Positions 1 through 64,000 of a stretch of 64,000 bases of DNA are shown piece after piece. Source of the DNA: Utricularia gibba (Eukaryota; Streptophyta; Magnoliopsida; Lamiales; Lentibulariaceae). Below the pieces are notes generated by a model, which did not search any database, was not told where the DNA came from, and worked only from the letters and a program-made list of their open reading frames with translations. The position numbers were made by a program, and so were the translations under genes. Location: the NCBI GenBank assembly GCA_002189035.1, contig NEEC01000015.1, positions 806,001 to 870,000 of the forward strand, given 5' to 3'. Position 1 is the first letter of the stretch; each line of letters begins with the position of its first letter.

Positions 1-1665
1 GCAGTAAGAAGAAGTAAAATTTCTGAACTCGAAGTTTGAAAGCTGGCTACCGAAAAAAGCATAATATTCATACACTTACAAAAAATGCTACATAATGTGG
101 TACTTGCATTCAAATTTCACAAGCTCCAAAACCAAAGTAAAACAAAAAAATGAACATAAAAATCACTTTGCAAACGTGAATAAACCCAACGAAACATGCT
201 CCAAAGAAATGACAGAGAAAACTAATATGAAAATGTTATAAATACAACTCAAGAGGTGTCCGTGAACAAACCTTGGGTAAACTTTCCCTTACTTCATCAA
301 CCAACCACCTGCAGAAATCATTTGCCACTGAGCATGGGCCATATAAGTATAATTAAATCAGATTACTGAAGGCTATGGGAATTCAATGTGCACCTGTAAT
401 CGAAAGAAGGAAAAACCGATGCAATGTGTTCAATACTAACTCTACACTAGCATAATCTGCAGCAACAGTGTCTGTCATGTGAGCATGTTGAACCTGGAAT
501 CAATCCAACAATTGGGGAAAAAAGTGCTTTGAAAGCTATTAAACACACCATAACTAGCATGAAGAAATTGAACAAGGGTAAGCTACGTACCTTAACAGCA
601 ACTTTCTGTCCATCAGGTGTAAGACCAACGTGAACTTGTGCTAATGATGCACTAGCAATCGGAACAGGATCAAATTCATCAAAGAACTGGTGCAAAATTT
701 TCATTAGATTTATGACAAGATAAGGAAGCAACATCAACAAAAGTTCTTTACAAACATGTCGTGGACTTCATGGCTCAAAGAAAAGAGAAAAACTTGATTT
801 GAACGTGACAGAGTTGTGCAAAGCCAATTACTTTATCAGGTGTCCCTCCAAGCTCCTTCTTGAAAACTTCACACACTTGTTCATAAGACGATACGGGACA
901 TCTATTTAACATTGATTGCCTCATAACTTGTACATACTCGTCAGGAACCAAGTATTCCTGAATCGTGGCAGTTAATTCAGACTGAAAACATTCAAATCTA
1001 AAAACAAGAAGTAACAAGATAAACATCATGATAGCGCCGCACCAGTTGGCTTATATGTTGCCCTAGTTTAATGTAGATGCCACCATTCTTAAAACAGAGA
1101 TCACGAAGCCTTGCGGCACTCCTCGTGTGTACTTCACGCTTTATTTTTTCTCTCTCGGCACTATCCTCGGGCAACCCAAAGAGAGAGTACTTGTAGTCTA
1201 GAACGAAACTCGGACACCGGTCATCATTATGACATATAAATCAGCCCCAAATGGAACTCTAAGAAAAGAAACAACTTGCAGGAAGTGTTCAACCCCAATC
1301 CACATTCAAGAACGAATCACTCCCAGTACAGCTATTCAAAAAATTAAAACAAAAACCTTCATGTTTCAACCTTTATAAACGTCCCCTTGATAGGAGCAAT
1401 GGCTCGTCGTTGCAATAAACAATAAAAACCCAATAGGCGGAAAAATGGGAGCGATTGAGATGAGCATACCAAACGCAATAGAGGCCGCGGTTACGGCATC
1501 GCGAAAAAGGCGTACAGGAACAGCGGAACAGAGCTTGAGTGCCGTAGCCGGATCGTCGGAGTTGGCTAGAGCCACCGCCCCCGCCGTCACTCCCCCCGCC
1601 GCCCCAACTGAAGTAACAGCCAATAATAGCTTCTTGGCGCCTCCTAGAAGCGCTTTCCCCGCCAT
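1..1665 (-). CDS. ABC1/ADCK1-like atypical kinase, 5' part of gene (runs off left edge), frameshifted
   Basis: This is the N-terminal part of an ABC1K (UbiB/ADCK) atypical kinase, closest in my judgement to human ADCK1 and Arabidopsis At2g40090. These proteins act in mitochondria or plastids and influence quinone and lipid metabolism. Exons read right to left: 1470-1665 (starts MAGKALL, hydrophobic Gly/Ala-rich leader), about 1044-1197 (DYKYSLFGL... GGIYIKLGQHISQL, the ABC1 KxGQ-type motif), about 837-985 (EYLVPDEYVQVM), about 591-689 (FDEFDPVPIASASLAQVH, the Ala-rich nucleotide loop), about 396-480 (VQHAHMTDTV) and about 268-304 (WLVDEVRESLPK). The splice phases agree except in the VQH exon. 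There the expected HRFFPSFDYRW reads out only if one C is added near 380; as written the frame shifts. The catalytic domain proper lies outside the window. The start is the first ATG giving the conserved leader. It could be a real null allele or a sequencing indel. Confidence 0.9.
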
Positions 1666-2199
1666 TCCTCCCTGCTGCTGTCTCCTTTCTTCTTCTTCAC
1701 GCAATTGTGTAAAACCTCATTTCTTGAGTCAACAAAAGGGTTTTTGTTTTTCATATTTACTTCCATAGAAGGACGAAATTAGGGTTTTAATATTATATTT
1801 AATTATTAATAGAAAGACTCGTCTCCAGAATATTCATTTTAAATAGAATAAAATAATTAAATAAATAATAATATTTTCGTCTATAAAATAAAACATCCCT
1901 CTAGAAGCATACTTTTACAAGCCCCTTAAAATACAGAGTCAACGGCAATAATTACCAGGTCTCACGATGTCTGAAAAATCTCCACCGTGGAAAAAAAGCT
2001 CATCACGCCAATTAATTAAATAATTAATGTGATAATTAAGCCTTAATCATTCATTATATTCGTGTGGATTATATAAATTGTCGGGTTCCTTCAAAGTGAT
2101 CCGGCTTCTCCTTCAGAAGCGTGAATCCTGATGAGCCGCCTCACGCGGTTGACTTCGACTGCAAGGTAAAGCTCCGCCCTCGCTTCGCCTTCTCCGGTG
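1666..2199. promoter_or_regulatory. Divergent intergenic region
   Basis: AT-rich DNA between two divergently transcribed genes, presumably carrying both promoters. Nothing else was recognised. Confidence 0.4.
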
Positions 2200-3152
2200 A
2201 TGGGACTCGTCAAAGAGGACAGGGGTTTCCGGGGAACATGGCGGCGGATCCTGCTACCCAGATGGTTAAAAACGCTCGTCTTTTTCATCACCATGTGTGC
2301 TTCTCTTCTCCTCTTCTCTACCCCCTTGCTCCTCATCGTCGCCGACGCCGTCCTCCCCTCCGCCGTGCTCTCCGTTTACGCCTCCCCCGCTACCCTCTCC
2401 TCCCTCCTCCGAAGCTACGACTTCCGGTACTCCCTCGCTGATATCCCCGTCGCCTCGATTTTCCGCTCCCTCGTCATTCTGTGTAAGCGCTAATCCCTCT
2501 CGGAGCACTCAGTTTTCTCCACATATGCACTCCCTCCAATGCGCTCTCGTCAATTTGTAAATTTGCAGTTATGTTTTAATTAAAACAGTCCATAGTTCAA
2601 TTCATACAGTTAATGAATAGCTCTGGGATCGTAGGTGTGTACAGTTTCTCCAACGGGACGCGGCTGTCCGGCAGGGCGTACCTGGGGGTATCCATCTTCT
2701 CCACGGTGGCGTCATTGGTGTTCGTGTCGTTGAAAGCATACACGATCATGATCGTCGCCGGCGGTGACACCAGGCCTGGCGGCGACCTCGCCGGCAGAGG
2801 GACGGAGGCGGCGCTGTTGGTCTCATTCGCAGGCTTTGGCATCGGCCACGCGGTCGCCGCCTACCGCACTAGCTGCAAGGAGAGGAGGAAACTGATGGTG
2901 TTCAAGATTGACATCCAAGCCGTGAGTCGATCCCTTGGTCAACTTTTAATTAAATTAAGACAATATTTCAAAACCCATTTTTATTTAATATTTAAAAATA
3001 TTATATTGATTTTCACATAATTTATAATCAGAATCACATTCTAAATAGTGCCATTGGATTGGTAGGTGTCAGCATGCCAAAAGGGATTTATGGACGCGCA
3101 AAGAGCTTCAAGGAAGCTTGAGCCAATCAAAGGATGGGAAAATGTTGTCTGA
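2200..3152 (+). CDS. Multi-pass membrane protein resembling only the N-terminus of a plant alpha/beta-hydrolase family
   Basis: Three exons (2200-2482, 2635-2921, 3066-3152) join in phase to a 218-residue protein. It has about four hydrophobic segments: LVFFITMCASLLLF near residue 27, SIFRSLVILCVYSF near 85, a segment around 110-135, and one around 150-165. The motifs FRGTWRRILLPRWLK, SYDFRYSLADIP and AAYRTSCKERRKLMVFKIDI match, from memory, the membrane-spanning N-terminus of plant proteins that continue into an alpha/beta-hydrolase domain. Here the frame ends 28 codons into exon 3 (..KGWENVV, then TGA), and the following kilobase is AT-rich with no hydrolase motif. So it is either a stand-alone short family member or a truncated gene. 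The start is the ATG at 2200; no upstream in-frame ATG was seen. The function is unknown. Confidence 0.75.
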
Positions 3153-3639
3153 TGTGCGCTTCATTTTGTTTCACTTTTGTGAAGAAAATGAAGAACCAAC
3201 AAAGTCATGTTTGTATAGGAAAATGAATCGAAAAAATGTTTAAAATCATATCACTTTTGTTTCGAAAATGATCATATTTTCGAAGTATATGATCATGCAC
3301 AAGTTGTAAAAATTTGATAATCGTAAGGACTACCTTTATTTTGCATAATAATTTCTGTTTCATACATACAATCTTCACAATTTTATATTTTATACTTCTA
3401 GATAAAAGAACTCATACAAAATTATGATATTTCTTCTATTTAAACACTGAAATTTTTTATTTATAAGTAATATGGAATATGGTCACAATATTCATAACTT
3501 TTCAATGATTAAAAAGATTTCGAGTTCTGAATTTTTTTTTTTAAAGGTCAAATATTGAAACCAAAATCCCAAATTTCGTTTCAGTCAATTTGGAAGTGTA
3601 AAATTTGTTGTTGTATGCTGAAGCCTGAAGGGTGTGCGC
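3153..3639. other. AT-rich intergenic stretch
   Basis: Convergent 3' flanks of the membrane-protein gene and PSA2. No coding similarity, repeat or RNA gene was recognised. Confidence 0.4.
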
Positions 3640-4643
3640 CTAGGAGTTCGGGAGGAGTCTGCCGTTGTACATCTTGTCTAGCAAGCGTTTGGCGTCTGGC
3701 CGCCGTAGAAGACCCTTCGTGTTCGGTAGACCAGTGCCCAAGCAAACGGGGCAAACCAGCTTCCCTCTCCCTGAACACACATTTGACCATATGGTTGTAT
3801 TGGTTGGCAGAAAGGGAAGGCCTACAAAGTGTTCGGAGAATTGCCGCAACGGAAAAGTAAGCGAGCTTTACCGAAGCAATTGGGGCACTCCGTGTACTCG
3901 TACACGTCCTTGGCACGTTTCCTGTTAAGCGCCTTCCATTTCCCTGTTCCACCGCACATGTCGCCTGAACCAAGGCGAAATCAAAACGCTGTTGCACAAA
4001 GACTTGATTCAGATGTGTTCGCTTTCAAGGGTATGAAGAAACTTTACATATGACTGCTCCACTGCCGCCGCAGTTGCGGCAAACAGTCCTCTCTCTGCCG
4101 TCTGAAGCTGTAGCCGGCGCTCCCGCGATCAGAGCTGCTGTCGAGCAGATGCAGGCCAGATATTTGCGGCGGGAAGTCGCCGGAGGTGGTTCCTGCTGAT
4201 TCAATGGCAACTGAAATAAGGCCAGACACTGTAAATTTTTCCGTTTACAATGGTGGAGCCATAAGTGACTACATCCCACCTCAGATTTCCCTTGTGGGAT
4301 TGCACGTTTGCTGGAAGCAGCGCAACTGTGCGTGTCTCCGGGCGAACTGGATTCGGTTTGTGATCTAACGAGCGTCAAATTGCTTGCTGGAAGACACCGA
4401 AAAACAGGAATCAGAAAATGGGTCTACGAATCACTTGAAAATTTGCGAAAATTCATGAAACAATTTTAGCCCGTAGTTTCTTATCCTCGTTTTGAAGTAC
4501 ACCCGTTTCTTCCCATTGATTATTCCGGCGGCTTTTGCCGGAGAAAAGCAAAAGATCAGCAACTTACAGGGCTCTGAACGTGGCGTGGCTACGTGGTTCA
4601 CAGACATCCATGGAATTGCACAAGCTGGGAGATGAGACGCCAT
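3640..4643 (-). CDS. PSA2: PSA2-like thylakoid-lumen DnaJ-type zinc-finger protein
   Basis: Four exons, right to left (4568-4643, 4048-4386, 3872-3964, 3640-3770), join in phase to 212 residues. The C-terminal half carries CxxCxGxG-type zinc-finger repeats: [41 protein letters not shown]. It ends [18 protein letters not shown], the signature I associate with PSA2/EDA3 (At2g34860), a lumenal factor for photosystem I assembly with protein-disulfide activity. The N-terminus fits a bipartite targeting signal: a Ser/basic transit region, then a twin-arginine lumen signal ([18 protein letters not shown]) with an Ala-x-Ala cleavage site (PATA). This predicts Tat import into the lumen. The start ATG at 4643 was chosen because the large second exon has no in-frame ATG and a strong GTAAGT donor with matching phase follows a short MASHLPAC exon. 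Confidence 0.88.
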
Positions 4644-5364
4644 CGATGTCCCCCCTCCGCCTCTCTGCAAGTGTGTGGGAAAATTTATACTGATTTTTAT
4701 TTGGGATAACTGGCTTAGAAAAATAAAGGTTTTATTTACAGCAAATTTATTCATTTTTCACCATTATTCCGTTCCAAAGCATCCATCTTTAGATCCACTA
4801 ACATGCTGTTCTACAGTATGCGCAGATTCCAAGTGAAAGGTATCTGCAAATTCCTTTCCTTTGGGTTTGGGCCAGGGCAATTCAACAAAGAGGTTACTGG
4901 TATTCGGATGAAACCCTGAAGACGGCAAGAACCATTTTTGGGCCATCTTTTCAAACTCGAAACCCATCAATGGCTAATAGAGATTCCATGGAGAGAAAAG
5001 GGCTATCCTGACTCTTCTGAACCGCGATACAGCTCTGTAATATGGTAAAAATGGAGGCTTTATGTAAAGGAAAATGCAATGGAGATTGACAGGTAAACAA
5101 AGCTCTCTAGAACAGCCGCACGTCTCCCCGGGTTCTCACCCAAATTGCTTTCCCTTTCCAAGAAAATAATAATAATATTTAAAGTTAATTGGTTTTCGAT
5201 GATTTGGGATTCCGTGTATATCTCTCATTTGGTTGTTTTATTTTGAAAATCATGTCATGGTGAATTGGATTTTCTTGGTTGGGTCGTCATTTCTAGAGCG
5301 TTCGTCGCATATTTAAGCCTTTTGGGTGAAGGAAGAGGGGTTTGTGGTTTGGTGGAGAAGGGAG
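4644..5364. promoter_or_regulatory. Bidirectional promoter region PSA2/Yippee
   Basis: About 720 bp between two head-to-head start codons. A 68-codon minus-strand ORF at 4764-4970 lies here but matches nothing I recognise. No clear TATA box was identified. Confidence 0.35.
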
Positions 5365-6621
5365 ATGGGGCGAATATTTGCGGTGACCCTTGAAGGCAAC
5401 ATCTACAGTTGCAAGCACTGCAAAACCCATCTTGCTATGGCCGACGACGTCGTTTCTAAGGTTTTCTCCATTCATTGCTGTTTGTGAACCCTAAACCTTC
5501 TGATATTAACATGGGTTTGTTTGTTAGTGCGGTTGATATTCTTTGATGAAATAGTGGGCCGGTTTCTGTTACGGATTTAGTTCTTTGGTTTTCGTTGGAT
5601 ACTGTTCAGTAAAGATTTGGATGGGATTCCTTTGGAGAAGATTGTCGGTTCTTGTTCATTGAGTTTTGATGAATCCATGGAGTGTGAAAGATTATATCTG
5701 TATTTTTGTATTTCAAATGTCACCAGGCTGTACTCATGCTTTTGGATTAGGGTTTTGGTGATGAAATTTTGAATGATATATGGTTTACATCACTGGTCTT
5801 GATTACAATTTGCAGTTACTAGTGCATAATGTGCAGACATTCACATTGTGCCTTTTTTGCCACTTTGGTTACATTGTGAGGTTACTTCCGTTTTTTACAT
5901 TGAGAGGGCGACTGTAATAATTGGTTTTCTGGCACTTTTCTGGTCCAGAACTTCCAGTGCAGGCATGGAAAGGCTTATCTATTCAAGAGGGTGTAAGTTT
6001 GTATCTGTCTCTTGCACCCAATACCACTTTAGATTTCTTTTTTAAGCTGCTCTACGGCTTGCCTAATCTCCACTCGTTCAAGAACCATATGGGTTCTTTA
6101 AAAAGATAGAGCTCAAGGCAAGCCAGTGCAGACCACATCATCCTACTAGCACATACCATAAAGATGCAGGATTTGGGAACATTTAAGTTCACTTTCAATT
6201 TGGTTCGCAGTTGGAATGTGTTTCCTGGGCAAAAGGAGGAGAGGATGATGATGACCGGTTCCCATATAGTTGCTGATATCTTCTGTGTGTGGTGTGGCTC
6301 CAACGTTGGATGGAAATATGTAAGATTCCCTACATGCTACACAAAAAATCCTTCAAACGTTGGCTTCGCTCACTCACTCCTGTCTGTTTTTTCCATCATA
6401 ACCAGGAAACTGCTTATGAAAAGGATCAGCAATACAAAGAAGGAAAATCTGTTCTTGAACGGTTCGAATTTGTTTCCAATCCCAGGCTTTCCATGATGGT
6501 TTCATACCTACTCATGCACACATTTCTCCCTCGCAGATACATGATTTCTGGCCCTGATGATACCAGTTACACCTTCAGCCAAACCGCTCAAAGTGAAGAA
6601 AGTGATGCAGAGAGTCAGTAA
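5365..6621 (+). CDS. Yippee-like zinc-binding protein
   Basis: Five exons (5365-5460, 5949-5992, 6211-6319, 6406-6461, 6537-6621) join in phase to 129 residues, the usual Yippee length. The family fold is a single zinc site made by two CxxC motifs about 52 residues apart: [11 protein letters not shown] in exon 1 and [14 protein letters not shown] spanning exons 3-4. Other family marks are [25 protein letters not shown] and [10 protein letters not shown]. Yippee proteins are small conserved eukaryotic proteins of the beta-tent fold, shared with cereblon and MIS18; the plant function is not well defined. The donor after exon 4 (CG|GTTCGA) is weak but gives the conserved ERYMISGPD junction. The start is certain, from conservation. 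Confidence 0.95.
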
Positions 6622-7044
6622 TCTTCTATTGGTTCCAGGTTTCACCTTGTAGCTGAAGCTAATAAACCCTCTACCTTCTTCTTCTTGTACATAACATTTG
6701 GTGACATTATGCTTGAATCATTCCTGCAGTAGTTACTCCATGTTTTGTTATGCATCTTTCATGTTATGAATCGAAACATTTCTTTCGTACTCGTTATACC
6801 TCCCGGAATGCGATCCATAGGGATCAATTTCAGGCTTATGGTTTGAGGGGATTGGAAAAGATTGGAGGATGAATGATCAATTCGATCGAGTCATTTAGTT
6901 GTACATGATCAGTTGAAGTGCATGGAGTAGCTTATATATTAATTGAAATAAATAAAATTTCATTATTAATAAGATATTTCAAACTTCAAGAAATAGCGCG
7001 AAGGGGCAGGGTAGCAAAGCAGTTGGGCTGAACTCCCGGCCCTT
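6622..7044. other. Convergent intergenic region
   Basis: 3' flanks of Yippee and the anthranilate synthase fragment. An AATAAA-like signal near 6950 is the only candidate element seen. Confidence 0.35.
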
Positions 7045-8131
7045 TTATAGGGGACGGATAGCATGGTCATTTCCACGGCTATCTGGGAACGAGAAGCCGT
7101 TGACCTGCGGTGGCGGCGCGCGGCCGTACTTCGCGATCGTTGATTCCGCAAGATCGATGGCGCGTGCGAGCGCTGCAGCTTTCCGCTTGCACTCGATCAG
7201 TTCATCGTGTGGATGACTATCCGCAACGATGCCGGCGCCGGCCTGGAGATGAGCGATCCACTCTCGCCGATTTCCGTCGCCTCTGTAAGAATAGGCGGTG
7301 TCGTTCCGAACGCATTTCGAGAAGATGATCGTTCTCAGATCAAGAGCGATGTCCATGTCGCCTTGAAACGAAATTCCTCCGAATCCGCCCCTGTAAGGGC
7401 CTCGTCGAATCGGCTCTAATTGATCGATCAATTCCATTGCCCTAACCTGATGTTGTATGCATGTCTTTTTAGAAAGATGAGGAAAATGATGAGTGTTTGA
7501 AGGAGACGGTTACTTTTGGGGCTCCGCTCACAGTTCCAACGGGTAATGCAGCTCGAAGTGCGACCCATGCGGTTAGATGATCGAGCAACTCACCGGTTAC
7601 CTGTGAAGGACAAGTTAAATATTGGGATAAACCTCACACATTTCACGTACTGAAAGCGTCTCGTCGTAGGATTTTACTGTTGAGCTGATGTGCATCACAT
7701 GGGAATATCGTTCTACAGTCATGAGCTTCTCCACTTTTACAGTGCTAGCTTTCGAGACCTGTAGCAAGAAGCGATCATATCTGAATTGTGATGGAGGAAT
7801 TTGGTGAGTAGAACGAAGGGCTTGAAGAGGAATAACCTTTCCAATATCATTTCTTCCCAAATCAACGAGCATTAGATGCTCTGCTCTCTGTTTGTCATCT
7901 TCTAAGAGGTTTAATTCTAGTGTTTCATCCTCATGCTGTGTCTTTCCTCTTCTTGCAGTCCCAGCCAAGGGCCGGTTTACAATCTTTTTCTGTCGTTTCA
8001 TGAATATGGGTGATCGTGTTTTAGTGTGGTTTGCAAATTCATGGAAACTTGATTACCTTAGAGACACGGGTGAGAATTTCTGGGCTTGAAGCAGCCAGAA
8101 TACATCCTCCAGCCTTGAGATAAGATGGAAA
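7045..8131 (-). pseudogene. 5'-truncated anthranilate synthase alpha-subunit copy (C-terminal chorismate-binding part only)
   Basis: Five exons, right to left (8057-8131, 7837-7989, 7678-7758, 7514-7600, 7045-7446), join in phase to an uninterrupted 265-codon frame. It matches the C-terminal ~265 of ~600 residues of plant anthranilate synthase alpha (chorismate plus Gln-derived ammonia to anthranilate, first step of plastid tryptophan synthesis). Core motifs are intact: [88 protein letters not shown] and AHLQAGAGIVADS. Everything upstream of the YLKAGGC strand is missing, including the transit peptide and the tryptophan-binding N-domain. Sequence right of 8131 shows no homology, and an unrelated UGT starts at 8595. 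The lack of stops in the remnant suggests a young duplication or selection on an alternative transcript. I call it a pseudogene because no acceptable start was found. Confidence 0.8.
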
Positions 8132-8594
8132 CTTTAATTTAAAAGAACTCAGTTGAGGAGGATGTTGAGAGACAGGGGAGAACCTCTTGAGTGGCAAGAT
8201 TCTGAGGGAATTTTTAGCAGGCAAAATTTAAAAGACTGAGCAGCATCCTTCTTCTGAAGCCCAGCGGCTTGCTCTGAAGTGAGGAGGGGTCCAGCCCACG
8301 GCTCCCAATGGCTCGCTCTGGTTGTAGACATGATCCCAACCATGATGCGCTATGGAGCCTGGGGTCTTATTTTCGGTGATATTCAATTTTAAATATTATA
8401 TTGCACCAAGAATACAAACCCAAGATGCCTTCTTCCATCTCTTTTTATATATAATATTCAGTACATCCGGACGTCACGTTGAAATTTGATGGGCCCACTT
8501 TTTACATCATCATTTTTGTGCCATTACATAAATGCCCCCGAAAGCAACACAGGTTTTGTTGCTGCCTTGGATCCACCCGCCTTCAACTGCGCAC
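8132..8594. promoter_or_regulatory. UGT upstream region with TATA-like box
   Basis: Contains TATATATAA at about 8446-8454, roughly 140 bp before the UGT start codon, a plausible core promoter. A 65-codon minus-strand ORF from 8343 leads toward the anthranilate synthase remnant, but I found no good donor joining the two. Confidence 0.45.
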
Positions 8595-10007
8595 ATGGAT
8601 ACCATCGTTCTGTATCCTTCTCCGGGAATGGGCCACCTGATTTCCATGGTGGAGCTCGGAAAATTCATCCTCCGCCACCGCCCGTCCGCTTCCGTAACCA
8701 TCCTCCTCATCCAGGCTTCCTTCAACACTGGGTCCACCGCAGCCTACATCCGCCACATCTCCGCCACCGACCCTTCCATCGTCTTTCGCCCACTCCCGTC
8801 TATTGAACTCGACATCAACTCGTTTCCGACCATGGAATCTGTTATTTTGGAGGTGATTCTCCGCAGCAACCCTGCAGTCGGGGAAGCCCTGAAGTCGATT
8901 TCCTGCTCCGGTCCGGTTTCCGCCTTTGTGATCGACTTTTTCTGCGGTCCTGCTCAGCTGGTGGCCGCCGAGTTGAGCATACCCACGTACTATTTCATAA
9001 CGTCTGGTGCTGGCGTTGTTGCGCTTTTTCTTTACTTGCCTGTTCTCCATGATTTGTACGATAAAAGCTTTGAGGATCTGGACGAGATTTTGGATGTTCC
9101 GGGAGTTCCGCCATTTCCGTCTTCTGATATGGTGGTGCCCTTGCTTAATCGGAGCACCGCTGATTACAGGGACTTTCTTGAAGGCGCGCGATCTTTACCG
9201 TTGTCTTCCGGCCTGCTAATCAACACATTCGACAGCCTGGAAACGAGAGCTCTCGAGGCTATACAATCAGGAAAATGCAACCCCCGGGGCGTTACGCCGC
9301 CTGTCTTCTGCGTCGGCCCACTGCTAGATACTCAGCCGAAAAGCGGCGGCGGCGGCGACTGCCTGAACTGGCTGGAGAAACAGCCGGTTAAAAGCGTGGT
9401 GTACATTAGTTTTGGGAGTTTGGGTTTGTTATCCGCGCCGCAATTACGAGAACTCGCCATTGGATTGGAGAGATCTGGTCAGAGTTTCATATGGGTAGTC
9501 CGCTCGCCCCCGTCGAGCGATAAGAGCAGGCGCTTTCTTCCACCTCCGGAGCCAGATCTGGAATCCCTCCTCCCGCCGGGTTTCCTGGAGCGGACGGCGG
9601 ATCTTGGCCTCGTGGTCAAGTCGTGGGCGCCGCAAGTGGCGATTCTAGGGCATCCGGCGGTGGGTGGCTTCGTTACCCACTGCGGTTGGAACTCGATCCT
9701 GGAGGCAGTCATCGGCGGCGTGCCGATGGTGGCGTGGCCGCTGTACGCGGAGCAGAAGTTTAATCGGGCCCTATTAGTGGAGGAGATGAAACTGGCGGTG
9801 GCCGTGGAGTGCGGCGCCGATGGGCTGGTGCTGGCAGCAGAAGTAGAGCAGCGGATTAGGGAAATCATGTCGCCAGAATCTGAAAAAGGAATCCAAATAA
9901 GGAAGACGGTCGCCGAGATGAAAGCAGCCGCCTCGGCGGCGATGTCTCCCGGCGGCTCCTCTATTGCCGCGCTCAATGCGCTCTTCGAAATCTCCAAGTC
10001 AACATGA
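8595..10007 (+). CDS. UDP-glycosyltransferase, UGT88-like (family 1)
   Basis: An intact single-exon frame of 470 residues, typical for plant family-1 GTs that move a sugar from a UDP-sugar to small phenolic or terpenoid acceptors in the cytosol. The N-terminus MDTIVLYPSPGMGHL carries the catalytic His (residue 14). The 44-residue PSPG sugar-donor box spans residues ~344-387, from WAPQVAILGHPAVGG to PLYAEQ. Its position 22 is Trp (THCGWNS) and it ends in Gln, which by the usual rule favours UDP-glucose. UGT88D glucuronosyltransferases have Arg at that Trp. MVELGKFIL and the YAEQKFNRALLVEEMK region suggest the UGT88 clade. The ATG at 8595 was chosen over an in-frame ATG 63 bp upstream because family members begin there. 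The acceptor cannot be read from sequence. Confidence 0.93.
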   Translation: MDTIVLYPSPGMGHLISMVELGKFILRHRPSASVTILLIQASFNTGSTAAYIRHISATDPSIVFRPLPSIELDINSFPTMESVILEVILRSNPAVGEALKSISCSGPVSAFVIDFFCGPAQLVAAELSIPTYYFITSGAGVVALFLYLPVLHDLYDKSFEDLDEILDVPGVPPFPSSDMVVPLLNRSTADYRDFLEGARSLPLSSGLLINTFDSLETRALEAIQSGKCNPRGVTPPVFCVGPLLDTQPKSGGGGDCLNWLEKQPVKSVVYISFGSLGLLSAPQLRELAIGLERSGQSFIWVVRSPPSSDKSRRFLPPPEPDLESLLPPGFLERTADLGLVVKSWAPQVAILGHPAVGGFVTHCGWNSILEAVIGGVPMVAWPLYAEQKFNRALLVEEMKLAVAVECGADGLVLAAEVEQRIREIMSPESEKGIQIRKTVAEMKAAASAAMSPGGSSIAALNALFEISKST

Positions 10008-11124
10008 ACCTACCAACTCTATTTTCGTCAAGCGTACGTTAAACTGTAATCACGAATGTCAGCCCATTACTAATCATTTCAAACAAGGCTGCATTCCACA
10101 CCTACACCAAATGATACCAAAAATCGCCCCTAATATTCGTTTCATGAGGCCATTAGCATGCACTTTATCGGGTCATTTAGAAAATTGGTCACTCGTATAA
10201 TTTTATTAATATACATTTAACTTAAAAAATTTACGAATAACTAATTTTCTCATGTATTGTTTGATAGTTTGTGAACAAACAATATCTTTTCTCATAATCC
10301 AATTGGGAACAAAACCGTTCTCAATTGGGCCATCGCCTCTAATCTCACGATCTTTGTGTTGGGCTCAGCTAAGTAGTTCGTATTGGGCCAGAATTACCTA
10401 GCTGAGACCCAAGTCAAGTTGATCCAAGACAGCAAGATCCAAGTCAAACTACATGTTCTCAACTAACCGGAAATGGAGGGAGAAGAAACTGTAATAGACC
10501 CATGACCACGAAGGGAGGGAGATAATACAGCAGGGTTCTGGTTTTTTTTGTTCAATCACCGTTATGTAGGTGAAGCGGAGGAGAGCTTTGGTTTTCTCTT
10601 CTAGATTGCACATTGAAGAGCAACTAGATAGGGGTTTCTTCTTGCTGATCATATCTTGTATTGTGTATACAACACCTCTTTTAGTGGATTCCCGTAGTTC
10701 GGGAGGTGTGGCCCGAACCCAGGTTTTTCCCTTTACGGGTTTTCCTGGCTAAAAAGTTCTGGTGCATTTGTTTGATTCTGCATACACGAAACTGCACAAA
10801 TCCCTACACTTTGTATCATTTTAGTATCTTCAATAGAGATGTGGATGCGCCTCTTGAAGGCTACAAGTTTGTTGTTCAAAGTTCCAATCTTTTTGGGTGC
10901 ATGTGACGTGCTACTGTTCAAGCAGGCGCACATGGGCCCGTATTTAGCTCGACGGACAAAGCCCATATGGTTTACATCGGCCCGTTAGGCCCAAATTTTA
11001 TGCAACGAAGATTGAAGCCGGTGTTTCCAGTCTCGCAGCTCCCTTCTCTTGGCAGTGAATCAAGTTTAGACAGGAAACCCTAGAAATTCGTCGAGAGGTG
11101 GGAGTGGGAGAGGAATTGAGGAAA
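10008..11124. other. Intergenic region between UGT and SPCS2
   Basis: Holds the copia-LTR-like remnant listed separately, flanked by AT-rich DNA. The last ~200 bp are presumably the SPCS2 promoter and leader. Confidence 0.4.
10355..10830 (+). repeat. Possible remnant or solo LTR of a Ty1/copia element
   Basis: The stretch around 10681-10790 (TTAGTGGATTCCCGTAG, then CCCGAACCCAGG, then AAAGTTCTGGTGCATT) has the order typical of the 3' half of plant copia LTRs, where GTGGA..CCG..GAACCACGTAAA..TTCTGGTG precedes a T-rich tail. No PBS, integrase or RT is adjacent. The edges are approximate. Confidence 0.4.
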
Positions 11125-12425
11125 ATGTCTTCCGACAAAAACGCTAAGAAGGCAAATCTCTTGGACCATCACTCGATCAAGCACATCCTTGATGAATCCG
11201 TCACTGAGGTACTTGGATATACGCATCGTTTGATAGAATTTCGGGGTTTATTTACTTATTTGTGTTGGGAAATCCTGGTTTCCACGACTTTTAGTTGTTT
11301 TCTGTTGTAGATCGTGACTGCCAAAGGGTACCCGGAAGATGTGAGGCTGAGCAACCTTCGCTTGTTACTTGGGTCAATCGTAATCGTGATTGCTCTATTT
11401 GCTCAGTTTTACAACAAGAAATTTCCTGAGAATCGCAATTTCCTCATCACTTGCATTGTCTCATATCCTTTTATTAATCATGTGGGTGACGAGATGGTAG
11501 CGTTTGCTGTCATATGTTTGGCAAGTAAATTGCACTATTCAAATATTATTTCCGTTTCTCCGTTTACGGTTCCCTCTATTTTTTGAATTTATGTTCCTTG
11601 ACGGTGGCAAATATGTTCTGGTGAATGGGGTATTGCAACTGATCATACACTTCAGGGAAAAGAACGCCATTCTGTTCACCTATCCACCTCCTGTGAGTTT
11701 TTTCCTTCTGTGGTTTACTTCCATTGGAAACTTCATTTAAAGGGTGGTTTAGATTTCTTGAACGCTACCATTGTTATTCTTCTCCGGTGTATGGTTTTAT
11801 TTTTCTTGAGGGGGATGCCTTGGCTCAGTTCCTTGTACTCATAATCCAACAAGCTTGTCTTTAATGTTCGATTTAAGGATTCACTTCCACTGGAAGATAG
11901 TTCTATAGACTTTTAACCTTGAAGGAGATGTTGTCCCCTTGTGTCTTCTTATTCCTTTAGTAACTAACAGTTGCAATCATTTTGCTCTCAAGCCAACTCT
12001 CCTATAGGTTCAGCCTGTATTCTCTCTTTTTTTTTTCTGGCCAAGAGTTTTATATGATGGAATTGCTCAACAGGGATCTTTCACCTCTACTGGCCTGCGA
12101 TTGACTTCCAAACTTCCAAGATTCTCAGATATCTACACTCTTACAATTGCAAGTGCAGATCCACAGTCAAAAGCTGCTAAACCCACAGTCGAGCTGTCCA
12201 AAAGTGTCACGCGCTGGTAATTTTACACCATTCCGTTTCTACAATTTGCCCGATGGCAGATCACCTTCCCTCATTTCCATTTATGCCATCCTTTTATTTT
12301 TCCACGCACTGATAATCTGTCCTTGCAGGTTCACCAAAGATGGTGTTCTGGTTGAAGGCCTTCTGTGGAAGGACGTGGAAGCCCTCATAGACGAGTATGC
12401 CAAGGAGCCCAAAAAGAGCAGATAA
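11125..12425 (+). CDS. SPCS2: Signal peptidase complex subunit 2 (SPCS2/SPC25)
   Basis: Five exons (11125-11208, 11311-11462, 11611-11692, 12074-12216, 12329-12425) join in phase to 185 residues, the normal length. SPCS2 is a non-catalytic ER-membrane subunit that links the signal peptidase to the Sec61 channel. Two membrane spans are visible: LLLGSIVIVIALFAQFY and FLITCIVSYVLVNGVLQL. Conserved C-terminal motifs are KNAILFTYPP, GSFTSTGLRLTSKLPRFSD, YTLTIASADPQS and WFTKDGVLVEGLLWKDVEAL. The second intron (11463-11610) has no GT-AG solution. It starts ATATCCTTTT, contains TTCCTTGAC and must end in AA to keep the conserved frame, so it appears to be spliced by the minor (U12) spliceosome. The second span is coded across that junction. 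Confidence 0.95.
11463..11610 (+). other. Putative U12-type AT-AA intron inside SPCS2
   Basis: The 148-nt intron begins with ATATCCTTTT, a full match to the U12 AT-AC donor. It carries TTCCTTGAC at 11594-11602, matching the U12 branch-point consensus, with the branch A 9 nt before the 3' end. The only junction restoring TCIVS-YVLVNG needs a phase-2 join after 11462 and an intron ending in AA at 11610. No AG exists between about 11520 and the conserved exon. Confidence 0.75.
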
Positions 12426-13581
12426 AGGTGTTCCGTTTCATTGGGGTTTGGTATTTGAAGGCAAGATTCATTTCACGGTGGCAGTTGGACCCCTTCCGCG
12501 ATAAGAACTTGGTTTCTCTGCTACATTTGTGATTGCATTCTGATCCAGATTATCAACACCTCTACGCAATGCATTTTCCCATCAAACCAATCATCAGTAC
12601 CCTCAGTATAGTTTGTAATCAAATTATCGAATTTTTCTAGAAACCTTGTACGATGTGAGTTATTGTTCGGGATATTTACACCGTAACCGTACAAGACTTG
12701 CACTCGACAGATAAACACTGTCAAATTAAAGCGAGATAGACTAAACTTGGGGACTAGAATTGGGCAGGGGCCGCGCGGACGCAGGCCCCCTCTCAAACAA
12801 ATTACGACGTAGGCTCGACCACTTGGGCCGACCTTAGGCGGGCGCCCCTCCCAAGTGCAATGGAGGTCGCCAACCCAGGCCATGGACACTCCTGATCGTA
12901 CATCGACCCCGTCCAGGTAAGTATTTATCACGGTGGACGCCCCTCCCCTGAAATACTACAGCCTCTCCCATCCAAATACTTCCACTTCCGATGTGGGGTG
13001 CGATCCTGACGCCTAAAACGTTCCTGTGTGCATGACATTAGAAGTCACAGACAAACAAACAATCTCTCATGGAGAAGAATCTCCACAGGAAAAAAGAACC
13101 CTGAAAGCTTAGTATTCCAAAATCGAGAAGATATCGACTTCCCGGTTTCTGTCATTGTTTCACCGCACATTTCATAGTGCACAAGAACGTTCGAATTGCT
13201 TTGGTGGTGATCATGTTCATGACATCTTAGATGAAGAAAACTTGGAAGTGTCATTTTGCCTTTTGCATCGTAAATGGCAGTTTACATGTCCACTACAATG
13301 ATTTGGAAGTTGATAGGTACACAGCACTGCAAGGAAAATGTGAATGGCACAAGATCACTAACTGTAGAGTGGCACAGCCGCACAGATTCATAGATTATAT
13401 GCTGAGTAATGAGTTCAAAAAAGCCTTCAAAAGAAGGCAAGTTCTGAGACACAAGAAGCTGCAAATGCTGTTTGCCTTCTGTACCATGGGATCCAAGTGT
13501 CTGCATGCTCACGGCTTCCATGAAAAGAATAGAAGAATATAGTAGAGATGGGGGGGGTATACGACCTGAAGCTTTCCCGAG
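12426..13581. other. Convergent intergenic region with a GC-rich block
   Basis: 3' flanks of SPCS2 and the translocator gene. About 12760-13030 is noticeably GC-rich (GGGGCCGCGCGGACG, GGCGGGCGCCCC) against AT-rich surroundings and may be a decayed mobile-element fragment; no family was recognised. A 103-codon plus-strand ORF at 13231-13542 has no recognisable domain. Confidence 0.35.
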
Positions 13582-15040
13582 CTAGGCAATAGGCTTGGAG
13601 TGCTTTTTGGCTTCGCCGTAGAGGAGAACACCGGCGACTGTGAGTGAGTATCCGAGCATCCCGGTGATCGATACGGGATTCCTGAAAATCAGTATAGAGA
13701 TCACAACCGCCAATGCTCCCTTTGCATTTCCAAGGACCTATAGGAGAGAGCAATGCAATAATGAAAAGGGGTAATACAGGGAGAGCATTCACTGAAACTG
13801 AAGGAAGCAGCAGGAAAGTACCTGGAGGGTGAGAGCACTTGTGTGCTTTGTTACTAGAAAATTTGTCAAGTTTACGAAATACGCGAGGGCGGAATTGAAT
13901 AGCAGTAACCAAATGATGCTCATATCGTTCCTTGCAAGGGCCAACGTGAGACCAAGTACATTTTCTTCCATAAAGAGAGTTGCGGGAAGTAGAAGTGCAA
14001 CAGCCAGAGGAGCCATGTACAAGAGCAGATTCATGGAATTCAGTTTTTCCCTTCAATAAAAAATGGTAGCTTTTCAGAATGACACCTCATAAAAGGCATA
14101 AATTAGAACCACAAACTTTTTAATACTACATAGAAGGAGCAATACCCTTCAGCAGAAAGCAAAATGCCTTGAACCACTGATTTCAGGGCCCTGGCAGCAG
14201 TTGCACCAACGCACATGATAAATCCAAACAGATGGAAACTCGGCTCACCCTAACAGCAGAAAATGCAAAAGAATCGTTTTCATTCTAGCAACGGCGGAAA
14301 ATCAGCTATCACACTAAATGAAAATATAGGAACCAAAAACTACCATTTCTCATTCAAGACAACCCCATCCCCAGAGACCCCATTGTAATAACAATAATTC
14401 AGCTATTCGGTGTTAAAAGTGATGAAGTATCCAATCAAACAAAATGCCACTAGCTTTCCCCTCATTTATTTATCAAAATGGCACATGGACGTTGAAAACT
14501 CAGAGAATTGAAAATGGAGAAAAGTTAATCAGCAACACTGTTAACAAATGAAACTACCCAAGCAATCAATAAAGAAGTAAGAGCACTTACCCCACTCGCA
14601 ATGATAACTCCTGTAACAACAGGTATTAGAGTGATGTAAGTCAACCATGCCTCTCTCTTCAGAGTCATCAAATAAGCAAAGATTGCGGTAAAGAATGGTG
14701 TAGTAGCGCCAACGGCCTGATTAAAGCTCACTGGCAAATACTTGAGGGAAATATTGCCACTAACAACCGAAAAACAAAATATCGCGCTAAGTGCACATAT
14801 TTTAATGAACTGACTTCTAGATTTTATCGTCTGCAACGGGACAGTCTTCATCCATACAATAGCGATGTAGCTCAACAACGAACAAACCGTCATGTGACAC
14901 ATCGTCAAGAAAATCGGATATTTGAAGCCGTAATTGCTCAATAAGTACTTGTTCAGTAACAAAACTCCAATGTTGGTAGAATACCATGATGCTACTAACC
15001 CGATCGTGAAAAGCCGACCGGACCCCTTCCCCGTCGACAT
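13582..15040 (-). CDS. Nucleotide-sugar / sugar-phosphate translocator (NST-TPT, KT group)
   Basis: Four exons, right to left (14591-15040, 14146-14249, 13822-14050, 13582-13737), join in phase to 312 residues with about ten hydrophobic spans. It belongs to the plant drug/metabolite-transporter branch of Golgi or ER nucleotide-sugar and organellar phosphate translocators and resembles At3g11320/At5g05820/At3g10290. Diagnostic stretches are [98 protein letters not shown] and a short KKHSKPIA tail. The C-terminal GNAKG..I.I..NP motif is shared with UDP-sugar transporters. The substrate cannot be assigned. The ATG at 15040 gives the conserved N-terminus ([11 protein letters not shown]). Confidence 0.93.
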
Positions 15041-16962
15041 CGTTGAGGCTAGAGAGGGCGACCGCGATCAATAAAACCCAATTCAGAGACAGCCCAGAAA
15101 CCGCATCAACGAGCGAGTAAATCTTGGAGGCGGGCTAGCGAAAGATGCGAGGTGGATCTACAAGGGCTGAAAAGGGATGATTGTGGTGAGACAAAAAACG
15201 GAGTCCTTGTAGCAACATTTCGGCGGTGAATCTGAGTAAAACAAAATAGTTCAAATCTCACCGAGACCCATTAAAAAGGAAAACTTAAAAACCGATCAAC
15301 TTACATGTGCAATTAAACGGAGAGGGGTATCCAACAGTGAAAACCCTCAGGGATGAGATGCAAACTGCGAAGCTTCCTCTCTTTCTGAATCCGCGGGTGG
15401 CGGCCGCCGCGTTGTGCTGTACGACCGACGAAAAATTCTGTGTTCCCACCAAAGAAAACGAAAAAGAAAAAGTAAAATTCCTGATTACATAACAATATAT
15501 TAATCAAAATTTTGAACATACCGTCTTCAATCAATTGCATATACAATCTCAAAAACAAAAATCAATTGCATATACAGTAATCTGATTTTACATTATTACG
15601 GAAAGGGGATCTTCTACATGAGCTTTTGCATAGATGGGGTATTGCAGGATGAGCTGGATGCACTGTAACACGAAGAAGGGGGGAAGCAAGGAATAAGTCG
15701 GTTGACTAACTGACCCATTCTACCTGAGTGGAGTTTATGATCGAGTGCGAGATTGGGGAAAATCAGACGAGAAACAAATAATGGAGCAATCAATTGGTAA
15801 GTATAACAGCTCACCATTTCAATGATAACCGACCAAGAAAGAGAACTGAAAAAGTAAGGACTATGAGAAAAACCAGGAGAAAGGTTCTGCTACTGGTATT
15901 CCTTTTAACTCTCTATAGCCAACCTCCACATTCCTTGTAGCTTCAACTGCCTAGATTCCCCACAATACCTTTCTCAAAGCTGCTTTCGAGAAAGATGACC
16001 TCTGAAAACACCTAGGCATGATAAAGATGTCATCAGGGATGCAATTTTGGACTGATAAAATGCAACTAAAAATCAATCTCACGCAATATTAAAACTTGAA
16101 GTCTCACTACAATAACAAACAAGTAATGCCCCAACGGCATCCACGATCTTCGGATGAAACCACTAATATATCAACTTAAGGAACGACTTAACCTCATTAT
16201 ATCCTATATTCAAGGCACGACTTAACCTCATTTATCCTACATTCAAGGCCGCCCGTCTCACCGCCTCTTAAAATCCTCTGCTCTATCCCTAATTTTAGAC
16301 ATTTCACTACAGCGGGTGCCGTATGAATGATCTGCACAGAGACGTAACTGCAGCGATTCAGAACTCCTCCTTCCCAAAAAAATGACTACAAAATATGAAA
16401 ACACGCTCGCATTCCATGAGAAAAAACCCAATCCCCGATGGATTCAACAGCCACAAAAAGAAGCAATCAAGAAGCGCAGAACGGGTCAAGTCCAACATGA
16501 ATCCCAACAGGATCACACTGATCTTCTCATATAAAAGAAAATGAGTTGAATTTCACCTCTACTTGCGATGATGAGCAACTGGAAAACACGAAATGCGTCG
16601 TCAGGGTCTCAAACAAAACGCGCGAGAAGAAAGGCGCCACTGTTGGACCCATTTTCCCTACTTCAGGTCCAGATGCAGGCCCAATCGAATTGTTGCTCAA
16701 ACTCAGCCCAAATTCTTAAAAAAATTGAAATACGAAATATTGCTGATATATTCGAATTTATTATTTAAATCGTTAAATATTTATTTTTCAAATATCTCTT
16801 GAAAATCTGACCTAAGAAAAAAGAAATAAATAAATAAACAAACTAACCCCAAGCGAAAGAAGGTATGATATGAAGTAGGAATGGCGGACGCCGTATCAAT
16901 GATTAGTCAAATCCTTCTCCAACTTCATCGTTGAAGCCATCACTTCATCCTTCGACATTCAC
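15041..16962. other. Long divergent intergenic region
   Basis: About 1.9 kb between head-to-head genes. It holds the translocator leader/promoter, a short tandem duplication (listed) and AT-rich DNA around 16720-16850. No coding similarity was recognised. Confidence 0.35.
16183..16249 (+). repeat. Two-copy 33-34 bp tandem repeat
   Basis: Units 16183-16216 and 16217-16249 both begin ACGACTTAACCTCATT and end ATTCAAGGC, differing by about three changes. It is a simple local duplication in noncoding DNA. Confidence 0.75.
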
Positions 16963-18257
16963 ATGCCGATCATGTATTCGTATCTCGACGGGCAAATTGG
17001 CCTGGAGACCGTCCCGGAGGTTCCGATGCCGGAGGAAGTCTCCGTCTCCGATCGCCATGAATCCGAGCTCCAGTTCTTGGTCGGAGTGATCGGCGCACCG
17101 CTGATCCCCATCCCAGTCGCTGGCGATCGAATTATCAACGAGAACATCAATGGATGTCCTATCGTAAGCGATCCCTGCAATCTCATGAATACGGTTTAGA
17201 TTTGACCGCTCCTTGCTTTCCATATTTCGTGCAGAAAAATTCGATGGCTAAGTACATTGTCAAGCAGTATATCGCGGCGGTCGGGGGGGAGGCAGCTTTG
17301 AACTCGATCGAAAGCATGCACGCGATCGGAAGAGTGACGATGGCGGCGTCGGAGTTCGTCGAAGGAGACCGGTCTGATTCAAAATCGGACAAATTGAACA
17401 AGAAGAAGAATATGATGAAGCAGGGAGGTGAAATAGGTGGATTCGTTCTATTCCAAAAAAAGCCTGATTTCTGGAGCTTCGAGTTGATGGTTTCCGGCTA
17501 CAAATTCAGTTCCGGCAGCGACGGCAAGGTGGCGTGGCGGCAAACGCCGTGGCAGAATTCATGCACTTACCCTCGTCCTCTCCGCCGATCACTGCAGGTG
17601 AAAAAATCGCTACCTGGTCAAGTTTCAGCTGATTTTCTTGACAAATCACTTTTTCCGAAACTTTCCATCAGATTGAAAAATCAATCCTTGTGATCATGGC
17701 ATAAATCTAACCATGGTCAGTCAAATTAACCATGGCCTATTTTTGTTAACTGGAGTTTTAGGTTCTTTGGGTTGGTGTTCTTCATGCAGGGACTGGATCC
17801 AAGAACAACAGCCAACTTGTTCTCCAAATCCATCTGCTACGGAGAGAAGAGTGTACAAAACGAAGACTGTTTCGTGCTGAAGATGGAGCCTGAAGCAGGA
17901 GCGCTTATGCTCAGAAGCACTCCAGACGTTAAGATCATCCGTCACACGTTATGGGGCTGTTTCAGTCAGAAAACAGGGCTTCTGATCCAGCTCGAAGACG
18001 CTTACATGCTGAGGATGAAACTGGAAAACCAGACCGTTTTCTGGGAGACGAAGACGGAGACTTCGATCGAAGACTACCGGAGAATTGATGGGGTCAGCAT
18101 TGCTCATGAAGGGCTAACAAGCGTTTCGCTTCACAGGTACCTGGAGAACGAGGAGAGGCACTTGAGGACGAGGATGCAAGAACGTTGGAGGATTGAAGAA
18201 ATAGACTTCAACATCAAGGGGCTGTCAGCGGATACTTTCCTCCCCCTGGCGAGTTGA
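16963..18257 (+). CDS. DUF620 family protein
   Basis: Three exons (16963-17163, 17235-17597, 17790-18257) join in phase to 343 residues. The match to plant DUF620 is strong: GLETVPEVPMPEE near the start, VIGAPLIPIPV, MAKYIVKQYIAAVGGEAALN, GGFVLFQKKPDFWSFEL, SGSDGKVAWRQTPW, RPLRRSLQGLDPRTTANLF, IRHTLWGCFSQKTGLLIQLED, FWETKTETSIEDYR and IEEIDFNIKGLSADTFLP. The family has a lipoprotein-like beta fold, but no established biochemical role that I know of. The N-terminal linker before FLVGVIGAPLIP is shorter than in the Arabidopsis members I recall. The start at 16963 gives the conserved order; a second ATG nine bases on is possible. Confidence 0.92.
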
Positions 18258-18678
18258 AAACAGGCGATGGTGGCTCAGTGAAGAGAAGTGACATGGCCTG
18301 TGAGGATGAAACCTTGGAGCAGAACCAAAGGAAAGAGCAATGTCTAATCAGACCAAGTTTTGTAGAACTAGAAGTAGCTTTGGGGCAGCAGATCAACTAG
18401 AGTTGGCAGATTATATATAGCATGATTACGATTTAGTATAATACAATGAGATTATATTGTCACAAGCCACAATGTATGCACAATAAGCCTGATTTATGCA
18501 ATAAAAAGCTGCACAAAGAGCAAGGTCGCTGGCTTAAGGCATGGAAAGGAAGTTGGAGAGAACGATTAATGATTCTTCACATGAATGAAATAGATAAAAC
18601 CAACTCATCAGCAAAGCTCAAATCAACTAAAAATGCACCTGTTTTACAAAACTCAGAGGATGGTCTGATAGTAGAGTT
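18258..18678. other. Convergent 3' flanks
   Basis: Short convergent intergenic stretch between DUF620 and the AP2 gene. Nothing else was seen. Confidence 0.35.
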
Positions 18679-20673
18679 TCACTCATCTGGTTGGAAGAAG
18701 GTGTAATCTGATGCGGATTCATTTTTCATGCCCTGCAGTAGATTGTGATGGTATGTAATGTTGATAAGATTAAAAAAAAAAGACCTTAAACAGAGGGTAT
18801 TACGAGATAGAATACCTCATTTGCGCCTGATGATCCTGGAGGAAGGACAGGAATAAAAGAGCTCCAAGTAGCAGGATCAGCTAAGGTGTCTATGGTGTTG
18901 TAGTGTGTGAGAAGGGGAGCTGAGAGAAGAGAAGACAGTGGGTATGCATCATTTTCCAGTGGGACTCCGCCGGATTGGAATTGCATCTCGTCATCACATA
19001 ATTTGTCAGACAGCTGCAAGAGTTCAGGATCGGCTTGATTATCCTTCTCATTACCCTCGTCATCCTTATCTTTGGCCTTCGATACTTTCTCTTTCAGTTG
19101 AATATAGGCAGCTGATTGCATCAGAATGCTCATAGCAGATATCCTGGTGTGCTTTATTTTCTCTAGAGGTACACCTAGACACGGCATTTGAAAGGGTTCT
19201 GTGGGCTGGACAAGCAATTCAAGGCTTTCAACTTCACTTGCTATATCATCAGGGCATCCCTCTGTTTTCTCTGAGGCTTTGGAATGTACATCAGATGAAT
19301 TAGATCTGTTTGACGACCACCATTTGATGTAATTCGACAAATCAATCTTCCTTCCACTGCTTAAGCCAACTCTGCTCAAACCCTCACCTGCATCCAGCAA
19401 ATAAATGGAGTCCGATTCGTCAAATAGAGATAATAACACAAACTGCACATGGAATTCAGCCAGAAACGTTATCTTACCATAAAGTTCATGATATGCTTCA
19501 TTTTTCTGTGTATGATCACATGGCGTATCCCAACGGCTGCTAGAAAATGAGAGCCAGCGATAAAGATTGGCTATGAATGAAAAAACGAGCATAACTGATG
19601 ACTGACCAATTCACTATTACTAACAACCATGCTTAAAAGAAGAAAGTATGCATGTCTAGTTTGTACCTGGAAACAGTCCTGTATTTGGACATTCCCCTGG
19701 AGAACCCACTACTCTTCCTGCAGCAGACACAATGGGTAAACGCTAAAGGAATATGAGACAACCTTAAGAGGAAAATTGAAGTTACCTTCGGAGTGATGCT
19801 AAATACTCCTCCCTTGAAACATTTTGCATTTCCTCAAGGTCCCTGGCATAGTCTTTTACCTGCATTTCTATGTAGGTCATAAAAGGAAGAAGAACATATA
19901 ACTGCAAAGAAAAAGACATTACTTGAAAGTTAATATGTGTTCCGGGGCCCCAGTATTTTAAGGCAGCTAGATCATATGCTCTTGCTGCAGCTTCCTCTTC
20001 ATCATAGGCACCTTAATACAGAGTTCACAAAATTTTACCAACAGCCCTTTTTCCAAGATTCAAGCGACAAAAATGACATACACTTACCCAAGTAAACTAC
20101 CCAAAGGAATCACAGATGGAAGTTCAGTTTTCCAATGACGAAGCGGTTAAGGGAAACAGGAGATAAGTTAGAAACTCATGTATACAATCAACAGCACCAA
20201 CTGGCACACGAATCAAATACAGTACCTTGTTTTCCTTTCTTATTTTGGATTTCGTTCCAAGTGCTTTTATCCCAAAGATGCGCTTCATATCTGCCCGTCC
20301 ATCTATGCCTGCGCGTGTTTAAGGAAGATATCCCATTTAACTGTTAAAAATCCCACAGCGGGAAATAGGGTTCTCAGGAGCACACACCCAGTTCTCCGCA
20401 GGACACCCAAGATTAGAAAGCGTTTACAAACTTTACTACAAGAGCTAATTGATCATACCTGGTAACGCCTCGATAAATGGAGCTGCGTTTCCCAGCAGTG
20501 CATGGCGGCATTCTGCTTATTCGATCTTTGGCAGTGCATCCTCTTTCTTTCTTCGCTTTCTTAATCCCTCGGAAGAGTAGCTGTTGATCGCTCCATAAAG
20601 ACGCCCCAGCCTCAGAGCTCGCTAGACCGCCAGACGCTTCGGGTCTCACTGCTTTCTCTGATGATGAGGCCAT
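18679..20673 (-). CDS. AP2-like transcription factor, At2g41710 type
   Basis: Nine exons, right to left (20459-20673, 20226-20308, 20088-20096, 19923-20011, 19786-19859, 19667-19717, 19478-19539, 18816-19387, 18679-18732), join in phase to 402 residues. The basic stretch [20 protein letters not shown] precedes one full AP2 DNA-binding domain ([20 protein letters not shown], then [29 protein letters not shown]). Next comes [25 protein letters not shown], then only a degenerate start of a second AP2 repeat (KYRTVSSSRWD). The C-terminus ([33 protein letters not shown]) matches At2g41710. It is a nuclear DNA-binding protein related to WRINKLED/ADAP; its targets are unknown. The 9-nt exon codes VYL, as in WRI1-like genes. 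Confidence 0.93.
20088..20096 (-). other. 9-nt microexon (VYL) of the AP2 gene
   Basis: TTTACTTGG on the minus strand lies between an AG and a GTAAGTG donor. It exactly supplies the VYL of the AP2 core (KGKQ-VYL-GAYDEEE). A 9-bp VYL exon is known in WRI1-related genes. Confidence 0.9.
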
Positions 20674-22065
20674 AGGACCTGCTGGGAACTCGAAATCGAT
20701 CGGGTCAATGAAAACGGGACACAATCCAAACCAAAAAGCGCAAGAACTTGAAATTTCGAGAACACCTCAAGCGCGCAACATCAACGGCGTTCGTGGGACA
20801 TTTTTCCTAGGAGTCAACTTTTTTCCATGTTTCCCAAAACCGCCCAAGGTTCTCCACAGTCGGCAAGAGAGACTACGCAGTACGCGTGAGGCGTTCAACG
20901 TTATCCAGGAGCTCCCTTAAATTTGAATTTGAAGTTCAACTTCAACTTGACTCAAGAAAACAGAAAGTTCAGTAGGATACATTTTCAAGGCGGGATCTAG
21001 GGTTTATGTCGTGTATATTTTATGATAAAACGTGTCGGTATGGAATAATTTATTTCATTCAAAAAATGACTACAAATTTAGAAAGCTTATTATTTTTTAA
21101 AATTATCTACTCTTATTTTCTATTTATTCAAATATTATTTGAGAATCAAAATTAGATAGAACATTCATTCCACAAAGGCGGTTCTTTGAATTCAATTTAA
21201 AGACAAATAATTTAAAATCTTGAAACTCAATATAATAAAGAACAAAACAAACAGTTCAAATTTGAATATTTGTATAAATTTTAAATCTATTTAACTTTTT
21301 TTTAAAATAGAAGAGGGCTGCATTCTATTTAACTATTTAATATAGAAAAATAAATATATTGTTTTTATATCTTTTATACTAGGATCAATTTTTTATGATC
21401 ATTTTATCATACATTCAAAGATAGAGAAGAATGGTCATTTTTCTAATATATTCTAACTATAGTGAATGTCCTTGGGGTTCTACTATTCCAAAATACTTAC
21501 TGGTTTTTAGACAATAAATATTCTCTTGGAAAATAGTTTTTAGAGAAATGATCATTCATTTGTTGAAATTATTTTACCAAATACGAATTAAAAAATGGTA
21601 GGAATTAAACTCAATGTTTTCTTTAAAGAATCTAAGAATTTATTTAAAACAATTTTATTATCAAATGACCCTCATTTTCCCAGTTGTGCAAGTGTTGATA
21701 TTCTTTTGAATCTATTTCCTGCTGGTAAATATCGACGTCGAGGATGTTCGAGAATGTTCTGGACTAATTGGGGCAGTCCATGGACGTGATGCGACCCGTA
21801 AACGAATTCCCGCCACACATGCATTTACTATTATTATTTTTAGCAATCAGGACACCCACCTACAATTACATGCACCCCCCAGTGTGGTCCCGTCCCAGTC
21901 ATCTTGGCCACGACGGGGATATTATGTAATGGCGTGGACACGTCATCTTCGAACACGTACTCGTGGGTGTGCGCTGTTTATGGCGGCTACTCTCCCTCCC
22001 CGCCGCGTGTGGAGCTGCTGATAAAAGCAGTTCCCTTTCTCCTGCACAAGAAAACGGATGGGGTG
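20674..22065. other. Divergent AT-rich intergenic region
   Basis: About 1.4 kb between the AP2 gene and the ACR9-like gene. 21000-21650 is very AT-rich with no recognisable element. The in-frame stretch upstream of 22066 lacks an ATG and is taken as leader. Confidence 0.35.
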
Positions 22066-23705
22066 ATGATGATGATGAACGACGACGCCGTTTTGATCGA
22101 CAAGGGGAAGAATCCCGGCGACCCCCACGTCATCACCGTGAATTGCCCCGATAAAACGGGACTGGGCTGTGATATCTGTCACACTATCCTCGATTTCGGC
22201 CTCTACATCACCAAAGGAGGTCCTGATTTTTGCTTTCCCGCTGCTCTCGCTTTCTTTTGTTCCTGATTTTGCTCTTCTCGACTCCCTGTTCCAGATGTTT
22301 CCACAGATGGGAAGTGGTGTTACGTGGTTTTCTGGGTGGTTCCTTCACCTGGGTCTCATGTCATGTGGGTGAATCTGAGAGACAGATTGCTGTCCATCTG
22401 CCCACCATCGCTACCGCAGTTCTATGCTCCGAACCCTTGCGCCCCTTCTTCCCCTGTTTACCTCCTCAAGTTCCGTAGCCTCGATAGAAAGGGATTGCTA
22501 CACGGTGATTATGATGCCCTTTTAACCAATTCTCTGTTTCTGCTTCGCGCTCTCATTCCGAGCTTTTGCATCCAGATGTCACACGCGTCCTCCACGAGCT
22601 CGAGCTTGGGATTCAGAGAGTTAAAGTGAGCACAACCCCAGATGGGTGCGTCCTCGATCTCTTCTTCATAAGGGATAATCTGTAAGTTGTTCCACTTGAT
22701 ATTCAGTTCACTAAGTTCGAGACCCATTTTGATGATGATGGGGTCGAATCTCAGGTCGCTGCTGCATTTGAGCTCTAGACAAGAGGAGACATGTGAGAAG
22801 CTGCGGAGTGTGCTCGGAGACTCCATCATAGGGTGTGAAATTCAGTTACCAAGTTCTCAATATGAGAGTCTTCAGAGCACAAGTGCTTGTCTGTCTCCTG
22901 GAACTGCTGAAGAAATGTTCAGATCCACCTTGTTGGAGAGGGATACCAGATTACAGGAACTCAGCACGGATGTGACGGAGTTGAAACGAGCCAGTGTAAA
23001 AATCGACAATACCCTGAGCCCTGCCCACACATTGCTCCAGATCAGCTGCGTGGATCACAAGGGGTTTCTCTATGATATCATGCGAACACTGAAAGATCAT
23101 AGCATTCAGGTAGCAGTTCACCTCCTAGTCCCATGACCAAAAAGGCAGCCATTGTGATTTTCTTCAAGGTTTCTTTCTTGTTTTCTGGCCTTAGATATCA
23201 TACGGGCGGTTTTCACCAGTGAGAAATGGCCACAGAGAATTGGATCTATTCATCCAACAAGACGGGAAGAAGATAGTAGACCCTGAGAAGCAAGCTGGTC
23301 TCTGCTCACGTTTGAAGCTGGAACTGCTGCATCCACTTCGAGTACTCATCACGAGCCGTGGTCCGGACACTGAGCTCTTGGTAGCTAACCCAGTGGAGCT
23401 GTCGGGAAGAGGAAGACCCCGAGTGTTCTATGACGTCACCTTCGCTCTGAAAACCCTGGGGATCTGCATATTCCTGGTAAATTTTCAACCATGCACACAT
23501 AAGATTCAACTCAAACTTGCGAACAGAGGTTAAGTGTATGTGGGTTGTGATGTTTAACGTCAAACAGGCGGAGATCGGGCGGCATTTAGCTGCAGGACGT
23601 GAATGGGAGGTGTACAGGTTTCTCCTGGATGACAACTGCAGCCCCAGGTCTCCGTCGAGCAAGTTGATTGTGGACAAAGTTAGGAGAGCACTGATGGGCT
23701 GGTGA
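22066..23705 (+). CDS. ACR9: ACT-domain repeat protein, ACR9-like
   Basis: Six exons (22066-22219, 22295-22504, 22576-22681, 22755-23109, 23195-23476, 23568-23705) join in phase to 414 residues, as in Arabidopsis ACR9/ACR10. Plant ACR proteins resemble the C-terminal ACT domains of bacterial GlnD and are thought to sense amino acids. Repeats are visible as DPHVITVNCPDKTGLG (first), YLLKFRSLDRKGLLH..TRVLHELELGIQRVKVSTTPDG (second), TLLQISCVDHKGFLYDIMRTL (third) and RGRPRVFYDVTFALKTLGICI (fourth). The ends are strongly conserved (MNDDAVLIDKGKNPGDP; KVRRALMGW). The frame opens with four consecutive ATGs (22066-22077), so the exact start is ambiguous by up to three residues. The first donor (G|GTCCTG) is weak but is the only one in phase. 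Confidence 0.93.
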
Positions 23706-24651
23706 CTGTATATTAGGGTGGTTTCTCCGGTGTTAACTGCAGAAATAAAATGTCATGATTCCGCTCTTGTCTTCCTGCGGCGTAAATACGCAGCACAGTC
23801 CCCGATAAAGGTCACTATTCCACGGAACTTAAATGAATCAGGAGCCGGTTAGTTCATAGGATAACCGAGGTATATCAAAACATCCATCTCCTCTGGTTCT
23901 GAAGAATATCCTAGCAACAGCCAGCCAACATCTTGTCACCCTGAACAAACCGAGTTTCCGCATTCTAACAGGGGATATATTGGATACTATGTGTTGGCAT
24001 GGGCTGGCATACATTTAACCAGAATCCCGGTTACCAACAATTCGGCTAAAATATGCATCACATTAAACAATGCAGCAGCCATAATTTTTCTGAAGGAATT
24101 ATACCATTCAGAAAAAATCCTCCGAACGCAGAATTTCTCTACGACAGGAGCACAGAAGAGCTGAAAAACATGATGATACCAACTCCTGAATATGGAAGCT
24201 CATTCGTACAGGAAGGGTCATTCCACAAAACAGGAGCCTGCCTTGTAAATAGGTCAACCAGGTCAGCTGAGGAGATAATAAAGATAGCCACAATGGTAAA
24301 ATGTTCACCAAGACGACTGCAGTAACACAGAATGCTTAGACCATCTCAATACCGCTGCCCTAGAAGGGTATCCCACGACAACCCTTCAGATCCAAGGACG
24401 AGGGAGTGGCAGTAGATTCGTAGAATACAACTTTTCAGGAAAAAGATGTTCAAAATCTACAACACATCACGGGTAGAAATCCAAATGGAAGATAAAGCTG
24501 CCTAGACAACCACATTTCTTGGGCCAGAATTCAACTCCTTCACAATAATGCTCCTTGTAAACCGATTAACAAGGTCAAAGCAATTTGAACTTGGTAGATG
24601 AAGATAGCAATCAGAATCAGTAGGCTTACACACTTCCCAGACTGGAATTAG
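23706..24651. other. Convergent intergenic region
   Basis: Nearly 950 bp between two convergent genes, presumably 3' UTRs. A 90-codon ORF at 24053-24325 shows no domain. Nothing else was recognised. Confidence 0.35.
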
Positions 24652-26009
24652 CTAAGACTGCATTGCATCTGCATGATACTTCTCCAAGTCCGCGTCCAGA
24701 TCATCAGCAGACACCTTCTCACCACGGGCCCTTCCCCGTCCACGGCCCCTTCCAGACCCACGACCACGGCCACGTCCACCACTAAACGCTCGGGGAAAAC
24801 CAGCTGTAGCTTGGCCACTGTTAGAACAGCATGCATCGTTAGATGTTACAGTAAACAGAAAGCTAAATATATAACATGAAATGCTAACCACAAAAATGTA
24901 ATATCTACTAAGCCAAATTCCAAGCACAGTGGCACAAACCTTTTACATTACAAGATCAGACAGAATGTATCCGAAACGCATACCTAGGAGTAGCATAAGT
25001 GGGATTTGAAAAGGCCCCCAAAGGCAGAGCAGCAGCAGCAGCAGGGGTTGGCATGTTTGTTCCAACAAGCTCTAGTTGCATTGGCTTCCCATCAAGCTGA
25101 ACGTTGTTATACTTTTTTATAGCTGCCACTGCATCTTGTCGTCGTGAGAACACTACTTCAGCTGTGCCCTAGATAAAAAGCTTTTCTTCTAAACCACGCA
25201 GAAAACAAGCTTCACAACCAACAGCTAACACTAGGTCAATTCGTGAACACTACCTTCGATCGACCACTTCTATCATAATTCACAGAATATCTTTTCAGAT
25301 CACCGACCTCCGCAAACAATTCCTGTAATTCCAGATACAGAAAGATCCCAACGAGGCTCAGCCACATAAATGAACAAATTATCTTAACATGTAAACAAAC
25401 TAAAAGGCGGTAACACAAATAAAAGGCAAAGCCATCAGCTGCAGCCACAGAGTTGCATAATTATACACAAAAAAACTTCAGTCTAATACCACAGTTAATC
25501 GACTTATTAAGCAATAACATGTAACCACGGAAGTTCCTACAAACGGAACCGGAGGATGCTGAATATTTAATAGAATCTACGCGCAGGAAAACTTCCATAA
25601 AAATGACAGAATAGCGACAACGGTTTTAATCTATACCTTAATGTCTTCATTGGATACCCCGTAATCCAAATTAGAGATGTAGAGCTTTGTCCCTGTCTCG
25701 ATATTAGAAGATCGCCCTCCGGCTTGAAACATGTCATGACCCCAATTTGATTCAGGAGCCTACGAAAGAACCAAAAAGCTAAATATGGTAAATTTCGCCC
25801 AAAACTCACCTTCTAGTAAAACCATTGAAAGAAACAAGAACTCACCTTTGCAACGGCATAAGGACCAGCACGATTAGCGACTCTAGCATTTTGGCGGCGG
25901 ACAGGACCAGCACCCGCACCCCACCGCCACGACCTCCGCCTCTAGAACCGGATTTTTTGTTGCTTTTGATGAGATCATCGAGAGTCATGTCTAACGCAGC
26001 ACCCGACAT
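24652..26009 (-). CDS. ALY: THO complex subunit 4 / ALY-REF mRNA export adaptor, frameshifted in exon 1
   Basis: Five exons, right to left (25846-26009, 25637-25759, 25254-25322, 24984-25168, 24652-24817), give ~235 residues if one base is restored. It is a nuclear RNA-binding adaptor of the TREX complex that hands mRNA to the export receptor. Order: N-terminal UAP56-binding motif (ALDMTLDDLIKSNKK), Arg/Gly-rich linker, one RRM (TKLYISNLDYGVSNEDIKEL, GDLKRYSVNYDRSGRSKGTA, KKYNNVQLDGKPMQLELVG), an RGG-rich segment (GGRGRGRGSGRGRGRGRARG) and the C-terminal motif (VSADDLDADLEKYHADAM). After GGGRGGG the ATG frame runs into non-homologous sequence. The conserved AGPVRRQNARVANRAGPYAVAK lies in the next frame, requiring five rather than four G in the run near 25914. 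Splice phases downstream are all good. Confidence 0.93.
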
Positions 26010-27321
26010 CGTCTTCTTAGCAGCGAATCTCGACGGCGATTTCGGAGACAGTCTGGAGAATCCAACTCACCCAAAAATTAGGGTTTCCAAAGGATGCTTT
26101 CACAAATAACGCGTGAGGAGAACGCGATCGGTTTTGAATCCAGTATTTACGTCTTGTCTAGGGCTATCGGGCTGGCCTTCTGTCATGTTTACATAATCAG
26201 TCCTCCAGGACTTCACATATTATAATTCAACCCACAAAGTTTACAAACAACACTTTCCCTCCCTATGATTTTAAAAAATTGCTTCACCGCACCAGTAGGC
26301 GATACGTTTACGTTTCCGTAGTCGACAGCGTTGGGCGCACCCGAACCCCAACCCCACCACAGCCCCCCAATTATGCACATGGGCTGGTTTAAATTAATTA
26401 TTTTAAAAGTACATTCGTCCAATAAATTATAAATTTCTATTTTTTAAAAAATATAAATCACTCCTATTTAATAACAAAAAAGTTTTTACAATACTTTTCC
26501 AAAAAAAGAAATTATTTCACACAAAATTTAATATCAATTTAAATTTTTAATTAATGATTTAAATCTCACAAATTTTGATATTGAATTCTTTTTCAAGTCT
26601 TAATTTTTTAAAACAATTTTTATTTTTTTAAAAATAATGATGACCACCATGAGATGAGATGAGCTACAAGTATCAATTGGTGTGAATGGAGCCATCATCA
26701 ATGAGCTCCATTTAATCATTGCATATAACAAAGTCCTTCATCTACTATTCACATTGATTGATTCAACATTGTAGGCTCCTATGTATTTTAATACGTCATT
26801 AATATTGATTACTTTGGTTCCAATTGTACTTAATCTTGGTGGAGTAGGGTATTAGAATATATAAAAAATTATAAATCAATATTAATCGATTGAATATAAT
26901 TTTTTGTAATGTAATTTATGTTTTTTTATATTCTTAAATTTTATATGTATTTATTTAATCTATTGAATTTTCAATTTAAACAAAGAGCGATTAAGAGGAT
27001 TTTGGCATCTAGAAAATCCGAAAAGAAAACTATAATTTTCAATCCTTGTTTGAAAGAGTTGAAATTTTTTTTTATTTTTTTGAGATATAAATATAGAGAT
27101 ATCCTTTTTAAAAATTGAATTTATTTCCTTTGGTGATAGGAATTAGGAGGGCCCACCAATAGATGAAGCCGATGTCGGAGTTGGGAAACTAACCAGGGTT
27201 AAGCCGAAACGCCTTGCAAAAGGCGCGACTAGGAAACCGGATCGGAGTCGGCGAGTTACCAAAATTACTTGCCGTTTTCAGTGGCTGCTCTGACTCTCTG
27301 TCATTGGGAAAGGAGAGAGAC
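26010..27321. other. Divergent AT-rich intergenic region
   Basis: ALY prom/leader side near 26010-26200, then a very AT-rich stretch (26400-27120) with no recognisable element. The PUB leader begins near 27280. Confidence 0.35.
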
Positions 27322-27390
27322 ATGGACCCCGACCAGTACCACCTCTCAGCTTGCGCTAATCTGGCTAAGCTTTTCGGGTTTTCCCGTTGA
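27322..27390 (+). promoter_or_regulatory. Candidate uORF in the PUB leader
   Basis: A 22-codon ATG frame (MDPDQYHLSACANLAKLFG..) ends in TGA about 370 bp before the main start. A leader intron probably follows, since T-rich tracts and possible acceptors lie near 27650-27750. No conservation data are available. Confidence 0.35.
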
Positions 27391-27465
27391 CTGCAGGTTG
27401 TTGCTCACGCTTTTCTCTTAGGAATTTTACATTTGCTTGCTTAATCTCGGATTCCGCCTGGTTGA

Positions 27466-27487
27466 TTGTTGTTGTTGTTGTTGTTGT
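27466..27487 (+). repeat. GTT trinucleotide microsatellite
   Basis: Seven tandem TGT/TTG units in the probable leader intron of the U-box gene. Confidence 0.85.
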
Positions 27488-27756
27488 TTTCTGGTTTTGA
27501 TTTGGTTTTTGTAAGCGTTTTGTTATCTGAGTTGTGCGGTTTGCGTTCCTTGTGTTTTGGGAACTTGGTCTGGCGGTTTGGTAAGGAGGCTCTGGAATTA
27601 TGGAGGTTTACTCCGTTTGACTCTTTTTCTCGTTCTTTTTTTTTCTTCTAGTTTTTCTCCTGAATTGGGGCTTGCCTGTGGTGTACAGCATCCGGGTGAG
27701 TGTTTGGAGATTTGTTGAGGATTGAAACGGATAGTTAGCTGGTCTCGTGCACCAGG

Positions 27757-30059
27757 ATGAGCTCCAAATCGTCACCGGCATCTTCTTTTGGGCCCGATTG
27801 TGGCAGCAGCTTGAACTCTCACTACGTCAATGATCGGATAATGGAGGATGATCGAGTCGCCTTATCGCTCAGTCTAATCGATTTGGTGGGTGAAATATCT
27901 GCAATATCTGGGTATAGAAGCAGCGTCAAGAAGCAATATACGAATCTGGCTAGACGACTGAAGCTTCTGACGCCAATGTTTGAGGAAATTCGGGACAGCA
28001 AGGACCCTTTACCTGAAGAGACCATGAGAGCGTTGAGTTCCTTGCTGAGCGCTCTTGTGATGGCCAAGGACCTACTGCGCTTTGGCAGTGAAGGGAGCAA
28101 GATTTATTTGGTACGACTGAGTCTCACTGTTAAGCATAACCAAATTTTTTACTGCTGCTGTTGCCTCATTTCTGGTACTTGCAGATCTTGGAGAGAGATC
28201 AAGTTATAGTTAAATTCCAAGAAGTTACTAATGAATTAGAGAAAGCTCTTTGCAGCGTTTCCCTTGAGAAGCTTGACATATCAGATGAGGTGAAGGAGCA
28301 GGTAAATTTTACTTGATTTTCACTCCTGAAATGCAGTCTCTTCTAGTTTCGATACAGTTACTATTTTTATTCATGTATCATCTGAGAACCATATTTACTT
28401 TCCCAGGTAGAACTCGTGCTTGCTCAGTTTCGAAGAGCCAAGGGAAGAGTTGATGCTCCGGATGTAGAGCTGTCTGAAGATCTTTTGTCTCTTTATAACA
28501 ACAATGCTGATGCTGATGACGAACTTGATGTATTGAGAAGGTGTGTGGATAAGCTACAGCTCTCCGGAGTAGCTGACTTAACTCAAGAATCATTAGCCCT
28601 ACATGAAATGGTTGCGGCAACTGATGGGGATCCAGAGGAGCGGCTGGAAAAGATGTCAATGCTGCTTAAGAAAATCAAGGATTTTGTGCAGATAATGAGT
28701 CCAAACATCAATTCAGTTGAAGAAGAGAAGCTGGCCCCTGGAAGTACAGGTGACAAAACGTTGAAGAACCAGAAAAGTCTTAACGTACCAGATGATTTTC
28801 GGTGTCCTATTTCATTAGAGCTTATGAGGGATCCAGTCATCATCTCAACCGGACAGGTGAGGATGCGTAGTTTCTTTTGCTGTCTTAAGCTATTCTGGAT
28901 TCTTAATCGTGGATCTTTTCTGATGGTTTCCATTAAAATCGGATTGTTTCGTGTTCAGACATATGAAAGGTCAAGCATTGAGAAATGGCTGGAAGCAGGG
29001 CATAGGACCTGCCCCAAGACACAGCTAGCTCTAACCACCAGTGAGCTCACACCAAATTATGTTCTCCGAAGCCTTATAGCACAATGGTGTGAGACTATGG
29101 GAATTGAACCTCCAAATAGACCACGATCCGCCCTCACCCAGGCTGACCATGAAATAGAATCTCTTCTCCAGAAGCTCACATCTGACAACCCTGATGATCA
29201 GCGAGCTGCAGCTGGTGAGATCCGCCTTCTCGCCAAACGCAACACAGATAACCGTTTGGCGATTGCTGAAGCTGGTGCGATTCCTCTGCTGGTTCAGCTG
29301 TTGTCAACTCCTGATTCTCGCATTCAAGAGCATGCTGTTACTGCGCTGCTGAATCTCTCAATATGTGAAGATAACAAGGGTGCCATCATATCATCCGGTG
29401 CAGTTCCTGGCATAGTCGAAGTTCTGAAGAAGGGGAGCATGGAAGCTAGAGAAAATGCTGCAGCAACCCTATTCAGCCTCTCAGTTGTGGATGAAAACAA
29501 GATCACAATTGGTTCATCCGGAGCTATCCCACCTCTCGTGGCACTTCTTGAGGAAGGTAGTCAAAGAGGGAAGAAAGATGCTGCAACTGCCCTCTTTAAC
29601 TTGTGCATATACCAAGGTAACAAAGGAAAAGCTGTGCGAGCAGGAGTAATTTCTACTCTCATGAAACTGGTTACTGAACCTCAAGGCAACATGGTAGATG
29701 AAGCATTGGCCATACTGGCAATATTAGTTGGGCACCCGGAAGGAAAGGCTGCCATTGGAGCAGCCGAGGCTGTGCCCATTTTGGTCGATGTCATAGGCAA
29801 TGGCTCTTCAAGGAACAAAGAAAACGCAGCAGCCGTGCTAGTACACCTCTGTTCAGGTGCTCAGCAGCACCTCATCGAGGCTCAAGAACTAGGGGTGGTG
29901 GCTCCTCTGCTTGATTTATCCCAGAATGGGACGGAAAGGGGCAAAAGGAAAGCTGCCCAACTGCTCGAACGGATCAACAGAATTGCAGAAAGCACAGAAA
30001 CCGCCCCAGGCTCAAGCCGGCAGAGTCTGAAATCAGTCCCTGAACCCTCAGTCACCTGA
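27757..30059 (+). CDS. U-box/ARM-repeat E3 ubiquitin ligase, PUB13/PUB14/SPL11-like
   Basis: Four exons (27757-28110, 28185-28301, 28407-28856, 28959-30059) join in phase to 673 residues. Order: a UND region (residues ~25-240, [16 protein letters not shown].., [14 protein letters not shown]), a U-box at ~283-356 ([55 protein letters not shown]) that binds E2, then ARM repeats at ~390-650 (e.g. [79 protein letters not shown]). This layout matches Arabidopsis PUB13/14 and rice SPL11, cytosolic ligases limiting immunity and cell death. A 28-residue N-terminal extension precedes MEDDRVAL, so the real start may be the second ATG at 27841. Confidence 0.95.
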
Positions 30060-31287
30060 AAAGCACAATTACTTGAACAGATGATCCAAGAGATTTGATG
30101 AAACGACACCCACATTCATCCTGAAGTTGATACACTCTGAAGCCAATTTCAGCACCCTCCTTCAAGGAAACAGCTGAGAGCCAGCAGTCTTGTGTAAGTC
30201 CTCTTTTTACAGCCTTCTTTTTTGAGTGCCATGTGTTGTATGCCTTGGCTTATTGCAGCTGGGTTGGTTGCTGGGGTGAAGGTGGAAGATCACCTCCCCA
30301 TCTCTGCCTGATTTCTTCTTCATTCATGTTTCCCAAATGGCAATTGAGCATATATCCATCCCATTGAGTTCAACACATCTGGTGACATTGAAACCCGCTT
30401 ATCCACCCACCTCTACAGCAACAAGAGCACTTAAAATTATGCATTAAAATATGCATTTTATACATAGATTATCAGAGTACTTGCGCTAATAGTAAATAAT
30501 TTTTATCAATAAAAAATATGAATATCTAGATTTGAATACAATATCAATTGTTCACTGATATTAATTTAATTAATAAAATATATTGATAATTCTTATTTAT
30601 GATAATAAAAATTTGACTTGTCCTAACCTTTCATCAAAGTGCACATATCAAATAAAATTTTAAATACTTTTAATTTTTTATGAAACTATGAGGCATATCA
30701 TGTACAGTAAATATAATTATAAAATAAATAGCGGGATAAAATGGATAATAATATTATAACGGTTGAGTGTTGAGGTGTCCCTAAAGGCGTGAGAAAATAT
30801 CAGGAATTGTTTATTAAATTATTAGTGCTTGCAGATCTCCCAAAGCGGGAACGACGTGCTACTCATTTTCAACATGTGAATATCATGAGTTAAATCAAAT
30901 GAACTGATTGATCGTGTAGTAAAAAAGAAAACCTGAGACCTTGTGCAATGCCCCACGCTTTCAGATTTCGTTTTTCTGCAGCTGTTTTGGATTTGGGCGT
31001 CTGTGCTGAGCTCGGCCATGATCGATATTTTGGGGGGTATAAAGGAAAGCATTAAAGGCTGGTCGTTAAAGGCACGCGCCGGTTCCAAACGTCTGCGTTG
31101 TTCTGCGTGCTTTCATATTACTATGCTCTGCTCTACTCTGCTGTTCTAGTTTTCCTCTCTCCTCATCCCCACACCACGACACGCAAACTCCTCAAGTTCA
31201 ACGGTAGTTGTTGACTTGACGGGGAGGGTTTAGGGGCTGCTGCTGGATTGACGGTTTGTTGGTCGAAAAATTGGATCTTGAGGGGTG
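30060..31287. other. Intergenic region between two E3 ligase genes
   Basis: 3' flank of the U-box gene, an AT-rich stretch (30430-30760), then the leader of the XB3-like gene. No other element was recognised. Confidence 0.35.
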
Positions 31288-33120
31288 ATGGGTCAGGGGC
31301 TGAGTTGCGGGAGAACTGAAGGGAAGGGTCTATTTCGCGCTGTTCAGATGGGGGATGTGGAGTTTATTGAACGAGTGGCGAATCGGGATGCATCCCTTGT
31401 TCGTAGTTTCGCATTGAGTGATCGTAACTCGCTTCTGCATATCGCTGCTGCTCATGGCCAGATCGAGGTTGTAACTTTTGAAATTGCTCTGTTTTTTTGT
31501 TTCTGGGTTTTCTTGATCTGTCGGGGGATTCATACTTTTATCGTTACCCGTTCTTAGATTCTTTCCTTTCTTCTGGAGTTATCAGTGCAACCGGATGTGC
31601 CGAATAAGCAAAAGCAGGTAAAAGTACCATCTATAAGGCCATTAACGCCGTATGATTTATGTTTTGAGAGTTGTGGTTAATTTTCTCAGACTCCATTGAT
31701 GTTGGCTGCAATGCACGGCAAGATATCGTGTGTAAAGAAGCTCATTGAGGCTGGTGCCAATGTATGTGTCTGTAGATCTGTATCTCACTCTCCTGTTGGG
31801 TTATCTTAAACTCATTGGTGCTTGCTTTGCATGTTATTCTGTTCTTGGGTAGCAGATTTTACTGTTCGATTCAGTGAATGGAAGAACCTGCTTGCACTAT
31901 TCAGCTTATTATGGCCACGTTGATTGCCTAGACACCATTCTCTCCGTAGCCCGAACCTCTTCAGTTGCAGCTTCGTGGTAACTGTCTACTGTAAGAAGCA
32001 TCCATTTGGTCCAAAGAATGACAGTGATACTGATCTTCTACTGAAAAAACCTCAGGGGATTCTCAAGGTTTGTTAACATTAGAGATAGAAAAGGAGCTAC
32101 TCCATTGCACCTGGCTGCGCGCCGCAGACACCCTCGATGTGTTCATGTGCTGTTGAACAACGAAGCACTTGTCTGTGCTTCAACCGGTGGATACGGGTAT
32201 AGATCTGTTGCAGTAGAACTTGATCCTTCAGTGCTCCCTTTACTGTTGTTGGAGTAGTTTTAACAAGATGCTTGCAGCTTTCCTGGAAGCACGCCACTTC
32301 ACTTAGCTGCAAGAGGAGGCTCTCTTGATTGCATCAGAGAGCTGCTTGCCTGGGGCGCAGACAGGCATCACCGAGATGCATCGGGGTACTTCCATTTACG
32401 CTCGTTGGATCTGAAAACATGAATCTGTATAGGTACTATGATCTGAACTCTCATCTCTGCCATGTTGCATGGTTCAGGAGAATACCATATGCAGTAGCTG
32501 TGAGATACAACCACGACGCATGTGCTGCTTTACTGAATCCTTCCTCAATGGAGCCCCTCGTCTGGCCAACCCCTCTGAAATTCATGCGTGAACTCAGCGA
32601 GGAAGCAAGAGCCCTTCTGGAGCAAGCTCTAATGGAGGCCAACAGGGAAAGGGAGAAAGCCATCTTAAGAGGAACCCCTCTCTCCATCCCATCTCCATCA
32701 CCTTCCGATGATCTGATCAACGATGCTGCGACTGCTATTGCTACATCCCACCTCGATCTCTGCTCAATATGCTTCGATCATCACTGCTCGATCCAGATCC
32801 AAGACTGTGGGCACCAGATGTGTGCGCAGTGCACTCTCGGCTTGTGCTGCCACAGCAAAGCAAGGCCTGCAAATGCTTCCCTCCTTCCTGCTCCTGTTTG
32901 CCCCTTCTGCCGCGGCAGCATCAGCAACCTGCTCATGGTTGCCAGGGTGGAGGAAGAAGGCGAAAGTGCGCACGAAGTGAGCTCCTCCAAGCCGCGAAAA
33001 TCGTGCCGATCAAGCAGCTTCAAGAGCTTATCACTGAGTAAAACGGGCCGTGGCTCAGGCAGAGTCGCCGCCGATGTCCAGCTACTGGATAAGCCTCAGC
33101 CTTTAGGCCCTGATACATAG
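31288..33120 (+). CDS. Ankyrin-RING E3 ubiquitin ligase, XB3/XBAT31-like
   Basis: Seven exons (31288-31467, 31558-31617, 31690-31761, 31856-31977, 32056-32196, 32278-32385, 32478-33120) join in phase to 441 residues. MGQGLSC fits N-myristoylation at Gly2 with a nearby palmitoylatable Cys, as in rice XB3, which binds the XA21 kinase at the plasma membrane. Ankyrin repeats fill residues ~45-250 (NSLLHIAAAHGQIE, QTPLMLAAMHGKISCVKKL, RTCLHYSAYYGHVDCL, ATPLHLAARRRHPRCVHVLL, STPLHLAARGGSLDCIRELL). The conserved LKFMRELSEEARALLEQALM helix follows, then a RING at residues ~323-372 (CSICFDHHCSIQIQDCGHQMC, PVCPFCRGSI). The C-terminal tail (GRGSGRVAADVQLLDKP) is also conserved. The last ~150 bp of the coding region plus 3' flank is duplicated at 40717-41110. 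Confidence 0.95.
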
Positions 33121-33345
33121 CAATATACGGACGGAAGATGCATTTTGTCGACGCTGCAACTCTTATAATATAATGGATTAAATTAAAATATTATAAAAAT
33201 AAAATTAATTATTTATTTTTAGAAATGCTATAATTTTTTTAATAAATAAATATGCCTCCACTCCTCGGCCTTCCGTACATCTCTAATATTTTTTTTATTA
33301 TTATTTCTAAATTTTGAATTATTTATGATTAACATTTTTTATTTC
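32969..33345 (+). repeat. Direct duplication, copy 1 (3' end of XB3-like gene)
   Basis: From GCACGAAGTGAGCTCCTCC through the stop codon and ~220 bp of 3' flank (..GAATTATTTATGATTAAC), this segment recurs in the same orientation at 40717-41110 at roughly 85-90 percent identity by eye. Confidence 0.9.
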
Positions 33346-33553
33346 GGAATAAATAGTAGAATCCGAATTTTCTAATTATATGAGAAATAATATAATATAA
33401 AAATAATATATAAAGTTTCATACCCACTTGAAATTTAGAATTTATAAATATATACGACAAATATTATATCTAATACCATGTAATAACTAATAATCAATAC
33501 ACAGAAAACATTGATAATATATGCACATTGTTGTGGCAATCTATATTCTATTA

Positions 33554-33723
33554 ATATTTAGACCCAAGCTATTAGGGCCGAAGCCCCAATCGGCCCTAAG
33601 GGCTTAAAGCTTCGGGCCAGAAAGCCCGATAATTTTTCGGGTCATTAATATTTAGACCCAAGCTTTTTTTTTAGGGTCAGGCCGAGCCGGCCCACGGGCT
33701 TGGACTTTAACTTTCATCCCTAG
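33554..33723. mobile_element. hAT-type MITE remnant with perfect 8-bp target duplication
   Basis: 170 bp flanked on both sides by TTCTATTA (33546-33553 and 33724-33731). It ends in AACTTTCATCCCTAG and is rich in GGGCC/GGCCC words, like the two larger elements to its right. The left terminal repeat seems lost, so this is a deleted copy. Confidence 0.65.
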
Positions 33724-34173
33724 TTCTATTAATTATAAAAGTATCAATAAAAGCGTTACAATAATATTTGGTCGTCATTGAGTTGAGCATGGATCAGGCC
33801 CATTTATAATTGGATCTGACGTTGAAATTTGGGTTTGCATATGGCCAGGCCCATTCTTCAAGATGTCTATCAGGCGAGTTGGGCCTTTGAATTTAACTGG
33901 ACATTGGATTTGTGTGGCGCCGCACCCAACAGATGGCATTGTGGATTTTAATTTTAAAGTGGGTCTTAAAGTGGGTTAGGCCAGCCTGACCCGAAATTGG
34001 ATTTGCATCTGCTATGGGAACGATTAATGTAGTTTACAATAAAACACGTTCAGTTCATTGTTTGATTTAATTTTGGGTTTGGATTCAATAATTTTTATAA
34101 AAATAACAATAATTTATATATATTATTAAAATAAAACACAAAAACAAGTATGTGTACCAACAAGTGCCGAAGC

Positions 34174-34760
34174 CTACATACAAAAAAACTTTTTGATTTT
34201 ACTACCCACACACGGACGGGTGGGTGTACTTCTTTTAATCGCGATTTCTATAACATATTCGGTGTGGCGACATCGAGTTGTAACTGCCCCACGGCAGAAA
34301 GGGCATCGTGAGATTCGTTGGGACCACGCCTGGCAGACATGGCCCTCGCCGCACTTCAAAAAAAAAAGAAAATGTTAATTCATATTTATATAAAATAAAA
34401 CTTAAATTTCTTACTGAAAAGATGGGCCCCCTCATCGGGCCCTCAAAACAGATCGGACAACTCAATATCTCGCCCGGTACTGTATAAATATCTTTTGTCG
34501 ACATTTTGTGATGCAATGTTTAATTTCACCCCACCCTCTTATATAGTGTTGAGAAGCAAAATTTATATAATGAAAAGTTTATATTTTTTGAACAATATTA
34601 CACTTTAATCATGCACATTACAAAACTCATAACATTGCGCTATTAATTCTAAAAAAAATTATAATATGTATTTTGCAATGAAATTTTAATTCGGTGTATA
34701 ACAAAATTCACTGTGTATTGTAACTAATTCTGAAAAAAATTGTAATATGTTATTTTACAT
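34174..34760 (-). pseudogene. SINA-like RING-finger gene fragment within a dispersed repeat (copy 1)
   Basis: Read on the minus strand, an exon-like piece near 34423-34495 codes GEILSCPICFEGPMRGPIFS and is followed by GTAAGA. A second piece at 34174-34346 codes CGEGHVCQAW, then RCPFCRGAV and RCRHTEYVIEIAIKR. Order and spacing match the RING plus RCR..E.VIE linker of plant SINA-like E3 ligases, with an intron between. No SIAH substrate domain follows. The flank up to ~34760 is repeated near 38165-38530, so the gene piece rides on a repeat. There is no promoter evidence. Confidence 0.6.
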
Positions 34761-34845
34761 GTCATTTTTTACATAATAAAAATCTTGCACACCCCAAAAA
34801 GGCAACTTAAAAAATCAGGGAGATAGAAATAAATCTTACGTACCA

Positions 34846-35178
34846 CAAAGGATGAAAGTTGGGTCGGGCTGGGTCAGCCCAACTCTAACCCAAAGGGTTC
34901 CTGCTAAATTTCGGGCTAAGGCCATATTGAAGCACGATTACATATAATCATAATTAATATGTTTCTAGCCCAATTATTTTTTTGGCCCGACTAATCCAAA
35001 AAAATTATCCATCGTGCCCTAGACCCATCGGGCTTTTAAGCCCTAAACTCAACCAGCCCTAAGGCATTGGGGCCAAAAGCTCGATTAAATTTCAAATCGT
35101 CAACATATAAGCCCAATGTTGATATTTTCTAATGCCGTGCCGGGCCGGCCCACTCTTTAGGTTTACATTTTCATTCCT
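34846..35178. mobile_element. hAT-type MITE with 8-bp target duplication
   Basis: 333 bp bounded by ACGTACCA (34838-34845) and ACGTAGCA (35179-35186), one mismatch. Ends are inverted: AGGATGAAAGTTGGGTCGGG on the left, and AGGAATGAAAATG on the reverse strand at the right. The interior is built of GGGCC/GGCCC words. No transposase is present. Confidence 0.75.
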
Positions 35179-35206
35179 ACGTAGCATCAATTAACCTTGT
35201 ATTACG

Positions 35207-35764
35207 TAGAGATGAAAGTTGGGCCGGGCCGGGCTGGGCCGACCCTATTTTAGAGGGGTCTCGCCAAGTTTCGGGTTTAGGTTGGGCTTAAGTCCAATTA
35301 CATAAAAATATGATTAATATGATCCTAATCTGATTATTCATTAAATTGGATTGTCTCTACTTGACCCATGGATCTACCATATAATAAATACAATTTTTTT
35401 AAAAATTAATAAACATTAATACACATTTTAATATTATTTAAATAATTTATAGAAAAAAAATAAAATTATTATATAAATTATTAATTCATATTATTTATCC
35501 TAAAAATAAAATATTGTATATAAAATGAATTTAAATTATTCAAAATAAAAAAAATAATTATAATTATCATACATAAAACTTTATTTTTAAATTGGTACTA
35601 GGTCCATAGAACTTTTAGACCCGAAGCTCAATCGGTCCTAAGGACTTAGAGTTTCGGGCCAAAAAATCCAGTCTTTCGGATCATCAATGTATAGGCTCAA
35701 ATGCGATGTATTTTATGGCCGGATTGGGCTGGCCCACTTGCTTGGGCTTGAACTTTCTTCCCTA
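35207..35764. mobile_element. hAT-type MITE with 8-bp target duplication
   Basis: 558 bp bounded by GTATTACG (35199-35206) and GTATTAGG (35765-35772), one mismatch. Terminal inverted repeats TAGAGATGAAAGTTGGGCCGG and, from the right end on the reverse strand, TAGGGAAGAAAGTTCAAGCCC. It is the same family as the two copies to its left and has no coding capacity. Confidence 0.8.
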
Positions 35765-36237
35765 GTATTAGGGAAGACATGCAAGAAGACGAATTTTTGG
35801 GATTCATGCAGAATTTTTTAAATACCTAGTGTGTGGGACGGCCCCATAGGCAGGCCATCCGGGTGTATTACAAATATCACACGGACTGGCGGGATGGCCC
35901 ACTCGGAAATGCCGCCACGTGGAGCACGTCATAAAGAATACCCTTTGACAAAAGTCACCTCGGGTTCGTCCTGCTAATAAAGGAAAATCCAATTAATACT
36001 TGTACAAAAATGTTATATTTTTTTTTCTGTGAATATTACATCAATTTTCGCAATCTAATTCCTAAACCCACAACAAGGTAATGAAAACATACTCTACCCA
36101 ATGTGGACCTTGTATTTCAAAATAACAATTCCCGTGTTGTATAATATCAATCTCGATAAACAAATTGTACATCAAAACTTGACCACTATCTTTTAGAATA
36201 TAGATAAATGGATGATGACCTTTTAACACTTGCTCAC

Positions 36238-37582
36238 TGTTAAGTGTCATTTTCTTACTAATTCTTAGGTTATTTTTATGCTTAATTATGATTAGGATTG
36301 TTTAATTAAGAATCTATAATATGAGATTTAAGTTTTTATCTAGTTTAAAGTAATTATCCTAAATCTTGTATTTTATGTAATAATTTTACTAATTTTAATT
36401 GAGTTATTCTAGAGTTGCACACGTGGCAGGAAGTAAGATAAATAGGGTATTAGATGGCGACAAATTGAATCTTCCCGAGCTAACATTCCCTTGATTTCCT
36501 GAAGATTGCAGACGCCTAATCATGAGCCTTGGCGTGCGGAACATGGGAGTTTTTGACATGCGGCATCATTAGCGTACCAGTGTCAGACGTTGCTTGCAAG
36601 TCATCCCAAATTCAGCAGAATCATAGGGCACGAAAGCTCAGACTCTTAATGAAGTTCAGTTTTGATCAGACAAGTTTAGTTTACTTTAGTTTAGTTTTCC
36701 CTTTTGTTTTACTCTCTCTAGAGGATTTTTCTTCTAGCTTCTCTTTGGAACTTTGTTTGTGTTTTCTTTATTTTGTATGGCCGTTCGTGGCTAGAACTTT
36801 CGTTTCTGGTTGGAACACCCCCAGATCTATGTTTCGTTACCTTATCTTCACACTTTCTCTGAATCCGAACGGGTTTCGTATGTCTTCGCGTGACTATGTT
36901 GCAGTCTTTCTGTAACAATCCTTTTATTCATGATTCATGGTTAGCTGATCACTACTCGTGGATTTTAGAGAGGAACAAGGTGGAAAGCACCAACTCCAGC
37001 CCTTTTGGCAGGAGGAAGACAACGTTTTGTCTGTGGCCGTACCTTAGAATCAATCGGCAGGTAGTGACCTTGTATTTGGTCTCATTGGGTCATTAGCAAC
37101 ACTCGGGCACATGCGCGCAATTCGGCCGTGAGGGTACGTTGGAAGGACCTCTTATTCTCACGTTCATCCAAGGAGGAGCAACATCGGGCTATTCCCGTGC
37201 CTTCTTGCAAGAGAGTGTAAGGGAAAATAGGCAATTCCTTACTCCTATAACCGAGTACTCGAGAAGACCATGGAAGAGTGAAGATGCAACGAGCATAGCT
37301 AGACAGTATTTCAAACCAAGGAACATTTACTTTATTTAAGGTTGATCGCTTACGTTTACTTCTGCTGTTTGTTTAAAACTCTCTTACCCCTTACTCAATC
37401 TTCATCATTTACGTTTCTCGCACCTTTTACTTCCAAACCCGTTTATAAATCGTGACAGTTGTATTCGGTGTATCTCATCTTTCACTTAAAAACAACTTCC
37501 TGTGTTTGACACCCGTACTACGCTTTTATGTTTTATGAATTTTAAAAATATTTAAATTTGTTGTGGAAAACAACACACATCA
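36238..37582 (+). repeat. 1.35-kb LTR-like direct repeat, copy A
   Basis: Starts TGTTAAGTGTCATTTT and ends AAAACAACACACATCA. It is similar along its length to 38797-40151 (shared CTTCCCGAGCTAACA, AATCATGAGCCTTG, CACCCGTACTACGC and TTGTGGAAAACAACA) in the same orientation. The TG..CA ends suggest LTRs, and TGG follows the copy. However, no clear tRNA primer-binding site, polypurine tract or matching 5-bp target duplication was found. Confidence 0.65.
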
Positions 37583-37845
37583 TGGATAATCTTTATTTAA
37601 TAATTTTAATGTTACAAATATAAATTTCCAAAACAAAATTCATTTATGTAAATATTACAAAAAAATTTGTACATAAATGACTTTTTATGTACAAAAAAAA
37701 TATTAATTATGATATTTATAATATAATATATACATATAAAAAGTAAGATATATAATTTTAAAATTCTAATATAAACAGTTCACATGATGAATAATTTTTT
37801 AAAGAGTGTTTTTTATAATGGTAACTTTTCAAAATGACTCACGGC

Positions 37846-38530
37846 CACATAGTGTGTGAGCCCTACTTACACCGACTTGCAGCATGCCTACTCTACCCTG
37901 GGCCGATTACCATTAGATGTCGACATATAGAGCATGTTATAGAAACCGCGATTCAACGAAGGACAAGTAGCCGTCCACGTGTGGATAATTAGACTAGTAT
38001 ATATAGCACCAGATGCGAAGCCTATATAAAATCAACTAGTCTATTTTCATTTTATTATCCACACATGGACTGGGGGGTGTCCTTCCTTGAAGCGCCGTCT
38101 CTATCACATGCTCTATATGCTGGCACCTGGTGGTAACTGGCCCCTCATTACACTTTCAAAATATAAATTGTTAATTCATGATTCTATTAAATATTCTTAC
38201 CCAAAAGATGGCCCCCCTCATGGGGCCATCACACCAGATTGGGTAGTTGAATAACTTGCCCGCCAATGTATAGATTTCATCTGCCTACATTTTGTGATGC
38301 AAGGTTTAATCATCCCACCTTCTTATATAGTGTTGAGGAGAAAAATCTATATAATAAAAAGTTTATGTTTTTTGAAAAATATTACACTTTAATCATGCGC
38401 ATTACAAAACTCATAACATTGCACTAGTAATTCTAAAAAAATTGTAATATATATTTTGTAATTTCACTTTAACAAAAGTCGCTATGTTGTGTAAATAATC
38501 TGAAAAAAGTTGTAATATGTGATTTTTGAT
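37846..38530. repeat. Inverted repeat built from SINA-like RING fragments (copies 2 and 3)
   Basis: Plus-strand translation near 37850-37985 gives GHIVCEPYL..RCRHIEHVIETAIQR, a decayed version of the RING tail seen at 34174-34346. About 50 bp further on, the same segment returns inverted (38053-38143), followed on the minus strand by a decayed GPMRGAIF exon near 38210. The 90-bp arms at 37900-37990 and 38053-38143 pair over most of their length, with an inner ACTAGTCTA stem, so a transcript would fold into a long hairpin. Confidence 0.65.
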
Positions 38531-38796
38531 ACTTGAAAAAATTTACTAAGAAATAGCAAGAAATGTTAGAAAAATTTCTATAAAATATTTGAAAAGTCAA
38601 GGGCAAAGAATGAAGTGAAGGGACATGTACAAAATTTCTATAGAATATTTTGTACTAAAGATTAGTATTTGTGTATGAAGTTCAGTAAATCAAATAATAC
38701 TCCTATTAGGTTCATATCCCATTTGTATCTTGATAAACATGAATTTTCATATTTTTAAGATATAAAAATTGTAACTTTTTATTATAATTTGAGTGT

Positions 38797-40151
38797 TGTT
38801 CAGTGTCATTTTATTACTATTTCTTAGGTTATTTTTATGTCTAAATGTACTTAGAAGTGTCTAATTATTAGTCTATAATATGAGATTTAGGTTTTTATCA
38901 AGTTTAGGGTAATTATCCTAAATCTTGTATTTTATCTAATAATTTTGCTAATTTTAATCAAATTTTTCTAGAGGCGCACACGTGACATGAAGTGAGAGAA
39001 CAAGGGCAGCAAATGACGACAAATTAGATCTTCCCGAGCTAACACTCCCTTGATTTCCGGAAGACTGCAAACATCTAATCATGAGCCTTGACGTGCGGAA
39101 CACAGGAGTTTCTGACAGGCGACATCATTAGTGCACAAGTGACAGAGCAGACGTTTGCTTGCAAGTCACCCCAAGATCAGCAGAACCACAAGGACATGAA
39201 AACTCAGACAAGATGGTTCAACTCAGTTCAGTTGGAGGAAGCAGAGAGTAGAGTAGTTAGTTTAGTTTAGACTTTTGCTTTTTTCTCTAGAGGATTTTCC
39301 TCTAGCTTCCCTCTAGAACCTTATTTTTGTTTTCTTTAGTTTATATGACCGTTCGCGGCTAAGAACTTCCATTTTTGGGTGAGGATACTCCCAGATCTAT
39401 GTTTCGTTAGCTTATCTTCATCTCTTCTTTGAATCTAAACGAGTTCTGTATCTCTTCACGCGACTATGTTGCAGTCTTTCTATAACAATCCCCTTATTCA
39501 AGATTCATGGTTAGCTGATCATTACCCACAGGTTTTGAAGAGGAGCAATGTGGAGAGCACCAACTCATGCCATTTTTGGCAGGAGTAAGACAATATTCTG
39601 TCTATGGTCGTATCTCAGGATCAATGGACAGATAGTGACATCGTATCTGAACTTATTGGGTCATTGGCAACACTCGGGCACACGCGTACAACTCGACTGA
39701 TGGTATATTGGCAGGACCTCTTATTCTCACGTTCGTCCAAGGAGGAGTAACATCGGGTTATTCTCGTGCTTTCTTGCAAGAGAGTGTAAGAGAGGGTAGG
39801 CATTCCTTATTTCTATAACCGAGTACTCAAGAAGACCAGAGAAGAGTGAAGATGTAACGGATATAGCTGGGCAGAATTCCAAACCTAGGAACATTTACTT
39901 TATTTAAGGTTAATCGTTTACGTTTACTTTTTATATTTGTTTAAAACCCTCTTACCCCCTTACTCATGCTTCGTTATTTACGTTTTTTGCACCTTTTACT
40001 TCCAAAACCGTTTACAAATCGTGACAGTTATATCTGGTGTACTTCAACTTTCACTCAAAAACAACTCCCTATGTTCGACACCCGTACTACGCTTTTGTGT
40101 TTTACGAGTTTTAAAAATATTTAAATTTGTTGTGGAAAACAACATGCATCA
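38797..40151 (+). repeat. 1.35-kb LTR-like direct repeat, copy B
   Basis: Partner of 36238-37582. Starts TGTTCAGTGTCATTTT and ends AAAACAACATGCATCA. The two copies flank 1.2 kb of noncoding DNA that contains the SINA-like inverted repeat, the arrangement expected of a non-autonomous LTR element, though other explanations remain. 40152-40716 is AT-rich with nothing recognised. Confidence 0.6.
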
Positions 40152-40716
40152 AGTGTTTATAGTGACATTTTCAGTGCTTTGCTAAGGTTTATGAATAATT
40201 GTCATTTTGTGTGAATGTGAGGATTTAGGCCACCATATATATTAACCAACTTTAAGTCCAATAGCAAAGTTTTAAAACTAGAGACATGACATAAATTTCA
40301 TGCAGAAACCAATCAGCAGGACATGTAGCACAAAGAGGGAAGTCAATGAGTGCAATTTTCATCGCCTCATATTATAGATTCAAAATAGGAACAACATGGT
40401 TGTAAGAAACTATACTTGTATTGGAAAATGATAAGAAGAGAAATATAGATTTTTTGGACAGAGACCAACCACGAAAAAAGAGTGTGAGGGATGAGGTGGG
40501 GAGAGAATACAATGATCAGTAGGATATGATTTTCAGCAGAAGAACCTTTAACTTAAAGTTGATAATTGAAAACCCATTTTATCACTAATAGATCATAAAT
40601 ATTAGCACACAAAAGATAAAAATTTATTTCTTTTTTTTTTTTCTAGTTTGCTGAATATTCTATCTTTGCAGTGTTCCTCTTATGATATTTCTTACAATTT
40701 CTTCAGTTTATGTCTT

Positions 40717-41110
40717 TGCACGAAGTGAGCTCCTCCAAGCCTTGAAAATCATGCAAATCAAGCAGCTTCAAGAGCTTATCAATCATTAAAACGAGCCGTG
40801 GCTCAGGTAGAGTTGACGTCGATGTCCAACTGCTCGATAAGCCTCTGCTTTTAGGCCCTGATACATAGCCAATATACGGAAGATGCATTTTGCCGTCGAA
40901 GGAAATAGGCGCTGCAACTATTATAATGAATTAAATTAAAATATTTATAAAACAAAATAATAATTATTTATTTTTAGAAATGTCATAATTTTTTTAATAA
41001 AAAATATTAAATTGAATCAAGGACACTGGCCTCCACTCCTTCCGTACATCTCTAATATATTTTTTTTATTTCTAAATTTTGAATTATTTATGATTAATAT
41101 TTTCTTTTCT
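40717..41110 (+). pseudogene. Direct duplication, copy 2: 3'-end fragment of the XB3-like gene
   Basis: Corresponds to the last ~50 codons and 3' flank of the XB3-like gene at 32969-33345. The frame reads HEVSSSKP, then a TGA where the intact gene has CGA, then KSCKSSSFKSLS and ends LLGPDT plus TAG. It is a dead fragment with no upstream ankyrin or RING part. Confidence 0.85.
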
Positions 41111-41257
41111 ATGTTTTGAGCCGGCCCATTTAAAGAAGCGTTGGGCTGGTTTGATTAATTATCGAACGTTGCCTTTTAGGGTACCCAATGCTGCCGAACC
41201 GCAAGCTGCACGCGGATGTCTTAAACCCTAGCTGGGGTGCGAGTGTCGTCGGCGATC

Positions 41258-41958
41258 ATGGATAGCTGTTCTGTACCTGGAGGCATTTCATCTCTTTCCG
41301 AAGCAGACAATGATCGAATCGCAAAAATGATAGATCAGTTTCAGACGCGGGACAGGTAAAAGGGTTTTGAGCTGTGTAGTGTTTTTGGCCCGTTCGTGAT
41401 TTGGGAGGCTTGGTGATCTTTGAACGACGCTTGCGTGAGTGTAGGTTGCTTCAGAGAATTTAGGTTGCATGAATTTGTTAGATGTTATGCAACTTTGTAC
41501 ATGAAGCTATAACGAGCATTCTCCTTATAAACCAGGGCATCATTTGTTTTTACTGTGCATCTGGACGTTAAGGGAATGACACTTTTTATTCAAGATTATG
41601 AATCTTGTGTGAACGCTGTTTTTGTTCTTTCATTGATGCGAATAGACATACTCTGAATCGGCGAAAATGTTTGGCGATTGCTACTGAGTTTGTATGTGGT
41701 TTCTTGTCATGTTTCCATTATTTTTCTTTGGTGTTACACTGATGCTTCATGATTTGTGTTTCCAGTCTGAAGACATACAATATGCTTGTAGAGCGATGCT
41801 TCAACGGTTGTGTGCACAGCTTTTACCGCAAGTCCCTGGGCAAACAAGAAGAGAACTGTGTCAGGCACTGCGTTGAAAAGTTTCTTAGGCTTTCTATGAG
41901 GGTGTCAATACAGTTTGCTGAAATGAATCAGGCACAGCAGGATGGGTATCATGCCTGA
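41258..41958 (+). CDS. TIM9: Mitochondrial import chaperone TIM9
   Basis: Two exons (41258-41355, 41766-41958) join in phase to 96 residues. TIM9 pairs with TIM10 in the intermembrane space to carry hydrophobic carrier proteins to the TIM22 complex. The twin CX3C motif is intact (ERCFNGCVHSFYRKSLGKQEENCVRHCVEKFL), and ISSLSEADNDRIAKMIDQFQTRDSLKTYN and MRVSIQFAEMNQ match plant TIM9. Disulfide-stabilised small TIMs lack a cleavable presequence, and none is seen here. Its promoter sits just downstream of the repeat-rich insertion. Confidence 0.95.
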
Positions 41959-42498
41959 TGCTTTCACGAGTTCTGGAAGTTCATGTCCTCATCAACACCT
42001 AGCTATTGCTGTAGCACACGGTGCAAGGGAAGGGAAAATCTACGGTTGCATGAAGATAGCATTATTTGTTATTCTTGCAGACCCTTTCTGCTTTCTCCCT
42101 TTCCACAGTGCAAAGCAAAGTTTTATAAAGTGTCACACATCCATGGGATGGAGCGGCAGATGCATTGTGTGGAAGCAACATTCATGGAGACTTAACCAAA
42201 CCAGCTCTAGGTACAGTTCTGATTCGATAGCCTGAGCTCGTGTAACTTTTTGAATGTGCTGGAAGTTTTAAACATATTATGAGAATTCCATTTCTTATTC
42301 CACCAAGAAATCCAAGATTCATATCAATTGTGATTCTGTCACATTCTAATGCACAGTAGTCGATGAATGTTTGGTACATAAGAATCAGACGGGTACAAAG
42401 CTATTTGCAAAAAGAGAAAAAGTACAAAAATCTTATTTGTTTGATTGAACCAGCGAAAGTAAAAATTTGCATTCTCAGATCCGGCTTGTACTTCCCAT
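41959..42498. other. Convergent intergenic region
   Basis: 3' flanks of TIM9 and DUF506; the long plus-strand ORF here has no recognised domain. Confidence 0.35.
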
Positions 42499-43438
42499 CT
42501 AATGATCTCTGATTGAACGAAGGGATTGATGTGCTACACAACTATGTGAAGGAGAATATGTTTGTGTGTCAGGAGACACTATTCTTTTGCAGGGAGTTTC
42601 CCATTTGGCTGCTAAATAATTCAAGGATCTCCAAGGAGGAAGAGGCATTGAGTTTTGTGTGAGAGAGCATGTTGCTGCATCCACCATGATTCGAAGAATC
42701 TGCTTTAGCTTTGCCATGTTTCCAACGAAGATCGGGGGAAGAGAATCAAGGACTGTGCTGTATGGCTGCACGGCTCGAGCTATCTGAAAATGGCGTCGGA
42801 AATCAACCTCGATAATGCATTTCTCTGGTTCTCCATAGCCCCTCTGGTCTAACACATCTATATACTCATGCTGCCCTGAGATTTGATGATAATTAGGGAA
42901 TAACTGCTGACAATCTAGGGCATGTTTTTGAACAGGTTAAGCTACCTCCAGGGTATTTGCCAACGCCTTCCCATTTGGAAACGCACAGAGCTGCATTGTA
43001 ACCAGATGATCGCAGGGCCTTCACCAAGGAATGCAGAACGCCGTTTGAGTCGCAAGGCCCCCGCATTTCGAACTGCGCCGACTCCGGCATCGAGAGAATC
43101 TGCGACCTGGTTACCTCCATCAGTTCGTTCTCATATTTATCCGATGATCGCAAGCAGACCTGCAAGTTCAGCACCACCGTATTCCTCAGAGAAGGCTCTA
43201 CCATTTCCGATAACGCTGCCGATCAATCTACTGCTGTTATACAACTAACCGAAATCCTTTCAGCGTGGTACAGAAGGTCAGAGAAACCGCCATCGGAATC
43301 GGGACTGCACCACGGCTCCATCGTGTCGGCGCTTCCGATCTCTAGGAAGTCTTCCACCATGGCAGCCAAATCCAGGTCGCTCCCCGTCCTCGGGTATGAG
43401 TGCCGCCTGGCAGCGGCGGCCGGTTCTCGGCTCCGCAT
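42499..43438 (-). CDS. DUF506 (PD-(D/E)XK-like plant family) protein, interrupted by an in-frame TGA
   Basis: Two exons, right to left (42946-43438, 42499-42875), form a 290-codon frame. DUF506 proteins are plant proteins with a predicted nuclease-like fold and no settled role. Conserved parts: LAAMVEDFLEIG, DGGFSDLLYHAERIS, LHSLVKALRSSGYNAALCVSKW, the E/D-x-D core region (GQHEYIDVLD, IIEVDFRRHFQIARAV), LDSLPPIFVG and PPWRSLNYLAAKWETP. Codon 72 (43225-43223) is TGA, flanked on both sides by in-frame sequence (..CITAVD, stop, SAALSEMVEPS). A 34-nt intron there would be too short, so this looks like a nonsense change, probably CGA to TGA. It may be a pseudogene, a null allele or an error. The start is the first ATG after the upstream non-ATG extension. 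Confidence 0.85.
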
Positions 43439-44590
43439 CCCCGAGTCCTGGATGTTGAACGGTTGAGCAGTGGCGTGCTTTGAAGAGGTTTTAAAAAGAA
43501 GCGCGTTGGGCGAGCAGTTGACCAAGTTCCAGGGAAACTTCCCAAACGCGTTTCCTCAGAAAACAGTTTGGGAGGCTATAAATAGAATATTAAGTGCATC
43601 CTCAAGATAATAATAGTTTTATTCATTTTCATTGCGTTAATTTATTATGAAAATGAACATTTTATTAATTAAATTCTCCACTTTATTCATGACCTTGACA
43701 TTCATCAGTGTGAGTGCAATTATTTTCTAATCTAAAATTGAAAAGGAAAATAATAAATATTTTTTTAGTTGTGCATTAACTTCATTTTTACTTGTAATTT
43801 TATCAAAATATTTTTAATTTATTCCTCAATTTTGAAATTTATTTTTATTTCCAGAAATTTCATCTTAAAATTTTATTATTATTATTTTAAAAAATGAGTG
43901 GTAAAAAAAATTAGTAATTTAATTTTGGGTTAAACCCTGTCTACCGACGCTTCCCCTGCCACCTTTCGTAGCGTTCGCAATTCACTGACTGGGGCTTTTT
44001 CAGCGTTTATTAGGTGAGTGCTTGGGTTTTAGGTTGGGATCAGGTGACGGAGTAAGGTTTTGAGGTTCTTTTTTTCTTGGAATTGGTTGTCATCAGGTGA
44101 CTACGGTTTTTCCATTGACGACAAAACCCATTGGGTAATGTTTCGTTCTTTTGCGCTATCTATGGTCATCTTAAAGTAGCCGATAGTTCTTTCATTTTCT
44201 TTTTGCGTAGGGTTCATCTCGTTGCGAAATCCATCATTTTTACCTAATTATGGACAGTAAAGTGGCACAGGAGCTGAAATGAATCTGCTAAAGTGTTTCC
44301 TAGTAGCTCGTTCTCCGGCGTTTAATCAGTGTGCGTCGAAGGCTTTTCTGGGAATTTGATTTTGTTATCAGTGTGAATGATGTGCAACAAAAATTCTGGT
44401 CATTTTGGTTTCAATTTCATGCTTGTATAAATGGATTGATACAAACAAATTCTTCATTTGGGATTTTCATTATGTTTGATGGAGATATGGTAAGCTTCTT
44501 TACGATCTTATTTCCTTAATGTACTTTTCAGTTGCCTATTACCTTCGGTTATGATCTTTTTTTGTCTCCTTCATTTGTCAGCAGTGGAAG
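43439..44590. promoter_or_regulatory. Divergent intergenic region and FDM leader
   Basis: AT-rich to 43920, then probable 5' leader of the FDM-like gene with a leader intron whose acceptor is just before 44582 (TTTGTCAG). Confidence 0.4.
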
Positions 44591-47377
44591 ATGTCTCATG
44601 CAAGAGACTGGAAGCATGCCAGGGAATCAGAGATCTACGATCTGAAATTCAAGTATTATAACGAGTTAATTAATGAAAAAGTCAGGTGCATTAGTTCTAG
44701 GGGGTACTTCTATTGCCCTTATTGTCAGACTGATCGAAGGTATGAGCTGACTGAGTTAAAATCTCATGCATCTCGGATTTCTCGAGAATCAAAAAGTGCC
44801 AGTTTCAGGGACAAGGTAAAACATATGGGGTTGCTTGATTATCTGGATGTTCATAGGTCCTCAGAGTTGAAACTTGGGAAATGTATGGAGGAAGGTAGTA
44901 AGAATGAGCTCAATCGTGGAGATGCAAGTACATGTGTATCTAATCATCCGAAGGCTGTGGACATTAAACCTGGGGGAATTTATGAAGAATCAGTGCAACG
45001 TGATTCAAATAATAAGAAATCGAGCAAAACGTCCATGAGGTTTGAGTTTGCTACCCGAAAAGAACATGGAAGTAAAGATGAACTGATGGTGTGGCCTTGG
45101 ATGGCGATTGTTGCCAATATCCCTGTTCAGTTAGTTAATGGAAAATATGTGGGTGAAAGTGGCAATAAGATAAAAGAGGAATTTCTTCGTGAAGGACTCA
45201 ATCCTTTAAAAGTCCATCCCTTATGGGATTACAGTGGCCATTCTGGGTTTGCGGTTGTTGATTTCAGTAAAGAGTGGGAAGGTTTCAATGATGCTCTGGC
45301 ATTTGAGAAGGCATTTGAAATGCGTCAGCATGGGAAAAGGGATTGGTATGCAGCTACGCATAAGGGAGACATGCTATATGGGTGGCTTGCACGTGAAGAA
45401 GAATATCGGTTGAAGGGACCCATAGGTAAGCATCTCCAAAAGAACGGGGACCTCCAAACAGTTTCAGAGATTCAAAAAGATAATCAGAGGAAGGAAAAAT
45501 CCCTTCTGAACAATTTAGCCAATGTGTTGTCGTCAAAGGATGAGAAATGCAAGGAGATAAAGTGGAAGATTACAAAGAAAGACAATTTCATCAAAAAGCT
45601 GTTGATGATGATGGAGGAGATGACTGAAAATTACAACAAAGGTTCTCCATTAATTTCTGCTGTTCTATTCCATTTCTTATTTCAATATGCTGCAACTAAG
45701 AATCATCCCTTGTCTAACTATTGTGAAAGAGATGAAAAAGATCCAGGATAATGAATCTGATCGGCTACGGAAAATTTCAGAGGATCATATGAGAAGTAAA
45801 TCCCATCTGGAGGCGCGGAGACAACAACTGAAGTCATGGGAAAAGGAATTGAATAAACTTCAAGTTCTGAATGAGAGTGCATGGAGGAAGCTAGATAAAC
45901 AAAAGAAAATGGTACCTTTTTTCCCTGTTTATTAGTTTTCCTGTCCCAATTGCTAAGCAAAGTCGCAGATGATATCAAGATTCACTTCTTACTACTTTCA
46001 CTTTCGTGTTTCAAGTATTCTCATTGTGTGACAGTGTGCAGACCTGGTCAAATGAATTATTCCCGTTTTGCTTTAACTTATATAATATATTCTGCTTTAA
46101 AACTACTATTTCATGAACGTGTCATCCTGATGCTGTGCAGAATGAGATGGCAATTATGGAACAAAAAAAGGCTGATGAGAAAATGGAAAAGCTTGCACAG
46201 GAACACAAGGTGTGGCTTAGCTCGTGTATTTAACTTCTTGACCCTTGTGACACAATAAATGCTGAGGCTTTTCCTCGAATTTCAGGAAGAGAAAGAGCGT
46301 CTGCAAAAAAAGATTATCGAACTAGAGAAAATGTTTGATCATAAACAGGCCCTGGAATTGCAGATAGAGCGCATAAGGGGTGATCTTGAGGTGAGGAAAT
46401 GTATCATTGCCCAAGGAGAAACTGAAGAGATAGAAAAGATGAATGCAATCAAAGGGGAACTTAATAGCATGGAAGAGGAACTAGAAATGCTGGACTCTCT
46501 TACTCAAGCAGTTATAGTAAATGAGAGAAAAGCAAACGATGAGCTGCAAGATGCTCGCAAGGAGCTAATAAAAGTCAGTTCCTATGAACTCCCTGCATTA
46601 TTTTTCATGTTATACGTTATTTGGATAAAAGTATCAATTTTTCTTCTGTTTCTTCTGTTACACAATGGCTCTTAGGCATGACTTGCAGTGCTTGCATCAG
46701 GTGGCCTTGATGCTGAATCAGTGAGCATTCTTGGTTTAAACTGCCTTGTGGTTTGATGCATTGTAAATATCTGTTTGCCTTAGGGATTCAAAGCTAGCAA
46801 AGCTAACATATGTGTTAAACGAATGGGTGAACTTGATGGAAGGCCTTTTATTGCGGCTGCAAAGAGGAACATCACCGGTGAGGAAGATGTAGCAGAAAAA
46901 GCAGCACAGCTGTGCTCCTTGTGGGAAGACAGTCTCCGGGATCCGAACTGGCATCCCTATAAAATGGTTAAGGATGGAGAAAGTTACAAGGTGATGACTT
47001 ATATGACACAGATGCTTGAATATTTTATTTTACCCACCATTCAAGGATTCCTTTCGTGTTCTTTTTCGGAAAAGAAAAAGATATTGGAATTTATGTTTTA
47101 CCCACAACTTTTTGATGTCCACCGCAAATTACACTTTCAGGAGATACTTGACAAAGATGATCAGAAAATAAGGGAACTTGAAGATGATCTGGGTGATGAA
47201 GTGTTTGTGGCTGTGACTACAGCCTTAAAGGAGTTGAATGAGTGTAACCCAAGTGGTAGATATCCGTTGCCCGAGTTGTGGAATCGCAGTGAGAATAGGA
47301 AGGCTTCTGTGATAGAGGGGATTGAATATTTGGTGAAACAGTGGAAGATCCACAAGCCGAAGCGTAAGAGGAACTGA
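44591..47377 (+). CDS. XS/XH-domain protein, FDM/IDN2-like factor of RNA-directed DNA methylation
   Basis: Six exons (44591-45641, 45730-45911, 46141-46209, 46286-46573, 46784-46990, 47141-47377) join in phase to 677 residues. Order: zf-XS zinc finger (YFYCPYCQTDRRYELTELKSHA, residues ~38-60), XS domain (~165-285; MVWPWMAIVANIPVQ, LNPLKVHPLWDYSGHSGFAVV, GDMLYGWLAREEEY), a long coiled coil (~300-530) and an XH domain (~545-677; NICVKRMGELDGRPF, AAQLCSLWEDSLRDPNWHPYK, GDEVFVAVTTALKELNECNPSGRYPLPELW). This is the IDN2/FDM1-5 layout; these proteins bind dsRNA with 5' overhangs and act with DRM2 downstream of siRNAs in the nucleus. The start lies nine bases after an acceptor; the N-terminal SxIxD/E stretch is shorter than in some relatives. 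Confidence 0.93.
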
Positions 47378-47774
47378 TTGTAAGTACCTTTAACAGCAGG
47401 AACTGATTGCATGTACCTTAACAGCACTTCTCTGATCCTTTGTTTCCCACGTGATATTTGTACTCTTTGATGTGCTCAATGCCAATGGGTTTTTCGGTGC
47501 TTTTAAGCATACCTGCACCCTTTATGTGGTTTGAACCAGAGATGATTTATCGTAGATGATATGCTAAAACTTAAAGCTGCATACGGAACATGAGTTTTAC
47601 GAGGGAAAGGAAAATGAACATAGTTGTGGAAGTTGCAAATCTCAACCTACTCAGCATAATACTGGCTGCAAAGGTTTTGTGCTTCTCAAACTATTTAGGT
47701 AGGTTGAATCCTGCTCAGTTCTTAATTTGCTTCCAAAGGTTTGTTTGCTTCTTCTTGCAGCCCTTAAAGTTGCT
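47378..47774. other. Convergent 3' flanks
   Basis: About 400 bp between FDM-like and GRAS genes. An imperfect local repeat of AACAGCAGGAACTGATTG-like sequence around 47367-47425 is the only structure noted. Confidence 0.35.
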
Positions 47775-49451
47775 TCAAGATGTCGGTTTCCAAAATGAAA
47801 GAGCATACACAACTCTTCCTTTCCACCCCTGTAGCATCCATTTGCCATCTTCCTCCACCAAAAAATCAGGATGGTACCACAGACGAACCTTCGTCTTTGC
47901 TTCTTGCAATATTTGCTTGTCCAGTGGGAGCTGTTCAAAGCCAGCCCTATTATCCCGAACTTGCCATTTTTTGTACCCCTCTGGTCTCTCCACCCTCTCC
48001 GATCCTTCACATGTAACCACATTCATGATCTCACTCCCAAGAATGTCCCTCTCATAAACCTGTCTTTCATTGTCTTCACGGGGCATCGTTGCTTCCAGCA
48101 TGTCGAATAGACATGAGTAGTGATTAAGTGCTTCACCAAATCTTGTTGTGAAAAGAGGAACTCCATGATTGGCATTGGATATCCCATGGACAAATATGGT
48201 GGGGTAGATTTCCCTGATCAACTTCAGTACAGAATCACGAGGGCTCTCCAGGTCAAGGCTCATGGATTCTTCCAGTACATGCTTCATTTGGTACACGGAG
48301 TTCACCACAACAACCTCATCCTCTTCGATCCCGAGGTCCTCCAGTTTAATCTCTTTCCACTTCTTGGCAATGGGGTGATACTCAAAAGGTACGTCAAATC
48401 TCTTACAATAGCTCATCAGCCATCTCCCTACTCTCTCAACTCTTGCTGCTGGTTTCAATCCCGCCTGTGGCAAATCTATTCCTGTTATTTTCAAAAGGGG
48501 TGGTCCTCCAGGCTTCAAAGAAATACCCTGTATCAGACATGGCCATTGAAAGCCATACATTATGCCAAAATCTATGATATGAATCTTCTGTGCTTCCCTT
48601 GTATACAATGCAATCGTCTTGTTTGCGACTATGTTCGACAACCGTTGGAATGGGCAAGCTTGAAAATATGCCTGATAGCATTTCAATATCTGTGCAGGCT
48701 GGCTACTCCTTGACAATGAGCTCGCAGCAGCAGTGTACAACATGGAGCCTGTGCCCTCTATTCTAGCATCCAGCGCATTGGCAAAATAATGAGCTAATCT
48801 CTCTGTGTGATCCCCATATGGGGAAGAATGCCGCCTGATCCCCATCAGCAGTTCCCTCGCAGCGCCGTTGTTCAACACAGAAACAGCTTTTGCTGCCTGA
48901 GAAAGAAGGGTCTTGAAATCAATGATCTCCTTCACACCGGACTGTTTCTTGCTCCCCTTCTTCGGTCTCCCCCTCTTGAGCTCGGGCGGTTTTATGTACT
49001 TCCTGCTGACATTCTCATCTTCCGATGAATCCTGATTGTTGCCTGTACAAGCCGTTGACGTTTCATAGAAACAGGGGTTCATTTTCTGACAAAGAAGTGT
49101 CTTATCATACTTGTCCGTGGGCTCACATTCATCATCATCATCCCCTGCTGCTATCTGCTTCCTTCTACGCTCCTGGTCATCGTCATCCTCATTTTCTTCA
49201 TCGTCCCTTCTCCTTCGTCCCTTGCCCTGCGATTCCCCACCCGGAAACGGATGACCCTGACCCGAATCACCATCACCATCAATCCTTCCGGTCCCGGCAG
49301 CTTCATCCTGCGCCTGACTATCCAACAAATCATAGAAAGTCTTCTCAATACACGAAGAGAAAGCACCCAGATTATCAGCATCATCGTCCTCTTCCATCAG
49401 AATCTTCTCTATGTACTCAAAAACCCCATTGAAGTAGTCGCAAGCCACCAT
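47775..49451 (-). CDS. GRAS transcription regulator, LISCL (SCL9/14/33) type
   Basis: A single coding exon of 558 residues. Order: an N-terminal amphipathic motif (FNGVFEYIEKILMEEDDDAD, CIEKTFYDLLD) typical of LISCL proteins, a charged region with long acidic and basic runs, an AT-hook-like KRGRPKKGSKKQ (residues ~160-175), then the GRAS domain: LHRI (DFKTLLSQAAKAVSV), VHIID (IHIIDFGIMYGFQWPCLIQG), LHRII with RVERVGRWL, PFYRE-like VPFEYHPIAKKW, RVERPEGYKKWQVR and SAW (WYHPDFLVEEDGKWMLQGWKGR). Relatives such as SCL14 coactivate TGA factors in stress and detoxification responses. The start is the ATG at 49451. A good 3' splice site (TTTTTTACAG) lies ~40 bp upstream, implying a leader intron. 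The N-terminus is shorter than usual for this group. Confidence 0.93.
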   Translation of the reverse strand: MVACDYFNGVFEYIEKILMEEDDDADNLGAFSSCIEKTFYDLLDSQAQDEAAGTGRIDGDGDSGQGHPFPGGESQGKGRRRRDDEENEDDDDQERRRKQIAAGDDDDECEPTDKYDKTLLCQKMNPCFYETSTACTGNNQDSSEDENVSRKYIKPPELKRGRPKKGSKKQSGVKEIIDFKTLLSQAAKAVSVLNNGAARELLMGIRRHSSPYGDHTERLAHYFANALDARIEGTGSMLYTAAASSLSRSSQPAQILKCYQAYFQACPFQRLSNIVANKTIALYTREAQKIHIIDFGIMYGFQWPCLIQGISLKPGGPPLLKITGIDLPQAGLKPAARVERVGRWLMSYCKRFDVPFEYHPIAKKWKEIKLEDLGIEEDEVVVVNSVYQMKHVLEESMSLDLESPRDSVLKLIREIYPTIFVHGISNANHGVPLFTTRFGEALNHYSCLFDMLEATMPREDNERQVYERDILGSEIMNVVTCEGSERVERPEGYKKWQVRDNRAGFEQLPLDKQILQEAKTKVRLWYHPDFLVEEDGKWMLQGWKGRVVYALSFWKPTS

Positions 49452-51066
49452 CCTGCCACAATCTTCTTCTCCGTCAACGCCGATCCCTGTAAAAAATGAT
49501 GGATTCAAAGCAGAGATGGACTTTTCTTTTCTTGTCGCCACATAAAACAGCCGCTCCTTTGGGCAGATTTTTCTTCTCGAGCCCCCGACCGACACTCCAT
49601 CTGCGCTCCTTCTCTGGAGCTGTCAGTCCTTGGCAATGGCGTCCATCCCCCAGCCCCATTCACTGAATCTCTTACATCATTTTCATCCCTCCCGGGCCTT
49701 TTCTTTTTTTGTTTTTTTCTTACATGGCATTTCATCCTATTTAATAATTATTAATTAATAAAACCTCATCTCATTAAAATAAAAATAAAAAGAGGAAAAA
49801 AGGAAAAAAAAAAAAAGATTCCGCAATCCATAGGCTTCTAGAAAGGGAAACAAAGCCAATGTAAAATAACAAGTGGGACTAAAAATAATAATATAAAATA
49901 TTGATAATGTTGGTAAATATATGCAGGAATTTAGTAATTTACCTGTGTCAGATCTTCTTTTTACTTAAATGCCTGTGACTTTTTTTCTTCATCAAAATGC
50001 CTGTGGCTTTATTTTTTATTTTAAAAATACCTGTTTTGTTCTAATATGTATTTTATTTATATTTTATTAAAATGCATCTCTCTTATTTTTGCGTTTTGTT
50101 GGAATTATTGTTTTAATACCTATTTTATCGTGAAATATTCAAGTCATGTTTTTAATTATATCAATTAAATAAAATTTCATCTTATTTTTCATTATAAATA
50201 AAAAATTACCATTGAATGATTATGTTTACATTGTATTATTTCATTTTTTAAGTTTAATTAATAGTGAGATTGGAAAATAAAATAAATCAATTTATGCAAT
50301 GAAGTGTAATTTCTAATTATTACAGAAATTCAATATAATTTTATTTCAATTTTTTATTAACTCATTAATGTAAACAAAATCAGAATGTTTTTTTAACTTG
50401 TTTGAGTTTAATACATGATTATTTTTCTTTTCCAAATATCTAATTACAAAATGATATAAAAATCATTAAATCATTGAGAATGATGTGGGATGGATGATAA
50501 TGGCGTGACTTGTAGCAGTAGAGATGAGGTGGCGTTCATTGTGAATCTTTTGTTACTGGGTCAAATCTCATGTAGTGTGATTGGTTTAGTCAATGATTTT
50601 ATGATTTGTATAAATTTATGAAATTTAAATATATTTTTATTTGAAATAAAAGTTTATTTATTGGTAAAAATAATTCAATGTAAAAAAACTTCAATTATTT
50701 TAATAATAATGAATTTATGTAAAAAAAAACCACATGTATTTTAGTAACAATGTGATCAAATACAGGTATTTTAATAATTATAAAAAATTAACAGACATTT
50801 CATTAAAAATATTTACTGACACAGGCTTTTTGATAAAAAGGCCTAAATATATGTCAATTTCCATCTAAAAATAGCAAGTTTATTGCATTTTTTTCTTATT
50901 AAAAAAAGTTGAATATTCCGTGGAATCGACTCTGCGTTCCACAGCACAACTGTTTTTGAGTACCGAATTGAAACGAACAAATTACAGCAGACTCGAAGAC
51001 TAAAGCAGATAGCGGGAGTTTGGTTGTCCAAGAGACAGATCACAGAGATGGGAGGCAATGCCTGGA
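49452..51066. other. AT-rich intergenic region
   Basis: 1.6 kb, very AT-rich from 49740 to 50900. Its ends (CCTGTGTCAG near 49945 and the inverse near 50820) are loosely inverted, which could mark an old transposon, but support is weak. Confidence 0.3.
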
Positions 51067-52502
51067 TCAGAAGTGAGCTAAGCTGTAGACTACGATCCAA
51101 GCTAGCTGAACAGAAAATGGAGGTGGTGGCTGTTAGGAGAGCTGGGGCGATGGAGATGGTATACAGGGGAAGTGGGAACGTACCAGGAACAAGGAGATTG
51201 AGGCGAAGAGGCCCTCTTGGAGTAAAGCTCCATGGCCGCCGAATTCTTCTTCGTCAACTTTCAAGATGCCGGCGTAGTAGCCGTAAATGACACCGGTGGA
51301 CAACACTAAAAACCTGTGTTTGGAAAAGCAAACGGGGGTTATTCAAGGTAAAGGGTGATAAGTGACTCTAGATGTATTCTGCTTATTTTCCTGCAGTAAA
51401 CTTCTCATATACAGTGCTTAGTATACATCCTTCCACTCACAGTATCGTATACCCTTCTAGTCTGCTCTACTTGTTCCACTCACAGTTTCATATAACCTTC
51501 TAGTATACATTCTTCAACAGCCCATACAATAACAACTCCCCTGTCTATCCAAATAGAAGTAGAAAGGGGCTCAGTTCTCTTCTCTTTTCACCATTCTCAT
51601 CACAGGAAGGAAGTTTTCGGAACAACAACTATAACAGAAAAAGAGATTTACTCTAATGATCTATGTTTCGCTGTAGGATCACTTGGAATATTGTTTCCTA
51701 TGATGGTCACCATGTTAAGCCTAAAGACTGAACGAGGTTCTTAATCCTTTGGTTTTGCACATACCATTATCGAAATTCTCGCTAATTCCTCCATCTTACT
51801 TCACATCGCTTCCTTGATACCGTTCCATATAGCATGTTATCTTATCTTATACCACTAGCAACTTTAATTCTCACAGTTCCTTTTGGATGGATGCCTCCAA
51901 CAGCTAAGAAAAATGAAAAAAATGAGCGGAAATTCAAAGAAAATTGACTCACAAAATAAACCAAAAGCCTCCAACCAAAGGAACTGCACCCCATAGTAAT
52001 CCACACACAAGGGCTAACGCTTGTCTAATCCAGTGCAATACATCCCCTAGTTGATCCTGAAAAAAATATGAAAACTTCAACTGAGGATGAGTATATCCTA
52101 CACAAAATTCGACTAAAAAAAGAGAGAAACGGGCAGCAAACAAAAGCTCCAATGGTGAAGATTGAAAGCCACAATTAGTAAAACCAAACCAGGATATCCA
52201 TTAAAAGAAATAGCACAAGCGACAACTTCTCTATATAAAGAATCCTTTCATTGCTCCCTTCTACGGTTCCACGCATTCTTCCGGCCAGTAAAATCAAATC
52301 CAAGCTAAGGAATTCCCAATCAATGCCTCGCGAACGAAAATAAACATGACCCAAGATGGAAAGAAAGCCAACGTTTTCTCTTTACCTTATCCCACGAAGC
52401 ATTAGGATCCAATAACTTGCCAATCTTGAACGGAATCAAATGTCCATTAGCATGGTCTTGCTGCTGTTGGCTATTCAATTTCGAAGATTTCCTTTCTCTC
52501 AT
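51067..52502 (-). CDS. RAB5IF/Rab5-interacting (Rab5ip) family membrane protein
   Basis: Four exons, right to left (52386-52502, 51953-52056, 51184-51313, 51067-51105), join in phase to 129 residues. It matches the plant Rab5ip family (related to human RAB5IF/OPTI and in fold to EMC6): PFKIGKLLDPNASWDKDQLGD, VLHWIRQALALVCGLLWG, VPLVGGFWFILFLVLSTGVI, YGYYAGILKVDEEEFGGHGA, LLQEGLFASISLFLLAWIVVY. Three membrane spans are evident. Animal relatives assist insertion of multi-pass ER proteins; the plant role is inferred only. The last coding exon is just 13 codons. The gene is head to head with CBSX3. Confidence 0.92.
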
Positions 52503-53327
52503 CTAACTTTACCCTCAAAAAACAAGCACAGTCTCCTCGATACTCGCGCCCCACCGGAGATTAATCAGGTTATCGGAAATGTGCAACGGAGGTTGGGCGC
52601 TCTTTGGAGTCGCCGATCTGCCGAAACCACACTTGAGTCCCTGCGTCTTGACTTCAAAGCAGGCCCTTAACGGGCCGGACATATGGGCCCATTAATTAAC
52701 TGCTAGAAAATTCTTAGTTTCATTTCAAATGACAAAGACAGCCCAGTCTTTCCTTTCGATAAATGTCGTCGTCTACAGAAAAAGTAGGATAAGTGTTTAA
52801 GGTTAGGGTGCTCTTCTGAAGCCGGGAAGGTCAAACTCGCTGTATCTTCACTTCCATTGTTGAAAATACTTGATCTTTTGGGTAGGGGAAAGGTTCCCGA
52901 TCGGTTCTTGTAGTCGGTTGCACATGTGTATTTTGTGGGAACTTTGAAATGGGAGAAAAAATTATTTGGGAAGGGTCCAGATCAATATGATTCTTGGAAG
53001 TTGATCTCCTCTCTTTTTTGTAGAAAAGTTGGATAGGTTTTTGCGTAGTGTTCTTCTTTGATTCTGAAGGCATTGCTGTTCTGTTTTCTCGATGAGTGTA
53101 AAGTGTAAAATACTTGTTTACACGGGTTTTTTCTTTAATGGGTTCGAGATCCCCTCGAATTCTGATTCTTAAACTTCGGTTGTTTGTTTTAATAATCAGG
53201 GAGATGTTATAGTTGTTTTTCCATGTTGGGTTATATATGATGTATGCGTATGCTTTGTGGGAGCTGGTGTAATCGTACTGTTTGGCTTCTTGGAAAATCA
53301 CTGACAGGCTCTTTTGCTACAGAAAAG
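52503..53327. promoter_or_regulatory. Bidirectional promoter region RAB5IF-like/CBSX3
   Basis: About 825 bp between divergent genes. The right half is probably CBSX3 leader with an intron ending at TTTTGCTACAG (53322). Confidence 0.4.
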
Positions 53328-54590
53328 ATGCAAGGAGTTCAAGCCATTTTGTCGAATGGGAATGTTTTGAAGAATGCTGTCTTGCGCCATATCCGCCTGA
53401 TTCCTGCCGCTGTTGCTACTCGTTCGCCTCCTTTTGCCCGCTTTGAATCCACCTCCACTGCGGCGAAAATTGAGGAGCATGGATTTGAGAGCACCAAGAT
53501 ATCTGATGTTTTGAAAGACAAAGGGAAAAATGCCGATGGCTCTTGGCTTTGGTGCACAACAGAAGACACTGTTTATGATGCCGTGAAATCTGTATTGGCT
53601 TATTTTTCTTGATATGAACTCCATTTGAGTTTTTGTTCTCCGTGTCGCTGCCTTGACTACATTCTTGTACTGCAGATGACACAGCACAACGTTGGTGCTC
53701 TTGTGGTGGTTAAGCCTGGGGAGCAGAAAGCAATTGCTGGAATTATCACAGAGAGAGGTATTCCTTTCTCATTTCTAATCTTTTAATTAGATCAAATTGT
53801 GTTTGTTTTCATCTTTATCTCTTTATGCATATCTCCCGAGAGTCTATCTATGACTAGAAATGAACTTGGTCTGAGATGGAATTCATTCTTTTCTTGGGGA
53901 AAATTTATCAGGGGCAACCTTGATTTTTCTATCTTATTTATGCTATGAGTTAATGGACTGGTATTTGCTGTATCGGGTATGGATTACGAATGTTTCCGGT
54001 GATTCTACCAAATGGTTTGACCGCATGTCCCATCTAGTTTATTTAGTCTTTGCTGATGACATTATCAGTAGAAATCCTTTCGTTGGATTAGTTTCACCTC
54101 GAGCTTGTTTATGGGGTTGTGCACTGTGTGAGGGTTGATGACATTTGTTACTTGGACAGATTATCTTAGGAAGATCATTGTTCAGGGGAGATCATCGAAG
54201 GCCACAAAAGTTGGGGACATCATGACTGAGGAGGTAACTATATACTTTTAAATTGTTCTATAGCATTCTAAGAAAATAGTCTGATGGATCCTCATCAATT
54301 GCAGAACAAGCTGATCACAGTTGACCCAGATACTAAAGTTCTTAAGGCAATGCAATTAATGACAGGTTCTGCTAGTCGTGAAAAACTTTTGCCAACTTCA
54401 ACTCCTCTTTGGGTTCTCTCTGGTCCTTCAATCTTGATTTTTTACAGATAACCGCATCAGGCACATACCGGTAGTTGATTCTACTGGGATGATTGGTATG
54501 GTCTCCATCGGTGATGTTGTTCGTGCAGTTGTGAAAGAGCATCGTGATGAATTGAACCGCCTGAATGCGTTCATTCAGGGAGGGTACTAG
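53328..54590 (+). CDS. CBSX3: CBS-domain protein CBSX3, mitochondrial
   Basis: Five exons (53328-53591, 53676-53757, 54160-54233, 54305-54365, 54448-54590) join in phase to 207 residues, as in Arabidopsis CBSX3 (At5g10860). A Cys-poor, Arg/Ala/Ser-rich presequence (residues 1-~50) targets mitochondria. A CBS pair follows: ISDVLKDKGK..TVYDAVKSMTQHNVGALVVV..GIITERDYLRKI, then KVGDIMTEENKLITVDPDTKVLKAMQLMTDNRIRHIPVV..GMVSIGDVVRAVV. CBS pairs bind adenosine nucleotides. CBSX3 activates o-type thioredoxin and tunes electron flow and ROS. Every motif of the pair is present. Confidence 0.95.
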
Positions 54591-54921
54591 AACTATGATG
54601 ATGATGATGATGATGAAAAATAATTTCTAGCTTGAATCTTGAGCCACTCAGTCCTGTAAATGTCTGTTTGTTTGTGTTTCTCTTGAATGCTTTGAGATGT
54701 TCCAAACTTGATGTTCAAGGTTGTGAACTGATGAATAAAATGACTGATGGGCTTTCGTCCACCCTGCTTTAAAAATTGAACAGCGAGTCTTCAAGGCAAA
54801 AGTAAACTAAACAGAGGCACTATGGGGATAAAGCGTGCCTTGTTACATAGATGGACGCTCATGTTTGGCTAAATAAGCTTAAACAATTTCTTCCAAAAGT
54901 ATCATTGGAGCAATAAAAAGG
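54591..54921. repeat. Convergent 3' flanks with an ATG/GAT microsatellite
   Basis: A run of about seven GAT units spans 54595-54616, five bases after the CBSX3 stop codon, so it lies in the 3' UTR. The rest is 3' flank of CBSX3 and UCH2. Confidence 0.8.
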
Positions 54922-56498
54922 TCAGGATTTCCCAGCCTTCTGTCTGGCTTTATCTATGAGAGGTCTCAGCTGCTTCTTTTCAGCAAGAATCTTGAGGAAG
55001 TTGTACAGGAAAGGGATGTAGTTGTGCTTCCTACGAATGTTCTCAGTTCTCCATTTCTTGAACTTCTCTTCTTCCACAAGTATCTTCTCAGAAGCAGCTC
55101 CGATCCCAGCATTTATCTCCGAAAGACTTGAATTCATCGCCTCAACATCACGTCCATCAACCAGTCGCTCAGACTGTAAGGCAGCAAGTTGTTGAAGGAT
55201 CCTCTCCCTTCTCCTCTGAAGTTCCTTCAGCTCGGCCGTGTACATTTCCTTCCTGTTCTTGATTATGGCCATCAGATTAAACCTAATCTCATTCTGGGAA
55301 TACCTCTCAATACGTTTTTGGATCACAGGTTGGACCACCCGTAGCCATTCCACGTCGTTCTGTCCACCAGAACATGGCCCGAGGTTGATTGGCCCCTCTT
55401 TCAGTCCATCAAGCTCATAAACTACACCATCGATGGGTATATAGCTGATGAAGTGATAAACATCATCATCTTTCCCAGCCGCTCTCTGTTCATCAGGAAT
55501 CAAAGGCTCAGGCCTCGCAAAGCTATTATGTGCTGCACGAATAGCTTCACTGTTATTAATGGCTAAACCCTTGAGTTCAGGTGGGAAGGATCTTGTGAAT
55601 TCTTTGAATTCTGACAGCTCAGGACCGATATCAACTTCAGAGCTATTCATCAGAACAGACAGAATTGCTTGAGTGGCACAGGCATTATTTATCACCTGAC
55701 AGCAGCAAGAATGATACAACTTAAAGCGCATTTCATTAGTCTACAAAAAACACAACTACCAATGTCAATGTTATGTTAACCTGGCTGGCAAAAAACAAGT
55801 TTGAAGTTGGACCCTTTATCACAGGACGATCATCCTTCTCCCCTGGGCGCCACTTGAAAAGAAATATTAAGCCATAGACAGGCCTATAAAAGAGAAAGAT
55901 TGCAAAATAAAACCATAAACACATGAACGTAAGTTCAGGATTTTGTAAGACCGGAATTCAAGTTCAAAACACCAGCTGAAACTGGGTTTACCTTAAACTA
56001 TCTAGTGCATCGAGATCCAATGAATATAACTCTTCAACCTGCTTGGCAATAACTTGAAAATGAGAACTTGGAACTGTTTTCAATTCACGAAATCATCTTA
56101 CAACAAAACTACAAGCAACCGAATGGATCAAAGCTATAAAGTGCACATAATTGGCAAATTGGCCGATTCATACCCAGATCATAATAAGCAACGGCATCAA
56201 TCAAAGTCACAAAATAATTGGCACATTAGGTCAAAATCAGTTGATCACGTTACTTACAGAGACAGATTTGTATGAATAGTGATACATATATTAGGTCAAA
56301 ACGTACCTGAACACCTTTAACTTGCATCTGTTGTATGAGTTCGGTGAAAACACCTAGATCGAAAAACCAACACAAAAAGGTAAAAGTCACAAAAAAATCC
56401 AAATAGAATCTCTAACACATATAAACGGTAGAAACAAGAACACAAAAGTTCGAGAGTGAAAACCTACCAGGATCTGACTCGATTGTGCACCACGACAT
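54922..56498 (-). CDS. UCH2: Ubiquitin C-terminal hydrolase, UCH37/UCHL5-like (UCH2)
   Basis: Five exons, right to left (56468-56498, 56307-56353, 55992-56038, 55781-55883, 54922-55695), join in phase to 333 residues. It is a cysteine deubiquitinase of the UCH37 type, which in animals works on the proteasome via RPN13 and in plants (UCH1/UCH2) affects auxin responses. Catalytic set: Gln76 (FFASQ), Cys82 (NNACATQ), His157 ([10 protein letters not shown]) and Asp172 (YELDGL). [20 protein letters not shown] starts the enzyme. The C-terminal ULD-like tail ([35 protein letters not shown]) matches the RPN13-binding region. No lesion was seen. Confidence 0.95.
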
Positions 56499-57323
56499 TC
56501 TTGGCGTGGCGAGGAGTATCTAGAAACTGCGAAGCAAATTTATGAATCCCCAAACAAGGTATTAGAAGGACGCAATGACACCAGAATCTATAACCTAAAT
56601 CCAAGCTCCGGATAGCAAAATCCCCGAAAGACCTCCAATCCAAACCAGAAAAAACCGCAGCCCTCAGTCAGGTTTATGGATCTATTCATCCGGCCCAAAG
56701 CTCTCTGAGCCACACAGAGACAAGACCCAGCTCCAGATCAGGCCGAATGCTTACCCCAATAAGCCCTACACCAGCCCAGTTAATGACCAACGGTCCTCAA
56801 ATAAAGCCCAACCCGACACAAGACCAAACTAGATCCTCGTCTAAGCCATGTATGGCCGGCCCAGTACGGTCCTAAAAAAAAAAAAATCGTCTAATTTAAT
56901 TTAATAATAAAACTATTTATTGAATATATCTATGAAAATGTATGTTGTTTCGAATAGATCTTATTGTTTGGAATGTTATAACGAGCAAATAATTCGTATT
57001 CGAATTATGTTCGACTTGATTAAAATCGTTTATTTTAATTTGAATAATATAAACAAACAAACATAAATAAAATCTATATTCGAAATCGGGTCCGCCACTG
57101 AAGGTGCGTATGCTGACGCACATTTCGGACCGGGTAAGTCCAGTCGGATGGCCCGAGCTGTTTACTACGCAACTCTATCATCGGCATGGTGCTCATAATC
57201 AGCATGTAAAAAAACCAAAGATGGGAAGCAAAACTGTTCGTCAACTGAAGACACTCATCGTGTTTGACACAGATAATTATCTGCATCAACAAACTGGCGA
57301 CACCAACGTCTAATAGAAGAAAA
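56499..57323. other. Intergenic region between UCH2 and RPL15
   Basis: UCH2 leader side with GGCCC-type words (56690-56870), then AT-rich DNA. No coding sequence was recognised. Confidence 0.35.
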
Positions 57324-58343
<1,020 letters not shown>

Positions 58344-58913
58344 TCCTCTGGTACCGCCGCCGCAGAGTCCTCACGAATGACGGGCACCGTCCGCTAGGGT
58401 TTAAAAGACGATTTTAAAACGTGATATCTTTTTTTAAATAATTTATATTGTATATATCATTTGAAAAAATGTGCAAAAATATTCGTTAAATCTCATTTAT
58501 TTAAGTTTAAATCCAAATATTTTCCAATAATATAAATATATAAAAAAAATATCTCAATAATTTAGGAGGAAATTTCGGACCAACAGAAAATGATTCTGTT
58601 TTGGTTTGAGATTTTTTCCTGGTATGAAGGGGAGGAGAACTGGAAATCCCACGCTGTGCGCGGGTGTTAGTTGATTATCTACTTGCTTTCCAGTTGTTTT
58701 CTCTGCTTCCTTTCCTTTATATCGTTTCCCCTCTTTTTGCTTTGCCGGGACACAGTAAAGCTGCGTTCTTGCCCGTTGATCATGATTCCTCATACACAAG
58801 CTAATCATTCTCTGTGGAATTCGTCGAAGAGGCCAAATGGGTATCCATGAATTCTCGTTTTCTTTCTTTTTGACCAGGCGATTTCCTTGAACTCTCTCTA
58901 TATTCAGTTATCA
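58344..58913. promoter_or_regulatory. Bidirectional promoter region RPL15/DUF1191
   Basis: AT-rich centre (58420-58560) between divergent genes. No specific motif was assigned. Confidence 0.35.
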
Positions 58914-59801
58914 ATGCTCATCGGATATCTCTGTTTTCTTCTCCTTTTTCCTCTGGTTTCTTCTCAATGCCATGGAGTGAATCTCCATGCAAGAAATGAG
59001 CTTGATTCCCTGCTTCAAGATTGTGGGTTCACGGCTTTTTCCAACCCGAAAACTGGTGATGTATACCAAGGGCATCCCCCTTCTAATTTGACGGGCGTCC
59101 GGGTGGCGGGGCTGCGCCTGAGAACCGGTAGCCTGTTGCGGAGAGGGGTTTCTCGGTACAAAGAATTCCGGATTCCGACGGGTGTCGTGGTTAACCCTTA
59201 CGCTGAGAGGGTTGCGTTTGTGTACCAGAATTTAGGGAACTGGTCTTCTTGTTACTACCATCTGAATGACTTCAATTTCTTGGCTCCGGTTCTCGGTCTG
59301 CTGGCGTACGATGCTTCTAATTTATCTGCTCGGGATCTGCTCCCGCTTGAGATGGGACTCACCGGTGATCCCATTACAGTCAGTTTCTCACATTTGGTTT
59401 CGAATCCAGTTTCAGATCGGATTTCAGCGAGATGCGTGCATTTCCGTTTGAATGGTTCTTTCGAGTTGAGTGCTGTTGTGAATCAAAGCAGCTGTCTTTT
59501 TAGTGATCAGGGCCATTTTTCCATCGTGTCTAAGTCACCGTCGTCGACCCGTCCGCATCCGGCTCCCCGTGGTGGCCGGAGAGTGCTCGCTATCGTGTGT
59601 TCACTGATCGGAGGAGTAGCATTGCTGATTATCGCAGCGGTTGTTACTTGGGTTCGCCGGAAACGGAAGAAAATCCGGCAGATGGAGGCCGCGTCTGAAG
59701 TTGGGGTCGAGTTGCCGATGACGAAGGTAGGCGAAACGAAGGCGCCGGCGGCGCCGGAGATGCGGACGAGGCCGACTATTGAAACAGAGTTTGCGCCTTA
59801 A
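58914..59801 (+). CDS. DUF1191 family type-I membrane protein
   Basis: An intact single exon of 295 residues. A signal peptide (LIGYLCFLLLFPLVSS, cleavage about residue 19) precedes a ~200-residue extracytosolic domain with several N-glycosylation sites (e.g. NLT, NWS, NLS, NGS, NQS) and paired cysteines. One membrane span (VLAIVCSLIGGVALLIIAAV, residues ~233-252) follows, then a basic RRKRKKIRQ stop-transfer and a ~40-residue cytosolic tail. LLQDCGFTAFSNPKTGDVYQ, PSNLTGVRVAGLRLRTGSLL and VFVYQNLGNWS-like segments are the DUF1191 signature. The family has no firm function. The ATG at 58914 was used because the upstream extension has only a TTG and the signal peptide starts here. Confidence 0.9.
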   Translation: MLIGYLCFLLLFPLVSSQCHGVNLHARNELDSLLQDCGFTAFSNPKTGDVYQGHPPSNLTGVRVAGLRLRTGSLLRRGVSRYKEFRIPTGVVVNPYAERVAFVYQNLGNWSSCYYHLNDFNFLAPVLGLLAYDASNLSARDLLPLEMGLTGDPITVSFSHLVSNPVSDRISARCVHFRLNGSFELSAVVNQSSCLFSDQGHFSIVSKSPSSTRPHPAPRGGRRVLAIVCSLIGGVALLIIAAVVTWVRRKRKKIRQMEAASEVGVELPMTKVGETKAPAAPEMRTRPTIETEFAP

Positions 59802-61088
59802 AAGTCGAATTGCTGCATTTGTATTTGGTATTCAGAACTTTTAAGTTTAATTCTATTTAATTCATTTCTGTGATTTTTGCCATATTTGAATTTTAATTTA
59901 AATCAACTTAACTAATAAATTTTATAAATACATATTTAAAATTATATTATATTTGACAGATATTTACAAAATAAATAAATAAAATTAAATCATGATTAAC
60001 GTAATTTGGTTTGGAATTATACAAAAAATATATCATATATAATCGATTATTTCTCTAACTGACAAATACAATTTTTATTAATTATTTTCACCGAAATTCA
60101 TTAAAATAAATATTCTAATAAAAATATATTTATACAAACGCACGCTGCGCGGGGAATTGAATTCCGGGCCGGTGGTTATGGTATTGTCTACGGCCCAACG
60201 GCGAAGACGTACTGGGCACTCCGGCGTGGCGGAAGTAGGCTATCTGGGGAATGGGCGTCGGAGCGTGGGAAGTGGAGGAGATAGACGTAGAGCCGGAGCC
60301 GGAGTCTGTTTAAATTGAAACGGTTGTTTTCCGTGTGCTGGTCATTTCGCCGGCGAGGATGGAGGGGGGGCGGACTCCCCCTACGGCCTCCCAAATGCTT
60401 CTTGAGATACTGGATCATCGTCTCCGTGTTTATTTTCTATGATTGTGGTCCAATTAAATTTCGTATTTTTGGATATTTAAATTGATTTTCGTCCAATAAC
60501 AAATGCTGCGATATCGATGCATTTAGTTTTCCCGGATGTATTAGGAAACTGCGTTTTTCAGTTTTGTGGAAATTAACGCCGTCCAACTTCCGGTGATTTT
60601 CCGAGGGGAAGTTGAAGGGGAGGCGAGGAGAGGCGCCGGTGGAAAGGTAAGGACACGATGACGTAATCACTGACAAGTGCATTCAAGGCTGAACCCCACG
60701 AACCCCTTCGCATCTACCTTTTACACCGAACACCCTTCCCACTGCTAACTGTAAATTTTTTTCATGGTGAAACGGACGGAATTTTGACTGGTGGTATACA
60801 TATTTTCTGTTTGCCCCCACAGCCATTGAAGCCTCCAGCTCATCAAAACATGGAAAATAGTACCTTTTTTTTCATCTTCCGATTCTCTTTTAATAAGTTT
60901 TTACTGCTTCTTTGTTTGTTTGTAGCAGCAGGGGTTTTCCTTCCACTCCTCACTGTCGGAGAAAGCCTGGTCCGTTTCTTGATTTATTTCTTCTGGGTTT
61001 TGACAATGCAATATTCTTTCTTTCTGTGTTTGTTGACCCCATTGCTCTCTTTGGTTTTCTAGACTGTGTAGCGCATCGCATCGCATTC
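59802..61088. other. Intergenic region and KH-gene leader
   Basis: AT-rich 3' flank to 60130, a GC-richer block at 60140-60400 with no recognised gene, then the leader of the KH gene, which may have an intron around 60970-61080. Confidence 0.35.
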
Positions 61089-62980
61089 ATGGCTAATTTG
61101 TACACTCATAAGAACTTCTCCCCTGCAAGAAATATTCCTTCTCCTCGTCCGAGGACTAATGCTGATGTCGAGAGGTAACTGGGATTTTATAGTTTGTGTT
61201 ATGGATTGTTTATTTCCAGGTGCTTGATGAGGGGTGCCTGTGAATTTGCGTGTGCTTGATTGGCTGCAGTCAGTACTTGTCGGAGTTACTGTCGGAAAGG
61301 CAGAAGCTTGCGCCGTTCATGCAAGTGCTACCCGTTTGTAGTCGTCTCTTGGATCAAGGTTAGTAGCACCTGCATTCAAATTCTGGATCTGATATCTGTG
61401 CTCAACGCATTCCGCTGCTGGTTTTTGACCTGATGCTTGATTTGAGCATCAACAATGGCATCCAATCAATTTTTATCTGATCCTCGCCGACAATTCCTGC
61501 GGAGTATTTGAGACTGTGTGTTGATTTTTTACAGGGGTGTTTACTTCTGGTGGTTGTTGGTGTTTGGTGGGAAGCATTGAATATGTGCTTAGTTCCCAGT
61601 GTGTACATGTACTCGTTTAAAATGCTCAGATATTAGACAATGTCCCTACTCCTGTTTTCCATTGATATCCATTTTTGGCAAGAACCGGCTCTTCAAGTTC
61701 ATTCAATGTTATACTCTAGCAGTTCCATTTGAATGATATCTCAGTAGTCTCGAACTCTTATATTCTTCTTTGAGAATGCATGAGAGATCAAGGATACCTG
61801 CATCTTTTATACAGTTTCTGTTGTTGTCTTTTGAAATATGATGAAGGGCTCTCCGGATAGGATCATGTTTGTATTAAGTGAAATATGATTGTCTTTTATA
61901 TTGATCCCTTGTAGTATCTTCTTATTTGCTTCTATAGCTATGTGGTTTCATTTGTTCGGATTTGTAACCATTTGCCAATCGCAGAAATCATGAGAGTATC
62001 TGGAAGAATCTCAAACCATGGTTTGAATAACTATGACAGACTGCACAGTCCCTTCTCTTCCTTAGATGTGATGGCTCCCAATCCCTTAGGGCAGCTTCCT
62101 CTAAGCAGCTGGAACTGGAATGACTGGAGCAGGTTGCACTCAGAGGTGACCTCACATTTCCATCATATAGTTTTGTGTAAGACTGACACCAGAGCACTAC
62201 ATTTTTGAAGGCTGAGATTTCTCTTTAGCAGTGGCTAAATGGTGGTGTGGAGGGTATGCCTGTGGACTGGAGACCTCCCGGGAGCCCCAGCTCATTCCCT
62301 GGGAAGAGAGTGCTTCGTCTCGGCATTCCAGTTGACGCATATCCAAATGTATGCGCCCCTCTACTGGTATTACACCCTCATTCTATATCACGTCTTCCCC
62401 TGATTCAGTCTTCATCAACAGTTCAACTTTGTGGGGCGGCTTCTTGGTCCCAGAGGCAACTCTCTGAAGCGGGTGGAGGCTTCAACCGGCTGCCGTGTTT
62501 TCATTCGAGGACGAGGCTCCCTAAAGGACACAGAGAAGGTGAACTTCTCCCACCCTCTGCAACTGATCCATTTCTGAGCTGTGGCGATGCTGAACATTGG
62601 TTTCTTCAGGAGGAGAACCTCCGGGGTAAACCGGGATACGAGCACCTAAACGAGCCATTGCACATCCTCATCGAACCAGACGCAGCGCAGGTACCCGCCG
62701 GCATCGTGGACATCAGACTGAAGCAAGCAAAGGAGATCATCGAGGAGCTGCTCAAGCCCGTGGTACATCATCATCTTCTCTGCATCTGATTGCTTCAGTT
62801 TGTGTGTTGTGTGACTTTTGGACGGGCGAACGGCAGGAGGAGTCGCAGGATGTGTACAAGAAGGAGCAGCTGAGGGAACTTGCAATGCTGAGGAACGTGG
62901 GAGAAGAGAGTCCCCAGCCAAATGGGAGTCTCTCCCCCTTCACTTCCGGTGGAATAAAACGTCCCAAGACTGGCTGGTAG
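61089..62980 (+). CDS. Quaking-like (STAR) KH-domain RNA-binding protein, At4g26480/At5g56140 type
   Basis: Seven exons (61089-61174, 61270-61358, 61985-62145, 62229-62348, 62422-62538, 62610-62762, 62837-62980) join in phase to 289 residues. Order: plant-conserved start ([14 protein letters not shown]), a STAR/QUA1-like dimer motif ([35 protein letters not shown], residues ~29-65), a Ser/Pro-rich linker, and a single maxi-KH domain from ~135 ([74 protein letters not shown]). The GPRG loop is the RNA-binding signature. The tail ends [13 protein letters not shown], as in relatives. These nuclear proteins probably act in splicing or RNA stability. The fourth exon may start three bases later (CAG|TGG). 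Confidence 0.94.
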
Positions 62981-63587
62981 ATCTGAATCAGCCTTTTTTT
63001 GAAGTTAAAATCATCCCATTTCATAATCACATATCCCTTTTTCTTTTTTGCAACCTTAAAATCATGCAGTAACTTTGCAGGGGTAGGGTTTATACCTAAT
63101 TAATTGGATTTGTTTGTTATGTAACTAATTTTTGCCGGATTCTAGAACCTTCTCTTTAACCGGGTTCAAGTAAGATTATTTTTACGTATCGAAATATTTA
63201 GAATTCTTGAATGTATATATCCAAATTTTATGAATTTATGTATTTAAAATAACTTAAAACGTGTTTAAAAATAAATTATGTATTTATTTTATATCTGTAT
63301 AAGACGAATAATGAAAATGTCTAAAATTTCGACAAAATTTTATGGAATTTTTATTTTCCAAATTTTCTTAAAATTTGATCATTTTTTTGTTTAAATTAAA
63401 TATGAAATTCGAATTTTTTAAAAAATTCGAAATCGATGGTGTGGGTTGTGGTAAGGGCGGCCCATAGGAAGCCCAATGGGGTGGGAGAATGTTGAAGGAT
63501 TCGACATTTCAGGGTTAAAGCTTCGATTACTTGTGATGATCTTTGGGCGTTTCTGACCTAGTTTGTGGTGCCAAATTCAAGAGAAAA
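62981..63587. other. AT-rich intergenic region
   Basis: 3' flank of the KH gene, then AT-rich DNA (63160-63430) and the short QCR8 leader. Nothing else was recognised. Confidence 0.35.
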
Positions 63588-64000
63588 ATGGGGAAGCAGC
63601 CGGTGAGAATGAAGGCGGTGATCTACGCGTTGTCGCCGTTCCAGCAACAGGTGATGCCGGGCTTATGGAAGGATCTGCCGGGGAAGATCTCTCACAAGGT
63701 CTCCGAGAATTGGCTCAGCGCGACTCTTTTACTGGGTCCTCTCATCGGCACGTATTCGTAAGTATTTTCTTTTCTTCATGGTGAAATTGATTGTCTACGG
63801 TGTTTGGTTGTTGATATCCATTTTTTTTGTGAGGATTCGTAGAGTTGCCAGGCTTCTCGTTTATTAGGTTTTGTGAAATAGTTTTTTTGGGGAAGGATTG
63901 TGATGAAATGATGCACTGGGAAATAGAGTTCGTGAGCTGCTTCTGTGTCATTTTGCTTGAGAGAGAATATGGATTGACGGATTATGGATTTGGTAGAGCC
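63588..64000 (+). CDS. QCR8: Cytochrome b-c1 complex subunit 8 (QCR8), first exon; gene continues past right edge
   Basis: Exon 1 spans 63588-63757 and codes 56 residues plus two bases: MGKQPVRMKAVIYALSPFQQ, QVMPGLWKDLPGKISHKVSE, NWLSATLLLGPLIGTY. It is followed by a GTAAGT donor. The match to plant QCR8 (about 72 residues, small single-span subunit of respiratory complex III in the inner mitochondrial membrane) is close. The missing exon should supply the last ~16 residues (a YVQ..K..LEHRF-like end). The rest of the window is intron. Confidence 0.95.

Follow-up and report, generated by a model that had tools for sequence, protein, structure and literature searches.

A predicted U12-type AT-AA intron in the SPCS2 gene of Utricularia gibba

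The SPCS2 (SPC25) gene of Utricularia gibba raises the question of how an intron that begins with AT and appears to end with AA is removed from its transcript. The first-pass annotation had read this intron as a U12-type AT-AA intron, and by the evidence of the sequence this is by far the best reading. We put the probability at about 0.9 that it is an ancient U12-type AT-AA intron, cut after AA 9 nt past the branch A.

The SPCS2 gene and its surroundings

The SPCS2 gene was found at 11125–12425 on the forward strand of the window, that is, the whole 64,000-nt stretch of DNA analyzed, and its spliced translation gave five exons encoding a protein of 185 amino acids (Table 1). The protein matched the Pfam family SPC25 (PF06703) from model position 2 to 158/159 (E = 5.7e-40), which corresponds to a full-length domain, and it also matched subunit 2 of the solved human signal peptidase complex (E = 1.5e-15).

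Table 1. Predicted exons, introns and splice signals of SPCS2 (positions in the window).
Feature	Position	Strand	Basis
Exon 1 (coding)	11125–11208	+	Spliced translation, tblastn
Intron 1, U2-type GT-AG, 102 nt, phase 0	11209–11310	+	Spliced translation
Exon 2, membrane span 1 and beginning of span 2 (...NFLITCIVS)	11311–11462	+	
Intron 2, predicted U12-type, AT-AA, 148 nt, phase 2	11463–11610	+	Donor, branch site, homology-fixed junction
U12-type 5′ splice site ATATCCTTTT	11463–11472	+	U12 consensus match
U12-type branch site TTCCTTGAC, branch A at 11601	11594–11602	+	Motif match
Acceptor region GGTGGCAA, AA end	11603–11610	+	Reading-frame/homology enumeration
Exon 3, remainder of membrane span 2 (YVLVNGVLQLIIHF...)	11611–11692	+	
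Intron 3, U2-type GT-AG, 381 nt, phase 0	11693–12073	+	Spliced translation
Exon 4	12074–12216	+	Spliced translation, tblastn
Intron 4, U2-type GT-AG, 112 nt, phase 2	12217–12328	+	Spliced translation
Exon 5 including stop codon	12329–12425	+	Spliced translation, tblastn

A tblastn search of the 100-Mb assembly (516 contigs) detected one copy of SPCS2; a second copy with which the acceptor could be compared was not found there, and a weak match (L007) fitted no Pfam family. Searches of viral and prokaryotic contig collections and of plasmids returned no relatives, as expected for a plant gene. The non-canonical acceptor might be taken to mean that this copy is a decaying pseudogene that has lost its acceptor, but the rest of its exons have open frames and are well conserved, the remaining three introns are canonical GT-AG introns and the copy is the sole one found, which makes decay extremely improbable.

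Three other features were observed near the gene. On the strand opposite to SPCS2, about 340 bp past its stop codon, the stretch 12764–12924 carries a full-length gene for U1 spliceosomal RNA (Rfam RF00003, 127 bits, E = 9.5e-32). An ORF of 491 amino acids without introns (8532–10007, forward strand) carries an HCGWNS stretch, which we take to be typical of plant UDP-glycosyltransferases, its putative family. On the reverse strand, an ORF of 171 amino acids (14525–15040) is the apparent first exon of a putative membrane-protein gene, presumably of the plant sugar-phosphate/triose-phosphate translocator type.

Position of the 3′ junction

Joining 11462 to 11611 yielded the SPC25 protein of 185 amino acids without interruption and the best Pfam score of the junctions compared (137.1 bits). 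The alternatives scored were the in-frame AG at 11655, a GT-AG pair and acceptors one or two codons away; they gave 129.9, 129.2, 123.5, 114.5, and 100.7 bits, a loss of 7 to 36 bits. The alignment with human SPCS2 was free of gaps over the plant junction, where both proteins have S-Y. The claim that the intron has AT-AA ends at the only junction that preserves the second membrane span is thus borne out by both the Pfam score and the alignment. Four nucleotides (ATAT) are common to the donor and exon 3 and the junction can formally slide by four bases; it was set at 11463/11610 because only that split places the U12 donor consensus at the start of the intron.

At its 3′ end the intron reads TTCCTTGACGGTGGCAA (...GGCAA), with 11610 as the last base. 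No AG occurs within 53 nt 3′ of the branch A (up to 11654), and the nearest AC after the branch site is at +38 from the branch A and out of frame. The absence of an AG previously asserted for the relevant stretch therefore holds from the branch site to 11654 and needs correction in its wording only, since AGs are present inside the intron at 11492, 11499, and 11524.

A different junction would require either a nearby U2-type GT-AG pair or splicing of the AT donor to the AG at 11655; the latter combination is in frame, as are several GT-AG pairs. However, the scored alternatives disrupt the second membrane span besides losing Pfam bits, and the 54 nt between the branch A and the AG at 11655 greatly exceed the usual distance, so that we consider such a junction very improbable. 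Enumeration of in-frame GT-AG and GC-AG pairs over exon 2 and the intron gave 30 stop-free combinations, all of which remove or add residues in the membrane region, and none of the 30 restored the protein. This agrees with the earlier view that a normal GT-AG intron cannot explain the gene.

The frame was found to stay open over most of intron 2, with a stop codon at 11584–11586 before exon 3. Retention of the intron would truncate the protein within the membrane region, and production of the full-length protein therefore depends on splicing of this intron.

Minor-splicing signals and machinery in the genome

The consensus sequences used were RTATCCTT for the U12-type 5′ splice site and TTCCTTRAC, near the 3′ end, for the branch site, and SPCS2 intron 2 matches both. 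The distance from the branch A to the final intron base is 9 nt; the full U12 donor, the branch site and this distance had been described by the first-pass annotation with exact motifs and coordinates. By chance alone, about one or two copies of either motif would be expected in 64 kb, while the chance of both occurring at the places required by homology is approximately 2e-8 under a dinucleotide model.

The donor was shown to pair continuously with the 5′ regions of U11 and U6atac of the same genome, and the branch site with U12, although the duplex energies are weak evidence by themselves, being equaled by 4–9% of the 11-mers in the window. In the proposed mechanism, U11 and then U6atac would recognize AUAUCCUUUU, and U12 would pair with UUCCUUGAC, leaving the branch A bulged. 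The second step would then cut after AA, 9 nt downstream of the branch A, because neither AC nor AG is nearby, which would assign the intron to the AT-AN subtype.

Genes for U12 RNA (86.2 bits), U6atac (86.9 bits), and U11 (74.2 bits) were all detected above their cut-offs, three exons of CENATAC passed the cut-off, and zf-U11-48K also scored above its cut-off, with one control genome matched as well. A U4atac gene was not found, in a search that matched nowhere and had no positive control; its absence is therefore not shown. Judged from these matches, the genome encodes RNAs of the minor spliceosome as well as CENATAC. With the sequence, the junction and the machinery genes presented here, we infer that the AA site is used.

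A search of the whole genome for the donor-plus-branch pattern, restricted to exact patterns and limiting the intron counts accordingly, returned 9, 6, and 2 sites in three spacing ranges, compared to 0, 2, and 0 for the reversed-pattern control. Since a Markov model predicts about 6 sites over the three ranges pooled, chance will account for some of the matches, chiefly those with the longer spacings. Most of the candidates whose joined frame could be judged fit an AC acceptor, with a branch-A distance of 9 to 24 nt, and no gene other than SPCS2 shows a clear AT-AA intron in this small and strictly patterned sample. Pfam confirmed the junctions in three of ten comparators (two kinesins and one DUF747 protein), the gene identities of the others being tentative.

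The optimal branch-to-acceptor distance is reported as 11–13 nt (PMC3584512), compared to which the 9 nt of SPCS2 is shorter. The spacing is not odd in this genome, since the two kinesin genes (L020 and L032), whose joined sequence was recognized by Pfam, contain probable AT-AC introns with the AC likewise 9 nt from the branch A.

Six candidates (L020, L032, L011, L034, L012, and L018) probably represent AT-AC minor introns of other genes and fall into similar pairs, namely two kinesins, two membrane-protein-like genes and two genes with 24 nt from branch to acceptor. Two further loci (L015 and L016) represent the same candidate with identical flanks on contig C414 and near the end of contig C415, either through a recent duplication or through an assembly overlap.

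The intron might also be an ordinary AT-AC minor intron if the A at 11610 is a rare allele or stems from a mistake in the assembly or consensus. The end seen here differs from GGTGGCAC by a single C-to-A change, and introns of this kind, among them the comparators from this genome, usually have AC as their acceptor. Nevertheless, no hint of an error was detected at 11610, the finding of one SPCS2 copy makes collapsed duplicates not evident, and AT-AA is a well-documented type (PMC10639083), which leaves this explanation improbable.

Relation to known minor introns and significance

In a survey that covered over 3000 genomes, approximately 4% of the conserved minor introns of plants had non-canonical ends. 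Of these non-canonical introns almost 75% were AT-AA, the commonest non-canonical type in both plants and animals (PMC10639083). The rarity earlier attributed to the AT-AA pair was thus overstated; the plant AT-AA introns of that survey have the same donor and branch consensus and the same terminal dinucleotides as SPCS2 intron 2 (PMC10639083).

SPCS2 is also an established minor-intron gene (PMC3958305, PMC11039992, PMC2846911). Intron 3 of human SPCS2 is of the minor type and is mis-spliced in RNPC3 patients (PMC3958305), and Trichinella SPCS2 contains an AT-AC minor intron with the donor ATATCCTTTC and the branch site TTCCTTAAC (PMC2846911), ending in AC in contrast to the AA of U. gibba. 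A minor-type intron is thus present in the same gene in animals, its position being compared with that of U. gibba only through the protein alignment across the plant junction. Human and Arabidopsis often share the positions of their minor introns (PMC2426677), and among the papers examined we found none that lists SPCS2 genes of Arabidopsis as containing a minor intron. The intron of U. gibba probably descends from an ancient AT-AC intron whose final C was replaced by A. Since AT-AA is a common type and SPCS2 an established minor-intron gene, the dependence of SPCS2 on the minor spliceosome is probably ancient and shared rather than peculiar to this plant.

In human cells, A-type (AT-AN) introns, including AT-AA introns, require CENATAC (PMC8280824). 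These introns combine an AT donor with a non-AG end, as found here in a genome with a CENATAC gene, the dependence itself being a result from human cells (PMC8280824). A related role in AT-AC introns is ascribed to plant DROL1 in work cited by PMC11039992. The AA acceptor might be a lineage-specific change in this essential single-copy gene that reduces splicing efficiency, so that SPCS2 output would respond with unusual sensitivity to the activity of the minor spliceosome, a reading which we regard as unlikely.

The intron class, the AT-AA ends and a minor intron in SPCS2 have all been documented previously, and the present intron is a modest new example. It offers a clean case of an AT-AA minor intron whose junction is set by homology at the protein level. 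Its host is a secretory gene with a single copy, which gene finders that expect GT-AG introns would probably mis-annotate. SPCS2 intron 2 of U. gibba thus adds to the current knowledge of minor introns without altering it.
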